Assembly (NCBI RefSeq): GCF_030252185.1
Contig: NZ_CP126970.1
Coordinates: 1,054,001 to 1,118,000, forward strand
DNA: 64,000 bases
Reading direction: 5' to 3'
Source of the DNA: Corynebacterium suedekumii
GTDB taxonomy: Bacteria > Actinomycetota > Actinomycetes > Mycobacteriales > Mycobacteriaceae
Positions 1 through 64,000 of the stretch are shown here, one piece after another. The notes under the pieces were generated by a model, which was given only the letters and a program-made list of their open reading frames with translations, was not told the DNA's origin and did not search any database. How positions within the stretch are numbered: position 1 is the stretch's first letter; each line of letters starts with the position of its first letter. The translations under genes were made by a program, and so were the position numbers.

Positions 1-501
1 CGCCGCGACCCGGAACATCACCGACGGGTGGTTGAGCGGCGAGTTGATCAGGGCGTAGCGGGCGATCTCCTCGTGGGTCTCCGGCAGGGCGCGCACCGCG
101 ATCGTCTCGGCCGGGTCGTCCCGGAACTCGGCGACGGCGGTACCCAGGACGTCGGTCTCCGGGTGGTCGGCGAACCAGGCGAGCTGGCGTTCGAGGCGGT
201 CGGGGGCGGCGAGGTCGTCGGCGTCGAGCCGGGCGACGAGGTCGGTGGTGATCGTCGCCATCCCCGCCGCCGACGCCGGCCCGGAGCCCTGGTTGCGGGC
301 GAGGGTGACGGTACGCGCCTCCGACCGCTTATCGACGAACCCGTCGATCACCGCCCGAAGCTCCGCGCCGACCGGTCCGTCCTCGACGATGACGATCTCA
401 TCCGCCGGGCGGGTCTGCGCCACGAGCGAATCCAGGGCGGCCGCCAGCTCGGCAGGGACGATCCGGTGATAGACGGTCATGAGGACGGCAAGTCTGGTCA
501 T
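1..501 (-). CDS. Family 2 glycosyltransferase (3' end outside window)
   Basis: The first 167 residues of a GT-A fold glycosyltransferase are visible, starting MTRLAVLMTVYHR at 501; the C-terminus lies outside the window. It shows the N-terminal nucleotide-binding strand (LMTVY), the EIVIVEDGP segment and the metal-binding LDADD motif typical of GT2 enzymes that use nucleotide-activated sugars. It lies 20 bp downstream of rmlA on the same strand, so it is probably the last visible gene of the dTDP-rhamnose operon. A role as a rhamnosyl- or other sugar transferase in cell-envelope polysaccharide synthesis is inferred from this context; acceptor and sugar cannot be read from the fragment. Confidence 0.85.
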   Translation of the reverse strand, partial: MTRLAVLMTVYHRIVPAELAAALDSLVAQTRPADEIVIVEDGPVGAELRAVIDGFVDKRSEARTVTLARNQGSGPASAAGMATITTDLVARLDADDLAAPDRLERQLAWFADHPETDVLGTAVAEFRDDPAETIAVRALPETHEEIARYALINSPLNHPSVMFRVAA

Positions 502-521
502 GGGGGTGATCCTAACGCCGA

Positions 522-1388
522 CTACCGGTCGCGGACGACATTGAGCAGGTACTCGCCGTACCCGGACTTCTCCAGCGGCCGTGCCAGCTCCACCAGGGCG
601 GCGGCGTCGATGAACCCCTCCCGGTAGGCGGCGACCTCGGGTGAGCCGATGATGGTGCCGGTGCGCTTCTGGATCACCTCGACATAGGAGGAGGCCTCAC
701 TCATCGAGTCGAAGGTGCCGGTGTCCAGCCACACATCGCCACGCTGCAGCCGCTGGACCGTCAGCTCACCCAGGCGCAGGTAGGCCTCGTTGACGGCGGT
801 GATCTCCAGCTCACCCCGCTCGCTCGGTTCGATCGACCGGGCGATGTCGATGACCCGGTTGTCGTAGAAGTACAGGCCCACGACCGCGAAGTTCGACTTC
901 GGGTGCGCGGGTTTCTCCTCGATGGACACGGCCCGGCCGTCGGCGTCGAAGTCGACGACACCGTAGCGCTCCGGGTCGGAGACCTCGTAGGCGAAGACGA
1001 TGCCGCCGGACGGGTTCCGGCACTCCGCCAGGGTGGTGGAGAACTGGTGACCCTCGAAGATGTTGTCGCCGAGGACCAGGGCCACGTCATCGTCGCCGAT
1101 GAAGTCCGCACCGATGATGAACGCCTGCGCCAGTCCTTCCGGCTTCGGCTGCTCGGCGTAGTCGATCATCACGCCCCACTGCGCACCGTCACCGAGCAGG
1201 CGTCGGAACGCCGGCTGGTCCTCCGGGGTGGTGATCACCAGGATCTCCCGGATGCCCGCCTGGATGAGGGTGGACAGCGGGTAGTAGATCATCGGCTTGT
1301 CGTAGATCGGCATGAGCTGCTTGGAGATGCCCTGCGTGATCGGAGACAGCCGCGTCCCGGATCCACCGGCGAGAATGATGCCCTTCAT
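522..1388 (-). CDS. rmlA: Glucose-1-phosphate thymidylyltransferase RmlA
   Basis: This 288-aa enzyme makes dTDP-glucose from dTTP and glucose-1-phosphate, the first step of dTDP-L-rhamnose synthesis. The start [14 protein letters not shown] gives the family's usual length; the open frame extends upstream but that part overlaps rmlCD. Visible motifs are the nucleotide-binding [11 protein letters not shown] loop and the sugar-phosphate-binding [19 protein letters not shown] region. Its ATG overlaps the rmlCD stop by 4 bp (ATGA, 1385-1388), implying translational coupling. Rhamnose is needed for the arabinogalactan linker in mycolic-acid bacteria, so the pathway is probably essential here. Confidence 0.97.
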
Positions 1389-2713
1389 GCCAGATATAGT
1401 GCCAGCCCGACGCGCCAGTTCCGGGGCGCCCACCCCGTCGCCTCGATCTTCGCCGTACTCAGCGTGCTTCTCGACGGCCGCGGCGCGTGCCGTTTCCCCG
1501 CAAAGTACTGTGCGCTGCTGACGGGATGGACGTTGTCGGGATCCTGGCCGAGGGCGGTGAAGGTGGCCATCGCCACCTCGTCCCACCCGACCTCATCACC
1601 GGCGCCGGTGAGGTGGTAGGTCCCGTACTCGGGTTGTGCGGTGAGCAGGTGGGCGATGCCCTTCGCCAGGTCGCCCGCGAAGGTCGGCCGACCCTTCTGG
1701 TCGTGCACCACCTGCGGCTGAACGCCCTTCTCGGCGAGCCCGCGCATGGTGTCGACGAAGTTGCGCCCTTCCCCGACCACCCACCCGGTCCGGACGATGT
1801 AGTGCCGCGGCGCGGTGGCCACCGCGATGTCACCCGCCGCCTTCGACTGCCCGTACACGCTCACCGGGCTCAGCGGATCCTCCTCCGTGTACGGCCGGTC
1901 GGTGTCCCCGTCGAAGACGTAGTCGCTGGAAAGGTGCACCAGGGTGAGATTGTGCTCCGTGGCGATCCGGGCCAGTTGCGCCGGGCCTTCGGCGTTGACC
2001 CGCCAGGCGGTCGCCCGGTCATCCTCGGCACCGTCGACGTCGGTGTAGGCCGCGGCGTTGATGATCGCCGCGTACTGCCGCCACGGCCGTTCGGGCGGGT
2101 CGGTGATGTCGAACTCCTCCCGGGTGCAGAACTCCGCGTCCGGCAGAACCTTCCGCAGGGCCCGGCCGACCTGCCCGTCAGCGCCGGTCACCAGGATCCT
2201 GCGCGGGGCGACCGGGATAAGCTCCGCCGGGTTCGCCAGGTCCTTGTCCGACAGGTTGACCGGCTCCAGGGGCCAGTCAACGAGCCGGTGGGAGACGTTG
2301 ACGTAGGGGGCGTCCGGGGACCAGTGGTCATTGACCAGATACAGGTAGGTCGTGTCGTCCTCGAGCGCCTGGTACCCGTTGGCCACCCCACGGGGGACGA
2401 ACACCGCCGTGCCCGGGCCGATCTCCGCGGACTCGGTCTCACCGAACGTCCGCGAGCCCTCCCGCAAATCCACCCAGCCGCCCTGGACCCGGCCCGTGCC
2501 GACGGTCACCAGCTTGTCCCACGGCTCCGCGTGCAGGCCGCGCGTCGTCCCCGCCGTGGCGTTGAACGCCACATTCGACTGCACCGGCCGGAAATCTTGC
2601 AGCCCCTCCCCGGTCATCCGGGCCCGCTGCCAGGACTCCTTGAACCAGCCGCGCTCATCGGTGTGGACCGCCAGGTCCAGGACGATCAGCCCCTCGATCG
2701 CTGTGCTCCGCAT
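1385..2713 (-). CDS. rmlCD: Bifunctional dTDP-4-dehydrorhamnose 3,5-epimerase / reductase RmlCD
   Basis: A 442-aa fusion. Residues 1 to about 165 are an RmlC cupin epimerase, including the catalytic [10 protein letters not shown] segment. Residues from about 172 are RmlD, a short-chain reductase with the NAD(P)-binding [11 protein letters not shown] loop, [13 protein letters not shown] and the catalytic YGQSK (YxxxK). Together they convert dTDP-4-keto-6-deoxyglucose to dTDP-L-rhamnose. The same fusion is known in corynebacteria. The start codon directly abuts the rmlB stop (2714-2716), and the stop overlaps rmlA, so the three genes form a tight operon. Confidence 0.95.
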
Positions 2714-3724
<1,011 letters not shown>

Positions 3725-3777
3725 CTATACGGACCAGGCCGGGAACCTTTCCGGGCGTGGCCGGGTCTAACAGGAGT

Positions 3778-4760
3778 GTGAACGCCCTCCTTCCGCTGAC
3801 CGACACGACCCTCCCGAGAGACCACGTCCTCGCCGCACCAGGTTGGGCCGTGCCCGTGGCAGCGCTGCGCCCCGACCATCTCGCGCGACACGACGCCCAG
3901 TTCCACCCCCGCGGCCTGCTCTACCGGGTGCGGGCGCGCGACCGGGCGCTCGCCCACCACCGCGCCCGGCCCAGGTCAGTCGTGGCGGAGTGGTCAGCGT
4001 TGGCGTTGCTCGGTCTCCACGACTTCGCCGACGGTGCCGACACGACCCTGCTGTGCACAGCAGATGCCCGACTGGCGTCGAGCTCGCAGAGCCCGACGGT
4101 GCGGCGGTGGACGAAAACCACCAGTGGACGACCATCGACGGAGTCAAAGTGACGACTCCGATGACCACGCTGGCCGCCTGCCTGAAGTCCCTGGCCCGCA
4201 GAGAGCATGCCTGGGACACGTTGGCGAGCCTGGAGCTGGACCCGGTGACGGTGATGTCGGTGCAGCTCATCGACCGATTCCGGTATGTGTTCGGTGTGGA
4301 CGCCGAGGCGATCCGGGTCGGGCTGCGCGGCCAGATCGCCGCGAAGCGGCTCGAGCGGTTGCTGCGGCTGAGCTGCGGCGGAGCCGAGTCGAAACCGGAG
4401 ACGGTGCTGCGGCTGCTGGCGAATGAGGCCGTGGCAGGGCTGGATGTGTGTTTCCGGGCGCAGGTGCCCGTCTACACGGACGGTACGGTCGGCCGCCCCG
4501 GCGAACCACTGGCCGGAAAGACGTTGCTCACGGTTCTGGACCAGGCTGACGTCCGGCTTCGGGTCGGGCTCATGCACGACGGCGAGCATCACCTGCAACG
4601 CAGCCAGCGCGACAAGGACGCCGAGATCACGGCCGATCTGCTGGCGTCCGGGTGGCTGCTGATCCGGACCTCGGCCGGGATGCTCCGCAAGACCCGGGAG
4701 ACGAAGCGGCGGATCCGGCAGGCGGTGGAGGTGGCGCTGGCTGGCCTGGCTGCGTCGTGA
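3778..4760 (+). pseudogene. Frameshifted DUF559-like (restriction-endonuclease-fold) protein
   Basis: Two overlapping frames carry halves of one protein. The first (from about 3778, GTG start uncertain) reads through WAVPVAALRPDHLARHDAQF to LLCTADARL near 4074. The second continues from about GVELAEPDGAAVDEN near 4077 to a stop at 4760. Joining them needs a one-base shift close to 4070-4080. The C-terminal half contains VGLMHDGEHH and a DLLASGWLLIRTSAGML tail, resembling the DUF559/very-short-patch-repair endonuclease fold found in many actinobacterial proteins. Function unknown. The shift could be a real lesion or a sequencing error. Confidence 0.65.
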
Positions 4761-4773
4761 GAGGTCGTAAATG

Positions 4774-4883
4774 GTCGTAAAAGTCGGTCTCGTAATTACG
4801 ACCACCACCGACCGGTTTATGACTCAGATTGCAGCCCTAACGGCTCCTGGTGGCGTCGTAATTACGAGACCGACTTTTACGAC
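4774..4883. repeat. 110-bp element with 29-bp perfect inverted repeats
   Basis: The left arm (4774-4802) and right arm (4855-4883) are exact reverse complements over 29 bp, separated by 52 bp. Each arm holds its own palindrome TCGTAATTACGA. The element lies between two convergent genes, and the right arm supplies the TAA stop (4877-4879) of the flippase-like gene. It could be a bidirectional terminator, but the 52-bp loop and absence of a T-tract fit a small palindromic mobile or REP-like element better. Confidence 0.8.
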
Positions 4884-6097
4884 GCGCCGGAAGCCGGCAC
4901 AGCCATCCTGCGCAACGCCCACACATGCACCAGCCCACCTGCGACCGGGCCGGCGATCAGTGCGACACAGACGCCAGCTTCCAGAGTCAGCGGTGCCAGC
5001 CACAGCACGCCGAAGGCGACGGCCGAGGCGACGACCCAACCGGCCACGTAGGCGCGGTGCTTTTCGCGGGCGAGGGTGGCGGTGCCGGTGATCATGAGGG
5101 AGCCGGTGCAGGCGGAGGCGAAGGTGAGGATCGCCAGGATGAGGCCGGGGATCTCGTAGCCGTCCTTGAAGAAGGTCGACAGGATCCACGGGCCGATCAG
5201 CCAGGCGAGTACGCCACCGACGACGCCGAGTCCGAGGACCAGGGCGACGGGAACTCCGAGCGAACGGAGCAGGCTGTCGCGGGTCTCGACGAAGCGGACG
5301 ATGAGCGCCGACTGGAAGCGTTGGAGTGGGACGAGGATGGGGGCGCGGGTGAGGGTGACGGCCATGATGATGCCGGCGACGGTGACGTTCCCGGGCGTGG
5401 ATTCCGTGGTGGTGGCCTGAATGAAGACGGGGAATCCGGTGATCATGACGGCGGCGGCGCCGGTGGCGAGCATGGCGGAGCCGACGCGGCGGGCCAGTGG
5501 CGCAGGGTCGACGTCGACAAGCGCCCGGGCGGCGGAACGGGCCTCGGAGGACAGCGCCAGGACGACCAGCCACATGGCGGCGCCGATGACGGTGAGGATG
5601 AGGAAGGCGAGCATGGTCCAGCCGAGTGCCCAGGCCAGGAGGGCGAGGAGGAGGCGGATGCCGGAGTCGAGGGCGACGAGCCAGGCGTAGCGGGTCCACA
5701 GGCCGAGGCCGGAGAGGATGCCGGAGAGGACGGACTGGAAGGTGTAGGAGAGCAGGCCGAGGGCCATGAGGGCGACGGCTGATCCGGTGTCGCCGGTGAC
5801 CAGCAGGGGCATCCACCAGAAGCCGCTCACAGCTACCAGGGCCAGGGCGCCGACGCCGATAGCTGTGCCGAGCCGCCAGGGTCGTCCGGACCCGATCCGT
5901 CCCGATTCGCGGGCGGTGGAGACGGCGCGGGTGGTCTCCTGCATGAGGCCGTCGAGGAAGCCGGTGGCGGCGAAGAAGAGTCCCCAGTAGGCCTGGAACT
6001 CGGCGGCCCGGTCGACGTCGAGTGCCCAGGAGGCGACGTAGACGACGATGAAGCCGGAGAGTGCGGCGAAGACGGTCGCCAGGCTCAGGGCTTTCAT
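4877..6097 (-). CDS. Polytopic membrane protein, flippase-like (MOP superfamily)
   Basis: A 406-aa, very hydrophobic protein beginning MKALSLATVFAALSGFIVVYVASW, with roughly 11-12 predicted membrane segments. The pattern (long segments with short basic loops, an amphipathic stretch near residues 240-270) resembles polysaccharide flippases of the MOP/PST class, which move lipid-linked sugars across the membrane. This is inferred from fold-like features, not from a diagnostic motif. It begins 7 bp after the M1 peptidase stop on the same strand, so the two are probably co-transcribed. Its stop codon falls inside a 29-bp inverted repeat, so the last residues may have been altered by that element. 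Confidence 0.75.
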   Translation of the reverse strand: MKALSLATVFAALSGFIVVYVASWALDVDRAAEFQAYWGLFFAATGFLDGLMQETTRAVSTARESGRIGSGRPWRLGTAIGVGALALVAVSGFWWMPLLVTGDTGSAVALMALGLLSYTFQSVLSGILSGLGLWTRYAWLVALDSGIRLLLALLAWALGWTMLAFLILTVIGAAMWLVVLALSSEARSAARALVDVDPAPLARRVGSAMLATGAAAVMITGFPVFIQATTTESTPGNVTVAGIIMAVTLTRAPILVPLQRFQSALIVRFVETRDSLLRSLGVPVALVLGLGVVGGVLAWLIGPWILSTFFKDGYEIPGLILAILTFASACTGSLMITGTATLAREKHRAYVAGWVVASAVAFGVLWLAPLTLEAGVCVALIAGPVAGGLVHVWALRRMAVPASGAS

Positions 6098-6104
6098 GCG
6101 GCAC

Positions 6105-7478
6105 TCACGAAGGGAACTCCGGGAGGGCGGTCTGGTTGAGCCAGGCGTTCCACACGGCCTCCACCGACGCCTCGGGAATTCCCGCGGAGGCGGCCTCGGC
6201 GAGGACCTCGCGGCGCAGGTCGACGGGTTCGACGACGGCGTGGCGGCCGGCGGCGACGTAGCGGCGGAGCATGCGGAAGAAGGGGGCGTCGCCAAGCAGG
6301 ACGCGCAGGGCGTGGACGGTGAGGGCACCGCGTTTGTACACGCGGTCGTCGAACATGTCCTTCGTGCCGGGGTCGGAGAGCAGGATGTCCTGCGGCAGTG
6401 CCGCCAGACGGGCGTAGTGCTCGCGGGCGGAGTCGGCGGCCGGCACTCCGTGGGCGTGCTCGAACCAGAGCCATTCGGAGTAGCAGGCGAAGCCCTCGTT
6501 GAGCCAGATGTCGTTCCACTGGGCCAGACCGAGGGAGTTGCCGAACCACTGGTGGGACAGTTCGTGGGCGATGAGGCGTTCCCAGGCGTGGTCGCCGCGG
6601 ATGTGGTTGGCGCCGAAGATGGACAGGCCCTGCGCCTCGAGGGGGATCTCCAGGGCGTCCTCGCAGACGACGACGGTGTAGGAGTCGAAGGGATACGGGC
6701 CGAACAACTGCGAGTAGAGCTCGACCATGCGGGACTGGTCGACGAACTCCTCGGCGGCACGGGCCCGCAGGGCTGGCGGCACCCAGGCGTGCACGGGCAC
6801 GGCGGCGCCGTCGGCGGAGAGCTGGAGCTGGGAGTAGTCGCCGATCTGGATGGTGGCCAGGTAGGTGGCCATGGGGTCGGCCACCTGGTAGCGCCAGGTG
6901 GTGCGGGAGCCGGCGGTGCGGCGGTCGACGAGGGTGCCGTTGGCGATGACGGCGTAGGGGCTGTCGGTGGTGACGGTGATGTCGTACCGGGCTTTCTCGT
7001 CGGGGGTGTCGTCACACGGGAACCAGCTGGGGGCACCGTTGGGCTGGGAGGCGACGAGGGCGCCGTTGGTCAGTTCCTCCCAGCCGATCGTGCCCCACGG
7101 CGACCGGACGGGCCGCGGGGTGCCGGAGTAGCGGATGGTCAGGGAGAACTCGGAGTCGACCGGGATCTCCTCGCGGAAGCTCAGGCGCAGCTTGCCGCCG
7201 GTGTGGCGGAAGCGCTGGACCTGGATGGACCGGCCGGCGGTGCCCTGGGCGGTGACCTTGGCCACGCGCATGCCCTGGGCGAGATCGAGGGTCATGGTCT
7301 GCAGCGCGCGCCAGTTGTCCAGGTGCAGGGTGGCGGTGCCGTCCAGGCGGTTGGGGGCGACCCGGTAGTCCAGACTGAGGTCGTAGGCGCGGACGTGGAA
7401 GCCGAGGTTGAAGTCGATTCCGGTGTACTCGTCGCGGATGCCGGGGACGGGGGTGGAGCGCAGCCTGTTACTGATCAT
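6105..7478 (-). CDS. M1 family zinc metallopeptidase
   Basis: A 457-aa peptidase with the zinc site HELSHQW (His305, Glu306, His309) and third ligand in LNEGF (Glu328), the gluzincin arrangement of family M1. The N-terminal 150 residues form the beta-rich saddle domain (DYRVAPNRLDGTATLHL). The protein is short: it stops soon after the catalytic domain and lacks the long C-terminal helical domain of PepN. The GxMEN exopeptidase motif is not visible; the corresponding stretch reads EAQGLSIFG. No signal peptide is seen, so it is probably cytoplasmic. The start at 7478 (MISNRL) has a possible TAACAT -10 box just upstream. Confidence 0.9.
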   Translation of the reverse strand: MISNRLRSTPVPGIRDEYTGIDFNLGFHVRAYDLSLDYRVAPNRLDGTATLHLDNWRALQTMTLDLAQGMRVAKVTAQGTAGRSIQVQRFRHTGGKLRLSFREEIPVDSEFSLTIRYSGTPRPVRSPWGTIGWEELTNGALVASQPNGAPSWFPCDDTPDEKARYDITVTTDSPYAVIANGTLVDRRTAGSRTTWRYQVADPMATYLATIQIGDYSQLQLSADGAAVPVHAWVPPALRARAAEEFVDQSRMVELYSQLFGPYPFDSYTVVVCEDALEIPLEAQGLSIFGANHIRGDHAWERLIAHELSHQWFGNSLGLAQWNDIWLNEGFACYSEWLWFEHAHGVPAADSAREHYARLAALPQDILLSDPGTKDMFDDRVYKRGALTVHALRVLLGDAPFFRMLRRYVAAGRHAVVEPVDLRREVLAEAASAGIPEASVEAVWNAWLNQTALPEFPS

Positions 7479-7504
7479 GGTCCACAAGATGTTACCCGCG
7501 CGTC

Positions 7505-9520
7505 TCACAGGCGTTGGCTCAGCCAGGTGTAGATGAGTGATTCGACGCGGGCGACCTGTGCGTTGTCGGCGGCGCCGGCGTGGCCGCCCTCGGTGTTCTC
7601 GAAGTAGTCGACCGGCTGGCCGGCGTCGCGGAGGGCGGACGCGAACAGGCGGGCGTGGGCGGGGTGGACGCGGTCGTCGCGGGTGGAGGTGGTCACCAGT
7701 GCCGGCGGATACTTCTCGACGTCCGCCCCCTCCACGTTGTGCAGCGGCGACCACGCCTCGATCGCGGCACGTTCCGCCGGATTATCCGGGTCGCCGTACT
7801 CCGCCATCCACGACGCCCCCGCTGACCAGGTGTGATAGCGCAGCATGTCCGTCAGCGGCACCTGGATCACGGCGGCGCCGAACGCCGACGGGTACTGCAC
7901 GAGCGCGCCGGAGGTGAGCAGTCCGCCGTTGGAGCCGCCCCGGATGCCGATCTGCTCCGGGCGGGCGTACCCACGCTCCACCAGGTCAAGCAGCACGGCG
8001 TGGTGGTCCTCCCACACCTTGTGCCGGTTGGTGCGGGTGACCTGGGTGTGCCAGTCGGGGCCGAACTCGCCGCCGCCCCGCAGGTTGGGCTGGACGAAGA
8101 AGTTGCCCTGCTCCAGCCAGCCGATGCCGCGCACGGCGGAGTATCCGGGGGTCAGCGAGACCTCGAAGCCGCCGTAGCCGCCGACGAGCGTGGGGCGGGA
8201 GCCCCGGGAGAAGTCGCCGGTGATGAAGTAGGGCAGGCGGGTGCCGTCGGCGGAGGTCACCCAGTGCTGCCGGGTCTGAAGACCGGTGGCGTCGAACAGG
8301 GCGGGGGAGCGGCGCACCATCCGGGGCACCAACCCTTCGGCCAGGTCGAGGCGCCACAGGGTGGCCGGCCGGGTGAAGGAGGAGGTGGTCAGCCACACCT
8401 CGTCGCCGTCGAGCGGGCTGGTGGACACCACGGAGGCGGCGACCAGGTCGGGCAGGACGATGTCGTCGCCGGGCGCGGTGGGGTCGGTCAGGGGGTGGAC
8501 CCGGAGGGAGGTGGCCACGTCGTCGAGCAGCGTGAGAATGAGGAACCCGCGGGTGAAGGCCGTGGACTGCAGGGAGATCCGGGCGGTCGGCTCGAACACC
8601 GGGCGGATGTCGCGTGCCCCGCCCAGGAAATCAGCCAGCCCGATGACGCCGAGTCCGCCGGCGGGCAACCCGGCGAAGGGGGTGCGCGGGGCGAGGAAGA
8701 GCCACTGGTGGTGGATGATCGCGTCGCAGTCCTCGGGGATCTCCAGCACCTGCAGGGAGGCGTCCGGGTCGAGCCCGGCGGCGACCGACTGGCGGGAGCG
8801 GTAGAAATCCAGTGCGCGGGAGACGATGATCCGCTCGTGGCCGGGGGTGGTGTCGGCCCACGCGCCGACGGCGACGTCGTCGTGGCGGCCGGAGGTGTAC
8901 ACGGGGGCGTCGACAAGCGGGGTGCCACGCCGCCACACCCGCACCTGCACCGGGTACCCGGAGGCGGTCAGCGAGCCCTCGCCGGTGTCGGTGCCCACCA
9001 GCAGGGTGTCGCGGTCGACCCAGCTGACGTCCGACTTCGCCTCCGGCAGCGCGAACCCGCCGGCGACGAAGGAACGCGTGCCCAGGTCGAACTCGCGGAT
9101 GACGGTGGCGTCGGCCCCGCCGCGGGACAGCCGCACCAGAGCGCGGTCATTGTCCGGGGTGAGCACGTGCGCGCCCTTCCACACCCACGGCTCGTTCTCC
9201 TCGGCGGCGAGCATATCGACGTCGATGAGCACCTCCCACTCCGTCCCCTCACCCAGGTAGGACTCCAGCGTCGTCCGCCGCCACAGGCCGCGCTCGTGGC
9301 CGGCGTCGCGCCAGAAGTTGTACAGGTGGTCCCCGCGCCGGGCGACGTACGGAATGCGGTCATCCGTGTCCAGCGCCGCCCGGATCCGGTCCCGCACCCG
9401 TGCCCGGCCCGGATGCCTGTCGACGTCGGCCTCCGTCACCGCCGACCATTCCTCCGCCCAGGCCAGTGCCCGCGGATCGTCGATGGACTCCAGGAACGTT
9501 CGATCGGTGTGCTCAGTCAT
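7505..9520 (-). CDS. S9A prolyl oligopeptidase family serine peptidase
   Basis: A 671-aa protein with an N-terminal beta-propeller (about residues 60-390) and a C-terminal alpha/beta-hydrolase domain. The nucleophile is in GIRGGSNGG (Ser530), the acid in TSTRDDRVHP (Asp615/616) and the histidine in EGGHAG (His647). These enzymes cleave short peptides after proline or basic residues. No signal peptide is present. The chosen start (MTEHTDRTF) excludes 13 upstream codons that lack family similarity. The gene ends 27 bp before the M1 peptidase start, suggesting a peptide-degradation operon. Confidence 0.92.
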   Translation of the reverse strand: MTEHTDRTFLESIDDPRALAWAEEWSAVTEADVDRHPGRARVRDRIRAALDTDDRIPYVARRGDHLYNFWRDAGHERGLWRRTTLESYLGEGTEWEVLIDVDMLAAEENEPWVWKGAHVLTPDNDRALVRLSRGGADATVIREFDLGTRSFVAGGFALPEAKSDVSWVDRDTLLVGTDTGEGSLTASGYPVQVRVWRRGTPLVDAPVYTSGRHDDVAVGAWADTTPGHERIIVSRALDFYRSRQSVAAGLDPDASLQVLEIPEDCDAIIHHQWLFLAPRTPFAGLPAGGLGVIGLADFLGGARDIRPVFEPTARISLQSTAFTRGFLILTLLDDVATSLRVHPLTDPTAPGDDIVLPDLVAASVVSTSPLDGDEVWLTTSSFTRPATLWRLDLAEGLVPRMVRRSPALFDATGLQTRQHWVTSADGTRLPYFITGDFSRGSRPTLVGGYGGFEVSLTPGYSAVRGIGWLEQGNFFVQPNLRGGGEFGPDWHTQVTRTNRHKVWEDHHAVLLDLVERGYARPEQIGIRGGSNGGLLTSGALVQYPSAFGAAVIQVPLTDMLRYHTWSAGASWMAEYGDPDNPAERAAIEAWSPLHNVEGADVEKYPPALVTTSTRDDRVHPAHARLFASALRDAGQPVDYFENTEGGHAGAADNAQVARVESLIYTWLSQRL

Positions 9521-9544
9521 GATGCCCGCCGAGTCTAATCGCGA

Positions 9545-9579
9545 AACGGCGCCGCCCACGCGAGGTGGGCGGCGCCGTT
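9545..9579 (-). terminator. Terminator after the first mycolyltransferase
   Basis: A 15-bp perfect stem (9545-9559 with 9565-9579) and a 5-nt loop lie between the stop of the mycolyltransferase at 9615 and the S9 peptidase start. The U-tract on the minus strand is short, so termination may be partial. Confidence 0.7.
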
Positions 9580-9614
9580 GACGTCGGCTGAGTCAGTGGC
9601 TCAGTCAGGCTCGA

Positions 9615-10715
9615 TTACTCGACGCCGAGAGCGCTGGCGAAGGTCGGCCAGGACTTGTGCAGGTCCTCGATCCAGTAGTTCCAGGAGTGGGTACCGGTCG
9701 GGCGCAGGTTGTACTCGGCCGGGATGCCGGCGTTGTCCAGCTTGGCCTTGAGGTCGTGGGTGCACTGGTTGGTGGCTGCCTCGATGGCGCCGCCCTCGAC
9801 GATGAGGGTGGCGGCACCGGCGGAGGCGACGGCCGGGTCAACGCCCTGCTCGACGTAGTAGCCCGGCATGTCCTTCTCGCCGGCGAGACCGGAGGCGTTG
9901 GAGATGTAGAGCTCGGTGCCGCGCAGCTTCTCGGCGTTGATCAGGCCGTCGTTGGCGCGGTTGTACTCGCCGCCCATCGGACCCCACAGCTGCTCCGGCT
10001 CGGCGCCACCGCGGTTGACGGTGAGCTTGCCGTAGAGCCACGGCAGGGGAGCGGAGGTGGCGGCGCAACCGGAGAAGGAACCGGCGACGTCGTAGAAGCC
10101 CTGTGCCTTCTGCGGCAGGACCAGGGAGGAGGTGGCGGACATGGAGTAGCCGCCGATGCCACGCTTGCCGTTGGCGCCGAGGCGCTCCTCGATCGGGCCC
10201 GGGAGCTCCTTGAGCAGGAAGGTCTCCCACATCTGCGGGCCGTCGATGTAGCTGGTGCCGGCGGTCTTGTCGTACCAGTCGAGGTAGTAGGAGAAGGCGC
10301 CCTGCATCGGGATGACGACGTTGACGTTCTTGTCCTCGTAGAACTCGCGCATCTTGCCGGAGGTGATCCAGTCCATGTTTTGCTCGGCGCCACCGGCACC
10401 GTTGAGCATGTAGATGGTCGGCGCGCCCTCGGAGCCGCCCTTGGCGGTGATCACGGCGACCGGGATGTCGCGGCCCATGGACGGGGAGGAGACCTTGAGC
10501 TTCTGGACGCGCTCGTCGTTGATGGTCTTCTGGATCCACTTACGGTCGCTGGCGGCCATCTCATCCTGCGTCATCTCTTTGATGGTGCCCAGGGTGGCGC
10601 CATCAGCGACGTCGGTGGGGGTGAGCTCGGCGGCGCCGGCGGCCGGGGCGACGAAGGCGGTGGCGGCGATGGACAGCGCCGCAAGCGGGGCGGCGATCTG
10701 GCGAAGAAGCTTCAT
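9615..10715 (-). CDS. Secreted trehalose corynomycolyl transferase / mycolyltransferase
   Basis: A 366-aa esterase of the antigen-85/corynebacterial mycolyltransferase family. It transfers corynomycolic acid from trehalose monocorynomycolate to trehalose, arabinogalactan or protein. A signal peptide (MKLLRQIAAPLAALSIAATA, cleavage near residue 28) precedes the alpha/beta-hydrolase domain. The nucleophile lies in GYSMSATSS (Ser191), and the catalytic His is in GTHSWNYW (His343). It stands in tandem with a paralogue at 10906-12012, with 190 bp between them. Which acceptor each copy prefers cannot be read from sequence. Confidence 0.93.
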   Translation of the reverse strand: MKLLRQIAAPLAALSIAATAFVAPAAGAAELTPTDVADGATLGTIKEMTQDEMAASDRKWIQKTINDERVQKLKVSSPSMGRDIPVAVITAKGGSEGAPTIYMLNGAGGAEQNMDWITSGKMREFYEDKNVNVVIPMQGAFSYYLDWYDKTAGTSYIDGPQMWETFLLKELPGPIEERLGANGKRGIGGYSMSATSSLVLPQKAQGFYDVAGSFSGCAATSAPLPWLYGKLTVNRGGAEPEQLWGPMGGEYNRANDGLINAEKLRGTELYISNASGLAGEKDMPGYYVEQGVDPAVASAGAATLIVEGGAIEAATNQCTHDLKAKLDNAGIPAEYNLRPTGTHSWNYWIEDLHKSWPTFASALGVE

Positions 10716-10830
10716 GCGGTTGGTTTCCTGATTCCTAGTCGTTCGCCGCCGGTCCCGGAGACTGGTACCCGGAGAGGCGGAGTGTGGGGGCGATTCGGGC
10801 CGGAGGCCTGAAGCGCACTCAATGGGGTTC

Positions 10831-10836
10831 ATCGTA
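10831..10836 (-). promoter_or_regulatory. Possible -10 box for the 9615-10715 mycolyltransferase
   Basis: On the minus strand TACGAT matches the corynebacterial TANNNT -10 element, about 115 nt upstream of the start codon. No strong -35 box is seen. The call rests on the -10 match and its intergenic position only. Confidence 0.3.
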
Positions 10837-10905
10837 ACGGCTGACAGAGATGTTAACGGGACACCCCCGGATGTGCTGAACAATTGATGTGAGGTTCTCA
10901 CGGCG

Positions 10906-12012
10906 TCACCCCCCTGCCAGGTCGTCCGCCAGGTTGAAGGCGCGGGCGAACGTCGGCCAGGAGGATCGCAGCGCATCCTGCCAGTACCCCCAGGTGTGTG
11001 TGCCCACGTCCGTGAAATCCACATCGGCGGGGATCCCGAGCGAGTCGAGCTTGGCCTTGAGGTCGTGGGTGCAGGAGTTCGAGGCGGCCTCGATGGCACC
11101 CCCGACACCGATGGTGGTGGCCATGGATTCCGACGCCTGCTGCTGCGTCTGCCCAGCCAGATACGGCGAGGAGGGCAGATCCCACGGCCCTGCCAGGCCG
11201 GACCCGTTGGACAGGAAGATCTCCGTGCCCCGCAGGCGTTCGGCGTTGATGAGGGCGTCATGCTCCCGGAAGACCGGCCCGTCGACCGGACCCCACATCA
11301 TCTCCGGGGTGGCACCCCCGCGCTGCAGTGTCAGGCCGAGACCGAAGTTGCCGGCACCCGTGGTGGTGGCGGCGCAGCCGGACATGGAGCCGACCGCCCG
11401 GTAGAAACCCGGGTGGTGCTGGGCCAGCAGCAGGGAGGAGGTCGCGGACATGGAGATGCCGGCGACCGCCCGCTGGCCGTTGCCGTGGAAGCGGTCCTCC
11501 AGCGGGCCGGGCAGCTCCTCGGTGAGGAAGGTCTCCCACTTCTGCACGCCGCCGAGGTCCGGGGCCGGTTCCAGCCAGTCGGTGTAGTAAGAGAAGGCGC
11601 CGGCCATGGGGATGACCACGGTGACGTTCTTGTCGGCGTAGAAGTCGAGAATGTCGGACTGGTCGATCCAGTTGGCGGCGCCCTCGCCGCCGTCGGCACC
11701 GTTGAGCAGGTAGAGCGTCGGGCGGGGAGCGTCACCGGTCGGGGTGATGACCACGAGGGGGACGTCGCGGCCCATGGCGGGGGAGTGGGCGGTGACCTCG
11801 AGGACGTCGACACGCTCGTCGGAGTGGGCGGCCACGGCGTGGCGCCACGAGGGGGCGTCGTCGGTGAGGGGAGTGGTCACCGGGGTCAGTGTCGCGGTGG
11901 CGGCGGGTGGGGAGGCCGGGGTGGGGCCGCCGGCGAGGGCGGGGGCGGGGAGCAGGGCACAGGTCAGTGCCAGGGCGGCGACGGTCAGTCGCGGTCGGGT
12001 GAGGTGGTGCAC
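10906..12012 (-). CDS. Second secreted mycolyltransferase
   Basis: A 368-aa paralogue of the neighbouring mycolyltransferase with a signal peptide ending ALLPAPALA (cleavage near residue 27), then a Pro/Thr/Ala-rich linker to about residue 50. The nucleophile motif is GISMSATSS (Ser187) and the His motif GTHTWGYW. The start is GTG with an AGGGAGA ribosome-binding site about 8 nt upstream. A transposon has entered at 12047/12048, leaving only 28 bp plus the 8-bp target duplication of native leader; the natural promoter probably lies on the far side, beyond 16,533. Expression may now depend on the transposon end. Confidence 0.92.
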   Translation of the reverse strand: MHHLTRPRLTVAALALTCALLPAPALAGGPTPASPPAATATLTPVTTPLTDDAPSWRHAVAAHSDERVDVLEVTAHSPAMGRDVPLVVITPTGDAPRPTLYLLNGADGGEGAANWIDQSDILDFYADKNVTVVIPMAGAFSYYTDWLEPAPDLGGVQKWETFLTEELPGPLEDRFHGNGQRAVAGISMSATSSLLLAQHHPGFYRAVGSMSGCAATTTGAGNFGLGLTLQRGGATPEMMWGPVDGPVFREHDALINAERLRGTEIFLSNGSGLAGPWDLPSSPYLAGQTQQQASESMATTIGVGGAIEAASNSCTHDLKAKLDSLGIPADVDFTDVGTHTWGYWQDALRSSWPTFARAFNLADDLAGG

Positions 12013-12039
12013 TGGAATCGTCTCCCTGCTCGGTTCCCG

Positions 12040-12047
12040 GTCAAAGT
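12040..12047. repeat. Left target-site duplication GTCAAAGT
   Basis: Eight bases immediately outside the left inverted repeat of the first ISL3 element. The same octamer occurs at 16526-16533, immediately outside the outer end of the second element. ISL3 elements duplicate 8 bp on insertion, so the pair marks one insertion event of the whole segment. Confidence 0.85.
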
Positions 12048-13499
12048 GGCTCTTCCGTTTCTAGAGTGCGTAACCCTGGCGGCGACACGAACACTATGAG
12101 AGCGGCCCACCACAAGATGTAGGGCCCCCGGTGCGAAGATGAAAGTCACTACACAACCATCTTCCGCCCCGAGGACCTCAGCCTAATTCTACGTCTCTTG
12201 TCGCTGACACCATCATCCGCACTGTTGAACTAGGTCTGACAATCACTGATGCTGCGATCGCTGACACTCACACCTGGATCTACTGCGCACCAGTTCAGCC
12301 TGATGCACACTGCCCATCCTGCGGGATGGACGGCCGGTTACGCGACCACACCATTCGTGAACTTGTTGATCTGCCCGTCGTCGGCCATCCCACCCGGTTG
12401 CGGGTCCGGATACCCAGGTTCACCTGCACCAACACCACGTGTATAACCAAGATCTTCCAGCATCAACTCACCTGTGCCGCCCCGAAGAGCAAGCTGACCA
12501 ACCGATGCACCCGTTGGATCTTGCAGCGCCTAGCTATTGATCGGATGAGTGTTGCAGGCATTGCCAAGGCACTGGATATCGGCTGGGACTTAGTCAACAC
12601 GGTGGCGTTGAGCATGGCCCGTGATCTGGTGTACGCCGACCCTGATCACCTGGCTGGGGTCCGGATCCTGGGGGTGGATGAACATAAGTGGAAACACCGT
12701 CGTGGCCAGGGAGAACCCAGCTTCGTTACCGTCATTGTCGACCTGACACCCACCATCGATGGCACCGGTCCAACCCGGTTGTTGGACATGGTGCCAGGGC
12801 GTTCCGCGGGAGTCTTGAGTCACTGGCTGGCCAGTCGTAATGAGGACTTTCGTCGCCGAGTGAAAGTCGTCGCGATGGACGGATTTACTGGTTATCACAA
12901 AGCCACCCGGGAGCAGTTGCCCAAGGCCCGCAAAGTAATGGATCCGTTTCATGTGGTGCAGCTAGCTGGGGAAAAGTTCACGACAACGAGGCAACGAATC
13001 CAACAGATGACGTTGGGCCATCGTGGCAGGTCAGGTGACCCATTATATGGGGTGCGCAGGATTTTATTGACCAGGATGGGCCTGCTGACTGACGGTCAGC
13101 GAGCGAAGTTGGATGCGGTGATCGCTGATGAAAATCACGTCGCGGTGGATGTCACTCACCACACTTATCAAGACATTATTGCCGCGTATGAGTACCAGGA
13201 CCGAAAGGTTGGAAAATTGTGGATGTACAAGATCATGCGACGCATTAAATCCGACCTGCCGAAGGGACTGCAGGAGTTGGGGCAGTTGGGCCGGACAATG
13301 TGGAAACTACGCCACGAGATCCTGGCGTACTTCGATACCGGGGCATCCAACGGCCCGGTGGAAGCGATCAACGGACGGCTGGAACACTTGCGTGGAATCG
13401 CCCTGGGCTTCCGAAACTTGAACCACTACATATTGCGGTCATTGATTCATTCTGGCCAGCTACAAAACCGGATCAATGCACTCTAGAAACGGAAGAGCC
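12048..13499 (+). mobile_element. ISL3-family insertion sequence, left copy
   Basis: A 1,452-bp element with 22-bp perfect terminal inverted repeats at 12048-12069 and 13478-13499 (ends GGCTCTTCCG...). It encodes one transposase. The right repeat includes the transposase stop codon. It is diverged from the right copy (15068-16525), so the pair did not arise by recent duplication. Confidence 0.9.
12326..13486 (+). CDS. ISL3 transposase, start codon missing or displaced
   Basis: The frame is open from 12143 and aligns with the other copy from about 12194 (SLVADTIIRTVELGLTIT), but contains no ATG, GTG or TTG before 12326. At the position of the other copy's GTG start this copy has CCT within a short gap. 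Translation from 12326 would drop about 45 residues including HCPSCG of the N-terminal zinc finger. The rest is complete: helix-turn-helix region, catalytic Asp in GVDEHKWK, Asp in VAMDGF and Glu in SNGPVEAINGRLE. It is probably inactive in cis unless an unusual start is used. Confidence 0.8.
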   Translation: MDGRLRDHTIRELVDLPVVGHPTRLRVRIPRFTCTNTTCITKIFQHQLTCAAPKSKLTNRCTRWILQRLAIDRMSVAGIAKALDIGWDLVNTVALSMARDLVYADPDHLAGVRILGVDEHKWKHRRGQGEPSFVTVIVDLTPTIDGTGPTRLLDMVPGRSAGVLSHWLASRNEDFRRRVKVVAMDGFTGYHKATREQLPKARKVMDPFHVVQLAGEKFTTTRQRIQQMTLGHRGRSGDPLYGVRRILLTRMGLLTDGQRAKLDAVIADENHVAVDVTHHTYQDIIAAYEYQDRKVGKLWMYKIMRRIKSDLPKGLQELGQLGRTMWKLRHEILAYFDTGASNGPVEAINGRLEHLRGIALGFRNLNHYILRSLIHSGQLQNRINAL

Positions 13500-13501
13500 G
13501 G

Positions 13502-14224
13502 TTAATCGGCTACATTTGCCAAGGTAGTGATAAAAACTATGATTCCGACCAGGAATGCGAACAACACCCAGAAATACTTATTCCCGAAGTTCGGGACATT
13601 CAGTCCGCCGCTGTTAATGATCATGTCATCATCGTCAGGGTTGAAATAAAACATCCCCCACTTGTACGTCTTCCGAGATTCTTCAGATGGGTAGACGGTT
13701 TCTACCTGCTGGTGGATGGTGGCAGATCTTCGGAAAAACACCAGGATCAGCAACACAATGACGCTAAGCATCCCCCAGAACGACCAGCCCCCCTGCAGTA
13801 GCCCAAAAACCGATGCCAGATTACTGAGAGTGGTCACTATAGCGCCGACGAAACAAAATGCGGCTACCGCAGGTTGCACCAGATTCGAGAGCATACGGGC
13901 CCGGTCGGCCTCGATCCCTGAATCATGAATTGTTTGACGAGAATGATCAACTAAGCCAGCCATGACCCCGGTCACCAGAAAGAGGAAAGGTATCGAGAGG
14001 ACAACGACTAAAACGCCGGCAACCTGCTTTTCCCGGAAGGAGTCGGGTTCCCCACCGGCGTTCCAGTGCGACGGGAAAGGATCAGGGATCATCTCCCACC
14101 CCGCGACGAGGACTGCACAAGCTCCCGCGATAACAGCCACTATTCCCAGGTACCACTCCCAGGGGAGCCGGTTCAATGACTCATGGGGCTTTCCGGTTGT
14201 TTCCTGATTGGGAATAGAGTTCAA
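13502..14224 (-). CDS. DUF1648/DUF5808-like membrane protein (transposon cargo)
   Basis: A 240-aa protein with an N-terminal membrane segment (residues 25-45), the PDPFPSHWNAGGEPD motif of DUF1648 proteins, three further hydrophobic segments, and the YKWGMFYFNPDDDDM...NFGNKYFW signature of DUF5808 near residues 187-220. Such proteins occur in Firmicutes and Actinobacteria near transport and peptide-immunity genes; their biochemical role is unknown. The start is TTG (14224-14222) with GAGG 6 nt upstream. The stop codon lies 2 bp from the left IS end. It is the only intact gene between the two IS copies and is AT-richer than the host. Confidence 0.75.
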   Translation of the reverse strand: MNSIPNQETTGKPHESLNRLPWEWYLGIVAVIAGACAVLVAGWEMIPDPFPSHWNAGGEPDSFREKQVAGVLVVVLSIPFLFLVTGVMAGLVDHSRQTIHDSGIEADRARMLSNLVQPAVAAFCFVGAIVTTLSNLASVFGLLQGGWSFWGMLSVIVLLILVFFRRSATIHQQVETVYPSEESRKTYKWGMFYFNPDDDDMIINSGGLNVPNFGNKYFWVLFAFLVGIIVFITTLANVAD

Positions 14225-14856
14225 GGGTTACCTCGTTGATTTTTTCGGTTACAACATAGCTGCGAACTTGGTGGTGCCATATTCAAAATCAGTCGCCCGC
14301 CTTGTAGGGTCTAGTTCAATCCAGGGAGATCGGTCACCGTGGTTTCACCGGTGCGCAGATAGTCCACGACTACATCGTCAACGGCGGTGTGACCGAATCC
14401 CCTGCATGGCAGCATCGCCATACTAATGGGAATTACTTCCTTTTCTATCATTATGATATTAGGAGCTACAGTCGCTCTATTGCCCTCAAGTATAGTCGGT
14501 AAGAATCTCAGCGAAGTTAGGTGGTGGTTCGTGTTTTCTCTTAGGGGCATATGGACCCCCATAGACACCAGTAAAAAAGATTCCCGCCCAATGCTACTTT
14601 CCCAAGACACAGCTAGTCCGACCACCTAGGTAACGCGTCACTCATTTTAACGTCTGCCCACTCCTAGCTATGAGTCCGGTTGCGAGGACATTTCCGGCAT
14701 GAATTGTCAGAGGCAGAAGGCGTTTGCACAGCCAGCACCCGGTGGCCAGGCATGTGAACACGACTCTTGACCACTATCTGGTCACTACTCGCATGCACAA
14801 GGCTGAAAATGATGCTCCTATCTTTGTCAAACGCTTATTTTGGGTTGTTCTTCCAG
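14225..14856. other. AT-rich cargo region without an intact gene
   Basis: This 632-bp stretch has much lower GC than the surrounding genome and no convincing full-length gene. On the minus strand, 14311 to about 14425 reads PCRGFGHTAVDDVVVDYL and resembles the C-terminal end of a TAP-type alpha/beta hydrolase, without an upstream body. On the plus strand, 14718-14879 looks like part of a tyrosine recombinase. It appears to be accumulated debris of earlier transfers. Confidence 0.5.
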
Positions 14857-14879
14857 CTATTCCCGGTAGCGGCGGATGA
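14718..14879 (+). pseudogene. Possible tyrosine recombinase fragment
   Basis: One frame reads ...RHVNTTLDHYLVTTRMHKA then ENDAPIFVKR, resembling the region between the first catalytic Arg and the loop before box II in phage-type integrases (pattern L-x-x-Y-L ... A-P-L-F-V). No start codon, and neither catalytic box, is retained. The match is by pattern only and could be chance. Confidence 0.3.
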
Positions 14880-15067
14880 GGTCGCGGTCGCGGGATTGAG
14901 CGCGTTCCAGACGTGAGATCGAGGTGGACCAGGTGCCCAGTTCCCGGACGACCCTGACCTGGGTCAGACCCAAGGCGAGACGGCGTGGGCGCAGGTCATT
15001 GGTGGCCGGCGCGGGCCGGGGGTTGCGCAGGACGCGGTAGACCTCCCGGGCCACGTAGCGTTTAAGG
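14857..15067 (-). pseudogene. C-terminal fragment of an IS110-family transposase
   Basis: About 70 residues remain, beginning LKRYVAREVYRVLR, the conserved C-terminal helix of IS110-type (transposase_20) proteins. A helix-turn-helix-like tail follows: RRLALGLTQVRVVRELG then TSISRLERAQ, as seen in actinobacterial members. The reading frame runs directly into the end of the right ISL3 copy at 15068, which has removed the N-terminal catalytic part. This indicates the right ISL3 element inserted into an older IS110 copy. Confidence 0.6.
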
Positions 15068-16525
15068 GGCTCTTCACGATTTAGAGTGCGTTGATCCTGG
15101 CCTGCAGCTGCCCAGAGTGAATCAGGGACCGCAAGATGTAGTGGTCGAGGTTCCGGAAACCCAGGGCGATGCCGCGTAGGTGCTCGAGCCGGCCGTTGAT
15201 CACCTCGACCGGGCCGTTGGGCGCCCCGACATCGAAGTACGCGAGGATGTCCTCACGCCGGCGCCACAGTGTCCGTCCCAGCTGGGCAAGCTCCGTGAGA
15301 CCTTCGGGTAGGCCCTTACGAATGCTGTTGATCACCCTGCTCATGAGCTTCTTGCCCTCCGACTTCTTCGGATGCCCGTACGCTGCAATCATGTCCTGGT
15401 AGAACAGCCACGTCACTTCCAGGGCCACGTAGTCGTCATCGGTGGCCCACAGCATCTCCAGGCGCTGTTTCTGCCGCTCGGTGAGGTAGTTCCTCCTGGT
15501 CAACAGCGTGCGACGGTGCTTGTACAACGGGTCGTCCTTCCGGCCACGCCGCCCTTGGGTCTCCCGCTGGAGCCGCTGCCGGCAGCGGGTGAGTTTGTCG
15601 GCTGCCAGATGCACCACGTGGAAGGGGTCCATCACCTTGGTGGCCTGCGGCAACACCTCATCGACTGCGGTGGCGTAGCCAGCGAAGCCGTCCATGGTCA
15701 CCACCTGTACCTGCTTCCGGAAGCCAGGGTCGCGTTCCTGCAGCCACCCGCGCAGCACCTGTGCACTGCGTCCGGGGCGGATATCCAGCAGTCGGGCAGG
15801 CCCACGTCCGTCGACCAGGGGTGTGAGGTCGACGAGGATGGTCACCAGACCGGATGGCTGACCTGGCTTTCGGGTGTGCTTCCATACGTGCTCATCCACC
15901 CCGAGGATCCGGACGCCGTCCAGGTGGGAGGGGTTGTCGTAGACAAGCTTGCGGCAGGCCTCGAGGGCGACCTGATTGACCAGCTCCCAGCCGATGCCCA
16001 GTGCCTTGGCGGTGGCAGACACGCTCATCCGGTCTATCGCCAGGCGCTGGAGGATCCAGCGGGTCACCCGGTGGGTGAGTTTCGCTCCGTCATCGGCGCA
16101 GCTGAGTGTGGCCTGGAAGATCTTCCTGCCACAGAAGGCATTCGTACAGGTGAAGCGGGGCACGCGGACGTGCAGACGGGTCGGGAACCCGACCACCGGC
16201 AGATCGACGAGACGGCGAAGGACGTGGTCGCGAAGCTTCCCGGGTCGGGAACATTCAGGACAGGCGTTGCTCACGGCCACCGGTGTGGCGTCAATGACGG
16301 TGATGTTTCCGGCGTCGGCGGCGCCGGTGATCGTCAGGCCGATTTCCGCGGTACGGCAGATGGTGTCGGCGACGAGGTTGCCAGTAGTAGGCTGCACAGT
16401 AGGGTCCTGGTTCGGTCAGATGATGGTGTGGTAACTCTCATTTTGTACCGGCCAGGACCCCTACATGTTGTGCCACCCCGAACCCCACCCCGCGGTCAGC
16501 TACGCACTCCGAAACGCGAAGAGCC
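15068..16525 (-). mobile_element. ISL3-family insertion sequence, right copy
   Basis: A 1,458-bp element with imperfect 22-bp terminal repeats at 15068-15089 and 16504-16525, encoding a complete transposase on the minus strand. Its outer end is followed by GTCAAAGT, matching the octamer left of the other ISL3 copy; its inner flank does not match. Confidence 0.9.
15081..16397 (-). CDS. ISL3-family transposase
   Basis: A 438-aa transposase starting with GTG (MQPTTGNLVADTICRTAEIG). It has the N-terminal zinc finger (CPECSRPG ... FTCTNAFCGRK), an HTH around TRWILQRLAIDRMSVSATAKALG, and the DDE residues in GVDEHVWKH, VTMDGFAGY and GAPNGPVEVINGRLE. Length and motifs match intact corynebacterial ISL3 transposases such as that of IS31831. 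It is presumably the active enzyme that can mobilise the composite segment. The stop codon is inside the terminal inverted repeat. Confidence 0.94.
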   Translation of the reverse strand: MQPTTGNLVADTICRTAEIGLTITGAADAGNITVIDATPVAVSNACPECSRPGKLRDHVLRRLVDLPVVGFPTRLHVRVPRFTCTNAFCGRKIFQATLSCADDGAKLTHRVTRWILQRLAIDRMSVSATAKALGIGWELVNQVALEACRKLVYDNPSHLDGVRILGVDEHVWKHTRKPGQPSGLVTILVDLTPLVDGRGPARLLDIRPGRSAQVLRGWLQERDPGFRKQVQVVTMDGFAGYATAVDEVLPQATKVMDPFHVVHLAADKLTRCRQRLQRETQGRRGRKDDPLYKHRRTLLTRRNYLTERQKQRLEMLWATDDDYVALEVTWLFYQDMIAAYGHPKKSEGKKLMSRVINSIRKGLPEGLTELAQLGRTLWRRREDILAYFDVGAPNGPVEVINGRLEHLRGIALGFRNLDHYILRSLIHSGQLQARINAL

Positions 16526-16533
16526 GTCAAAGT
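16526..16533. repeat. Right target-site duplication GTCAAAGT
   Basis: Identical to the octamer at 12040-12047 and directly adjacent to the outer terminal repeat of the right ISL3 copy. Deleting 12048-16533 restores one copy and rejoins the mycolyltransferase leader to the sequence at 16534. Confidence 0.85.
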
Positions 16534-16571
16534 TACCGGCGTTACGTATGGTGGGCAAGTGGTTTCTATGT

Positions 16572-16577
16572 CATAAT
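16572..16577 (+). promoter_or_regulatory. Possible -10 box for the 36-aa peptide gene
   Basis: CATAAT in the 16534-16687 leader resembles a -10 element about 110 nt before the peptide start. The same stretch read on the minus strand may have held the original promoter of the mycolyltransferase now separated by the transposon. Weak evidence. Confidence 0.25.
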
Positions 16578-16687
16578 GTCCGGAGTCTCGTCCCGTAACG
16601 TTTCGGCCGGCCGCAACGTTGGTATCCAACGAATGCCTGTCACCGGGGTGGGAGCACTCCGCTGAAACCATAAGAGAAAGTAGACCC

Positions 16688-16798
16688 ATGAGCATCTTCG
16701 AGCAGATCATCGTCTCCATCAACACCGTCCTCGGCCAGGCCCTGCACTTCGGCTCCTCCGCCTCCTCCAACCTCGCGCTGACCATCGGCCTCATCTAG
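16688..16798 (+). CDS. 36-aa hydrophobic/amphipathic peptide
   Basis: A small gene with ATG at 16688, an AGAAAG sequence about 10 nt upstream and a strong terminator directly after the stop. The peptide ([20 protein letters not shown] then a Ser-rich GSSASSN stretch and a hydrophobic tail) has no signal peptide. Size, lack of signal and amphipathic character resemble corynebacterial PorA/PorH-type outer-membrane peptides, which are O-mycoloylated on serine. I do not recognise a specific family. Before the transposon arrived it was divergent from a mycolyltransferase gene, which makes an envelope role attractive but unproven. Confidence 0.65.
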
Positions 16799-16813
16799 GA
16801 GCCGCCCGGAGGC

Positions 16814-16856
16814 ATCCCCGGTCCACCTGCACAGGGTGGGCCGGGGATTGCTTTTG
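16814..16856 (+). terminator. Terminator after the 36-aa peptide gene
   Basis: A 14-bp stem (16814-16827 with 16835-16848, one G-T pair) is followed by TTGCTTTTG. It isolates the peptide gene from lpd and supports its being a real transcription unit. Confidence 0.8.
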
Positions 16857-16910
16857 TCCGGGGAAGGGCCGTCGGGAGACCTGCCCGGTGACACGGCGGA
16901 GGGCAGCACG

Positions 16911-16916
16911 TATCCT
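16911..16916 (+). promoter_or_regulatory. -10 box of lpd (leaderless start)
   Basis: TATCCT lies 7 nt before the lpd GTG start codon, the spacing expected when transcription starts at the first base of the start codon. No ribosome-binding site is present upstream of the GTG. Confidence 0.5.
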
Positions 16917-16923
16917 GGTTTTC

Positions 16924-18333
16924 GTGACTGAACATTATGACGTTGTAGTACTCGGCGCGGGCCCCGGTGGCTACGTCGCCGCCATCCGCGCAGCCCAGCT
17001 CGGCAAGAAGGTAGCCGTCGTAGAGAAGCAGTACTGGGGCGGTGTCTGCCTCAACGTGGGCTGCATCCCCTCCAAGTCGCTGATCAAGAACGCCGAGGTC
17101 GCCCACATCTTCACGCACGAGAAGAAGACGTTCGGCATCAACGGTGACGTCTCCTTCGACTACGAGGACGCCCACAAGCGTTCCCGCAAGGTGTCGGAGA
17201 AGATCGTCGGCGGCGTCCATTACCTGATGAAGAAGAACAAGATCACCGAGATCGACGGCTTCGGCACCTTCACCGACGCCAACACCATCGAGGTGAGCGA
17301 GGGCAAGGACGAGGGCAAGACCCTCACCTTCGATGACTGCATCATCGCCACCGGCTCCGTGGTCAACAACCTCCGCGGCGTCGAGTTCTCCGAGAACGTC
17401 GTCTCCTACGAGGAGCAGATCCTCAACCCGAAGGCCCCGGAGAAGATGGTCATCGTCGGCGCCGGCGCCATCGGCATGGAGTTCGCCTACGTGCTCTCCA
17501 ACTACGGCGTGGACGTCACCGTCATCGAGTACATGGACCGCGTCCTGCCGAACGAGGACGCCGAGGTGTCCAAGGTCATCGCCAAGGCCTACAAGAAGCT
17601 CGGCGTCAAGCTCCTGCCGGGGCACGCCACCACCGCCGTGCGCGACAACGGCGATTCCGTCGAGGTGGACTACCAGAAGAAGGGCTCGGACGACACCGAG
17701 ACCATCACCGCCGACCGCGTCCTCGTCTCCGTCGGTTTCCGCCCGCGCGTCGAGGGCTTCGGCCTGGAGAACACCGGTGTCGAGCTCACCGAGCGCGGTG
17801 CCATCGCCATCGACGACTTCATGCGCACCAACGTCGACCACATCTACGCCATCGGTGACGTCACCGCGAAGCTGCAGCTCGCCCACGTCGCCGAGGCGCA
17901 GGGCATCGTCGCCGCCGAGACCATCGCCGGCGCGGAGACCCAGGAGCTGGGCGATTACATGATGATGCCGCGCGCCACCTTCTGTAACCCGCAGGTCGCC
18001 TCCTTCGGCTACACCGAGGAGCAGGCCAAGGAGAAGTGGCCGGACCGTGAGATCAAGGTCGCCACCTTCCCGTTCTCCGCCAACGGCAAGGCCGTCGGCC
18101 TGGCCGAGACGGACGGCTTCGCCAAGATCGTCGCCGACGCCGAGTTCGGCGAGCTGCTCGGCGGCCACCTCGTCGGGGCCAACGCCTCTGAGCTGCTGCC
18201 CGAGCTGGTCCTGGCGCAGAACTTCGATCTCACCACCGAGGAGATCAGCCGCGCCGTGCACATCCACCCGACCCTGTCGGAGGCCATCAAGGAAGCCGCC
18301 CACGGCATCTCCGGCCACATGATCAACCTGTAA
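16924..18333 (+). CDS. lpd: Dihydrolipoamide dehydrogenase Lpd
   Basis: A 469-aa flavoprotein (E3) that reoxidises dihydrolipoamide of the pyruvate and 2-oxoglutarate dehydrogenase complexes using NAD+. It has the FAD-binding [13 protein letters not shown] loop, the redox-active disulfide in [13 protein letters not shown], the NAD-binding [12 protein letters not shown] loop and the interface HPTLSE motif near the C-terminus. The protein is very close to C. glutamicum Lpd over its full length, which supports the GTG start ([11 protein letters not shown]) over upstream codons. It is monocistronic, with a terminator downstream, and precedes ramB as in C. glutamicum. Confidence 0.98.
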
Positions 18334-18386
18334 GTTCCACCCGGGCTTCCGGGGCGGCCGTCACAGCGCCACCCCGGACGCCGTCG

Positions 18387-18425
18387 AAGGGGCCTGAGGG
18401 CACATCCGCCCGCAGGCCCCTTTCG
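18387..18425 (+). terminator. Terminator after lpd
   Basis: A 10-bp stem AAGGGGCCTG (18387-18396) pairs with 18413-18422 and is followed by TTTCG. It lies 55 bp after the lpd stop. Confidence 0.8.
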
Positions 18426-18458
18426 TCTGTGTCCGGTCAGCCGGAAGAGAGGACATCC

Positions 18459-19547
18459 ATGCCAACTCTGGGAATCATCGCGGACGAGGGAAAGCCCTCC
18501 CGCGAGGTCGCACGCATCATCGAGCCGATGCTCACCGACGTCCACCGCGACACGGAGGAGAACGACACCCGGGTCATCCACGGCACCTACCCCGGCGTCG
18601 GGCCTGTGGAGGTCCGCGTGGAGACGCTGCCCATGACCCCGGACGGGGACATCCACCTCAACGAACACGCGGAGAAGATCCTCGGACACCGGGGGTGGGA
18701 CCGCTTCATCTACGTCACCGATCTGCCGTTGACCGCCGCGGAGCGCCCCATCGTCAGCCAGCGGGCCAAGGAGCATGATGCGGTGCTCATCAGCCTGCCG
18801 GCGCTGGGGATGTTCGGCTCCACCGGACGCCTGCGGAAGGAGCTGACGAGCCTCATCGAGGGCTCCGGCCCGATCCAGGGTGCCCCGCGCAGTGACGGGG
18901 ACCCGGTCGAGGGGGCGGCCTCCGACGACTCCGACGAGGTACGTACCCGGGTGCTCGACGGCCCGGTGCGCAACCTCCGGATGGTGGCGGGAATGGTGCG
19001 CGGCAATCAGCCGGGGCATCTCATCCCGGTGCTGTCGAGCTCGCTGGCGGCGATTGCCGCGACCGGCGGTTTCGGTATCTTCTACGGGTCGATCTGGGTG
19101 CTGGCGGAGGAGATGACAGCCGGCCGTCTCATCCTCGTCAGCCTCCTGGCGGTCACGGCATTCGCTACCTGGCTGATCATCCACAACCGGTTGTGGCAGC
19201 GCAGCAACACGCAGGAGACACGCTGGCGGGAGCGGATCGACAACCTGGCCACCGTCGGCACCATCGGCATGACCGCGATACTCATCTATCTCCTGGCGTT
19301 CGCGGTGATGCTCATCGCCGCGACGGTGGTCATCCCGGTCGCCTACCTGGAGTCGGAGCTGGAGCGCGACGTCGGGTACCTCACCTACATCTCCATCGCC
19401 TGGCTGAGCGCCTCCCTGGGCACGATGGCCGGCGCGCTCGGCTCCAACTTCGACCGGGACGTGGAGATCCGCAGCGCGACCTACAATCTGCGCGAGTACC
19501 AGCGCCGGACGCAGCAGGGCAATTACGTCGAGCTCGACGAGCTCTGA
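18459..19547 (+). CDS. Conserved membrane protein, unknown function
   Basis: A 362-aa protein with a soluble N-terminal region (residues 1 to about 185) that starts MPTLGIIADEGKPSREVARI and is rich in acidic residues. Four membrane segments follow, at about 195-225, 228-250, 268-300 and 310-335. The start at 18459 is preceded by GAAGAGAGGA; the upstream ATG at 18429 overlaps the lpd terminator. No catalytic motif was recognised. It sits between lpd and ramB and is convergent with ramB. Confidence 0.85.
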   Translation: MPTLGIIADEGKPSREVARIIEPMLTDVHRDTEENDTRVIHGTYPGVGPVEVRVETLPMTPDGDIHLNEHAEKILGHRGWDRFIYVTDLPLTAAERPIVSQRAKEHDAVLISLPALGMFGSTGRLRKELTSLIEGSGPIQGAPRSDGDPVEGAASDDSDEVRTRVLDGPVRNLRMVAGMVRGNQPGHLIPVLSSSLAAIAATGGFGIFYGSIWVLAEEMTAGRLILVSLLAVTAFATWLIIHNRLWQRSNTQETRWRERIDNLATVGTIGMTAILIYLLAFAVMLIAATVVIPVAYLESELERDVGYLTYISIAWLSASLGTMAGALGSNFDRDVEIRSATYNLREYQRRTQQGNYVELDEL

Positions 19548-19604
19548 CCTGCGTATCGACGCCCGCCCCTCCCGGGCGTGCGCCTTCTCCTCCTGGAAGG
19601 AGGG

Positions 19605-21035
19605 CTAGTTGTAGGGGGCGACGGAGGAGCGGTGGGCGTCGATGACGATCTCCTCGTGGATCGGGGGGAAGGCGCGCTGCGCGCAGTTCTCGCGCGGGCA
19701 CACGCGACAGCCTGCACCGATCGGGGTCACCCCGGACAGGTCCTCGACGTTGAGGCCCTCGGCGTAGACCGTCCGGTCGGCGTGCCGGGCCTCGCAGCCC
19801 AGGCCGATGGCGAAGAGCTTGCCGGTGTCACCGAACCGGCCCCGGTGGTGGCGCACCGTGCGCGCGATCCACAGGTAGTTCCGGCCGTCGGGCATCTGGG
19901 CCAGCTGGCGCAGGATGGTGCCGGGGTTGGTGAACGTCTCGTAGATGTTCCACAGCGGGCAGGTGCCGCCGGAGTTGGCCAGGTGGAAACCGGTGGCGGA
20001 CTGGCGCTTGGACATGTTGCCCGCCCGGTCCACGCGGACGAACGTGAAGGGGATGCCGCGGAGGTTGGGCCGCTGCAGCGTGGACAGGCGGCTGGCCACG
20101 GTCTCGTAACCCACGCCGAAGACGTTGCCCAGGTAGTCGACGTCATAACCGGAGCGTTCCGCCTCGGTGTGGACCACCTGGTACGGGAGTAGGACAGCGG
20201 CGGCGAAGTAGCTGGCCAGGCCGCGCCGGGCAAGGTTGGCGGAGGCCTCAGAGGTGAAGTGCTCCTCGGCGACGAGGGCCTCAATGGTGTCGTGGGCGTC
20301 GAGGTAGGCCAGCTCCATGCCCATCCGGAACGCCCGCTGGCCGGTGGACAGGCGACTGGCCAGTTCCAGTTCCCCGGTCTCCCGGTTGAATCGGTGCAGC
20401 GTGCCGTCCAGGTCGGGGGAGGTGGTGATCTCGATGCCGTGCTGCGCTCGCAGGCGGTCCGCCAGGGCCTCCTCGGTGTCGCGGATGCCGAAGCGGGTCA
20501 CGCCGACCTGTTCGGCGATGTCCTCGGCTGTCGTGTCCAGGGTCTCCAGGTAGTTCTGGCGGGCGTAGAAGAAGTCGCGGACCTCGTCGTGCGGCATGGA
20601 CAGTGCCTGCGTGCCGGACCCGGTGGCCAGGGGGCTGACGTGGCGGCGGGTGTCCGTGGCGATGGACAGCTTGTCGCGCACGTTCCGGTACCGGCGGTGC
20701 ATGTCCACCATGGTGCGGGCGATGGCGGGGTGGTTGTAGACCAGTTCCGACAGTTCCTGGAGTTCAACGGGGTTGGGGCACAGTTCCTTGTCCAGCACGA
20801 CGTCCTGGATCTCGGCGAGGAGGCGGGAGTCGTCGTCGCGGGAGAAGAACGTGGCGTCCACACCGAAGGCCTCCGTGATGCGGAGCAGGACCGGCACGGT
20901 CAACGGTCTGACGTCATGTTCGATCTGGTTGACGTAACTGGCAGACAGGCCGAGAGTGGAGGCCAGCGAGGCCTGGCTCAGATCCCGCTCGCGGCGGAGT
21001 TGGCGCAGGCGCGAACCCACATAGGTCTTTCCCAT
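19605..21035 (-). CDS. ramB: Acetate-metabolism regulator RamB
   Basis: A 476-aa transcription factor of the XRE/MsrR-like group. Residues 8-62 form the HTH ([27 protein letters not shown]), the centre resembles IrrE-type peptidase domains ([14 protein letters not shown]), and the C-terminal domain has the cysteine cluster [16 protein letters not shown]. In C. glutamicum RamB represses acetate and glyoxylate-cycle genes and its own gene, and influences the sdh operon. The divergent sdhCAB operon and a RamB-type box in the shared region fit that role. Confidence 0.95.
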
Positions 21036-21072
21036 GGGGACATGTTAGCGTGACGCGCCTCACTCATTCACT

Positions 21073-21082
21073 ACTTTGCAAA
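21073..21082 (-). promoter_or_regulatory. Putative RamB box (autoregulatory)
   Basis: ACTTTGCAAA, the core of the RamB recognition sequence known from C. glutamicum, lies 38 bp upstream of the ramB start codon. Negative autoregulation of ramB is established in C. glutamicum; here it is inferred from the site. Confidence 0.65.
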
Positions 21083-21169
21083 TTTTGTGAGGAAACGCAG
21101 CGAGTCGGAGGCGAACCTGTGGTGAATGTGGCGATCCGAGGCGGGAATCGCCGAAAGTTTGACACCGAA

Positions 21170-21189
21170 CGGGGGAGGGGGTGAGGGGA
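21170..21189. promoter_or_regulatory. Possible RamA-type G-cluster in the sdh control region
   Basis: Three runs of four or five G occur in 20 bp. RamA sites in C. glutamicum are short runs of 4-6 G or C with loose flanks, so this is a plausible but weakly specific match. The adjacent 21130-21152 also holds an imperfect inverted repeat (GGCGAT...ATCGCC) of unknown meaning. Confidence 0.3.
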
Positions 21190-21200
21190 GCGGTGTTCCA

Positions 21201-21216
21201 GGTGAGCAAGCTCACA
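21201..21216 (+). promoter_or_regulatory. Putative GlxR (cAMP-CRP type) site upstream of sdhC
   Basis: GGTGAGCAAGCTCACA matches the TGTGA-N6-TCACA palindrome in all but its first base. GlxR control of sdhCAB is known in C. glutamicum. It lies about 220 bp upstream of the sdhC start codon. Confidence 0.65.
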
Positions 21217-21295
21217 ACCGTCCCAGTTCCGTGGTCCGTCAGTGCTCAGGTGCGGAAAGCGACGTGGCAGGCGGTAGTTTCCGTCCCCGGACAGG

Positions 21296-21314
21296 AAGGT
21301 AACCCTGACCTAAC
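21296..21314. promoter_or_regulatory. Putative DtxR iron-regulator site upstream of sdhC
   Basis: On the minus strand the 19 bp read GTTAGGTCAGGGTTACCTT, close to the DtxR consensus TTAGGTTAGSCTAACCTAA with both half-sites well kept. This would connect the iron-rich succinate dehydrogenase to iron supply directly. In C. glutamicum the known link is mainly through RipA, so direct binding here is inference. Confidence 0.55.
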
Positions 21315-21396
21315 ATGTATCGACCTTGGGGGGAGTTGGCGGGGTGGGCGGAGGAATCCGAAACCGGGAAAGTAGTCGCTGGCGGGGGCTGGACCG

Positions 21397-21402
21397 TAAA
21401 GT
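21397..21402 (+). promoter_or_regulatory. Possible -10 box of sdhCAB
   Basis: TAAAGT fits TANNNT and lies 22 bp before the preferred sdhC start, leaving a short leader with GGAGGT (21415-21420). If correct it excludes the in-frame ATG at 21403 as the start. Confidence 0.4.
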
Positions 21403-21423
21403 ATGAGCGACACTGGAGGTGCC

Positions 21424-22179
21424 ATGACTGTTAAAAACGCAGACCGTGACGCGATCGTCCACGGCAAGATTACTGAGAAGCCGCTGCGCGAGCAGCCGTC
21501 CTACCCGACCTGGGCCATCAAACTGGTGATGGCCATCACCGGCCTGATCTTCGGACTGTATGTCCTGGTCCACATGGTCGGAAACCTGAAGATCTACATG
21601 CCGGACCATGCTGGCGTGGCGGCCATCAACGAGTACGGAGAGTTCCTCCGCACCATGGGTGGCCCGATCTTCCCGCGTGAGTCCATCCTGTGGGTCTTCC
21701 GCATCGTGCTCCTGGTCGCCCTGGTCCTGCACGTCCACGGCGCTTTCGCCCTGCACGGCCGATCCACCCGCTCCCGCGGCAAGTTCAAGCGCACCAACCT
21801 CGTCGGTGGCCTGAACTCCTTCTCCACCCGCAGCATGCTGGTCACCGGCCTGATCCTGCTGCTGTTCGTCATCTTCCACGTCCTGGACCTGACCATGGGC
21901 GTCGCCCCGGCCGCTCCGGACGCATTCGCCCACGGCGAGATCTACGCCAACCTCATCGCGAGCTTCAGCCGCTGGCCTGTCGCGATCTTCTACATCCTGG
22001 CCATGGTCGTGCTGTTCCTGCACCTGTCCCACGGCATCTACCTCGCCGTGTCCGACCTGGGCATCACCGGCAAGCGCTGGCGTCAGGTTCTGCTCGTCGT
22101 CGCCTACCTGGTGCCGGCGATCGTCATGATCGGCAACATCTCGATGCCGCTGTCCATCGCACTCGGCTGGCTCAGCTAG
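21424..22179 (+). CDS. sdhC: Succinate dehydrogenase cytochrome b subunit SdhC
   Basis: A 251-aa membrane anchor with five membrane segments and conserved histidines (LVHMVGN, LHVHGAFALHG, FHVLDL, HLSHGIYL) that bind two haems b, as in the B-type menaquinone-reactive enzymes. The start MTVKNADRD follows GGAGGT closely; the ATG at 21403 lacks a ribosome-binding site and is in the probable promoter. First gene of sdhCAB; it passes electrons from SdhB to menaquinone. Confidence 0.96.
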   Translation: MTVKNADRDAIVHGKITEKPLREQPSYPTWAIKLVMAITGLIFGLYVLVHMVGNLKIYMPDHAGVAAINEYGEFLRTMGGPIFPRESILWVFRIVLLVALVLHVHGAFALHGRSTRSRGKFKRTNLVGGLNSFSTRSMLVTGLILLLFVIFHVLDLTMGVAPAAPDAFAHGEIYANLIASFSRWPVAIFYILAMVVLFLHLSHGIYLAVSDLGITGKRWRQVLLVVAYLVPAIVMIGNISMPLSIALGWLS

Positions 22180-22205
22180 GTCCGGAAGGGAATTAAGACA
22201 TCACC

Positions 22206-24217
<2,012 letters not shown>

Positions 24218-24218
<1 letters not shown>

Positions 24219-24967
24219 TGAAGCTGACACTTGAGATCTGGCGTCAGGCCGGACCGACTCACGAAGGCGCCTTCGAGACCGTCGATGTCCCGGACGCTGT
24301 TCCGCAGATGTCGATCCTGGAGCTGCTCGACCACGTCAACAACCGGCTCATCGAGCAGAACCTCGAGCCGTACATGTTCGCCTCCGACTGCCGTGAGGGC
24401 ATCTGCGGCACCTGTGGCCTCATGGTCAACGGTCGTCCGCACGGCCCGGGCCAGAACACCCCGGCCTGCCAGCAGCGCCTCGTCGGCTACAACGACGGTG
24501 ACGTCATCAAGCTGGAGCCGATGCGTTCCGCCGCGTTCCCGGTGATCAAGGACATGGTCGTCGACCGTTCCGCACTGGATCGCGTCATGGAGAAGGGTGG
24601 TTACGTCTCCATCAACGCCGGCACCGCCCCGGACGCCGACACCCTCCACCAGAACCACGAGACCGCCGAGTTCGCCCTCGACCACGCCGCCTGCATCGGC
24701 TGTGGCGCCTGCGTCGCCGCCTGCCCGAACGGTGCTGCGCACCTGTTCACCGGCGCGAAGCTGGTCCACCTCTCCCTCATGCCCCTGGGCAAGGAGGAGC
24801 GTGGCAAGCGTGCCCGTCACATGGTCGACGAGCTGGAGACCAACTTCGGCCACTGCTCGCTGTACGGCGAGTGCGCCGACGTCTGCCCCGCGGGCATCCC
24901 GCTGACCGCCGTCTCGGCGATCAACAAGGAGCGCGCACGTGCCGCCTTCCGCGGCAAGGACGACTAA
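24218..24967 (+). CDS. sdhB: Succinate dehydrogenase iron-sulfur subunit SdhB
   Basis: A 249-aa electron-transfer subunit with an N-terminal plant-type ferredoxin domain binding [2Fe-2S] (CREGICGTCGLMVNG) and C-terminal clusters (CIGCGACVAACPNG and CSLYGECADVCPAG) binding [4Fe-4S] and [3Fe-4S]. It carries electrons from SdhA FAD to the SdhC haems. Start overlaps the sdhA stop by one base, implying coupled translation. Confidence 0.98.
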
Positions 24968-25013
24968 GCTCGTTAAGTAACTTCAGTTCCGAGAGACGAA
25001 AGCGAGAGCACTC

Positions 25014-25391
25014 ATGAGTTCCAACAACCATGCGGTTGCGGACCAGGCATCCGAGAGCTTCCCCAACTACGCCCCGAAGATCCATGAGGCATACATCGAG
25101 GGCTACGACCCGGTGTCCCTGGGTGCCCACCACTCCTCCCTGGAGCGGTCCTCCACCTGGATCGGCATGGGTCTCATCCTCACCTCCCTGGCCGGTATCG
25201 GCATCCTCATCTGGGTGGCAGCCAACTACCTCTGGGGCCAGGGCGTCGCCCCGGCCGAGTACAACCTGATGATGTTCTTCTGGATCGGCCTGGCCATCGC
25301 GGTCGTCCTCCTCGTCGGTGGCTTCGGCCTCATCTGGCGCGGCCGCCGGTTCTACCGGGAGTACCGCGACACCACCGGTCGCCGTAACTAG
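25014..25391 (+). CDS. Small two-TM membrane protein of the sdh operon
   Basis: A 125-aa protein with two membrane segments (about residues 47-70 and 83-107) and a basic C-terminus. It follows sdhB by 46 bp on the same strand and precedes the operon terminator, so it is probably co-transcribed. A homologous small gene follows sdhB in other corynebacteria. Whether it is an accessory subunit or assembly factor of the complex is unknown. Confidence 0.85.
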   Translation: MSSNNHAVADQASESFPNYAPKIHEAYIEGYDPVSLGAHHSSLERSSTWIGMGLILTSLAGIGILIWVAANYLWGQGVAPAEYNLMMFFWIGLAIAVVLLVGGFGLIWRGRRFYREYRDTTGRRN

Positions 25392-25419
25392 ACCGTTGCG
25401 TCGCTGACGTCTTTCGCTC

Positions 25420-25460
25420 CGACAGCTCCGCCCCGCATTCCGCGGGCGCGGAGCTGTCGG
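25420..25460 (+). terminator. Terminator of the sdh operon
   Basis: A 13-bp perfect stem (25420-25432 with 25448-25460) lies 28 bp after the stop of the small membrane gene and is followed by CGTTCC. Confidence 0.8.
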
Positions 25461-25507
25461 CGTTCCTCATGCCTGTCCGCGCCCGGGCCTGCCGTACCGT
25501 GGAGCGC

Positions 25508-25597
25508 ATGTCGCGGAAGATCATCATCGTCCTGGTCACCATCATCGTCGCCATCACGTCGTTCAACCTCTTCCAGCTGGCGCTCGATCTGCTCTAG
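25508..25597 (+). CDS. Putative 29-aa single-TM peptide
   Basis: ATG at 25508 opens a frame for MSRKIIIVLVTIIVAITSFN plus nine more residues, a short basic N-terminus and one hydrophobic helix. GGAG lies 5 nt upstream, and the DUF445 gene begins 5 bp after the stop, so it could be translationally linked to it. Too short for homology judgement; coding status rests on composition and position. Confidence 0.4.
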   Translation: MSRKIIIVLVTIIVAITSFNLFQLALDLL

Positions 25598-25602
25598 GGA
25601 TA

Positions 25603-26967
25603 ATGGGGAACATGGGTAAGCACAGTTTGACCGCCGGCACCACGGGCACGGACTCCGGGGCCGGGTTGGAGCCGTTGCTCGACACCCGGGGGGTGCCGGG
25701 CCCGAGCCCCGAGGTCGAGGCCCGGCGTCGGCGCACCCTGCGCAACCACAAGGCCTTCGTCACCGGGCTGCTCATCGTCGCCGCGGTCATTTTCCTGGTC
25801 TGCAGCTGGTGGCAGAACCAGCCGGGCGGGGCGCCGACGTGGGTGGGATACGTCCGGGCCGCGGCCGAGGCCGGCATGATCGGTGGCCTGGCCGACTGGT
25901 TCGCGGTCACCGCCCTGTTCCGTCATCCCATGCGCATCCCCATCCCGCACACGGCGCTGATCCCGAAGAAGAAGGACCAGCTGGGTGAGGCGCTCTCGGG
26001 GTTCGTCGGCGAGAACTTCCTCAACGCGGAGCTGATCACCGAGAAGGTGAGCTCCGCGAACATCCCGGAACGGATCGGGGCGTGGCTCGCGGAGGAGGAG
26101 AACTCCCGGAAGCTCTCCCGTGAGGCGGGCCGGTTGACGGCCAACGCGGTCCGGGCGTTGGACCCGAAGGACGCGGAGGCGCTCATCCAGTCCCAGCTCA
26201 TCGACAAGCTCGCCGGCCCGGACTGGGGGCCACCGGCGGGTCGGATGCTCGCGGATCTCATCGAGGACGGCCGCACCGAGCCGATCGTCCAGGAGGTGGT
26301 GACCTGGGTCCACCGGAAGGTCCGGGGGATGGAGGACACCGTGACGGTGCTCATCGACGAGCGTATGCCGCAGTGGTCACCGAAGTTCGCCAAGGAACTG
26401 GTCGGCGCGAAGGTGTACAAGGAGCTGGTCGGCTTCACCGCGGCTGTGGCGAATGACCCGCAGCATGAGGCCCGTAACGCCATCCGCCGTTTCCTCGGCG
26501 ACCTGGCCGACGATCTCCAGCACGATCCGACGATGATCGCCCGGGTGGAGGGTCTCAAGCACGATCTCATGGGCTCGACCCCGGTGCGGGGCGCGGCCGG
26601 GAGCATCTGGGCGAGCGCCTCCGCCTCACTCATCGAGGCGGCGGGTGATGAGACGTCGATGCTGCGCACCAAGATCACCGAGCTCGGCGTCACGTGGGGC
26701 AACAACATCCAGTCCGATCCGGAGCTGCGGGCGAGTCTGGACCGCCGGATCACCGGTGTGGCGGCGTTCCTGGCGGAGAACTACGCCGGGGAGGTCACCG
26801 CCATCATCTCGGAGACCGTGCAGCGCTGGGACGCGGAGGAGGCCAGCGACAAGATCGAGCTCATGGTGGGCAAGGATCTGCAGTTCATCCGGCTCAACGG
26901 CACGATCGTCGGTGCGCTGGCGGGACTTCTTATTTACACTGTGAATCACCTGCTCTTCGGAGCGTAG
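25603..26967 (+). CDS. DUF445 membrane protein
   Basis: A 454-aa protein with an N-terminal membrane segment (about residues 52-72), the conserved GGLADWFAVTALFRHPMRIPIPHTALIP signature region of DUF445 (about residues 92-120), a long helical cytoplasmic or periplasmic body, and a C-terminal membrane segment (IVGALAGLLIYTVNHLLF). DUF445 proteins are widespread; some are linked to envelope integrity, but the function is unknown. It probably begins an operon with the next two genes. Confidence 0.9.
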   Translation: MGNMGKHSLTAGTTGTDSGAGLEPLLDTRGVPGPSPEVEARRRRTLRNHKAFVTGLLIVAAVIFLVCSWWQNQPGGAPTWVGYVRAAAEAGMIGGLADWFAVTALFRHPMRIPIPHTALIPKKKDQLGEALSGFVGENFLNAELITEKVSSANIPERIGAWLAEEENSRKLSREAGRLTANAVRALDPKDAEALIQSQLIDKLAGPDWGPPAGRMLADLIEDGRTEPIVQEVVTWVHRKVRGMEDTVTVLIDERMPQWSPKFAKELVGAKVYKELVGFTAAVANDPQHEARNAIRRFLGDLADDLQHDPTMIARVEGLKHDLMGSTPVRGAAGSIWASASASLIEAAGDETSMLRTKITELGVTWGNNIQSDPELRASLDRRITGVAAFLAENYAGEVTAIISETVQRWDAEEASDKIELMVGKDLQFIRLNGTIVGALAGLLIYTVNHLLFGA

Positions 26968-26995
26968 CGCTCTCACAGTCAAGAAGGGATCGACC

Positions 26996-27715
26996 ATGAA
27001 CACCCCGAACGACAACCTCCACCAGACCCCGGAGGAGAACAACTCCCTGCTGGACAATCTCCGCGAGCCGTTCCAGGCCTGGGTGACCGCGGGCTCCCGT
27101 CTCGGTGACGTGGTCTCCGATTTCGCCGGCCGGTTCCGGGAGGACCGTGAGCAGTCGGATCTGACCCCCGGTGCCCACGCGATCCACACCCCGGTCGAGG
27201 AGGAGGACTCCACCCTCGGCCGTCTCAAGGCGGCGACCCAGGAGGCCCGCACCGGTCTGTCGGGTGCGAGCAGCACCGATGACTACCGGAACGTCTCCGC
27301 CACCTTCGCCAGCCGGGCGGAGGACATCCTGCGTGACCTGGCGGCCTCCGCCCGTCGGGCCGCGGCCGAGACGAAGGACTCCACGGCGGCAGAGGAGGCC
27401 AAGTCCGCTCTCAACACCGCCGTGGGTTCGGTGCGCAGCACCTTCGACGAGACGGTCAGCCAGGCGAAGGCCCGCCGTGCCGCGGGCGCAACTTCGGGCG
27501 CTGACAACGAGGATTCGTTGTTCGACGATCTGCGTGAGCGCCTGGAGGTGCTCATCAACCGGGCCCGTGCCGCCGCGGACCGGGACGGTGCCACCGATGT
27601 CACTCCGGCCCCGGGTGCGACCCCGGGTGCGACTACGACGGACGGACCGGTCCCGCATATGATCGACGGAGAGGTCGTGGACACCGACGACCGCCCCAGC
27701 GACAAGGACGTCTAA
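26996..27715 (+). CDS. Conserved corynebacterial protein, helical, unknown function
   Basis: A 239-aa soluble protein rich in Ala, Asp, Glu and Arg. It shows long amphipathic helices (residues 75-170) and a Pro/Thr-rich low-complexity tail ending HMIDGEVVDTDDRPSDKDV. It starts 28 bp after the DUF445 gene and ends 8 bp before the DUF2516 gene, so the three are probably co-transcribed. I recognise it as a corynebacterial conserved hypothetical but no function is known. Confidence 0.8.
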   Translation: MNTPNDNLHQTPEENNSLLDNLREPFQAWVTAGSRLGDVVSDFAGRFREDREQSDLTPGAHAIHTPVEEEDSTLGRLKAATQEARTGLSGASSTDDYRNVSATFASRAEDILRDLAASARRAAAETKDSTAAEEAKSALNTAVGSVRSTFDETVSQAKARRAAGATSGADNEDSLFDDLRERLEVLINRARAAADRDGATDVTPAPGATPGATTTDGPVPHMIDGEVVDTDDRPSDKDV

Positions 27716-27723
27716 GAACCACC

Positions 27724-28020
27724 ATGCTTGCCCAACAACTCATCTTCGGTTACCAGATCCTCGAACTGGTGCTGTTCTCCATCATCGTGCTCTCAGGTGT
27801 GGTGGGGGCCTTCTTCGCGGCCACCACCCGCGATGACGCGTACACGGCCGGGGACCGGCAGTCCAAGTTGATCTGGGTGGCCATTCTCGTCGCCTCGGCG
27901 TTCGTGGTGTTCACCCGTGTGCCGTTCCTGTCGTGGGCGGGCATGGTCGCGATCGGCGTTTACTGGTTCGATGTCCGCCCGCACCTGCGGTCGCTGGTCA
28001 GCGGCAACGGTGGCTGGTAG
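27724..28020 (+). CDS. DUF2516 small membrane protein
   Basis: A 98-aa protein with three membrane segments (about residues 8-32, 48-66 and 68-84) and the YWFDVRPHLR motif of the actinobacterial DUF2516 family. Function unknown. It lies in a run of same-strand genes from the DUF445 gene to the aldolase-like gene. Confidence 0.88.
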   Translation: MLAQQLIFGYQILELVLFSIIVLSGVVGAFFAATTRDDAYTAGDRQSKLIWVAILVASAFVVFTRVPFLSWAGMVAIGVYWFDVRPHLRSLVSGNGGW

Positions 28021-28025
28021 TTGCC

Positions 28026-28598
28026 GTGATTGATGATCAGGCGTGGCTGATGGGCCGCGCCTTTCTTCTGCTTGTCGACGTCCCCGTCACCCCCACCCAG
28101 GCCTGTCACCGTGCGTTGGCGGCCCGCGATGCGGGGTTGGCGGGGGTCGTCGTCTCTCCGAGTCATCTCGCGGCCGTGGGGGAGCCGGAGGGCCTGACCG
28201 TCGCGTCGGTGGTGGGCTACCCCTCGGGTCGGCACCACAGTCTGGTCAAGGCCGCCGAGGCGCGGCTGGCGGTGCAGCAGGGGGCGGGGGAGATCTGGCT
28301 GACCCCGGACGCCACGGTCGATGACCCCAACACTCTGCTGGCGGAGTTCGTGGCGGTCCGCGAGGCGGTGCCGGCGCCGGTGCATCTGGCGGTGCTGGTG
28401 GACGGCCCGCACGGGGAGGCGGCCGCGGAGGCGGCCCGTCTGGCAGGTGCTGACCGGGTGGTGTCGGGGGCGTCGATACGCACGGACCTGCCGCGCACCG
28501 CGGTCGGCGCCGATGATCTGGCCGGGGTCATCGCCGCGCTGGAGGCCGGTGCCGACCGGGTCGGTGTGAGTGAGTTGTCAGCGCTGCTCGACGGCTGA
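28026..28598 (+). CDS. Deoxyribose-phosphate-aldolase-like protein lacking catalytic residues
   Basis: A 190-aa protein whose middle (VVGYPSGRHHSLVKAAEARLAV, residues about 66-87) clearly matches the DeoC pattern. The three key positions are lost: the EVD segment before the catalytic Asp reads EIW, the KTSTG segment with the Schiff-base Lys reads VSGAS, and the GFKPAGG segment with the second Lys is missing. The protein is also shorter than DeoC. It is therefore unlikely to make or cleave deoxyribose-5-phosphate. GTG at 28026 was taken as start; ATG at 28050 is equally possible. The 3' end overlaps the convergent LmeA-like gene by 21 bp. Confidence 0.8.
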   Translation: MIDDQAWLMGRAFLLLVDVPVTPTQACHRALAARDAGLAGVVVSPSHLAAVGEPEGLTVASVVGYPSGRHHSLVKAAEARLAVQQGAGEIWLTPDATVDDPNTLLAEFVAVREAVPAPVHLAVLVDGPHGEAAAEAARLAGADRVVSGASIRTDLPRTAVGADDLAGVIAALEAGADRVGVSELSALLDG

Positions 28599-29393
28599 GG
28601 TGGACCCGGCGATGGAGTTGAGGTTGAGGTTGTCGCCGGAGACGACGACGCGGGCGCCGTTGTCGATGACCTCGAAGGAGTCGATTCTCACCTGCCCGCT
28701 CTGATCGGTGACGCTCTCGGCGAGACCCCGGGTGATCATGTCGGTGACCTGCTCAGGCAGGTCGAAGCCGAAGAGGGAGGCGCCGGTGGCCTCGAAGGTG
28801 AGCTGGCCGTCGACGGGGACCGGGGTGAGGTTGAGGGTGGCCGCGCCGTCGGTGAACTCCACGTCGAGGGTGTTGCCGGCCGGGTTCGCGGTGATGTCGG
28901 TGACCCGGATGAGCCCCTGGACCAGGGCGCCCACGCCCTCGGTGCCGGACTGCTGTTCGGCCATCGATCGCTGGACGGTGGCCAGCAGGTAGTCTTCCGG
29001 CACCTCGGTGGAGGTGACCATGTGGGCGGCCACCGGGTTGTCCGGGTCGGAGATCCGCAGGTCGGTGAGCTGGACGTGGGCGGCGGGGGAGCCGTTGATC
29101 TCCGGGAGCTCACCCTGGGTGATGCTCAGGGTGGAGGGGGTGGTGATCTCCACTTCGGGGATGACGCCGCGGACCGCGGAGACGATCAGCGGGGTGGCGC
29201 CGAAGGCGATGGTGGGGTCCTCGCTCAGGGTCGTGCCCTGTTCCTGTGCCTCGGCGCGGAATCCGTCGCGCAGTTCCTTGCCCACGAACCAGCGCAGTCC
29301 GAACTCGGCCACGAGCACGAGGATGAGGACGGCGACGAGGAGGCCGAGGAGGAACTTGCCGATGGTGGAGGAGGTTGAGCGAGCCATGCCCAC
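28578..29393 (-). CDS. LmeA-type (DUF2993) phospholipid-binding envelope protein
   Basis: A 271-aa protein anchored by one N-terminal membrane segment (residues 10-34), followed by a beta-rich extracytoplasmic domain with the DUF2993 pattern (FGATPLIVSAVRGVIPEVEITTPS, TDLRISD). Mycobacterial LmeA binds phosphatidylinositols and supports lipomannan elongation; a comparable role is inferred. ATG at 29393 or two codons later (MARSTSS). It overlaps the upstream convergent gene by 21 bp, and the methyltransferase gene ends 14 bp before it. Confidence 0.85.
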   Translation of the reverse strand: MGMARSTSSTIGKFLLGLLVAVLILVLVAEFGLRWFVGKELRDGFRAEAQEQGTTLSEDPTIAFGATPLIVSAVRGVIPEVEITTPSTLSITQGELPEINGSPAAHVQLTDLRISDPDNPVAAHMVTSTEVPEDYLLATVQRSMAEQQSGTEGVGALVQGLIRVTDITANPAGNTLDVEFTDGAATLNLTPVPVDGQLTFEATGASLFGFDLPEQVTDMITRGLAESVTDQSGQVRIDSFEVIDNGARVVVSGDNLNLNSIAGSTSAVEQR

Positions 29394-29407
29394 CAGTGAA
29401 CCGCAGA

Positions 29408-30220
29408 TCAGTGGGCCGGGGCAACCGTTGCCCAGGGAACTGTCAGGAGATTGTCACGGACCTTGCGGCGGACGGGGGTCAGCGGCACGCCGTCGTCGAT
29501 GAGCAGCTGCCGGGCCTGCCGCCACCGCACCCGCGGGCCGTAGGGTTCCCACCCGGCGGATCGGTCCCAGGCGCTGTCGGCGGCGGCCAGCAGGGCGTGG
29601 ACCGGTTCGCCGGGGACGTTGCGGTGGATGAGGGCCTTGGGCAGGCGTTCCGCGACGTCGGAGGGGCGCTCGACGTCGAAGGGGTCCCAGGCGAGGGTGA
29701 GGGAGACGGGGCCGGCGGCGTCGAGAAGCACCCACGTGGCCCGGCGGCCGAGCTCGTCGCAGGTGCCCTCCACGAAGAGTCCGCCGGGGGCGAGGTGGCC
29801 GCACACGGTGGACCACACCTGCGCCACCTGGTCGACGTCATACTGGCGCAGCACGTTGAACGCCCGGACGAGGTGGGGACGGTAGCCGGCGAGTTCGAAG
29901 CCGCCGAGCTGGAAACGCACCCCGTCGCGCGGGGGCAGGACCCGGTCCGGGTCGATCTCCAGGCCCACGACCTCGATGTCGGGGCGGACGGTGCGCAACC
30001 GGGTGGCCCACTCCACGGTGGTGGCGTGGGAGGCGCCGTACCCGACGTCGACGGCGAGCGGGTGCGCGGCGTCGGCAAGCAGCTCGCGGACCCGGGGATG
30101 GTGGATGGTCCACCGGTCGGAGCGGCGCAGGCGGTTGAAGCCGGTGGTGCCGCGGGTGATGACGCCGAAAGGCCGACCCTGCCCGGGCTCCGCGCGGAGA
30201 TTATGGGCATGGTCGGCCAT
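29408..30220 (-). CDS. Class I SAM-dependent methyltransferase
   Basis: A 270-aa protein with the SAM-binding motif I VDVGYGASHATTVEW (about residue 57), acidic motif II in VVGLEIDPDR and a post-motif LAPGGLFVEGTCDE. The N-terminus (RPFGVITRGTTGFNRLRRSDRW) is conserved in actinobacterial homologues. Substrate unknown. It lies between the DUF2505 and LmeA-like genes on the minus strand, with 17 and 14 bp gaps, suggesting one operon. Confidence 0.88.
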   Translation of the reverse strand: MADHAHNLRAEPGQGRPFGVITRGTTGFNRLRRSDRWTIHHPRVRELLADAAHPLAVDVGYGASHATTVEWATRLRTVRPDIEVVGLEIDPDRVLPPRDGVRFQLGGFELAGYRPHLVRAFNVLRQYDVDQVAQVWSTVCGHLAPGGLFVEGTCDELGRRATWVLLDAAGPVSLTLAWDPFDVERPSDVAERLPKALIHRNVPGEPVHALLAAADSAWDRSAGWEPYGPRVRWRQARQLLIDDGVPLTPVRRKVRDNLLTVPWATVAPAH

Positions 30221-30237
30221 GGAGAAACCGGGGGTGC

Positions 30238-30741
30238 CTAGAGGTTCTCGGTGATCCAGGTGTCGGTGAGCTGACCCTCGTTGGTGAACAGCTCGCCCAG
30301 AGCCTCGCCGACCTTCGGTTCGATGGCCGGGCCCATGAACGGGATGTTGACGGAGACGTCGTTGGTGTAGGACAGGGTGGTGGTGTCCGCGTCGCCGGTG
30401 AGCTGGATGTCACCGTTGAAGTCGACCGGGGTGCCCTTGACGTCGGCGGTGTAGGAGATGTGCGAGGCGTTGTCGGTGAGCGGGCCGACGGTGACCACGC
30501 GCTTGACCTTGAGCGCCTGGGAGATCATCGCGCGGACGGCCTCCGGCAGGACGTCGAGCGGGAGGACCTCGAAGAGGGTGGCCACGGCACCGCCCTCGGT
30601 GGCCTCGAAAGCGTTGACCTCGCCCGGCTCCGGGGAGAGATTCTTCGCGATGTACGCCCAGTAGTCGGCGTTGGTCAGCGCGGCGTGGACCTTCTCGGCC
30701 GGCTGATTGATGGTTACGGTGTTCTCACTACGGGTTGCCAT
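30238..30741 (-). CDS. DUF2505 family protein
   Basis: A 167-aa protein matching the START-like DUF2505 family (MATRSENTVTINQPAEKVHA; DYWAYIAKN). The fold is predicted to form a hydrophobic cavity for a lipid or other ligand; no function is established. The true start is MATRSENT at 30741; longer frames upstream overlap the divergent murB. It leads a probable operon with the methyltransferase and LmeA-like genes. Confidence 0.88.
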   Translation of the reverse strand: MATRSENTVTINQPAEKVHAALTNADYWAYIAKNLSPEPGEVNAFEATEGGAVATLFEVLPLDVLPEAVRAMISQALKVKRVVTVGPLTDNASHISYTADVKGTPVDFNGDIQLTGDADTTTLSYTNDVSVNIPFMGPAIEPKVGEALGELFTNEGQLTDTWITENL

Positions 30742-30752
30742 GAACAACAGAC

Positions 30753-30758
30753 TACCGT
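30753..30758 (+). promoter_or_regulatory. Possible -10 box of murB (leaderless start)
   Basis: TACCGT lies 7 nt before the GTG start of murB and no Shine-Dalgarno sequence is present. The 24-bp gap between the divergent DUF2505 and murB starts leaves little room for any other arrangement. Confidence 0.4.
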
Positions 30759-30765
30759 TAATCCC

Positions 30766-31902
30766 GTGACTGACTCCTCCACGACCCCAGACATTGCCGC
30801 CCGTCTCCGGGAGATCGACGATGTCACCCTCGATGACACCGTCACCTTCGCCGACCTGACCACCCTCCACCTCGGCGGGAAGCCCCGGCTCACCGTCCGC
30901 TGCGGCACCGACTCCGCGGTGGCTGAGGTGGTCATGCTTCTCGACGCCCTGGCGGTTCCCCTCCTCATCGTCGGCGGCGGGTCCAACCTCGTCGTCGCCG
31001 ACGGCGACCTCGATCTCGTCGCCGTCGTCGTGGAGAACACCGAGGTCACCGTCTCCGGGCACGGCCTGGTCCGTGCGGACGCGGGTGCGGTGTGGGACGA
31101 CGTGGTCCTCGCCTCCGTCGAGGCCGGTCTCGGCGGCATCGAGTGCCTGTCCGGCATTCCCGGCTCCGCCGGCGCGACCCCCGTCCAGAACGTCGGGGCC
31201 TACGGTGCGGAGATCTCCGACGTCCTCGTGCAGGTCCTCCTGCTCGAACGCGACACCGGTGAGATGGCCTGGGTCCCGGCCGCCGACCTCGACCTGGCCT
31301 ACCGCTACTCCAACCTCAAGTTCACGGGCCGCGGCATCGTCCTGGCCATCGAGCTGCAGCTGCACCCCGGCGGCCAGAGTGCCCCGCTGCGCTACGGCGA
31401 GCTGGCCCGCCGCCTCGGGGCGACCGAGGGCGGCGAACGACGCCCCGTCGCCGACGTCCGCGAGGCCGTCCTCGATTTGCGGCGCGGCAAGGGCATGGTC
31501 GTCGACGCGGACGACCACGACACCTGGTCCGCGGGCTCCTTCTTCACCAACCCCATCGTCCCGACGACGCTTGCCGACGCCGTCCAGGCCGAGGTCCGCG
31601 CCCGCCGCGGCGACGAGGACGCTGACCGGATGCCCCGGTTTGCCGCCGGCGGAGGGGCTGAGGGGCAGGTCAAGCTCTCCGCCGCCTGGCTCATCGACCG
31701 CGCCGGCTACGACAAGGGCTACCCCGGTGACGGCGCCCCCGTGCGTCTGTCCACCAAGCACACCCTCGCCCTGACCAACCGCGGGCAGGCGGTGACCAAC
31801 GACCTGGTGGCCCTGGCCCGCGAGGTCCGCGACGGCGTCCGCGACGCCTTCGGTGTCACGCTCGTGCCCGAGCCGGTGTGGATCGGCGTGGCCATCGACT
31901 GA
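30766..31902 (+). CDS. murB: UDP-N-acetylenolpyruvoylglucosamine reductase MurB
   Basis: A 378-aa flavoenzyme that reduces UDP-GlcNAc-enolpyruvate to UDP-MurNAc with NADPH, an essential step of peptidoglycan synthesis in the cytoplasm. FAD-binding residues lie in LLIVGGGSNLVVAD and CLSGIPGSAGATPVQNVGAYG; the proton-donating Ser is in SAGSFFTNP. Start GTG (MTDSSTTPD). Longer than E. coli MurB by an acidic insertion around residues 275-300, as in other actinobacteria. Confidence 0.95.
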   Translation: MTDSSTTPDIAARLREIDDVTLDDTVTFADLTTLHLGGKPRLTVRCGTDSAVAEVVMLLDALAVPLLIVGGGSNLVVADGDLDLVAVVVENTEVTVSGHGLVRADAGAVWDDVVLASVEAGLGGIECLSGIPGSAGATPVQNVGAYGAEISDVLVQVLLLERDTGEMAWVPAADLDLAYRYSNLKFTGRGIVLAIELQLHPGGQSAPLRYGELARRLGATEGGERRPVADVREAVLDLRRGKGMVVDADDHDTWSAGSFFTNPIVPTTLADAVQAEVRARRGDEDADRMPRFAAGGGAEGQVKLSAAWLIDRAGYDKGYPGDGAPVRLSTKHTLALTNRGQAVTNDLVALAREVRDGVRDAFGVTLVPEPVWIGVAID

Positions 31903-31929
31903 ACCCGGTGCGGGCCCAGGCCGGGGAGC

Positions 31930-32190
31930 TCAGGCCAGGGAGAGGAACATCTTCTCCAGCTTCTTCTCGTCGTAGGACTCCGGGCCCTCCTCGGTGAAGC
32001 ACTTCTTCATGCCGGTGGCCACGACGAGGTACCCGGCCCGGTCGATGGCTTTGGCCACCGCGGCCAGCTGGGTGACCGCCTCCTCGCACTCGTGGCCCTC
32101 CTCGAGCATGCGGATCACCGCGCTGAGCTGGCCCTGCGCCCGCTTGAGTCGGGTGACGGCCGGCTTGGATTCCTCGGGGCTGAGTTTCAT
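31930..32190 (-). CDS. CsoR/RcnR-family repressor, CstR-like thiol sensor
   Basis: An 86-aa all-helical DUF156 repressor. Cys35 (GHECEE) and Cys64 (GMKKCF) are kept, but the His normally four residues before the second Cys, which completes the Cu(I) site of CsoR, is Gly60. Two thiols without the His is the arrangement of CstR, which senses persulfides. It is the last gene of an operon with a rhodanese-CoA-disulfide reductase fusion, 5 bp downstream. It probably binds the two GGGTAT-type palindromes at the operon promoter. Confidence 0.85.
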   Translation of the reverse strand: MKLSPEESKPAVTRLKRAQGQLSAVIRMLEEGHECEEAVTQLAAVAKAIDRAGYLVVATGMKKCFTEEGPESYDEKKLEKMFLSLA

Positions 32191-32195
32191 GCCTG

Positions 32196-33836
32196 TCACC
32201 TTATCCCAGCGTTCAGGCTGCTCCAGGTGAGGAAACCACCGTCGAGGTTGGCCACGGTGACACCCAGCTGGCCCAGGAGGCTGGCGGCCACATGGCCGCG
32301 CTGGCCGACGCGGCAGAACACCAGCGCCCGCCGTCCGGCCAGCTCGTCTCGGCGCTCCCGGAGATCGTCGAGAGGCAGGTTGATCGCACCGGGGATGGTG
32401 CCGGCGTTGAACTCTTCCGGGGTGCGGACATCGACGAGCGTCCAGCCGTCGGCGACGGCGTCCGCCACCTCGTGCCACTGCATCGTCTTCTCGCCGTTGA
32501 TGATGTTGTCGTTGACGAAGCCGAGCATGTTGACCGGGTCCTTCGCGGACCCGAACTGCGGGGCGTAGGCCAGTTCGAGGTCGGCGAGATCGGTGGCGGT
32601 CAGCCCCGCGCGCATGGCGGTGGCGATGACGTCGATCCGCTTGTCCACGCCACCCATGCCCACCGCCTGCGCACCGAGGATCGCGTCCGTGGCCGCGTCG
32701 ACGACGAGTTTGAGGTGCAGCATCTCCGCGCCGGGGTAGTAGCCGGCGTGGTCGACGGGGTGGACGTGGATGAGGCGGATGTCGCGGCCGGCGGTGCGGG
32801 CGCGCTTCTCGTTCCAGCCCACCGAGGCGGCGGCCAGCCCGAAGATGCCGACGATGGCGGTGCCCAGGGTGGCGGTGCGGGAGACGTCGCGGCCGGTGAT
32901 GATGTCGGCGACGAGCCGGCCGTGGCGGTTGGCGGTCTGCGCCAGCGGGACGAGGGTGTCCTCGCCGGAGACGGCGTCGCGTTTTTCGGCGGCGTCGCCA
33001 AGGGCGAAGATCGCCGGGTCGGAGGTGCGCAGCTGGTCGTCGACGCTGATGCCGCCGCGTTCACCGATCTTGAGGCCGGCTGCGCGGGCGAGCGAGGATT
33101 CGGGGGTGACGCCGATGGCGGCGATGACCAGGTCGGCGTCGATGTGGCGGCCGTCGGCGAGCCGGACGCCGTCGGCGGTGATCTCCGTGGCGTCCGCACC
33201 GGTCTCAACGGTGACACCGTGCTCGCGCAGGTGGTCGGTGACGAGGGCGGCCATCTCGGGGTCGAGCGGTGCCATGATCTGGTCGCCGCGTTCGAGGACG
33301 GTGACGTTGAGGTCGCGGTGGCGGAGATTCTCGGCCAGCTCGAGGCCGATGAACCCGCCGCCGACGACGGCCACCGAGTGCACGTTCTCATCCAGGGACG
33401 CGATGATCGCGTCCACGTCCTCCACGGTGCGCAGGGTCAGGGCGCGCTCGATGCCGGGAATCGGCGGTCGGACGGGGGTCGCGCCGGGGGAGAGGACGAG
33501 GTGGTCGTAGGCCTGGGTGAACTCGCGGCCGTCGGTCTCGTCGCGTACGGTCACGGTCTGATTCGCGCGGTCGACGGCGGTGACGCGGTGGTTGACCCGG
33601 ACATCGAGGTTGAAGCGGTCCCGGAGGGCGTCCGGGGTCTGCAGCAGCAGGCTCGAGCGCTCCGGGATGACGCCGGAGACGTGGTAGGGCAGGCCGCAGT
33701 TGGCGAAGGAGACGTGGCCGGAGGCCTCGAGGACGATGATCTCCATCGTCTCGTCTCGTCGCCGCAGCCTGGCCGCGGTGGACATGCCGCCGGCGACGCC
33801 GCCCACGATGACGGTGGTGGTGGTGGGGGTGGTCAT
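32196..33836 (-). CDS. CoA-disulfide reductase / rhodanese fusion
   Basis: A 546-aa protein. Residues 1-445 are a pyridine-nucleotide-disulfide oxidoreductase with the single active Cys47 in SFANCGLPYHVSG, FAD loop VGGVAGGMSTAARL and NAD loop VVGGGFIGLELAE, as in CoA-disulfide and CoA-persulfide reductases. Residues 455-546 are a rhodanese domain with the loop FCRVGQRGH (Cys508). Such fusions handle low-molecular-weight persulfides and polysulfides. MTTPTTTTVIVGG was chosen as the start because the upstream 22 codons overlap the preceding gene. Confidence 0.9.
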   Translation of the reverse strand: MTTPTTTTVIVGGVAGGMSTAARLRRRDETMEIIVLEASGHVSFANCGLPYHVSGVIPERSSLLLQTPDALRDRFNLDVRVNHRVTAVDRANQTVTVRDETDGREFTQAYDHLVLSPGATPVRPPIPGIERALTLRTVEDVDAIIASLDENVHSVAVVGGGFIGLELAENLRHRDLNVTVLERGDQIMAPLDPEMAALVTDHLREHGVTVETGADATEITADGVRLADGRHIDADLVIAAIGVTPESSLARAAGLKIGERGGISVDDQLRTSDPAIFALGDAAEKRDAVSGEDTLVPLAQTANRHGRLVADIITGRDVSRTATLGTAIVGIFGLAAASVGWNEKRARTAGRDIRLIHVHPVDHAGYYPGAEMLHLKLVVDAATDAILGAQAVGMGGVDKRIDVIATAMRAGLTATDLADLELAYAPQFGSAKDPVNMLGFVNDNIINGEKTMQWHEVADAVADGWTLVDVRTPEEFNAGTIPGAINLPLDDLRERRDELAGRRALVFCRVGQRGHVAASLLGQLGVTVANLDGGFLTWSSLNAGIR

Positions 33837-33852
33837 GGGATTGTCCTTCCGG

Positions 33853-34017
33853 TCAGCGGCCGAACAGTCCGGCGAACAGGCCGGGCTTCTTCTGCTGGTC
33901 ACGGGTGCAGGTGCACCACTGGCCGGCGGGGACGGTCGCGCGGACCTGGTCGATGTGCTGGCCGCAGCCGGCCCAGGTGGTTTTTCCGCAGTTCTTGCAG
34001 GTGACGGGGCGACACAT
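33853..34017 (-). CDS. 54-aa cysteine-rich small protein
   Basis: Six cysteines and one histidine (Cys2, Cys7, Cys10, Cys18, His21, Cys35, Cys37) in the first 37 residues suggest a zinc-ribbon-like or thiol-relay fold; the tail is KKPGLFAGLFGR. An AGGAG site lies 5 nt before ATG at 34017. It is the promoter-proximal gene of the sulfur operon, 16 bp before the reductase-rhodanese gene. Homologues occur near rhodanese genes in other actinobacteria; function unknown. Confidence 0.8.
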   Translation of the reverse strand: MCRPVTCKNCGKTTWAGCGQHIDQVRATVPAGQWCTCTRDQQKKPGLFAGLFGR

Positions 34018-34042
34018 GGGGTTCTCCTGTCGTCGGGGTTTC

Positions 34043-34058
34043 ATACCCTAGGGGGTAT
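34043..34058. promoter_or_regulatory. CsoR/CstR-type operator, promoter-downstream copy
   Basis: ATACCCTAGGGGGTAT is a near-perfect inverted repeat of the G-tract type bound by CsoR-family tetramers. It lies between the predicted transcription start and the first gene of the operon. Confidence 0.75.
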
Positions 34059-34074
34059 CGTCTGAACAGTGGAG

Positions 34075-34103
34075 AATATACCCATGGGGGTATGAGCGGT
34101 CAA
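34075..34103 (-). promoter_or_regulatory. Promoter of the sulfur operon
   Basis: On the minus strand a TTGACC -35 box (34098-34103) and TATATT -10 box (34075-34080) are separated by 17 bp, an unusually good sigma-A promoter for this genome. The second operator fills the spacer, so repressor binding would block RNA polymerase. Confidence 0.75.
34078..34093. promoter_or_regulatory. CsoR/CstR-type operator, within the promoter
   Basis: ATACCCATGGGGGTAT repeats the pattern of the 34043-34058 operator with only two different bases. It occupies the -35/-10 spacer and part of the -10 box. The centres of the two operators are 35 bp apart. Confidence 0.78.
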
Positions 34104-34114
34104 CTGCACGGGAA

Positions 34115-34141
34115 AGCCCCGCGACCAACGGTCGCGGGGCT
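34115..34141. terminator. Terminator after fadD
   Basis: A 12-bp perfect stem (34115-34126 with 34130-34141) and 3-nt loop lie 61 bp after the fadD stop on the minus strand, between fadD and the promoter of the sulfur operon. It has no clear U-tract. Confidence 0.65.
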
Positions 34142-34202
34142 GACTCGGGGACGCCGGGGAACGCGCGGTGGGGGAGGCGCGGCGACGTCGACAAGCGGCC
34201 GG

Positions 34203-35909
34203 TTACTTCTCCAGCAGCTTGAGCAGGTCCTCCTGCACCTCACGGCGGCGGATCTTGCCCAGCTGATCGCGGGCGAGCTCCTCGAAGTGGTAGAAGGTGC
34301 GCGGCACCTTGTAGCGGGTGAGGCGCTCGCGGGCGAAGTCCTTCAGACCGTCCGGGTCCATGGCGGCACCGTCGCGCAGGGTCACACAGGCGACGACGTC
34401 CTCCGAACCGTCCTCGCGGGGGCGGCCGACGACGGCGAGGTCGATGATGTCCGGATGATCACGCATCGCCTCCTCGACCTCCGCCGGGTAGACGTTGAAG
34501 CCACCGGTGATGATGACCTCCTTGATGCGCGCCACCAGACGGATGAAACCGTCCTCCTCCATGACACCGACGTCGCCGGTGCGGTACCAGCCGTCGTGGA
34601 AGCTGGCCTCGGTGGCCTCGGGCTGGTTGAGGTAACCCTGGAACACCTGCGGACCCTTGACCAGGATCTCGCCCTCGGTGCCGTCCGGCTGGGTCTCGTC
34701 GAGGTTCTCCGGATCGGCCACCCGGACCTCGGTGTCGGGGAAGGGGATGCCCACGTAGCCGGGGCGACGGTTCTCGTTCATCGGGTTGCCCACGATGACC
34801 GGGGAGGTCTCGGTGAGGCCGTAGCCCTCCACCAGCAGGCCGCCGGTGAAACGCTCCCACTTCTCCACGGTGGACACCGGGAGGGTCGCCGCACCACAGA
34901 AGGAGTTGCGGATACCGGAGATGTCGACGTTGTCGGTCTCCGCGGCCTCGACGATCTTCTCGTAGAGGGTGGGCACGCCCGGCAGCCACGTGGGGGTGTG
35001 CTTCTTCATCACGTCCATGATCAGCGGGATCTTCGGCGCCGGCAGCAGGACCATCTCGCCGCCGACGTAGAAGGCGAGGGTGCCCACCATCGTCAGGCCG
35101 TAGGCGTGGAACATCGGCAGGGCCGCGAGCATGCGCTCGTCCTGCTCGCCCAGACCCGGGACCCAGTTCTTGCCCTGCAGGCAGTTGGCGAAGAGATTGC
35201 CGTGGGACAGCTGCGCACCCTTGGGGGCGCCGGTGGTGCCCGAGGTGTAGAGGATGAGCGCGATGGTCTCCTTGGTCACCGACGGCTCGGAGACGATGTC
35301 GTCGCCCTCGCCGCCGATGGCGGTGCCGATGAGCGCCTCCCACGGCACCGTGTTCGGGGCCGGGGCGGACAGCTGCTCGCGGGACTCGCGGATCTTCTTG
35401 ATCGGCAGACGCAGCGCCAGCTGCTTGACCTTCGGCATCGCCTCGATCATGTTGACCGAGATGACCGTCTCCAGGGAGGTCTCGTTGCGCAGCTTCTCCA
35501 GGGTCGGGGCGGCCTTGTCCCAGCAGATGGCCACCCGGGCGCCGTGGTCGGCGAAGGGGCCCTTGAGCTCGTGGGCGGTGTAGAGCGGATTGTGCTCGAC
35601 GACGGTGGCGCCGAGCTTGAGCACCGCGTAGAAGGCGGCGATGTGCTGCGGGCAGTTCGGCAGGATGATGGCGACCTTGTCACCCGGGCGGACTCCGAAG
35701 GCACGCAGGCCGGCGGCGGCACGACGGACCTGGCGATCCAGCTCGCCGTAGGTCTGGGACCGGCCGAAGAACCAGGTGGCGGGCTTCTCGGCGTTGAGGG
35801 CGAGGTTGTTGTCGTAGACGTCGAGCAACGTGGTGTCGTCGTAGTCCAACGAATGGGGTGTCCAGTCGTCGTAGTACTGCAGCCAGGCCTTGTCCTCGTA
35901 AGCCGACAT
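34203..35909 (-). CDS. fadD: Long-chain fatty acid-CoA ligase
   Basis: A 568-aa ANL-superfamily enzyme that activates fatty acids to acyl-AMP and then acyl-CoA. It has the P-loop-like YTSGTTGAPKGAQLSH, the GYGLTETSP motif, GWYRTGDVG and the C-terminal lysine region DQLGKIRRREV. The start MSAYEDKAW follows AAGGGACC. No membrane segment; probably cytoplasmic. It is divergent from mshA with an 80-bp gap. Which FadD paralogue it represents cannot be fixed here. Confidence 0.93.
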   Translation of the reverse strand: MSAYEDKAWLQYYDDWTPHSLDYDDTTLLDVYDNNLALNAEKPATWFFGRSQTYGELDRQVRRAAAGLRAFGVRPGDKVAIILPNCPQHIAAFYAVLKLGATVVEHNPLYTAHELKGPFADHGARVAICWDKAAPTLEKLRNETSLETVISVNMIEAMPKVKQLALRLPIKKIRESREQLSAPAPNTVPWEALIGTAIGGEGDDIVSEPSVTKETIALILYTSGTTGAPKGAQLSHGNLFANCLQGKNWVPGLGEQDERMLAALPMFHAYGLTMVGTLAFYVGGEMVLLPAPKIPLIMDVMKKHTPTWLPGVPTLYEKIVEAAETDNVDISGIRNSFCGAATLPVSTVEKWERFTGGLLVEGYGLTETSPVIVGNPMNENRRPGYVGIPFPDTEVRVADPENLDETQPDGTEGEILVKGPQVFQGYLNQPEATEASFHDGWYRTGDVGVMEEDGFIRLVARIKEVIITGGFNVYPAEVEEAMRDHPDIIDLAVVGRPREDGSEDVVACVTLRDGAAMDPDGLKDFARERLTRYKVPRTFYHFEELARDQLGKIRRREVQEDLLKLLEK

Positions 35910-35943
35910 GGAGGTCCCTTCGGTCGATTGTCCGGTTCGCCCC

Positions 35944-35949
35944 AGTATA
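35944..35949 (-). promoter_or_regulatory. -10 box of fadD
   Basis: TATACT on the minus strand lies 34 bp before the fadD start codon, leaving room for a leader with its AAGGGA ribosome-binding site. Confidence 0.5.
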
Positions 35950-35977
35950 ACGACGGCTGAGCGCCCACTGTCGGCTC

Positions 35978-35983
35978 TACTAT
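35978..35983 (+). promoter_or_regulatory. -10 box of mshA (leaderless start)
   Basis: TACTAT ends 6 nt before the mshA ATG and there is no ribosome-binding site, so the transcript probably begins at the start codon. Confidence 0.5.
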
Positions 35984-35989
35984 TGGGGC

Positions 35990-37255
35990 ATGCGCATCGC
36001 GATGATCTCCATGCACACCTCGCCACTGCAGCAGCCGGGCTCCGGCGACGCCGGCGGCATGAACGTCTACGTCCTCAGCACCGCCCGCCATCTGGCCCGG
36101 CAGGGCGTCGAGGTGGACGTCTACACCCGCGCCACCCGGCCCAGCCAGGGCGAGGTCGTCGAGGTGGAGGAGGGGCTGCGGGTGATCAACATCGTCGCCG
36201 GACCCTACGAGGGCCTGGACAAGGAGGCCCTGCCCACCCAGCTCGCCGCGTTCGCCGGCGGGATCGTCCAGTTCCACAAGTGCCACGACCTGGACTACGA
36301 CCTCATCCACTCCCACTACTGGCTCTCCGGCCAGGTCGGCTGGCTGCTGCGCGATCTGTGGGAGATCCCGCTCGTGCACACCGCCCACACCCTCGCCGCG
36401 GTGAAGAACGCCCACCGCAGCGAGGACGACTCCGCCGAGTCCGAGGCCCGCCGCATCTGCGAACAGCAGCTGGTGGACAACGCCGACGTCCTCGTGGTCA
36501 ACACCCTCGAGGAGACCGCCGACCTCGTCGGGCACTACGACGCCGACGCGGACCGCATCGTCGTGGTCACCCCCGGCACCGACGTCGACGTGTTCACCCC
36601 CGGCACCGAACGCAACACCGAGCAGTCCCGCCGCCAGCTCGGCATCCCACTGCACGCCAAGGTCGTCGCCTTCGTCGGCCGGCTCCAGCAGTTCAAGGGC
36701 CCCCAGGTGCTCATCCGCGCCACCGCCGAACTCATGCGCCGCGACCCGCACCGCAACCTGCGGGTGATCATCTGCGGTGGCGCCAGCGGTGCGTCGGCGA
36801 CGGCGGAGGAGTACCTCGACCTCGCCCGCGAGCTCGGCGTCGCCCGGCGGATCCGCTTCCTCGACCCCCGCCCGCCCGAGGAACTGGTGTCCATCTACCA
36901 GGCGGCCGACATCGTCGCCGTGCCCAGCTACAACGAGTCCTTCGGCCTGGTGGCCATGGAGGCGCAGGCCTGCGGCACCCCCGTCATCGCCGCCCGCGTC
37001 GGCGGTCTGCCCGTCGCCGTCGCGGAGGGGGAGACCGGCCTGCTCGTCGACGGGCATGCCACCGAGGACTGGGCCGACGCCATCGGCCAGCTGCTCGACG
37101 ACGACGACACCCGCATCCGCATGGCCGAGGAGGCCGTCGGCCACGCCGCCAACTTCTCCTGGGCCTCCACCGCCGCGCGCCTCGCCTCCGTCTACGCCGA
37201 GGCCGTCACCGTGGAGATCAACGACTGCCAGCCCCGGCACGCCTCAGCGCAGTAG
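35990..37255 (+). CDS. mshA: D-inositol-3-phosphate glycosyltransferase MshA
   Basis: A 421-aa GT4 enzyme, the first of mycothiol biosynthesis: it transfers GlcNAc from UDP-GlcNAc to 1-L-myo-inositol-1-phosphate. Visible are the N-terminal donor/acceptor loop [15 protein letters not shown], the [14 protein letters not shown] nucleotide-binding region and the EX7E-type [17 protein letters not shown] motif that binds the sugar nucleotide. Both size and sequence match the well-studied C. glutamicum MshA. It precedes gpmA as in mycobacteria. Mycothiol is the main low-molecular-weight thiol of these bacteria. Confidence 0.96.
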
Positions 37256-37421
37256 CACCGACGAGAGCGTGTCGACGCTCGCCCGTACCCGACCCGGCTC
37301 TGACCCGGCCCCGCCCCGCGCCACCACGGCCACCCGCTCTACCCCCGACCGTAGTGGTCCGGCCGGCCTTCCTCGCCCGGAAGCACGGCGCGACCGGCGC
37401 GGAGGTGGCATATTAGGAGGT

Positions 37422-38168
37422 ATGACTAACGGAAAGCTGATTCTTCTGCGCCACGGGCAGAGCAAGTGGAACGAATCCAACCAGTTCACCGGCTGGGTCG
37501 ACGTCGACCTCACCGAGAAGGGCGAGGTCGAGGCCAAGCGCGGCGGCGAGCTCCTCGTCGAGGCTGACCTGCTCCCCGGCGTGGTGTACACCTCCCTGCT
37601 GCGTCGTGCCATCCGCACCGCGAACATCGCCCTCAACCACGCGGACCGCCACTGGATTCCGGTCATCCGTGACTGGCGTCTCAACGAGCGCCACTACGGT
37701 GCCCTGCAGGGCCTGAACAAGGCCGAGACCAAGGACAAGTACGGCGACGAGCAGTTCATGGCCTGGCGCCGTTCCTACGACACCCCGCCGCCGGAGCTGG
37801 CCGATGACGCCGAGTACTCCCAGTCCGACGACGTCCGCTACGCCGACCTGGACACCGTCCCCCGCACCGAGTGCCTCAAGGACGTCGTCGAGCGGTTCAT
37901 CCCGTACTACGAGCAGGAGATCCTGCCGCGCGCCAAGCGGGGCGAGACCGTCCTCATCGCCGCGCACGGCAACTCCCTGCGCGCCCTGGTCAAGCACCTG
38001 GACAACATCTCCGACGAGGACATCGCGGCCCTCAACATCCCCACCGGCATCCCGCTGATCTACGAGCTCGACGCCGAGGGCACCGTGGTCAACCCGGGTG
38101 GCACCTACCTCGATCCCGAGGCCGCCCAGGCCGGTGCCGCCGCTGTCGCGGCGCAGGGTGGCAAGTAG
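37422..38168 (+). CDS. gpmA: 2,3-bisphosphoglycerate-dependent phosphoglycerate mutase
   Basis: A 248-aa glycolytic enzyme that interconverts 3- and 2-phosphoglycerate through a phosphohistidine. The phospho-acceptor is in [10 protein letters not shown], and the second catalytic His is in [12 protein letters not shown]; the dPGM-specific insert is present ([11 protein letters not shown]). A strong AGGAGG ribosome-binding site (37416-37421) stands directly before the ATG. The C-terminal tail is rich in alanine. It lies 166 bp after mshA. Confidence 0.97.
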
Positions 38169-38178
38169 CCGTTAGGGC

Positions 38179-39429
38179 GTGTCCTCCGTCCTCGCCTTTC
38201 TGTTGGGCGTCGCCGTCGCCGGCGTCGCCCTTCCGGCGTTCGGCTGGGCGCGTAAACGCTTCGCGCGTTACCGGTCCACCGCCACGCTGGAGGACAACCA
38301 GGTCACCACGATCAGCCAGGTGCTCCACCTGGCGATCCAGGGCTCACCCACCGGCGTCGCCGTGCTCGACCGCGGCGGCGAGGTCATCCTCTCCAACGCC
38401 CGGGCCCACGACATGAACCTGGTCCACGACCGTTCGGTCAACGAGCAGGTCTGGGAGGTCGCCACCGTCGTCCTCGACGACAAGGAGAGCCGCACCCTCG
38501 ACCTGACCGTCACACGACGCCGCACCGGCAGCCGGGTCTCCTCGGTCCGGGCGTTCATCAAACCGCTCACGCTCGTCGACGACCGCTTCGTCATCGTCTA
38601 CGGCACCGACGAGAGCGAGAACGTCCGCATGGAGTCCGCCCGCCGCGACTTCGTGGCCAACGTCTCCCACGAGCTCAAGACCCCCGTCGGCGGCATGGCG
38701 CTGCTGGCGGAGGCACTCATGGAGGGCGTCGACGACCCGGAGCACGTCGAGTACTTCGGCCAGCGCCTCCACCGAGAGGCCCACCGCATGGCGGACATGA
38801 TCAACGAACTGATCTCCCTGTCCAAACTGCAGGGTGCCGAGGCCCTGCCGGAGATGGAGCCGGTCTCCGTCGACGACGTCATCGCCGAGGCGTTCTCCCG
38901 CAACCAGGTGGCGGCCGACAACGCCGACATCACCCTCACCAAGGGCAACGACTCCGGTGTCCTCGTCCTCGGGGACCGGTCTCTCCTGGTCACCGCGGTC
39001 TCCAACCTCATCTCCAACGCCATCAACTACTCACCGCAGTCGGTGCCGGTGTCGGTGTCACAGAAGATCGTGGATTCCGACGTCGTCCTCATCCGCGTCA
39101 CCGACCGGGGTATCGGCATCTCCCCGGAGGACCAGAAGCGCGTGTTCGAGCGCTTCTTCCGCGTCGACAAGGCCCGGTCCCGCTCCACCGGGGGCACCGG
39201 CCTGGGGCTGGCCATCGTCAAACATGTGGTGGCCAACCACAACGGTAATATCAAGTTGTGGTCCCGACCGGGGACCGGATCCACGTTCACCATCGAACTT
39301 CCGATACATCATCCCGAGCCTGACACGGACGACACGCCCGTCATCGGGGATGATGAGACTCAGGCAGCCGGACCGCTGCGGCAAGCGGTCACCCGGGTGG
39401 CCACACGTCGAAAGGACAAAGCATCATGA
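38179..39429 (+). CDS. senX3: Sensor histidine kinase SenX3-like
   Basis: A 416-aa membrane kinase with one clear N-terminal membrane segment (residues 4-24), a PAS-like domain (about 45-145), the HisKA domain with phospho-acceptor His164 (NVSHELKTPV) and a complete HATPase domain (NLISNAINYS, DRGIGIS, GTGLGLAIVKH). Linkage to gpmA upstream and an overlapping response regulator downstream is typical of the actinobacterial SenX3-RegX3 system, which responds to phosphate in mycobacteria. In corynebacteria phosphate control is mainly by PhoS-PhoR, so the signal here is uncertain. GTG start. Confidence 0.9.
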   Translation: MSSVLAFLLGVAVAGVALPAFGWARKRFARYRSTATLEDNQVTTISQVLHLAIQGSPTGVAVLDRGGEVILSNARAHDMNLVHDRSVNEQVWEVATVVLDDKESRTLDLTVTRRRTGSRVSSVRAFIKPLTLVDDRFVIVYGTDESENVRMESARRDFVANVSHELKTPVGGMALLAEALMEGVDDPEHVEYFGQRLHREAHRMADMINELISLSKLQGAEALPEMEPVSVDDVIAEAFSRNQVAADNADITLTKGNDSGVLVLGDRSLLVTAVSNLISNAINYSPQSVPVSVSQKIVDSDVVLIRVTDRGIGISPEDQKRVFERFFRVDKARSRSTGGTGLGLAIVKHVVANHNGNIKLWSRPGTGSTFTIELPIHHPEPDTDDTPVIGDDETQAAGPLRQAVTRVATRRKDKAS

Positions 39430-40118
39430 CGACCATTCTCATCGTCGAGGACGAGGAATCCCTCGCCGATCCGCTGGCGTTCTTGCTGCGCAAGGAGGGC
39501 TTCGAGGTCATCACCGCCGGTGACGGCCAGACCGCCCTCGTGGAGTTCGAACGCAATGACGTGGACATCGTCCTCCTCGATCTCATGCTCCCGGGCATGT
39601 CCGGCACCGACGTGTGCAAGCAGCTGCGTGCCACCTCCACCGTCCCCGTCATCATGGTCACCGCCCGTGACTCCGAGATCGACAAGGTCGTCGGCCTGGA
39701 ACTCGGTGCCGACGACTACGTGACCAAGCCCTACTCCTCCCGCGAACTCATCGCCCGGATCCGGGCGGTCCTGCGTCGCGGCGCCGACCCGGACGTGGTG
39801 TTCGACGACGTCGAGGAGCAGATCCTCACCGGCGGCCGGGTGACCATGGACGTGGAACGCCACACCGTCACCGTCGCCGGAGAGCCCGTGCCCATGCCGC
39901 TCAAGGAGTTCGACCTGCTGGAGTACCTGCTCCGCAACGCCGGCCGGGTGCTCACCCGTGGCCAGCTCATCGACCGGATCTGGGGCGCGGACTACGTCGG
40001 CGACACCAAGACCCTCGACGTTCACGTCAAGCGCCTGCGGTCCAAGATCGAGGAAGAGCCCTCGCGCCCCAAGCAGCTGGTCACCGTCCGCGGCCTGGGG
40101 TACAAGTTCGAGGCCTGA
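39426..40118 (+). CDS. regX3: Response regulator RegX3-like
   Basis: A 230-aa OmpR-family regulator. The receiver domain has phospho-acceptor Asp52 (LLDLMLPG), acidic residues in VEDEE and the conserved Lys in DDYVTKPYSSREL; a winged-helix DNA-binding domain follows (RLRSKIEEEPSRPKQLVTVRGLGYKFE). The ATG overlaps the kinase stop (ATGA, 39426-39429), so the pair is translationally coupled. Its stop abuts the stop of the convergent ABC permease. Confidence 0.94.
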   Translation: MTTILIVEDEESLADPLAFLLRKEGFEVITAGDGQTALVEFERNDVDIVLLDLMLPGMSGTDVCKQLRATSTVPVIMVTARDSEIDKVVGLELGADDYVTKPYSSRELIARIRAVLRRGADPDVVFDDVEEQILTGGRVTMDVERHTVTVAGEPVPMPLKEFDLLEYLLRNAGRVLTRGQLIDRIWGADYVGDTKTLDVHVKRLRSKIEEEPSRPKQLVTVRGLGYKFEA

Positions 40119-42764
40119 TCAGCGCTCGATGGCCTCGAGCGCCGGGGTGTAGGACGCCTTGATCGCGGGGATCAGCGCCGCGACGACGCCGAGGATGATC
40201 GAGGCGCCGACCATGAGGCCGATCTGGGGCCACGGGATCTCCGGGCTCGCCATCCCCTTGGACCCGAGCACCCGGGTCGCCGCCCACCCGGCGGAGGTGC
40301 CCAACGCGATGCCCACCACCGCGCCGTGGATGGAGATGATCAACGACTCGATCTGGACCATCCACTGGATCTCCCGGCGCTGCAGCCCCACCGCCCGCAG
40401 CACACCCAGTTCCCGGGTGCGCTCCGCCACCGAGAGCATGAGGGTGTTGATGATCCCGAGGCTGGCGATGATCACCGCCAGGGCCAGCAGTGCGTAGACG
40501 ATGAGCAGCAGCTGGTTGATCTGGGTGCCCAGGGCGCTGCCGTACTCCGCCTTCGACTTCACCTGCACCACCAGCAGCGGGTCCATGACGTTGGTGAGGT
40601 TGTGCCGCAGCTGTTCGTCGGAGACCGAGCCGTCGGCGGAGACGAACACGGACACCCGGGTGATCAACGACTCCAGGTTGTCCACCACCGCCGCGGCCGC
40701 CGGCAGGCTGACCGCCAGGTGGCCGAGCAGGGAGGTGTCGGTGTAGACCGCCGACACCGGGATCCACACCGCGTCCGCCTCGTCGCCCTCGTAGGCCGTC
40801 AGCGGAATGAGGTCACCGACCTGCAGTCCGGTCTGGTCGGCGTATTCCGCGGAGATCATCACCGCGGGTTCGGAGGCGTCACCGACGGTGCCCTGGAGGA
40901 TGCCGAGGGACATGAACTGCGTGAAGTCGGCGTCGAGGACCGTCGTGGTCTGGTGGTCCCAGTTGTTCGCCCGCAGGGGCACGTTCATGAGGGTGCCGGC
41001 GTCCTCGACGCCGGTGGTCCACTCCGCCCGCTGCCGGGTCTCCGGCGGCAGCGACAGCCCGGAGGTGGAACCGGGCTGGCCCTGGAGGGAGGAACCCGCG
41101 AGGCTGTCGAGGACGAAGGGCGAGGTCACCGAGGATTCCGCGATGCCGAACACACTGGCCTTCGTCGTCGAACCGATGGTGCCCACGCAGGCCACGAGAC
41201 CGACGCCCAGGGCGAGCGCCAGGGCGGAGGCTGCCGAGCGGCGGGGGTTGCGCACCGAATTCCGGCGCGCCAGGGTGCCCACCGCACCGAGGGGGAGTGT
41301 CAGCGCGGCTCCGAGGGTCAGGCCGGCGGCCGTGACCAGGGTCGGGCCGGCGAGGGCGAGCGCGGTGAACATGGCCACCACGCCGACGGCGATGAGGCTC
41401 AGCCGGGCCTCCACGCTCGGGGTGATCCCGTTGATCGTGGTGATCAACGCGGCGGCGGCGAGGGGCACGGCGCCGACCCCGCCGAGAACCCCCGCGGCCA
41501 GAAGGGTGAGGCGCGGGGCGCGGGAGGAGCGGGCGTCGGAAAGATCGAAGGCCTGCACCGGAGGGAGCATGCCGGCCCGACGGGCCGGGGCGACGGCGGC
41601 GGCCATGGTGATGATGACACCGAAGGCCAGCGGGATGGTCACCGCCTGCCACGTCCACTGGAAGTCGATGTGGGACAATTCGCCCGCGCCGGTGTTGAAG
41701 TAGCCGAGCAACGCGGCGACGAGGGCGAAGGCCACGGCGATGCCGACGACCGAGCCGACCAGCCCGACGAGGGCGGCCTCCGCGATGACCGACACCGCGA
41801 CCTGGGCGGTGGACACCCCGATGGAACGCAGCAGGGCGAACTCCCGGGTGCGCTGGCCGACCACCATGGCGAAGGTGTTGGCGATGTTGAACGCGCCGAC
41901 CAGCAGGGCGATGGCGCCGAAGATGACGAGCACGTAGCGGACGAACTCCATCTGCTGGACCACGCTGCCGCTCATCCGCTCGGCGATCTGCTCGGGGAGC
42001 AGGGGAGTCAGCCACGGCCAGGTCTGACCGATCCGGTTGCGCACCGTCATCGGGTCGGCGTCCTCGGCGGCCGCGATGACGGCCTGGGAGGCGTAGTCGT
42101 TGAGGGTGAACATCTCCAGGTAGCGCTCCGGGGTGAACATCACCCCCACCCAGCCGGCGATGTCCCGCGGGGAGTCGTAGATGCCGGAGACGGTGACGGT
42201 GACCTGCTCGGCGGGGGTGATCACCTGGATCGCGTCGCCGACGTTCAGGCCAGCGCGTTCGGCGGCCGAGGAGTTGATCAGCACCTCCTCCGGGGTGGCC
42301 GGGGCGGCACCGTCGGTGATGTCCGGGACCGGGCCGACCGTGTTCTCCGGGGGATGGGCCGCCGCCGGGTGGGCGCCGGAGGATCCGGCCTGCAGGGGAG
42401 TGCCGTCGGGGAGGATGACGATGATGCCGGAATCGCCTGCGGCCCGGGTGCCGGTCGGGGTGCCGGGGCCGTCGCCGATGACGTTGACGGCGCGGACCTC
42501 CGGCCAGGAGGAGATCTCCTCGAGCACCGTGAACGGCACGCCCTGCGGGGAGGTCTGGCTGCCGACCAGGCCGACGTCGATCCCCTCCACGCCCGCATCG
42601 ATGATCGAGTCGAAGGACTTCTCCAGGGCCGTCGTGAGCAGGAGGGAACCGGAGATGAACGCCGTGCCGAGCACCACCGAGATGAACGTGAGCAGCATCC
42701 GGCCACGGTGCGCGAGGACGGACCGCCAGGAGACCCGCCACATGGGGGCGAACGTCACGGACAT
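40119..42764 (-). CDS. ABC transporter permease, FtsX/MacB type
   Basis: An 881-aa permease with an N-terminal membrane segment (about 20-45), a large extracytoplasmic domain (50-260), membrane segments at about 275-400, a second half with another extracytoplasmic domain (about 520-750), and three final segments (about 760-870). The layout is that of duplicated FtsX-like permeases that work with a LolD-type ATPase in lipoprotein, peptide or drug handling. No ATPase gene is adjacent here. It starts 1 bp after the stop of the Cys-rich gene, so the two are likely co-transcribed. Confidence 0.88.
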   Translation of the reverse strand: MSVTFAPMWRVSWRSVLAHRGRMLLTFISVVLGTAFISGSLLLTTALEKSFDSIIDAGVEGIDVGLVGSQTSPQGVPFTVLEEISSWPEVRAVNVIGDGPGTPTGTRAAGDSGIIVILPDGTPLQAGSSGAHPAAAHPPENTVGPVPDITDGAAPATPEEVLINSSAAERAGLNVGDAIQVITPAEQVTVTVSGIYDSPRDIAGWVGVMFTPERYLEMFTLNDYASQAVIAAAEDADPMTVRNRIGQTWPWLTPLLPEQIAERMSGSVVQQMEFVRYVLVIFGAIALLVGAFNIANTFAMVVGQRTREFALLRSIGVSTAQVAVSVIAEAALVGLVGSVVGIAVAFALVAALLGYFNTGAGELSHIDFQWTWQAVTIPLAFGVIITMAAAVAPARRAGMLPPVQAFDLSDARSSRAPRLTLLAAGVLGGVGAVPLAAAALITTINGITPSVEARLSLIAVGVVAMFTALALAGPTLVTAAGLTLGAALTLPLGAVGTLARRNSVRNPRRSAASALALALGVGLVACVGTIGSTTKASVFGIAESSVTSPFVLDSLAGSSLQGQPGSTSGLSLPPETRQRAEWTTGVEDAGTLMNVPLRANNWDHQTTTVLDADFTQFMSLGILQGTVGDASEPAVMISAEYADQTGLQVGDLIPLTAYEGDEADAVWIPVSAVYTDTSLLGHLAVSLPAAAAVVDNLESLITRVSVFVSADGSVSDEQLRHNLTNVMDPLLVVQVKSKAEYGSALGTQINQLLLIVYALLALAVIIASLGIINTLMLSVAERTRELGVLRAVGLQRREIQWMVQIESLIISIHGAVVGIALGTSAGWAATRVLGSKGMASPEIPWPQIGLMVGASIILGVVAALIPAIKASYTPALEAIER

Positions 42765-42765
42765 G

Positions 42766-43656
42766 TCAGGCCCATCCCGCCTTCACGCTCGCCGGGTGGG
42801 CTGCGGCGTGCAGGTCGGCGGCGGCGCGGCGTCGACAATGATCGGCGAGGACGTCATAGGACGGCCGGCCCATCAGCGCCACCAGCTCCGCCTCATAGGA
42901 CCGCCACATCGGCACGTCGCTGGTGTGGCAGGTGGAGTCACCGGTGCACCACCAGTCGAAGTCCTCGCCCCCGTTGCCCCAGCCCCGACGGTCGTACTCA
43001 CCGATGACGGTACGGAGGATCTCCACTCCGTCGGACCGGTCCTCGTAGGCCTCGTTCCGGCGCAGGGGCACCTGCCAGCACACCTCCGGCTTCTCCACCG
43101 TGAGATCCCGGCCCTCGGCCACGGCCCACTGGTGGATGGCGCAACCGGTACCGGTGGGCCAGCCCGCCCGGTTGGCGAAGATGCAGGCACCGCCCACGAC
43201 CGGGGTCTTCAGTGCGGGTTCCGGCTCCCCGTCCTCATCATCGAGCTCGTCCCACACCAGCCACGGCTCCAGGGCCACCGGGTCCGCCTCCCGCAGATAC
43301 GCGTCGACGTTGTCCGGGCGGTTCTGCCAGTACTTCGCCGGCATCTCCGCCACCGCGTTGTACAGCTGATCCCGGTCCGTCTCATCGGCGAGATACGCGC
43401 CGTGGACACAGCAGCCGACATCCGGCTGCGATCTGTCGATCCCGCCGCAGCGGTCGGTACCGAACTGACAGCTCCAGAACGACTCCAGCCACGTCAGGTC
43501 GATCTGGAACGTGTGGTGCGGATCCTCGGGATTGACGAACTCGAACCATTCCCGGGGAAAGTCCGGGGCAGCCTCCCGGCCCGCCACGATCTGACGGCCG
43601 GCGGGGGAGGATTCGGGGAAACCAAGAAAAACCTGGCGAGGGCGCGGGCGATTCAC
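42766..43656 (-). CDS. Cys-rich protein resembling YkgJ-type metal-cluster proteins
   Basis: A 296-aa protein starting at GTG 43656 ([15 protein letters not shown]); longer frames overlap the divergent ppx. It has at least nine Cys, arranged as [45 protein letters not shown] and [10 protein letters not shown]. The GCxIH plus KPxxCxxxPL pattern resembles the zinc or iron-sulfur binding YkgJ/DUF3109 proteins, but this is a pattern judgement. Same operon as the ABC permease; in related corynebacteria the gene lies next to ppx. Confidence 0.75.
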
Positions 43657-43677
43657 ACTTGCACACCGTAGACCGTC

Positions 43678-43683
43678 TACCCT
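43678..43683 (+). promoter_or_regulatory. Possible -10 box of ppx (leaderless start)
   Basis: TACCCT ends 7 nt before the GTG start of ppx and no ribosome-binding site is visible. The minus-strand gene begins only 34 bp away. Confidence 0.4.
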
Positions 43684-43690
43684 GATACAT

Positions 43691-44674
43691 GTGCGACTAG
43701 GTGTATTGGATGTGGGCAGCAACACTGTCCACCTCGTGGCAGTGGATGCCCGCAACGGCGGGCACCCCACCCCCATGAGCGACTGGAAGACGACCCTACG
43801 ACTGGTGGAGCTCGTCGACGACGACGGCGCCATCGACGACAAGGGGCTACGCAAGCTCACCAACGCCGTCGGCGAGGCAGCCGATCTGGCCAACACCCTC
43901 GGGTGTTCCGAGATCATGCCGTTCGCCACCTCGGCCGTCCGCTCCGCCACCAACTCCGACGCCGTCCTCGACCACGTGGAGAAGGAGACCGGCGTCCGCC
44001 TGGAGATCCTCTCCGGCGAGGACGAGGCCCGACTCACCTTCCTGGCGGTCCGCCGCTGGTACGGCTGGTCCGCCGGCCGCATCACCAACCTCGACATCGG
44101 CGGCGGCTCCCTCGAGCTGTCCACCGGCTCCGACGAGCTTCCCGACGTCGCGGTGTCCCTCGACCTCGGCGCCGGCCGCCTCACCCACCAGTGGTTCGAC
44201 ACCGACCCGCCGGAGCGCAAGAAGATCAACCTCCTGCGCGACTACATCGACGCTGAACTCGTCGACCCCGCCCGGCAGATGCGTGCCTACGGCACCGCCG
44301 GCCTGGCGGTGGGCACCTCCAAGACCTTCCGCACTCTCGCCCGCCTCACCGGTGCCGCCCCCAGCGCAGAGGGGCCCTACGTCAAACGCACCCTCACCGC
44401 GCCGGGTCTGCGCCAGCTCATCGCCTTCATCTCCCGCATGACGGCTGCCGACCGCGCAGAGCTAGAGGGCATCAGCTCCGACCGCTCGCACCAGATTGTC
44501 GCCGGTGCGCTCGTCGCGGAGGCGAGTATGCGTGCCCTCGGGCTGGAGAAGATCGAGATCTGCCCGTGGGCGCTGCGCGAAGGTGTCATCCTCCGACGCA
44601 TCGACAAGGGACTTGCCGACGGCCGAGCCGTGGAGACCGTAGACGCCGTTGACCAGAAAAGGACGAGACCATGA
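43691..44674 (+). CDS. ppx: Exopolyphosphatase / guanosine pentaphosphatase family (Ppx/GppA)
   Basis: A 327-aa member of the ASKHA superfamily with phosphate-1 loop [14 protein letters not shown], the acidic [14 protein letters not shown] region and phosphate-2 loop [13 protein letters not shown]. It lacks the C-terminal domains of E. coli Ppx, like the short corynebacterial Ppx1. It is expected to release phosphate from polyphosphate chains. The stop overlaps the next start (ATGA). Confidence 0.92.
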
Positions 44675-45864
44675 GCGAGAAACAGCTGACCGTCGCCGAG
44701 CTGCTGGCTCGGGCCGGCAAGGAGACCCCGGAGGGGGACAAGCCCCGCCGCCGGCGTCGCCGGAGTCTCGAGGACGGTGGCATCTCCGTCGCCGAGCTGA
44801 CCGGTTCCTTCCCGGCCGTCAAGGAGAAGCCCGCCGAGTCCCGTCACTCCTCCGTCCCGATTGACGGTCCGGAGGATTCGGACCCCACGACCGGCCCGGA
44901 ACCTGGGCCGGAGGCTGGTCCGGAGGCGGAGAGCAAGGCCGATGCCAAGCTCGCACCCGCCGTCACGCCGACCCCGAAGAAGGAGGATGCGCCCTCTGCG
45001 CAGAGCTCCGAAAAGGTCGGTCTGAAGCCTGAATCCGGAGCAGTTTCGGAGCCGAATGCAGGAATCGGTGCCCGGGATGAGCTCCAGGCTGAGGCAACGG
45101 ATGAGGCAAAGCCCGAGGCCACGTCCGAGCCCAAGCCGACGATGGCCGCCCCCGCCGCTGACAAGCCCACCCCATCCACGACGGATTCCCGCGACGACGC
45201 GGGGGCTGAGGACGAGAACTCTGACACCCCAACGCCGACACCGTCGGGGGACCAGACCGTGGTCTTCCAGAAGGTGGATCAGGCCGAGGACAAGGCTGAC
45301 AGCGGAACCGCTGAGCCGGCCGGCCGGACACTGGCTGAGAAGATCACGGCCCGGACAGGCGAGGAGTCCGCTGCGGACGACGGGACTGCCCCGGAGACCA
45401 CCCGGCAGGCGGCCGTGAGTGCGCCGAAGCGCCCGGCCCCGAGTGTCGACGAGACCGGTGAGATTCCGCAGGTGGATCCGTTGGCCGCCACCACGGCAGC
45501 GGCGACCTCCGGATCCACGGCGGCGGATGTCGCGGTCCGGGAGGATGACGCGGCGGTGGACGAGGGTGACGTCGATACGCGGGACGGTGACGATGACGCC
45601 GTGGAGGAGAAGACCTCGATCACCGGGGTCGTGCTGCTGGCGATCATCGGTGTCGTGCTCGGTGTCGTGGTGTTCAAGGGCTTCGAGATGCTGTGGGACA
45701 ACCTCAGTCGGCCGATCGTGGCGGTGCTGGCCGTGCTGGTGACCGTGGGCATGGTCGCGGTGGTGCGCGCGCTGCGTACCGCCAACGACGGGCTGTCGAT
45801 GTTCCTGGCCGCGGTCGTGGGTCTCGTGATGACCTTCGGCCCCCTCGTCGTCGTGATGATCTAG
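44671..45864 (+). CDS. Low-complexity acidic protein with C-terminal membrane segments
   Basis: A 397-aa protein. Residues 1-45 carry two VAEL motifs around a basic RRRRRR cluster (TVAELLARAG, SVAELTGSFP). Residues 60-305 are Pro/Ala/Glu/Thr-rich and probably disordered. Three hydrophobic helices lie at about 312-331, 343-362 and 373-396. No enzyme motif. Coupled to ppx by a 4-bp overlap. The VAEL/basic N-terminus also occurs in other corynebacterial envelope proteins; function unknown. Confidence 0.85.
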   Translation: MSEKQLTVAELLARAGKETPEGDKPRRRRRRSLEDGGISVAELTGSFPAVKEKPAESRHSSVPIDGPEDSDPTTGPEPGPEAGPEAESKADAKLAPAVTPTPKKEDAPSAQSSEKVGLKPESGAVSEPNAGIGARDELQAEATDEAKPEATSEPKPTMAAPAADKPTPSTTDSRDDAGAEDENSDTPTPTPSGDQTVVFQKVDQAEDKADSGTAEPAGRTLAEKITARTGEESAADDGTAPETTRQAAVSAPKRPAPSVDETGEIPQVDPLAATTAAATSGSTAADVAVREDDAAVDEGDVDTRDGDDDAVEEKTSITGVVLLAIIGVVLGVVVFKGFEMLWDNLSRPIVAVLAVLVTVGMVAVVRALRTANDGLSMFLAAVVGLVMTFGPLVVVMI

Positions 45865-45880
45865 CCTCATCGCGCCTCTC

Positions 45881-45915
45881 CGGCCCCGCTCACCTGCACT
45901 GGTGCCGCGGGGCCG
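45881..45915 (+). terminator. Terminator after the ppx operon
   Basis: A stem of CGGCCCCGC (45881-45889) with 45907-45915 encloses a second small stem and is followed by TTGTCGTGG. It lies between the low-complexity gene and proC. Confidence 0.65.
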
Positions 45916-45936
45916 TTGTCGTGGCAGGGTGGGGAC

Positions 45937-46794
45937 ATGACCAATATCGCAGTAATCGGAGGCGGGAAGATCGGCGAGGCGCTGATCTCCGGCCTCGTCA
46001 ACGCCAATGTCGACCCCCAGTCCATCACGGTGACCAACCGTCGCCCGGAGCGTGGCCAGGAGCTGCGCGAGGCGTACGGCGTGCGCGACTCGACGGACAA
46101 CCAGCAGGCCGTTGAGGGTGCGGGTGTGGTGTTCCTCTGTGTGAAGCCGAAGCACATCGTGGATCTGCTGGGGGAGATCTCCGACTCGCTCGACGGCAAC
46201 GACACCGCCACGGTGCTGGTGTCCATGGCGGCGGGTATCCCGCTGGCGTCGATGGAGGACGCCGTCGTCGCGGGAACCCCCGTCATCCGCGTGATGCCGA
46301 ACACCCCCATGCTCGTGGGGCGGGGGATGAACGCGGTGGCGCCGGGTCGTTTCGTCACCGAGGATCAGCTCGCCGAGGTGACGGAGCTGCTCTCCAGCGT
46401 GGGTGAGGTCGTCCCGGTGGAGGAGTCTGACATGGATGCGGTGACGGCGCTGGCGGGGTCCTCGCCGGCGTACTTCTTCCTCGTCGCCGAATCGCTTATC
46501 GACGCCGGCGTCTCCCTCGGCCTCACCCGCGACGTCGCCGAGAAGCTCGTCACCACCTCCGCCGCCGGTGCCGGCCAGATGCTCGCCGACTCCGGTTCGG
46601 ATCCGGCGACGCTGCGCGCCAACGTGTCCTCTCCGGCGGGCACGACCGTCGCCGCCCTTCGTGAGCTGGAGGAATCCGGTATCCGCGGGGCATTCTTCCG
46701 GGCGACCGAGGCCTGTGCGCAGCGTTCCGCGGAGCTCGGTGAGGCCGTCGCGCCACCCCGCCCGGGGGACTACGAAGAAATTCCCGGCACTTAA
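45937..46794 (+). CDS. proC: Pyrroline-5-carboxylate reductase ProC
   Basis: A 285-aa enzyme that makes L-proline from 1-pyrroline-5-carboxylate with NADPH. It has the Rossmann loop [28 protein letters not shown], the [14 protein letters not shown] motif and the C-terminal signature [23 protein letters not shown] (residues split around 230-253). The start MTNIAVIGG has GGTGGGGA upstream. A 15-residue tail ([13 protein letters not shown]) extends beyond the family end. Confidence 0.96.
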
Positions 46795-46902
46795 GTCGCA
46801 ACAGTCACACAATTCACGCTAAGCTTGTCCAAGCACGTGCGTGTCCGATCTGCGGGAGGGGAAGCCTGCAGCGCGCCCGCTTGCTTGAAGGGTTAGAAGA
46901 TT

Positions 46903-47094
46903 ATGGCTAATGCAGACAAGGGAACGTTTCTGACGGTCGCGGAGGTCGCGGAGATCATGCGCGTCTCCAAGATGACCGTGTACCGGCTGGTCCACTCCGG
47001 TGACCTGCCGGCCGTGCGCGTGGGTCGCTCCTTCCGCGTCCACGAGAAGGCGGTCAACGACTACCTCGACTCCTCGTACTACGAGGTCGGGTAG
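46903..47094 (+). CDS. Small HTH DNA-binding protein (BldC/excisionase type)
   Basis: A 63-aa protein made almost entirely of a MerR-like winged helix: FLTVAEVAEIMRVSKMTVYRLVHSG then LPAVRVGRSFRVHEKAVNDYL. It is highly conserved next to proC in corynebacteria and mycobacteria. Relatives of this type include the Streptomyces developmental regulator BldC, but targets here are unknown. The 108-bp upstream region has a possible TAAGCT -10 box at 46820. Confidence 0.9.
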   Translation: MANADKGTFLTVAEVAEIMRVSKMTVYRLVHSGDLPAVRVGRSFRVHEKAVNDYLDSSYYEVG

Positions 47095-47131
47095 AGCGGT
47101 CGGTCAGACACTCACCCCCTGGTAAGAACAT

Positions 47132-47170
47132 CACCGGCGCCCGCTCCTCCCCGGAGGGCGGGCGCCGGTG
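47132..47170. terminator. Strong hairpin after the HTH gene
   Basis: A 13-bp perfect GC-rich stem (47132-47144 with 47158-47170). A second smaller hairpin (GGGCACC...GGTGCCC) follows near 47179-47195. There is no T-tract. Confidence 0.6.
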
Positions 47171-47216
47171 GTGATCCCGGGCACCGCTGGTGCCCCCGGG
47201 GTCAGGACACCCGGCT

Positions 47217-47246
47217 TTGTGGTGCTCGGGCACTGACAGGTAAGAT
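47217..47246 (+). promoter_or_regulatory. Possible promoter of bS22
   Basis: TTGTGG (47217-47222) and TAAGAT (47241-47246) are separated by 18 bp. They lie about 125 bp before the bS22 start, leaving a long leader of unknown function. Confidence 0.4.
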
Positions 47247-47371
47247 GGTCCGCATTCGTGCTGACGATCCGTTCGCGCCGAGCGTGCACCTCGGTGTCGG
47301 TGACCTTTCACCGGGTCCGCGGAATGGTCAGCAGGTTACGTACGTACTCGAAGACGAAATGAGGAAACCCC

Positions 47372-47473
47372 ATGGGTTCTGTCATCAAGAAGCGCCGCAA
47401 GCGCATGTCCAAGAAGAAGCACCGCAAGATGCTGCGCCGCACCCGCGTGCAGCGTCGTAAGCTGGGCAAGTAA
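47372..47473 (+). CDS. Small ribosomal protein bS22 (AURKAIP1/COX24-like)
   Basis: A 33-aa, extremely basic peptide [20 protein letters not shown] then [13 protein letters not shown]. It is the actinobacterial ribosomal peptide bS22 seen bound near the decoding centre of the mycobacterial small subunit. GAGGAAACCCC precedes the ATG, and a terminator follows. Confidence 0.92.
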
Positions 47474-47488
47474 GCCTCGACTTGGGCT

Positions 47489-47534
47489 GAAGGGCCGTCG
47501 ACACACCTCCTCGGAGGGTGGCCGGCGGCCCTTC
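47489..47534 (+). terminator. Terminator after bS22
   Basis: GAAGGGCCGTCG (47489-47500) pairs with 47523-47534 apart from one G-T pair and is followed by TCCTG. It lies between convergent genes. Confidence 0.7.
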
Positions 47535-47564
47535 TCCTGTATCCGGGTGGCTGTCCGGGAAGGC

Positions 47565-48675
47565 CTACGGCCGGGCGGGGGCTGCCGGCCCCGAAGCGCC
47601 CGGACCGCCCGGGCCCCGGCCCCGGCGGAAGATCCGCCAGCTGCCCAGGCTGAAGGCGGCGGTTGCCAGGGCGGGCAGGCCGTAGGCGCGGACGGCCCGG
47701 CGGAGGCTGCGGTAGTCGCGGACCTGCCACCCCCGGCGGGCGGCCTCCTGCTTGAGCTTCTTGTCCGGGTTGATGGCCACGGCGGTGCCCACCATCGACA
47801 GCATGGGAATGTCGTTGATGGAGTCGGAGTAGGCGGTGCAGCGGGACATGTCGAGCTGCTCGATGGCGGCCAGGGCGGCGACGGCGTGCTTCTTGCCGGG
47901 CCCGTGGAGGATGTCGCCGACCAGGCGGCCGGTGAAACGCCCGTCCTCGACCTCGGCGACGGTGCCCAGCGCGCCGGTGAACCCGAAGCGCTCGGCCAGG
48001 ATCTGGGCGAGCTGGACCGGGGTCGCGGAGACCAGCCACACCTGGTGGCCGGCGGCGAGGTGCATCTGGGCGAGTTCGCGGGTGCCGGGCCACGCCTTGT
48101 CGATCATCCGGGTGTCCACGATTTCCTCGCACAGTTCGACGAGGTCGGCGACGTTCTTGCCGCGGATGAACTCCAGGGCCTGGGTGCGGCCGGCGGCGAC
48201 GTCCTGGGCGTCCTCGGAGCCGGTGACGCGGAACTTCAGCTGCTTCCAGGCGATGGGCAGGATCTCGGAGAGGCGGAAGTACTTCTTCCGGGCCAGCCCC
48301 ATGGCGAAGACGATGAGCGAGGAACCCTGGATGAGGGTGTTGTCCACGTCGAAGAAGGCGGCGGCACCGATGTCCTGCGGAATGTCCGGGTCGGGGAGGT
48401 TGAGGTGGATGCCGCCGGCGCTGTGGATCGAGCTGGACACGGAGTCCACGCCGGCGCTGAAGGCGTCGAGCTCGATTCTCGAAGGTCTCCTGGACGGCGG
48501 CCGCGGCGGCGGCCTCGCCCGCGGTGCGCTGGGACTGTTCGTCGAGCGGGGGCAGCGCCCGGTCCTCGAGGAATCGGCGCAGGTTGCCGCGGGAGGCACT
48601 CCAGCTGGCGAGGAACTCCCGGGGTGATTCGGCGGACAGTGGGTCCACTGGGTCCACTGGGTCCACTGCGTCCAT
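47565..48675 (-). pseudogene. HAD-IB phosphatase (SerB-like) with an apparent frameshift
   Basis: The C-terminal 300 residues form a complete HAD subfamily IB phosphatase: [15 protein letters not shown] (nucleophile Asp), LVSATP, and the [10 protein letters not shown] metal site, then a basic Gly/Pro-rich tail. The natural N-terminus ([21 protein letters not shown] to AAAVQETFE) lies in another frame. The two join if one A is removed at 48476-48477 (GAGAATC to GAGATC), giving about 369 aa. The catalytic domain has no good start codon of its own in frame. Substrate unknown. Either a recent mutation or a base-calling error. Confidence 0.7.
48641..48672 (-). repeat. Three tandem 9-bp repeats coding VDP units
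   Basis: The nonamer GGGTCCACT occurs three times in a row (plus-strand reading) at the N-terminus of the HAD protein, giving Asp-Pro-Val repeats. Changes in repeat number would be in frame and would only alter tail length. Confidence 0.75.
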
Positions 48676-48798
48676 GACGGTGTCCGTGCCTTCCTGTCAG
48701 GGATGGGGGGAGCCGCCCGCAGACCGGCTCGTTTATCGTGTCCATCGTAGGCGCGCCCGCGACCGTGCGCGCCCTGACGGGAACGGAAGGTGGACGCC

Positions 48799-49056
48799 AT
48801 GGCGGAGACGAACACCCATGAGGTGGAACTGATGGTGCGCACGACCTGCGGGTCCTGTGCCCGGGTGGAGAAGCAGATCACCCCGGTGGTGGCGGCGGCG
48901 GGGGCCAGTCTGCGGGTGCGCAACGTCGATCATGACCGGGAGCTGGCGATGGAGTACGGCGACCGGGTGCCGGTGGTGGTGCTCGACGGGGAGGAGTTCT
49001 CCTGCTGGGAGGTCGACGACGCGGAGCTGGCCGCCGCCTTGGCTGCGGACGTCTGA
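48799..49056 (+). CDS. Glutaredoxin-like protein (DUF836)
   Basis: An 85-aa thioredoxin-fold protein with the redox motif [13 protein letters not shown] near the N-terminus and the cis-Pro region [16 protein letters not shown]. Likely a thiol-disulfide oxidoreductase in the cytoplasm. ATG at 48799 has GGAAGG 9 nt upstream; the in-frame GTG at 48790 would put the ribosome-binding site too close. It precedes hemA by 144 bp, an arrangement kept in actinobacteria. Confidence 0.88.
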
Positions 49057-49200
49057 TCCTTCCCGGCGGGTGCACCCAGGAGACTGAATGCGGGTTTCCG
49101 ACACCGCGGGGGTATCCTTTTGTTTGATCCGCCCCGAGGCGCCCGCCGCCCCGGGGTCTGGCACGTGCAAGGTCTTGAACGGGAAGCGGTGAAGGTAAAC

Positions 49201-50559
49201 GTGAGTGTGCTCGTCGTGGGAATGTCGCACCGGTCAGCGCCGGTGGCGTTGCTGGAGCGACTGAGCATGGACGAGACGGTGCGCAACGACACCACCTCCC
49301 GCCTGGTGGAACGCCCCGCGCTCAGTGAGGCGATGATCGTCTCCACGTGCAACCGGCTCGAGATCTACTCCGTGACTAACTCCTTCCACTCCGGAGTCCA
49401 GGACGTCGTGGAGGTGCTCCACGAGATCTCCGACGTGGACATCGACACCCTGCGCGGTTACCTCTACGTCCGCTACGCCGACGCCGCCGCCGAGCACATG
49501 ATGGTGGTGGCCTCGGGCCTGGACTCCATGGTGGTCGGCGAGCAGCAGATTATCGGCCAGGTCCGCACCGCGTACCAGGAGGCATCCGGCAAAGGCACCG
49601 TCGGGCCGGCGCTGCACTCCCTGGCCCAGTCGGCGCTGCACACCGGCAAGCGCGTCCACTCCGAGACCGACATCGACGACGCGGGGGCCTCGATGGTCTC
49701 CGTCGCCGTCGACGAGGCCCTCGGCCACCTGGGCACCTCCGTGCTCACCGGCCGCACCGCGCTGGTGCTCGGCGCCGGGGCGATGGCGTCGCTGGCGGCG
49801 ACGCACCTGGGGCGGCTGGGCATCGACAAGCTCATCATCGCCAACCGCACCCGTTCCCGGGCCGAGCGGCTGGCCGAGCATTCCCGGGAGGCGGGGGTGA
49901 CGGCCGAGGTCGTGGACTTCGACGACCGGGCGGCCACCCTGTCCCGGGTGGACCTGGCCGTCTCCGCCACCGGCGCGGACGACTTCACCATCACCGCCGC
50001 GGACGTCCCGGACGACCGGGTGGAGGATCTCATGCTCATCGACCTGTCCATGCCGCGGGACATCGACGACGACACCGCGACCCTCGACGGGGTCCACCTG
50101 GTCAACATCGAACGGCTGCACAAGACCATCTCCGGCCGGGGCGACCACCACTCCGGGCACAAGGAGGCGCTCGGGATCGTGGCCGAGGAACTGCAGGCCT
50201 ACAGCTCGGAGCAGCGGGTCCGCGACGTCGTCCCCGCGGTGTCGGCGCTGCGCCGGCACGCCGCGGAGCTGGTGGAGGGGGAGCTGGAGCGCCTGCGCTC
50301 CCGGACCCCCACCATCGACGACGCGGAGTTCGAGGAGGTGACGCGGACGGTGCGCCGGGTCGTCGACAAGCTCCTCCACCAGCCGACGGTGCGGGTGAAG
50401 AAGCTCGCCGCGGAGTCCGGCGTCGTCTCCTACGAGTCCGCCCTGCAGGAGTTGTTCGGGCTCGCGTCCGAGGGGCCGTCCGTCGCCGTCGACGTCGCTG
50501 ACCTGCCGGAGGGCAAACTGACCGAGGACCCCGCCACAACTGTGAAGGAGAAGGTATGA
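49201..50559 (+). CDS. hemA: Glutamyl-tRNA reductase HemA
   Basis: A 452-aa enzyme that reduces Glu-tRNA(Glu) to glutamate-1-semialdehyde, the committed step of C5-pathway haem synthesis. It has the GMSHRSAPV start region, the catalytic Cys50 in [10 protein letters not shown], the [12 protein letters not shown] region, the NADPH-binding [12 protein letters not shown] loop and the C-terminal dimerisation helix. GTG at 49201 ([14 protein letters not shown]) matches homologues. First gene of the hemA-hemC-hemD-hemB run; its stop overlaps hemC by 4 bp. Confidence 0.96.
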
Positions 50560-51446
50560 CCCTGAAGATCGGTACCCGCGGCTCGAAGCTCGCGACGACC
50601 CAGGCCGGCCACATGCGTGATGCGCTCATCGCCGCCGGATTCGACGCAGAGCTGCACATCGTCACCACCGCGGGCGACGTCAACATGGCGCCGGTCGAGC
50701 GCATCGGCGTCGGCGTGTTCACCCAGGCGCTGCGCGACGCGATGGCGGCCGGCGAGTGCGACATCGCCGTCCACTCCTTCAAGGACCTGCCCACCGCGCC
50801 GGACGAGCGTTTCCACCTCATCGTCCCCGTGCGTGCCGACGCCCGCGAGGCGCTCATCGCCCGCGACGGCCTCACCCTGGACACCCTGCCCGAGGGGGCG
50901 CGGGTGGGCACCTCCGCCCCGCGCCGCATCTCCCAGCTGCGCGCCCACCGACCGGACCTGGACATCCGTCCGCTGCGCGGCAACATCGACACCCGCATGG
51001 GCAAGGTCACCTCCGGGGAGCTCGACGCCGTCGTCCTCGCCTACGCCGGCCTGTCCCGCGTGGAGCAGGGCGACCGCGCCAGCCAGGTCTTCGACGCCGG
51101 CACCATCCTCCCCGCCCCCGCCCAGGGTGCCCTGGCCATCGAGTGCCGCGTCGACGACGAGCAGGCCCGCGCCGCCATCGACTCGCTTCTCGACGCCGCC
51201 GCCTTCACCTGCGCCACCGCCGAACGTATCGTGCTCAACCGGCTCGAGGCCGGCTGCACCGCGCCGGTGGCCGCCCACTCCACCCTCGACGGTGACACCA
51301 TCACGCTCACCGCCGGCGTCTTCGCCCTCGACGGTTCCACCCAGCTCACCCACACCGCCTCCGGCACCGACCCCGTGGCCCTCGGCGAGGAGGTCGCCGC
51401 CGACCTCATCGGGCGTGGTGCCGCAGAGGTCATGGCCATAGACTGA
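50556..51446 (+). CDS. hemC: Hydroxymethylbilane synthase (porphobilinogen deaminase) HemC
   Basis: A 296-aa enzyme that condenses four porphobilinogens to hydroxymethylbilane. It has the N-terminal [15 protein letters not shown] motif, [10 protein letters not shown] with the catalytic Asp region that follows, and the cofactor-binding Cys in [14 protein letters not shown], where the dipyrromethane is attached. ATG overlaps the hemA stop (50556-50559), implying coupling. Confidence 0.96.
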
Positions 51447-51451
51447 ACCCC

Positions 51452-51823
51452 ATGGCCGTTCTCAAGATCAACGACCGGCAGGTCACCGTCCTGCTCGACT
51501 GGTGGGAGAAGCTCGCCGCCCGTCGCTCGCACCTGACCATCCCCACCCGCGCTATCACCGCGGTGGAGGTCGTCGAGGACGCCTGCGCCGTCGCCAGCAC
51601 CCGGGACTCGCTGCGCCGGGCCCCGGGCACCCGCATCCGGGGGCTGACCAACACCGGCACCTTCACCGCCGCCGACGGCACCCGGGCCAGCACCTTCTCG
51701 GTGTGCCACGGCGCCGGCCCGGGCATCATCCTCGAGCTGGATTCGGTGACGGTCAACCGCATCATCATCTCCACCCCGAAGGCGCGGGACTACGCCCACG
51801 AACTCTCCCGCGTGGTCGGCTGA
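51452..51823 (+). CDS. Conserved small protein between hemC and hemD
   Basis: A 123-aa protein 5 bp after hemC, predicted mostly beta (MAVLKINDRQVTVLLDWWEK; ITAVEVVEDACAV; THATFSVCHG-like TFSVCHGAGPGIILELD). The pattern resembles bacterial PH-like domain proteins. No signal or membrane segment. Its position suggests a link to haem synthesis, but no function is known. Confidence 0.75.
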   Translation: MAVLKINDRQVTVLLDWWEKLAARRSHLTIPTRAITAVEVVEDACAVASTRDSLRRAPGTRIRGLTNTGTFTAADGTRASTFSVCHGAGPGIILELDSVTVNRIIISTPKARDYAHELSRVVG

Positions 51824-51837
51824 CGGTCGGCTGAGGG

Positions 51838-51874
51838 CCGGGTAGGGGGCAGAGCACCCCGGTCACCGTTTTTC
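51838..51874 (+). terminator. Weak terminator-like hairpin after the hemAC operon
   Basis: CCGGGT (51838-51843) can pair with bases near 51858-51862 and a TTTTT run follows at about 51869. The stem is short. The rest of the 245-bp gap up to hemD shows AT-rich patches near 51890-51905 that could hold a promoter, but nothing definite. Confidence 0.35.
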
Positions 51875-52068
51875 GTATTCCGGCCCCTCTAATTTATGGT
51901 GTAGATACCACACGGTGGACGCCCCGTGAGCGATATGGCCCCCTTTTTACGCCGTCACCGGCCGGGGGCACACCGCTGCGATGGGCGTGCATTTGTGTCC
52001 TGACCTGTTGTGACAAACCATTTCCGGCCCGTTTCATGGCGGCGGGCCCGACATTAGAAAAGATCCGT

Positions 52069-53793
52069 ATGAGCATGGTCCCCCAGACCTCCCAGCCGGG
52101 AAAGGTCGTCTTCGTCGGCGCTGGCCCCGGTAACCCCGATCTGCTGACCGTCCGCGCGCGTGAGGTGCTCTCCACCACCTCCGTCGCCGTCACCGACGAG
52201 GCAGTGCTCCCAGGGGTACGTGAGGTCGTCGCTGCCGCTCTCCCGGTGCCGAAGGAGCGTCTCGCCGCCGCGGAGGCGGAGTACGAGCGTATCTGCGCGG
52301 AGGCGAAGGAGGCGGGTGCCCGTCGTCGGCCGCCGCGTCCGGCGCCGCCGACGGCCGCGGACATCCGGGAACCGGTGAGCACTGATCCGGCGTTCATCGC
52401 CACGCAGCTGTCCGAGGCCCTCGCCGAGGCCGAGGGGGATGTCATCCGTCTGGTCTCCGGCAACCCGCTGACCCGGGACTCCACGATGGCGGAGATCGCC
52501 GCCGTCGCCGCCGCGGGCCTGGAGTTCCAGGTCGTGCCGGGCATGTCCCTGCCGTCGACGGTCCCGTCCTTCGCCGGCATCGCCCTGGGCTCCACCTACA
52601 CGGAGACCGATGTCACCGGCGGCGGGGTGGACTGGGACCAGCTGGTCAGTGCCCCGGAGCCGCTCGTGCTCCAGGCCGGTGCCGCGGACCTGGAGACCAT
52701 CGCCACCGAGCTGATCACCCGCGGCATGAGCGTGGACACCCCGGTGTCCGTCACCGTCAACGGCACCACCCGCCTGCAGCGCACCCACGATGCCACCCTG
52801 GGCACCCTCGGCCGGCTCGACGCCGAGCTGCCGGGCCAGCTGGTGGTCACCCTGGGCAAGGGTGTCGACGACCGCACCAAGTACTCCTGGTGGGAGAACC
52901 GCCCGCTGTACGGCTGGCGCGTCCTCGTGCCGCGCACCAAGGAGCAGGCCGCCGCGATGAGCGCCCGCCTGTCCTCCTACGGGGCGATCCCGCAGTCCGT
53001 GCCCACCATCTCGGTGGAGCCGCCGCGGAACCCGGCGCAGATGGAACGCGCCATCAAGGGCATCGTCGAGGGTCGCTACCAGTGGATCGTGTTCACCTCC
53101 GTCAACGCCGTGTCCGCGGTGTGGGAGAAGATCAACGAGATCGGCCTCGACGCCCGCGCCTTCGCCGGTGTGCACCTGGCCGCCGTCGGCTCCAAGACCG
53201 CCGACGCCATCCGTGCCCTGGGCATGACCCCGGAGCTGCTGCCCCCGGCGACGAAGCAGAACGCCGCGGGCCTGGTCGAGGTGTTCCCCGAGTACGTCGA
53301 GGACCTCGACCCGGTGGGACGCGTGCTGCTGCCGCGGGCGGACATCGCCACCGACGTCCTCGTCGACGGCCTGCACGAGGCGGGCTGGGAGGTTGACGAT
53401 GTCGTCGCCTACCGCACCGTCCGCGCCGCCCCGCCGTCGGCGGAGATCCGCGAGATGATCAAGTCCGGTGGCTTCGACGCCGTGTGCTTCACCTCCTCGT
53501 CGACGGTGAAGAACCTCGTCGGCATCGCCGGCAAGCCGCACCAGCGCACCATCATCGCCTGCATCGGCCCGATGACCGCCGCCACCGCGCGCGAGATGGG
53601 GCTGCGGGTCGACGTGGAGCCGGAGATCGCCGAGGTCCCCGAGCTTGTCGACGCCCTCGCGGCCCACGTCGCACGCCTGCGTGCGGCCGGTCAGCTCCCG
53701 CCGCCGCGCAAGAAGCGCCGCGCCCGCCGCAAGGCTGCCCCGGAGGTGGCCACCGAGGCCGGTGCCGTCGTCGCGGAACCGGCGTCGGAATAG
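52069..53793 (+). CDS. hemD: HemD: uroporphyrinogen-III synthase with N-terminal SUMT-like domain
   Basis: A 574-aa fusion. Residues 1-250 resemble uroporphyrinogen-III C-methyltransferase (SUMT), starting with [22 protein letters not shown], but the diagnostic KGGDPFVFGRG region reads [15 protein letters not shown]. The C-terminal half (from about 275) is uroporphyrinogen-III synthase ([31 protein letters not shown]), which closes hydroxymethylbilane to uroporphyrinogen III. The tail is Lys/Arg-rich. ATG at 52069 fits homologues better than 52036. Starts a second transcription unit running into hemB. Confidence 0.92.
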
Positions 53794-53849
53794 CACCTAC
53801 GATGGGGTGGGCCGAGACCCCGCCCCCTGAGGAAGGACCAGTAGCCCCC

Positions 53850-54878
53850 GTGGCCTCCAACTCCCCGTCCCCGCTGTCCACCCCGATCCCTTCGCGTCGC
53901 CCCCGCCGGCTGCGGCGGAACGCGGCGATGCGCGAGTTCGTCGCGGAGACCACTCTGCGACCCGCCGACCTCATCCTGCCGATGTTCATCGCCGACGGCA
54001 TCGACACCCCGCGGGAGATCTCCTCCATGCCGGGCGTGAACCAGCACACCTTCGACTCGCTCAAGCGGGCCGCGCACGAGGCGCTCGACGCCGGGGTGCG
54101 CTGCGTCGATCTGTTCGGCGTGCCCACCGACGCGGACAAGGACGCCGACGGCTCCCAGGCCTGGCAGGAGGAGGGCATCCTCAACCGGGCGCTGGCCGCA
54201 CTGCGGGAGGAGTTCGGCGAGGACCTGCTCATCATGGCCGACACCTGCCTCGACGAGTTCACGGACCACGGGCACTGCGGGGTGGTGAGGCAGGACCGGT
54301 GGGGACGGGCGGTCGTCGACAATGACGCGACGCTGCCGCTGTACCAGCAGATGGCCGTGGCGCAGGCCGACGCCGGCGCCCACATCGTCTCCCCCTCCGG
54401 GGCGATGGACGGCCAGGTGCTCGCCATCCGGGAGGCACTCGACGAGGCCGGGCACCAGGACGTGGCCATCATGGCCTACTCCGCGAAGTACGCCTCCGCC
54501 TTCTACGGCCCCTTCCGCGAGGCCGTCGGCTCCTCCCTCCAGGGGGACCGCCGCACCTACCAGCAGGACCCCGCCAACCTGCGCGAATCCCTGCTCGAGG
54601 TCCAGCTCGACATCGACGAGGGCGCCGACTTCGTCATGGTCAAGCCCGCCCTGCCCTACCTCGACGTGCTCCACGCCGTCGCCGAGACCTCCCCGGTGCC
54701 CGTCGCCGCGTACCAGGTCAGTGGCGAGTACGCGATGATCCAGGCCGCCGGCCGCAACGGCTGGGTCGACCTCGACGCCGTGATGATGGAGTCGCTGACC
54801 TCCATCAGGCGCGCGGGCGCGGACCAGATCCTCACCTACTTCGCCACCGACGCCGCCCGGCTTATCGGGGGCCGCTGA
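53850..54878 (+). CDS. hemB: Delta-aminolevulinic acid dehydratase HemB
   Basis: A 342-aa enzyme that joins two 5-aminolevulinates into porphobilinogen. It has the [18 protein letters not shown] lysine site and the Schiff-base lysine in [13 protein letters not shown]. The metal region reads [16 protein letters not shown], so one of the three zinc Cys of the classic site is Asp, suggesting altered metal dependence. GTG at 53850 lies after GAGGAAGGACC; upstream frame extends into hemD and is not coding. The stop overlaps the next ATG (TGATG). Confidence 0.95.
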
Positions 54879-55468
54879 TGTCGGAGACGACGACCGGACT
54901 GGACACCCGCGCGGGGGCGGAGACGACGCCGCCCGCCGACGGCAGGCCCGAGATGCCCGAGACCATCCGGCTGCTCCTGCTGCTGTGGTCGCTGGCCATC
55001 GGAGGTGAGGTCCTCCACCAGATCCTCAACGTCGTCATCGCGCTCATCGACCCCGCGCCGCTGCTCGCCATGGCCCGGGAAGGCCTGAGCGACGAGGAGA
55101 TCGCCAACCTCGGCGAGGCCACCGTCACCGCCAGCGCCTACGCCTCGGTCATCCTCATCGGCGTCATGGGCCTGCTCATCATGGGCCTGCTCGCCTGGGG
55201 ACTCACCCTGATCAAACGCCGCTCGAGGCACGCCGGCACCGCCCGCCGACTGCTGCTGTTCTTCGGCATCTACTTCGGCCTGCGCATCCTGCTGCTGTTC
55301 ATGGCGCCCGCCGGCGGCGGGGACGTCCCCGTCATCTTCTACCTCATCGACGGCAGCCTGCAGATCCTCGTCGGCGTCGCCGCGATCCTCGGCCTCGTCT
55401 TCTCCTTCCGGGTCGAGACCATGCGGTGGACCCGTGAGATCGACTCCGACAAGCCGGGGAGGGACTGA
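54878..55468 (+). CDS. Membrane protein downstream of hemB, unknown function
   Basis: A 196-aa protein with a hydrophilic N-terminus (1-28) and four membrane segments (about 30-60, 85-110, 120-140, 148-175). Its start overlaps the hemB stop by one base. No motif was recognised. Membership in the hem cluster is its only functional clue. Confidence 0.82.
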   Translation: MSETTTGLDTRAGAETTPPADGRPEMPETIRLLLLLWSLAIGGEVLHQILNVVIALIDPAPLLAMAREGLSDEEIANLGEATVTASAYASVILIGVMGLLIMGLLAWGLTLIKRRSRHAGTARRLLLFFGIYFGLRILLLFMAPAGGGDVPVIFYLIDGSLQILVGVAAILGLVFSFRVETMRWTREIDSDKPGRD

Positions 55469-55472
55469 CCCC

Positions 55473-55979
55473 GTGCCCAGCATGTTCCCCGGCATGTACG
55501 CCGACCCGAACGACCCCAACCGTCGGCCCCGCACCCCGGCCGGTGACCCCGACACCTGGCCAGCCTCGCTGCGGTGGAGCTACTGGCTCAGTGTCGCCGC
55601 CGCCATCGTCATGGTCCTCGCCGGCCTGGTCATGCTCACGGAGAACCCGCAGGCCGCCAGCGACGCCAACCCCGGGGCCGGCCGGGACCTCATCGAGGCC
55701 TTCCGTGGCAACCTCCGCTTCGTCGGTATCGCCAACATCATCACCGGCCTGCTCATCGCCGCGCTCGCCGCGCAGTTGAGGTCCGGCAGCCGCCTCTCGC
55801 GTCGGATCCTCCTCGTGGTCATCGCGCTGGCGGTGTTCCTCAACGTCGTCGCCTTCGCCATCCAGGTCGGCGGGCTGGCCATGATCCTCATCGTGATTCT
55901 GCTGGCCCTGGCCGCGTTCCTCATGTTCCGCCCGGACGCCAACCACTACGTGGCATACAAAACCGACGCGGAGCACTAA
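55473..55979 (+). CDS. Second membrane protein of the hem cluster
   Basis: A 168-aa protein with three to four membrane segments (about 38-60, 85-105, 112-150) after a Pro/Asp-rich N-terminus (MPSMFPGMYADPNDPNRRPR). GTG at 55473 has GGGAGGGA 9 nt upstream; ATG at 55482 is an alternative. It is 4 bp from the upstream gene and 10 bp from the pseudo-ATPase gene, so probably in the same operon. No function recognised. Confidence 0.78.
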   Translation: MPSMFPGMYADPNDPNRRPRTPAGDPDTWPASLRWSYWLSVAAAIVMVLAGLVMLTENPQAASDANPGAGRDLIEAFRGNLRFVGIANIITGLLIAALAAQLRSGSRLSRRILLVVIALAVFLNVVAFAIQVGGLAMILIVILLALAAFLMFRPDANHYVAYKTDAEH

Positions 55980-55989
55980 TCTTCCAGAC

Positions 55990-58617
55990 ATGGAACGCAA
56001 CGCCGATCAGGTGACCGCCGCGATCGCCGAGGCCCGCAGCGCCGCCGACGCCGCCGGCTTCGGCGACCGGGACGCCCGCGGTGATGATCCCGACATCGAC
56101 CCGGCCGACCGCCCCAAGGTCTCCTACGGCTTCGAACTCGAGGGACTGACCAACGCCCCGGACGTCGCCGACATGGAGATCGCCCTCGAGGCCGTGCCCG
56201 GCGTCCGTGCCCGCATCGTCTACCCCAAAGCCACCGCCTGGATCACCGCCCCCGACACCGTCGACCCGGACGTCCTCGTGGAGATCATCGCCGGCTTCGG
56301 CATCACCGCGGTGCTCACCGACCTGTCCCTGCGCCGCCGCGTGCTCCGCGCGATGCCGGGGGAGGGGCTGGCCCAGCGCACCGACCGCCGGGACCGTCGG
56401 GAACGCAGCCCCCGCCGCGGCCCCTCCTGGAAGATCCGCCGCCACATCGAGGAGGAGGCGCGTCTCCTCGAACGGGCCCGCCGCGCCGGCTTCCTCGACT
56501 CCGAGCTCGACCGCCTGCGTGAACCGGAGACCGCCCACCCGGACGACGTCCTGTTCACCGCCCGGGAACTGCTCACGCCCACCCGCCTGGTCATCGCCCT
56601 GCTGCTGAGCATCCCGGTGCTCATCATGGCCTACTTCCCGGACTGGCAGTTCGACGGCTGGCAGTGGGCGAGCCTGGCGCTGGCCACCCCGGTGGTCACC
56701 TGGTGTGCGTGGCCCTTCCACCGGGCGCTGGTCGGTGGGCTGCGCCGCGGGCTCACGGCCCTCGACGGCGCCAGTTCGGTGGCCATCATCGCGGCCGTGG
56801 TCTGGTCCCTGGTCATGCTGCTGCTCACCTCCGCCGGGGACCTCGACTGGCGTTCCCACCCGGAGTGGTTCGCCTTCCGCCATTCCCGGATCACCGACGG
56901 TGAGCTGTTCCTCGACGTCGCCTGCGGCATGACCGTCCTGCTCCTGGCCGGCCGGCTGCTCACCATGCGTACCCGGGGCAGCCTGCTCGACGAGGTGGAC
57001 GCCCGCCGCCCGGGGCCGCACCATCCCGTGCTCGTCGTCCCCAAGGGCCGAGGGCCGGGAAGCGCGCCGGCGGATGAGCGGATCCCCCTGCAGGAGGTCA
57101 ACGTCGGCGATGACGTCGTGGTCACCGCCGGGGAGATCATCCCGGTCGACGGCGTGGTCGTCGGTGGTGCCTGCACGGTCGAACGCAGCATGATCGCCAC
57201 CAGTGAGGTCGACCGGGAGCCCGTCAAGGTCAACTCCTACGTCTACGCCGGCACCCGGAACCTCGACGGCCGGATCAAGGTCCGCGTGGTCTACACCGGC
57301 CACCGCACCCGCCTGGCCGCCATCCACCAGTGGGTCTCGGACGCGAACCGGAAGCAGAACCAGTCGACCCTGCTGTCCACCCGCACCGCCTCCCTGCTCA
57401 TCCCGGCCGCCCTCGGGGTGGCGGCGCTCGACTTCGCCCTGTGGGTGCTCATCGCCGGCAACTTCAACGCCGCCTTCGCCACCGCCCTCGCGGTGCTGGC
57501 GAGTGTCGCCCCGGTGGCGATCGCCCTGTCCCCGGCCCTGGCCATCCGCCACGGTGTCGAGTCGGCGGCCCGCAACGGGGTGCTCTTCCGGGACGGCGCG
57601 ACCATCCGCCGCACCGAGACGGTGGACACGGTGGTGTTCAACCGGGTGGGCACCCTCGCGGAGACGGACATGACCGTGGAGACCGTGACCGCCGACCGGG
57701 GGGAGAACCCCGAACTCATCCTCCGGGTCGCCGGCGCCCTGGCGCTGGAATCCGACCACCCCGTCTCCCGGGCCCTGGTCCGTGCCGCCCGGGAGGCGCG
57801 CGACGCCGGCGCAGGCGGGGAGGAGATCCCGCACTGGATCGACGTCACCCACGCGGAGGTCGACTCCGAGGGCGGATTCACCGGACTCATCGACCTGCCC
57901 CTGGCGGAGGCCGACGGCAGCGTCCACCTCACCCAGGTGGAGGCGCGGCTGTGGCGGCCGCAGAACATGTCGGAGCTGCACGGCCGGTTGGCGGCGGCCG
58001 CGGTGTCCGGCGGCACCCCCCTGGTGGTGCGGTGGAAGGGCCGGGACCGGGGAGTGATCACCCTCCACGACACCGTCAAGGACGACGCGCAGGACGCCAT
58101 CACCGAGCTCGACGATCTCGGGGTGGACACCGTCATGCTCAGCCGGGACACCTATCCGGTGGCCCGCCGCTTCGCCGACCGCATCGGCATCGACCAGGTT
58201 CTCGCGGGCATCGCCCCGGCGAAGAAGCCGCAGTCGGTCCGGGCACTGCACACCCGCGGGGCGACGGTGGCCATGGTCGGTGACGTCTCGGTGACCGACA
58301 CCCTGCGGGTGGCGGACGTGGGCATCCTCATGGGCACCGACGACCAGGTCGACCGGGTCGCCCAGTCCGGCCACGCGGACGTGGACGTCATCGTCCTGCG
58401 CCCGGATGTCTCCGCCGTGCCGCAGCTGATCTGGCACGCCCGTCGCGTGTGCCGGATCATCGACCACAACATCATCTTCGCCTGGACCTACAACGGCCTC
58501 GCCCTGGCGGCGTCGGTCGCCGGCATCCTCCACCCCATGGCCGCCACCGTCCTCATGCTGGGGTCCTCCCTGCTCATCGAGGCCCGCTCCAACAGCGCCC
58601 GCAACTTCCCCCGCTAG
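55990..58617 (+). CDS. P-type-ATPase-like protein lacking catalytic residues
   Basis: An 875-aa protein with the full P1B ATPase architecture: an HMA-like domain without its CxxC (about 44-111), six to eight membrane segments, actuator domain (about 340-430), and phosphorylation/nucleotide domain (about 545-790). The signature DKTGTLT reads NRVGTLA (Asn551 in place of the phosphorylated Asp). The metal CPC motif in the membrane reads APV (507-509), TGES reads ATSE (403-406), and GDGxND reads GDVSVTD (764-770). SDHP of the N-domain is kept (588-591). It therefore cannot work as an ion pump; a structural, regulatory or haem-related role is inferred from its place between hemB and hemE. Confidence 0.9.
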   Translation: MERNADQVTAAIAEARSAADAAGFGDRDARGDDPDIDPADRPKVSYGFELEGLTNAPDVADMEIALEAVPGVRARIVYPKATAWITAPDTVDPDVLVEIIAGFGITAVLTDLSLRRRVLRAMPGEGLAQRTDRRDRRERSPRRGPSWKIRRHIEEEARLLERARRAGFLDSELDRLREPETAHPDDVLFTARELLTPTRLVIALLLSIPVLIMAYFPDWQFDGWQWASLALATPVVTWCAWPFHRALVGGLRRGLTALDGASSVAIIAAVVWSLVMLLLTSAGDLDWRSHPEWFAFRHSRITDGELFLDVACGMTVLLLAGRLLTMRTRGSLLDEVDARRPGPHHPVLVVPKGRGPGSAPADERIPLQEVNVGDDVVVTAGEIIPVDGVVVGGACTVERSMIATSEVDREPVKVNSYVYAGTRNLDGRIKVRVVYTGHRTRLAAIHQWVSDANRKQNQSTLLSTRTASLLIPAALGVAALDFALWVLIAGNFNAAFATALAVLASVAPVAIALSPALAIRHGVESAARNGVLFRDGATIRRTETVDTVVFNRVGTLAETDMTVETVTADRGENPELILRVAGALALESDHPVSRALVRAAREARDAGAGGEEIPHWIDVTHAEVDSEGGFTGLIDLPLAEADGSVHLTQVEARLWRPQNMSELHGRLAAAAVSGGTPLVVRWKGRDRGVITLHDTVKDDAQDAITELDDLGVDTVMLSRDTYPVARRFADRIGIDQVLAGIAPAKKPQSVRALHTRGATVAMVGDVSVTDTLRVADVGILMGTDDQVDRVAQSGHADVDVIVLRPDVSAVPQLIWHARRVCRIIDHNIIFAWTYNGLALAASVAGILHPMAATVLMLGSSLLIEARSNSARNFPR

Positions 58618-58665
58618 GGGCCCGGCGGTTCGTGTTCCACCCGCCGGTGGACCACAATGGGGGAC

Positions 58666-59727
58666 ATGACACGCCGTAGCCTCCACGACGCCCCGCTTCT
58701 CGACGCCGCCGCCGGCCGCACCCCCACCCGCACCCCGGTGTGGTTCATGCGCCAGGCCGGGCGTTCCCTGCCCGAGTACCGCCAGGTGCGCGAGGGAATC
58801 GACATGCTCGACTCCTGCTTCATGCCGGAACTGCTCGCCGAGATCACCCTCCAGCCGGTGCGCCGCCACGACGTCGACGCCGCCATCCTCTTCTCCGACA
58901 TCGTCGTGCCGCTCAAGGCCGCCGGCGTCGGCGTGGAGATCGTCCCCGGACGCGGACCCGTGATGGATGCGCCGATCCGGACCCGCGCGGACGTCGACAA
59001 GCTCCCGATCCTCGAGCAGGACGTGGACGAGGTGACCCGCGGCATCGGGATCATCCTCGACGAGCTCACCGACACCCAGGCCCTCATCGGCTTCGTCGGC
59101 GCGCCCTTCACCCTGGCCAGCTACCTCGTCGAGGGTGGGCCGAGCAAGAACCACGAGACCACCAAGGCGATGATGCACGCGGAGCCGGAGACCTGGCACG
59201 CCCTCATGCAGCGCCTGACCCCGACGATCATCCGCTTCCTCCAGCTGCAGATCGACGCCGGCATCGACGCCATGCAGCTGTTCGACTCCTGGGCCGGATT
59301 CCTCACCGAACGCGACTACCGCGAGTTCGTCCTGCCGTACTCCACCGAGATCCTCCGCGCCATCGACGACGCCGGCATCCCGCGCATCCACTTCGGCGTG
59401 GGCACCGGCGAGATCCTCGGCGCCATGAGCGAGGCCGGCTCCGAGGTCATGGGCGTGGACTGGCGCGTCCCGCTCGACGTCGCCGCCACCCGCATCGCCG
59501 CCGCCTCCGGCCCGAAGGTCCTCCAGGGCAACCTCGACCCGGCCATGCTCTTCGCCGGCCGCACCGTCCTGTCCCAGGAGGTCGCCCGCATCAAGGCCGA
59601 GGCCGCCGCCGCCATCGACGCCGGCGACGCCACCGGCCACATCTTCAACCTCGGCCACGGTGTCCTGCCGAACACCCCCGCCGAGGCCATCACCGAGACC
59701 GTCGCCATCATCCACGAGGAGCACTAG
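58666..59727 (+). CDS. hemE: Uroporphyrinogen decarboxylase HemE
   Basis: A 353-aa enzyme that removes four carboxyl groups from uroporphyrinogen III to give coproporphyrinogen III. It has the N-terminal signature PVWFMRQAGRSLPEYR with the catalytic Arg, the FSDIVVP loop and DSWAGFL. The start MTRRSLHDAPL follows GGGGGAC; the ATG three codons upstream is less likely. Its stop overlaps hemY by one base. Confidence 0.96.
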   Translation: MTRRSLHDAPLLDAAAGRTPTRTPVWFMRQAGRSLPEYRQVREGIDMLDSCFMPELLAEITLQPVRRHDVDAAILFSDIVVPLKAAGVGVEIVPGRGPVMDAPIRTRADVDKLPILEQDVDEVTRGIGIILDELTDTQALIGFVGAPFTLASYLVEGGPSKNHETTKAMMHAEPETWHALMQRLTPTIIRFLQLQIDAGIDAMQLFDSWAGFLTERDYREFVLPYSTEILRAIDDAGIPRIHFGVGTGEILGAMSEAGSEVMGVDWRVPLDVAATRIAAASGPKVLQGNLDPAMLFAGRTVLSQEVARIKAEAAAAIDAGDATGHIFNLGHGVLPNTPAEAITETVAIIHEEH

Positions 59728-61118
59728 TGCGCTACGCCATCATCGGCGCCGGCCTCGCCGGCCTCGTCGCCGCCGTGGAGATTCGCCGCGCCGACCCGGA
59801 CGCCCACATCGACGTCCTCGAGGCCGAGGACCGTATCGGCGGCAAGCTGTTCACCGTCCCCTTCGAGTCCGGCCCCACCGACATGGGCGCCGAGGCGTTC
59901 CTCGCCCGGCGACAGGACGCCGTCGAGTATGTGGCGTCCCTCGGCCTGGGCGACGAACTCGTCCACCCCTCCGGCCTGCGCTCCCTGGTCTACTCCGGCG
60001 GCACCGTCCACGATCTGCCGGCCGGCGGCGTCATGGGCATCCCCGCCACCTCCGCCCCCGTCGCCCACCTCGTCTCCACCGACACCGCCGCGCGTATCGA
60101 CGCCGAGGGTGACCAGGACAGCATCCCCTGGCAGGTCGGTGGTGACATGAGCGTCGGCCGCCTGGTCCGCGAACGCTACGGCGACGAGGTCGCCGACCGC
60201 GTCGTCTCCGCCCTGCTCGGCGGCGTGTACTCCTGCCAGGCCGACGACCTGGGCATCCGCGCCACCATCCCGCAGCTGGCCGTCGCGTTGGACGAGTTGG
60301 CCGAGGCAGGGGAGAAGGTCACCCTCTCCGGTGCCGTCGCCCGCTGCGAGGCCGCCCGCCCCACCCCCGCGCCGGGGGCGGTGCCGGCGCCGGTGTTCGC
60401 CACTTTCCGTGGCGGCTACGCCCAGTTCTACGAGGCCCTCGCCGAGGCCTCGGGTGCCGACATCCACCTCGACGCCTTCGTCTCCGGCATCACCCGCGGC
60501 GTCGGCGGCTTCACCATCACCGGCGGTGGGGAGGGCACGTACGACCGCGTGCTCCTGGCCACCCCGGCCCCCACCACCGCCATGCTGCTGCGCCAGTTGG
60601 TGCCCGCCGCCGCCGAGGCCCTCAAGGCCGTCAAGCTCGCCTCCTCCGCCGTGGTGGGCATGAAGTTCGACTCCGCCGAGGGGCTGCCGGAGAACTCCGG
60701 CATCCTCGTCGCCGCGGACGAGCCCGAGGTCCAGGCGAAGGCCTTCACCCTCTCCTCGAAGAAGTGGCCGCACCTGGGGGAGCGGGGCGGCGCCCTCGTC
60801 CGTGCCAGCTTCGGCCGCTTCGGCGACGACGCCATCGTCCGCGCCGACGAGGACGCACTTGTCGACTGGGCCCTCGACGACCTGGAGACCCTCACCGGCT
60901 TCGACGGCCGCGCCGCCGGCCTCGCCGAGATCTACGTCCAGCGCTGGTTCGGCGGCCTCCCGCGCTACGACGAGACGCACCTGGCCACCGTCGACACCGT
61001 CCGCACCGCGCTTACCGACGCCCCCGGCATCGACGTCACCGGCGCCTGGACCGGCGGAGTGGGTGTCCCCGCCGTCATCGCGGACGCCCGCGCCGCCGCC
61101 ACCCGTTTGCTAGGCTGA
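59727..61118 (+). CDS. hemY: Coproporphyrinogen III oxidase HemY (CgoX)
   Basis: A 463-aa FAD enzyme with N-terminal AIIGAGLAGLVAAVEIRR and the GGKLFTVPFESGP region that follows in this family, plus a C-terminal FAD-contacting GAWTGGVGVPAVIADA. In Actinobacteria HemY oxidises coproporphyrinogen III to coproporphyrin III (the coproporphyrin-dependent branch) rather than protoporphyrinogen. GTG start at 59727 overlaps the hemE stop (TAGTG). Ferrochelatase and HemQ genes are not in this window. Confidence 0.93.
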   Translation: MRYAIIGAGLAGLVAAVEIRRADPDAHIDVLEAEDRIGGKLFTVPFESGPTDMGAEAFLARRQDAVEYVASLGLGDELVHPSGLRSLVYSGGTVHDLPAGGVMGIPATSAPVAHLVSTDTAARIDAEGDQDSIPWQVGGDMSVGRLVRERYGDEVADRVVSALLGGVYSCQADDLGIRATIPQLAVALDELAEAGEKVTLSGAVARCEAARPTPAPGAVPAPVFATFRGGYAQFYEALAEASGADIHLDAFVSGITRGVGGFTITGGGEGTYDRVLLATPAPTTAMLLRQLVPAAAEALKAVKLASSAVVGMKFDSAEGLPENSGILVAADEPEVQAKAFTLSSKKWPHLGERGGALVRASFGRFGDDAIVRADEDALVDWALDDLETLTGFDGRAAGLAEIYVQRWFGGLPRYDETHLATVDTVRTALTDAPGIDVTGAWTGGVGVPAVIADARAAATRLLG

Positions 61119-61203
61119 TCAGGCGTAGCCCGGCCGTGGTGGCCGGGCCCGGACGAGGGAGCCGTACCCGGAGTCGCGACAAGACGGCCAGAAAGACACT
61201 GTC

Positions 61204-61524
61204 GTGACCATCTCGTGGATCATTCTGCTTCTCTCCGGCGCCTTCGAGGCCGTGTGGGCTGTCGCCCTGGACAAGTCCGCCGGCTTCTCCCGCCTCGGCC
61301 CCTCCATCGTCTTCGTCGTCGCCCTCATCATCTCCATGGGCGGGCTCGCCTGGGCGCTCAAGACCCTCCCACTGGGCACCGCCTACGCCGTGTGGGTCGG
61401 CGTCGGTGCCTCCCTGGCCGTCATCTACTCCTTCGTCACCGGGCAGGAAGCCGTCAGCGCCCTGAAGATCCTCTTCCTGCTCATGGTCGTCGGAGGCATC
61501 GTGGGCCTCAAACTCGCCAGCTGA
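61204..61524 (+). CDS. SMR-family small multidrug/guanidinium exporter
   Basis: A 106-aa protein with four membrane helices. The functional Glu in helix 1 lies in [11 protein letters not shown], and [12 protein letters not shown] marks the conserved helix 3 region; the FEAVWAVAL form is closer to SugE/Gdx than to EmrE. Start is GTG at 61204. It separates hemY and hemL, which are neighbours in other corynebacteria I know, so it is probably an insertion. No riboswitch is visible in the 85-bp gap upstream. Confidence 0.88.
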
Positions 61525-61689
61525 CCCGGGCTCAACACCCGGGTGCAGGAGATCCGGGAGCAGTTCCCGGCCGCCCGCTCCGAGGCGACGGCGACCGCCC
61601 ACCCGGCGGCATTGCGGGAGGTTCCGGGCCGGTTGGTGGGTCCGGCGGACAGGTGACCCCCACCATATGGACTACCCCGGACCACCCCC

Positions 61690-61695
61690 TACAAT
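61690..61695 (+). promoter_or_regulatory. -10 box of hemL
   Basis: TACAAT lies 8 nt before the hemL ATG, so the transcript would start at or just before the start codon. No good -35 box. Upstream, 61525-61703 shows one 6-bp hairpin (near 61526-61545) and no convincing gene. Confidence 0.5.
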
Positions 61696-61703
61696 GGGGA
61701 GCC

Positions 61704-63020
61704 ATGACTTCCGCTGATGTGACCTCGGCCCACACGACTGCGTCCGCCCGATCCTTCGATCGCGCCCGCGCGCTCATCCCCGGTGGCGTGAACTCGCCGG
61801 TGAGGGCCTTCGGTTCCGTCGGCGGCCAGACCCGCTTCATCGAGTCCGCGTCCGGGTCCCGGCTGCGTGACGTCGACGGCAACGAGTACGTCGACCTCGT
61901 CTGCTCCTGGGGCCCGATGATCCACGGCAACGCCCACCCCGAGGTGGTCGAGGCCGTGCAGCAGGCGGTGACGAAGGGACTCTCCTTCGGCGCGCCGACC
62001 AACGCGGAGACCGAGCTGGCCCAGATGATCGTCGACCGCACCAGCGTGGAGGAGGTCCGCCTGGTCAACTCCGGTACCGAGGCCACCATGTCCGCCGTCC
62101 GGCTGGCCCGCGGATTCACAGGTCGACCGAAGATCATCAAGTTCGACGGCTGCTACCACGGCCACGTCGACGCCCTGCTCGCCGCCGCCGGTTCCGGGGT
62201 GGCCACCTTCGCCCTGCCGGACTCGCCGGGTGTCACCGGGGCCTCGGCCGCCGACACCATCGTCGTGCCCTACAACGACCTGGAGGCGGTCAAGGCCGCA
62301 TTCGCGGAGCACCCGGGGGAGATCGCCTGCATCATCGCCGAGGCCGCCGCGGGCAACATGGGCACCGTCGCCCCGCAGGACGGCTTCAACGCCGCACTGA
62401 AGGAGATCGCCCACGCCGACGGTGCCCTGCTCATCCTCGACGAGGTCATGACCGGTTTCCGCACCTCCCACTCCGGCTGGTTCGGGGTGGACGGGGTGGC
62501 CGGTGACCTCACCACCTTCGGCAAGGTCGTCTCCGGTGGTCTGCCCGCCGCCGCGTTCGGTGGCCGCCGCGACATCATGGAGCACCTGGCCCCCACCGGC
62601 CCCGTCTACCAGGCGGGCACCCTGTCGGGTAACCCCGTCGCCATGGCCGCGGGCATGGCGTCCCTGCGACTGGCCTCCGAGGACATCTACCCGGTGCTCG
62701 AGGCCAACGCCGACCGCCTGGCCGGGCTCATCTCCACCGCCCTTCAGCGCGAGGGTGTGGCACACCACATCCAGCGCGCCGCCACCATGCTGTCCATCCG
62801 TTTCGCCGAGGGGCAGGGCCACAACTTCGACGAGATGAAGGCCGCCGACACCTTCCGGTTCCCGGCGTTCTTCCATGCGCTGCTCGACCACGGGGTCTAC
62901 GCCCCGCCGAGCGCGTTCGAGACCTGGTTTGTGTCCACCGCGCTGACGGACGATGATTTCAAGCGGATCGAGGACGCACTCGTCCCCGCCGCGAAGGCCG
63001 CCGCCGCCGCAACCGCCTAA
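61704..63020 (+). CDS. hemL: Glutamate-1-semialdehyde 2,1-aminomutase HemL
   Basis: A 438-aa PLP enzyme that turns glutamate-1-semialdehyde into 5-aminolevulinate, the step after HemA. It has the [11 protein letters not shown]-terminal signature, [15 protein letters not shown], the cofactor-binding Asp246 in [12 protein letters not shown] and Lys274 in [12 protein letters not shown]. It probably has its own promoter. It is followed 12 bp later by the histidine phosphatase. Confidence 0.97.
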
Positions 63021-63032
63021 AGGAACCCCGCC

Positions 63033-63635
63033 ATGAGCACCACGATCGTCCACCTCGTCCGTCACGGTGAGGTCCACAACCCGACGAAGATCCTCTACGG
63101 AACCCTGCCGGGCTACCACCTGTCGGCCCGGGGCCGTTCCCAGGCGGCGCGCACCGCCCGCTCCTTCGAGGACCATGACGTCACCTATCTCGCGGCCTCC
63201 CCGCTGCAGCGCGCGCAGGAGACCGCCGAGGTCGTCGCCGAGATCACGGGCCTGGAGGTGGACACCGTCGACGAGATCGTCGAGGCCGGTAACCGCTTCG
63301 AGGGGCTGCGCACCAAGGGCTGGCGTTCCCAGCTGTGGAACCCGGTGCGCTGGCCGCTCATGCTCAACCCCTTCGAGCCGAGCTGGGGTGAGGCCTACGT
63401 CGACATCGCCGAGCGCATGATGGGCGCGGTGGAGAAGGTCCGCCGCCGCGCGGAAGGCCACGAGGCCATCCTCGTCAGCCACCAGCTGCCCATCGTCATG
63501 GTCCAGCGCGCCGTCCGTGGTCTGCCGCTCGCGCACGCCAGCCGCGAATGCGACCTGGCGTCCGTGACCTCCCTGGTGTTCCAGGACGACGAGATCACCG
63601 ACATCTTCTACTCCACCCCCGCGAAGGACATCTGA
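63033..63635 (+). CDS. Histidine phosphatase family protein
   Basis: A 200-aa protein of the phosphoglycerate-mutase-like superfamily with the phospho-His motif LVRHGEVHNP, the Arg in ASPLQRAQETA and the second His in LVSHQLPIVM. Too short for a glycolytic mutase; members act as small-molecule phosphatases. It is conserved between hemL and the cytochrome c maturation genes in corynebacteria. Substrate unknown. AAAGGAAC precedes the ATG. Confidence 0.92.
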   Translation: MSTTIVHLVRHGEVHNPTKILYGTLPGYHLSARGRSQAARTARSFEDHDVTYLAASPLQRAQETAEVVAEITGLEVDTVDEIVEAGNRFEGLRTKGWRSQLWNPVRWPLMLNPFEPSWGEAYVDIAERMMGAVEKVRRRAEGHEAILVSHQLPIVMVQRAVRGLPLAHASRECDLASVTSLVFQDDEITDIFYSTPAKDI

Positions 63636-63637
63636 GC

Positions 63638-64000
63638 ATGCGCCGCACCAGAGCAGCAGCCGCGGCGGTCGTCGCGACGGCGGCCCTGACCCTCACCGCC
63701 TGCACCACCGACTCCGACAGCGCGCAGAACGCCGTCGCCGTCGGCGGCACCTTCCAGTTCCACTCGCCCGGCGGGCAGACCGAGATCTTCTACGCCGAGG
63801 ACGAGCGCGCCCCGCTCCCGGACTTCAGCGGTGAATCTCTCATGGACGAGGGGGAGACGATCAGCCTCGACGACTACGCCGGCGAGGTCGTCGTCCTCAA
63901 CGCCTGGGGCCAGTGGTGTGCGCCCTGCCGCTCCGAGGCCGATGACCTGCAGGTCATCCAGGAGGAACTCGAGCCCCTCGGCGGCACCGTGCTGGGCATC
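63638..64000 (+). CDS. TlpA/ResA-like thiol-disulfide lipoprotein (truncated by window end)
   Basis: The first 121 residues are present. A lipoprotein signal with lipobox LTAC (Cys22) is followed by a linker and a thioredoxin-fold domain with the redox motif WGQWCAPCRSE. Such extracytoplasmic reductases keep apocytochrome c haem-binding cysteines reduced; they normally head a ccdA-ccs1-ccsA cluster, expected just outside the window. The ATG is 2 bp after the stop of the histidine phosphatase gene. Confidence 0.92.
   Translation, partial: MRRTRAAAAAVVATAALTLTACTTDSDSAQNAVAVGGTFQFHSPGGQTEIFYAEDERAPLPDFSGESLMDEGETISLDDYAGEVVVLNAWGQWCAPCRSEADDLQVIQEELEPLGGTVLGI

Follow-up and report, generated by a model that had tools for sequence, protein, structure and literature searches.

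The reaction cycle of P-type ATPases needs an aspartate that forms an acyl-phosphate, a TGE motif for dephosphorylation and an ND pair for Mg2+. Pseudokinases and pseudophosphatases are well known; to our knowledge, no full-length P-type ATPase pseudoenzyme that is kept across a bacterial genus has been described. In corynebacterial haem biology, a catalytically dead enzyme has reportedly been found in a pseudokinase version of ChrS from Corynebacterium glutamicum, going by the title of that work; this histidine kinase variant has a fold unrelated to that of the protein described here.

Among the literature matches listed, the nearest published idea is the P-type ATPase-like part of the Plasmodium guanylate cyclase PfGC-beta, which, according to the portions of the source that were available, is likewise degenerated, with most signature residues not identified (PMC6592433). 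The same portions describe a protein that differs in being eukaryotic, of the P4 type and fused to a cyclase (PMC6592433). The literature matches listed, with most subscription papers outside their scope, contained neither a bacterial pseudo- or inactive P-type ATPase nor a description of the locus considered here, and the available portions of a 2023 review on P-type ATPases hold no passage on dead members (PMC10654040).

The gene considered here, termed PPA for pseudo-P1B-ATPase, is located at positions 55990..58617 of the window, i.e., the whole stretch of 64,000 nucleotides from Corynebacterium suedekumii that was analyzed; this and all other features named below lie on the + strand. With P1B-type Cu+-ATPases (CopA-like proteins, 3rfu and actinobacterial enzymes) its 875-aa product shares an HMA-like domain, the order of the helices and of the A, P and N domains as well as the YN and MxxSS motifs, at about 30–37% identity in the listed matches. 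It differs from them in the lack of DKTGT, CPC, GDGxND, CxxC and an in-register TGE and in the presence of newly fixed residues. From the sequences of PPA and its orthologues we conclude that it represents a genus-wide pseudo-P1B-ATPase under purifying selection in Corynebacterium.

Domain layout and genomic neighborhood

An earlier note on this DNA had claimed an intact 875-aa frame with P1B layout, and both parts are confirmed by the open frame, the family matches and the orthologue alignment. The frame has an ATG start, is open throughout, begins 10 bases past the end of the upstream gene mem2 and ends 39 bases before the hemE frame. The Pfam families E1-E2_ATPase (105 bits) and Hydrolase (52 bits) were found over their cut-offs, and the NCBIfam model of heavy-metal P-type ATPases, TIGR01525, scored 296.2 bits, which is below the curated cut-off of 346.25 required for membership. 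Among proteins of solved structure, the copper efflux ATPase 3rfu scored best (192 bits, residues 178–855), and it again ranked first when a profile of 80 PPA orthologues was used. Taken together, the Pfam, NCBIfam and 3rfu matches establish homology to P1B-ATPases for the membrane, A, P and N domains.

The N-terminal domain (aa 44–118; 56119..56343) is most likely an HMA relative, because phmmer aligned residues 50–111 with the mercuric reductase HMA domain 2kt2 (E = 1e-5). NCBIfam PRK13748 matches aa 49–115 with E = 4e-4, below its cut-off, and the Pfam HMA model gave no match in PPA at E ≤ 1. Helices MA, MB, M1 and M2 (aa 197–327; 56578..56970) were placed by alignment to 3rfu, three of the four being recovered by a simple hydropathy scan. 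The A (actuator) domain, defined by Pfam and alignment, comprises aa 328–462 (56971..57375) and has lost its TGE loop, and M5 and M6 were aligned at 58390..58599, where YN (834–835) and MxxSS (856–860) are kept.

PPA is embedded in a cluster of haem biosynthesis genes. Upstream of it are found hemA (49120..50559; NF000744, 567 bits from residue 28, the true start being probably inside the frame), hemC (50556..51446; TIGR00212, 314 bits), a gene in which a hemD-like part is fused to a uroporphyrinogen-III C-methyltransferase-like part (52036..53793; matches below the family cut-offs) and hemB (53907..54878; NF006762, 471 bits, start codon provisional), followed by two genes for small membrane proteins, mem1 (54878..55468; 196 aa; unmatched in Pfam and NCBIfam) and mem2 (55434..55979; 181 aa; without a Pfam or NCBIfam hit above cut-off). 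Downstream lie hemE (58657..59727; TIGR01464, 384 bits), hemY for a protoporphyrinogen/coproporphyrinogen oxidase (59727..61118; NF008841, 587 bits) and hemL (61704..63020; NF000818, 616 bits; TIGR00713, 578 bits).

Across the 119 PPA loci identified in the genus, the nearest identified upstream gene is mem2 in 81, mem1 in 29 and hemB in nine cases. hemB was present within the stretch read at 111 of the 119 loci; where it was missed, the flank covered only 1,500 bases in five cases and about 4,000 in three. When three downstream hem genes were sought, hemE came next in 73, hemL in 38 and hemY in two loci (113 of 119), at no more than 900 bases from PPA in 107 of the 113. Of the six loci with none of them, five had at most 1,500 bases available and one (L090) had 2,711. 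The earlier note had put PPA between hemB and hemE; the assignment to the haem cluster stands, but mem1 and mem2 intervene and hemE is not a constant neighbor.

All 32 genomes lacking PPA, out of 151 searched, keep hemB and hemE. In 31 of them hemB, mem1 and hemE are consecutive on one stretch, and in G080 hemB and hemE are on different contigs; mem2 was found in 28 of the 32. Haem synthesis as such therefore does not depend on PPA. The retention of the haem genes in species without PPA, together with the position of mem1 and mem2 between hemB and PPA, would fit a conserved pseudoenzyme that has nothing to do with haem and is held in the cluster by operon expression or chance. We regard this explanation as unlikely, since PPA adjoins hemB, mem1 or mem2 also where hemL instead of hemE comes next, the deepest branches included. 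The place in the hem cluster lends weak to moderate backing to a role as scaffold or regulator of tetrapyrrole synthesis, although it may also be passive.

According to the available portions of a study on C. glutamicum, hemE (cg0516; PMC7337898, Table 1) ranks among the strong targets of HrrA, a regulator that responds to haem (PMC7337898), so that the PPA stretch is under haem control, at least as far as hemE is concerned. The pump-like gene is not named in the HrrA data within these portions (PMC7337898). A comparison of PPA with cytochrome bd across the 151 genomes, 54 of which have a cytochrome bd match, revealed no pattern: C. suedekumii contains PPA and no such match, and G080, G088 and G092 contain a match and no PPA.

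Catalytic and transport motifs

For the comparison of individual residues, PPA orthologues from the DNA of all 119 genomes were aligned with 42 P1B control proteins, three of them from C. suedekumii itself, 30 from PPA-less genomes and nine from other actinobacteria; one fragment was dropped. The controls are the best matches to the PPA query and contain some near-copies. Where pumps have (x)DKTGTL, PPA reads FNRVGTL (residues 550–556), with NRVGT (aa 551–555; 57640..57654) in place of DKTGT. The pair Asn551-Arg552 occurs in all 118 covered orthologues, a uniformity beyond chance, whereas all 42 controls have Asp-Lys. As the earlier note had stated, Asn thus takes the place of the phosphorylated Asp. 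CPC is likewise replaced by APV (aa 507–509; 57508..57516), again in agreement with that note: the M4 proline P508 is kept (118/118), but Cys is found in only one of 118 orthologues at position 507 and in none at position 509, so that PPA does not conform to CPC, CPH, SPC or TPC. Orthologues with DKTGTLT or CPC in place would have made the case a strain-specific loss of a pump; with none among the 118 covered, this explanation was rejected.

In the A domain, TGE is absent from the loop at 396–412 in 117 of 119 orthologues. L010 and L143 contain a TGE string within this loop, out of register with the controls, which have TGE (39) or SGE (3) at the aligned position. The loop varies in length and sequence across the family; the loss of TGE previously described is upheld, while the ATSE said to replace it is merely the C. 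suedekumii version. In the P domain, no PPA orthologue contains GDGxND anywhere, compared to 41 of the 42 controls. The alignment places GDVSV (aa 764–768; 58279..58293) at this site, with ND lost and GD kept: the first Asp, D765, is present in 109 of 117 orthologues, and the claimed replacement of GDGxND by GDVSVTD hence holds for ND only. The reported lack of CxxC in the HMA-like stretch extends to all 119 orthologues, in contrast to 36 of 42 controls that have it.

Changes also affect the ATP site of the N domain, made up of Glu and His of the SEHP region and Gly of the VGN/VGR motif, of which only the His is mostly kept (H590, 109/118). The Glu at position 585, five residues before this His and, as we assume, equivalent to E1064 of human ATP7B, is present in all 42 controls and absent from all 118 covered PPA orthologues, which have Ser (46), Ala (40), Met (11), Cys (6), Thr (6), Leu (5) or Val (4) instead. 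The Gly of VGR, invariant in the 42 controls, is replaced by Trp655 in 117 of 119 orthologues (WRP, aa 655–657; 57952..57960). By alignment, it may correspond to ATP7B G1149, which in the available portions of the source is listed among the residues with NMR signals to ATP (PMC3203118). The same portions dispute a direct contact of the N-domain His with ATP (PMC3203118). Because of gaps in the alignment, a comparison of GxG in this domain was abandoned. The N-domain changes make it unlikely that PPA would bind ATP.

Residues of the membrane part are altered as well. The Met of M1 is replaced by Leu258 in all 119 orthologues (Met in 40 of 42 controls), and the Asp of M3 corresponds to position 464, mostly Thr or Asn in PPA (Asp in 41 of 42 controls). 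Together with an acid in M2, these two residues presumably form the copper entry site of Legionella CopA, and it is this acid alone that PPA retains of the trio. Strings resembling intact motifs were encountered among the 119 orthologues, namely DKTG in one (near residue 434), DxTG[TS] in two, CPC/CPH in two and TGE[SAP] in four, none of them homologously placed.

With the acyl-phosphate Asp, the TGE loop and ND missing, pumping by PPA would be very unlikely, judging from the general mechanism of P-type ATPases. A working pump with an unusual catalytic center might be considered in view of GD, K746 (117/118) and H590, which are mostly retained. However, the nucleophile position is uniformly Asn, ND, CPC and the N-domain ATP-site residues are gone and TGE is missing in at least 117 of 119 orthologues, which renders such a pump highly improbable. 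The earlier statement that every catalytic motif is altered is correct for DKTGT, CPC, TGE, GDGxND and CxxC, but too broad with regard to H590, K746, D765, YN and M856, which are kept.

Distribution, history and selective constraint

At E ≤ 1e-100, 119 of 151 Corynebacterium genomes contain one PPA orthologue each. The other 32 gave weaker matches only (best 3e-87), and in the 30 of these genomes in which the best match was read it contains DKTG. All but two of the 119 orthologues fill at least 760 of the 875 positions with a single open frame; the two short ones are G114, at a contig end, and G078, with a broken frame in a 77% complete genome. In four of the 119 cases the match contained a single internal stop, yet the open frame reached at least 760 positions here, too. 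Several PPA proteins are labelled “heavy metal translocating P-type ATPase” or “copper-exporting P-type ATPase” in public records, annotations as pumps which, judged by their motifs, the sequences contradict.

Searches outside the genus were performed on samples, with two to four candidates scored per genome. In the family sample (201 genomes), the best match to PPA outside Corynebacterium had an E-value of 5e-96 and hence missed the threshold of 1e-100, and the 17 loci read outside the genus all have DKTGT, CPC and GDGxND. The order sample (298 genomes) yielded four matches at E ≤ 1e-100 and the class sample (394 genomes) two, all from Corynebacterium.

A species tree was built with FastTree from HemB, HemD and HemC of 149 Corynebacterium genomes (117 with and 32 without PPA) and 12 other genera. 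On this tree, the presence of PPA changes at three places, namely G080, the pair G088/G092 and a clade of 29, and the deepest Corynebacterium branches carry the gene. Rooted by the outgroup, its history is most readily explained by a single early gain followed by three losses, a number of changes that could shift given some long branches. In a P1B tree of 85 rows, the 27 PPA rows included (of 119) form one clade with a support of 100 beside 51–58 canonical rows. The stem of this clade measures 1.72 changes per site, and its nearest relatives in the tree are Cu+-type P1B ATPases.

Selection was assessed by dN/dS (Nei-Gojobori, own script). From 34 non-overlapping pairs listed, the 22 with a PPA dN below 0.1 were kept and the 12 more distant ones dropped as saturated, a cut chosen after the list had been viewed. 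In these close pairs, the median dN/dS of PPA is 0.067 (range 0.014–0.157); PPA evolves faster than hemB (0.037, 22 pairs) and hemD (0.039, 20 pairs) in the same comparison. Pooled values for nine stretches covering residues 44–870 range from 0.047 to 0.101. When all 1,339 overlapping pairs with dS <1 are considered, the PPA median amounts to 0.58, with values up to 1.06, and those of hemB (1,339 pairs) and hemD (869 pairs) to 0.26 each, high values that we put down to saturation of synonymous sites.

The loss of catalytic residues across the orthologues combined with a dN/dS well below 1 is what would be expected of a pseudoenzyme under selection. Both parts of the orthologue comparison proposed earlier gave the outcome anticipated there, i.e., conserved altered residues such as N551/R552 and a low dN/dS. 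Signs of relaxed selection were absent from the close pairs and from all nine stretches. A decaying pump or pseudogene, to which the many lost motifs, the loss of the gene in three lineages and the broken frame of G078 might point, is ruled out by the close-pair values; with long open frames in 117 of 119 orthologues and newly fixed residues in addition, we give it practically no credence. The suggestion that PPA is selected for a non-pumping role is consistent with the lack of intact-motif orthologues and with the low median dN/dS, and the protein probably has such a job, kept intact by evolution.

The distribution of constraint along the protein bears on the kind of role. M3–M4 (0.047) and M5–M6 (0.057) are among the most constrained stretches, which, along with the alignment of the P1B membrane parts, could be expected of an ATP-independent channel or carrier for a porphyrin, haem or an ion. 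Parts of the P domain are, however, kept about equally (0.058 and 0.068), although a passive channel would not need them, and we consider this reading improbable. That head and membrane parts are constrained to a similar degree rather supports a coupling between the two.

Retained and newly fixed residues and the possible role of PPA

At 116 positions PPA is at least 95% conserved; at 55 of these, the residue in question is not the one found in the majority of controls. In the M2 motif D309-V-A-C312 (56914..56925), the acid at 309 is kept in all 119 orthologues (Asp in 109, Glu in 10), and C312, by alignment one helix turn away from it, is equally invariant (119/119), with no Cys in the 41 controls covered there (of 42). 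In the head, SRDTYP (aa 718–723; 58141..58158; by alignment) replaces TGD, with R719 and Y722 each in 118 of 118 orthologues and Gly at 719 in all 42 controls. W448 and W485 (119/119 each) and R116 (118/118) are also new and fixed. Among the residues shared with pumps, the YN pair (Y834, 117/117; N835, 114/117) and M856 of the last helix (115/118) are retained. PPA thus seems to have lost catalysis but to retain part of the membrane site. Both sets of membrane residues, retained and new, speak for some ligand, although YN and MxxSS could also have been retained for folding alone.

One such ligand might be copper. PPA could serve as a non-pumping Cu+ buffer or chaperone for a canonical copper ATPase or for cytochrome oxidase assembly, its place among the hem genes then reflecting a shared demand for respiratory cofactors. 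In line with this, its closest relatives are Cu+-type P1B ATPases, YN, MxxSS and the M2 acid are kept, an invariant M2 Cys was gained, and C. suedekumii possesses three other P-type ATPases with DKTGT as candidate partners. On the other hand, PPA lacks CPC, CxxC, the Met of M1 and the Asp of M3, and its adjacency to hem genes would be left otherwise unexplained; this function is unlikely in our view.

The reading we prefer, and to which we give about an even chance, is that of a pseudo-P1B-ATPase kept for a new job, acting as a membrane scaffold or regulator of tetrapyrrole synthesis that responds to a ligand. A Cu+-ATPase-like protein would have entered the haem cluster no later than the base of Corynebacterium and, after losing its phosphorylation, dephosphorylation, ATP-site and transport-site residues, been retained for a different task. 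YN, MxxSS and the M2 pair D309/C312 would form a candidate ligand site, at which a tetrapyrrole or a soft metal ion, for instance Cu+, might bind. The frozen A/P/N head with its newly fixed Arg and Trp residues might relay the ligand state to a partner in the cytosol, for which haem enzymes encoded in the same cluster are the most likely candidates. In its most specific form, this proposal describes a dead pump turned membrane receptor, whose rebuilt site (D309, C312, Y834, M856) binds a metal ion or tetrapyrrole and signals to the haem-synthesis enzymes, a version that we put forward only tentatively.

Since PPA naturally occurs in some Corynebacterium species and is missing from others, with a constant location among the hem genes, its function can be tested directly in non-pathogenic laboratory strains of the genus. 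If the receptor reading is true, Corynebacterium would possess a feedback control of tetrapyrrole synthesis that is not described elsewhere.

Small genes within the haem cluster

Between hemB and the pseudo-ATPase gene (a pseudo-P1B-ATPase; 55990-58617, + strand), two overlapping genes for small membrane proteins, mem1 and mem2, are found on the + strand (54878-55979). Searches of both proteins against Pfam and NCBIfam yielded no family above the cut-off. Relatives of mem1/mem2 adjoin hemB in most of the species read, including species that do not contain the pseudo-ATPase. No match was obtained in Pfam and NCBIfam for a 123-aa frame located between hemC and hemD (51452-51823, + strand). Further downstream, hemY and hemL of the window genome are separated by a SugE-like gene of the small multidrug resistance (SMR) type (61204-61524, + strand), which scored 74 bits with the Pfam model Multi_Drug_Res and 101 bits with the SugE model, the latter being under the cut-off of 126.

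Probable irregularities in records and assemblies

The proteins P0088 and P0237, both on one contig that is 288190 bases long and bears the name Staphylococcus chromogenes, look Corynebacterium-type, with P0088 matching the pseudo-ATPase queries at 50-53% and P0237 a HemY at 65%. The record of this contig is probably mislabelled or contaminated. In one Corynebacterium genome, the hemE match is split into two overlapping pieces (G101:C2:72224-73251), which is likely to represent a frameshift or an assembly error.

Loci with hemL downstream of the pseudo-ATPase

In 38 genomes the pseudo-ATPase gene is followed by hemL instead of hemE (e.g., loci L126, L137, L148, and L157), and hemE is absent from the stretch read around the pseudo-ATPase in these loci. 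Many of these genomes lie on the deepest branches of Corynebacterium.
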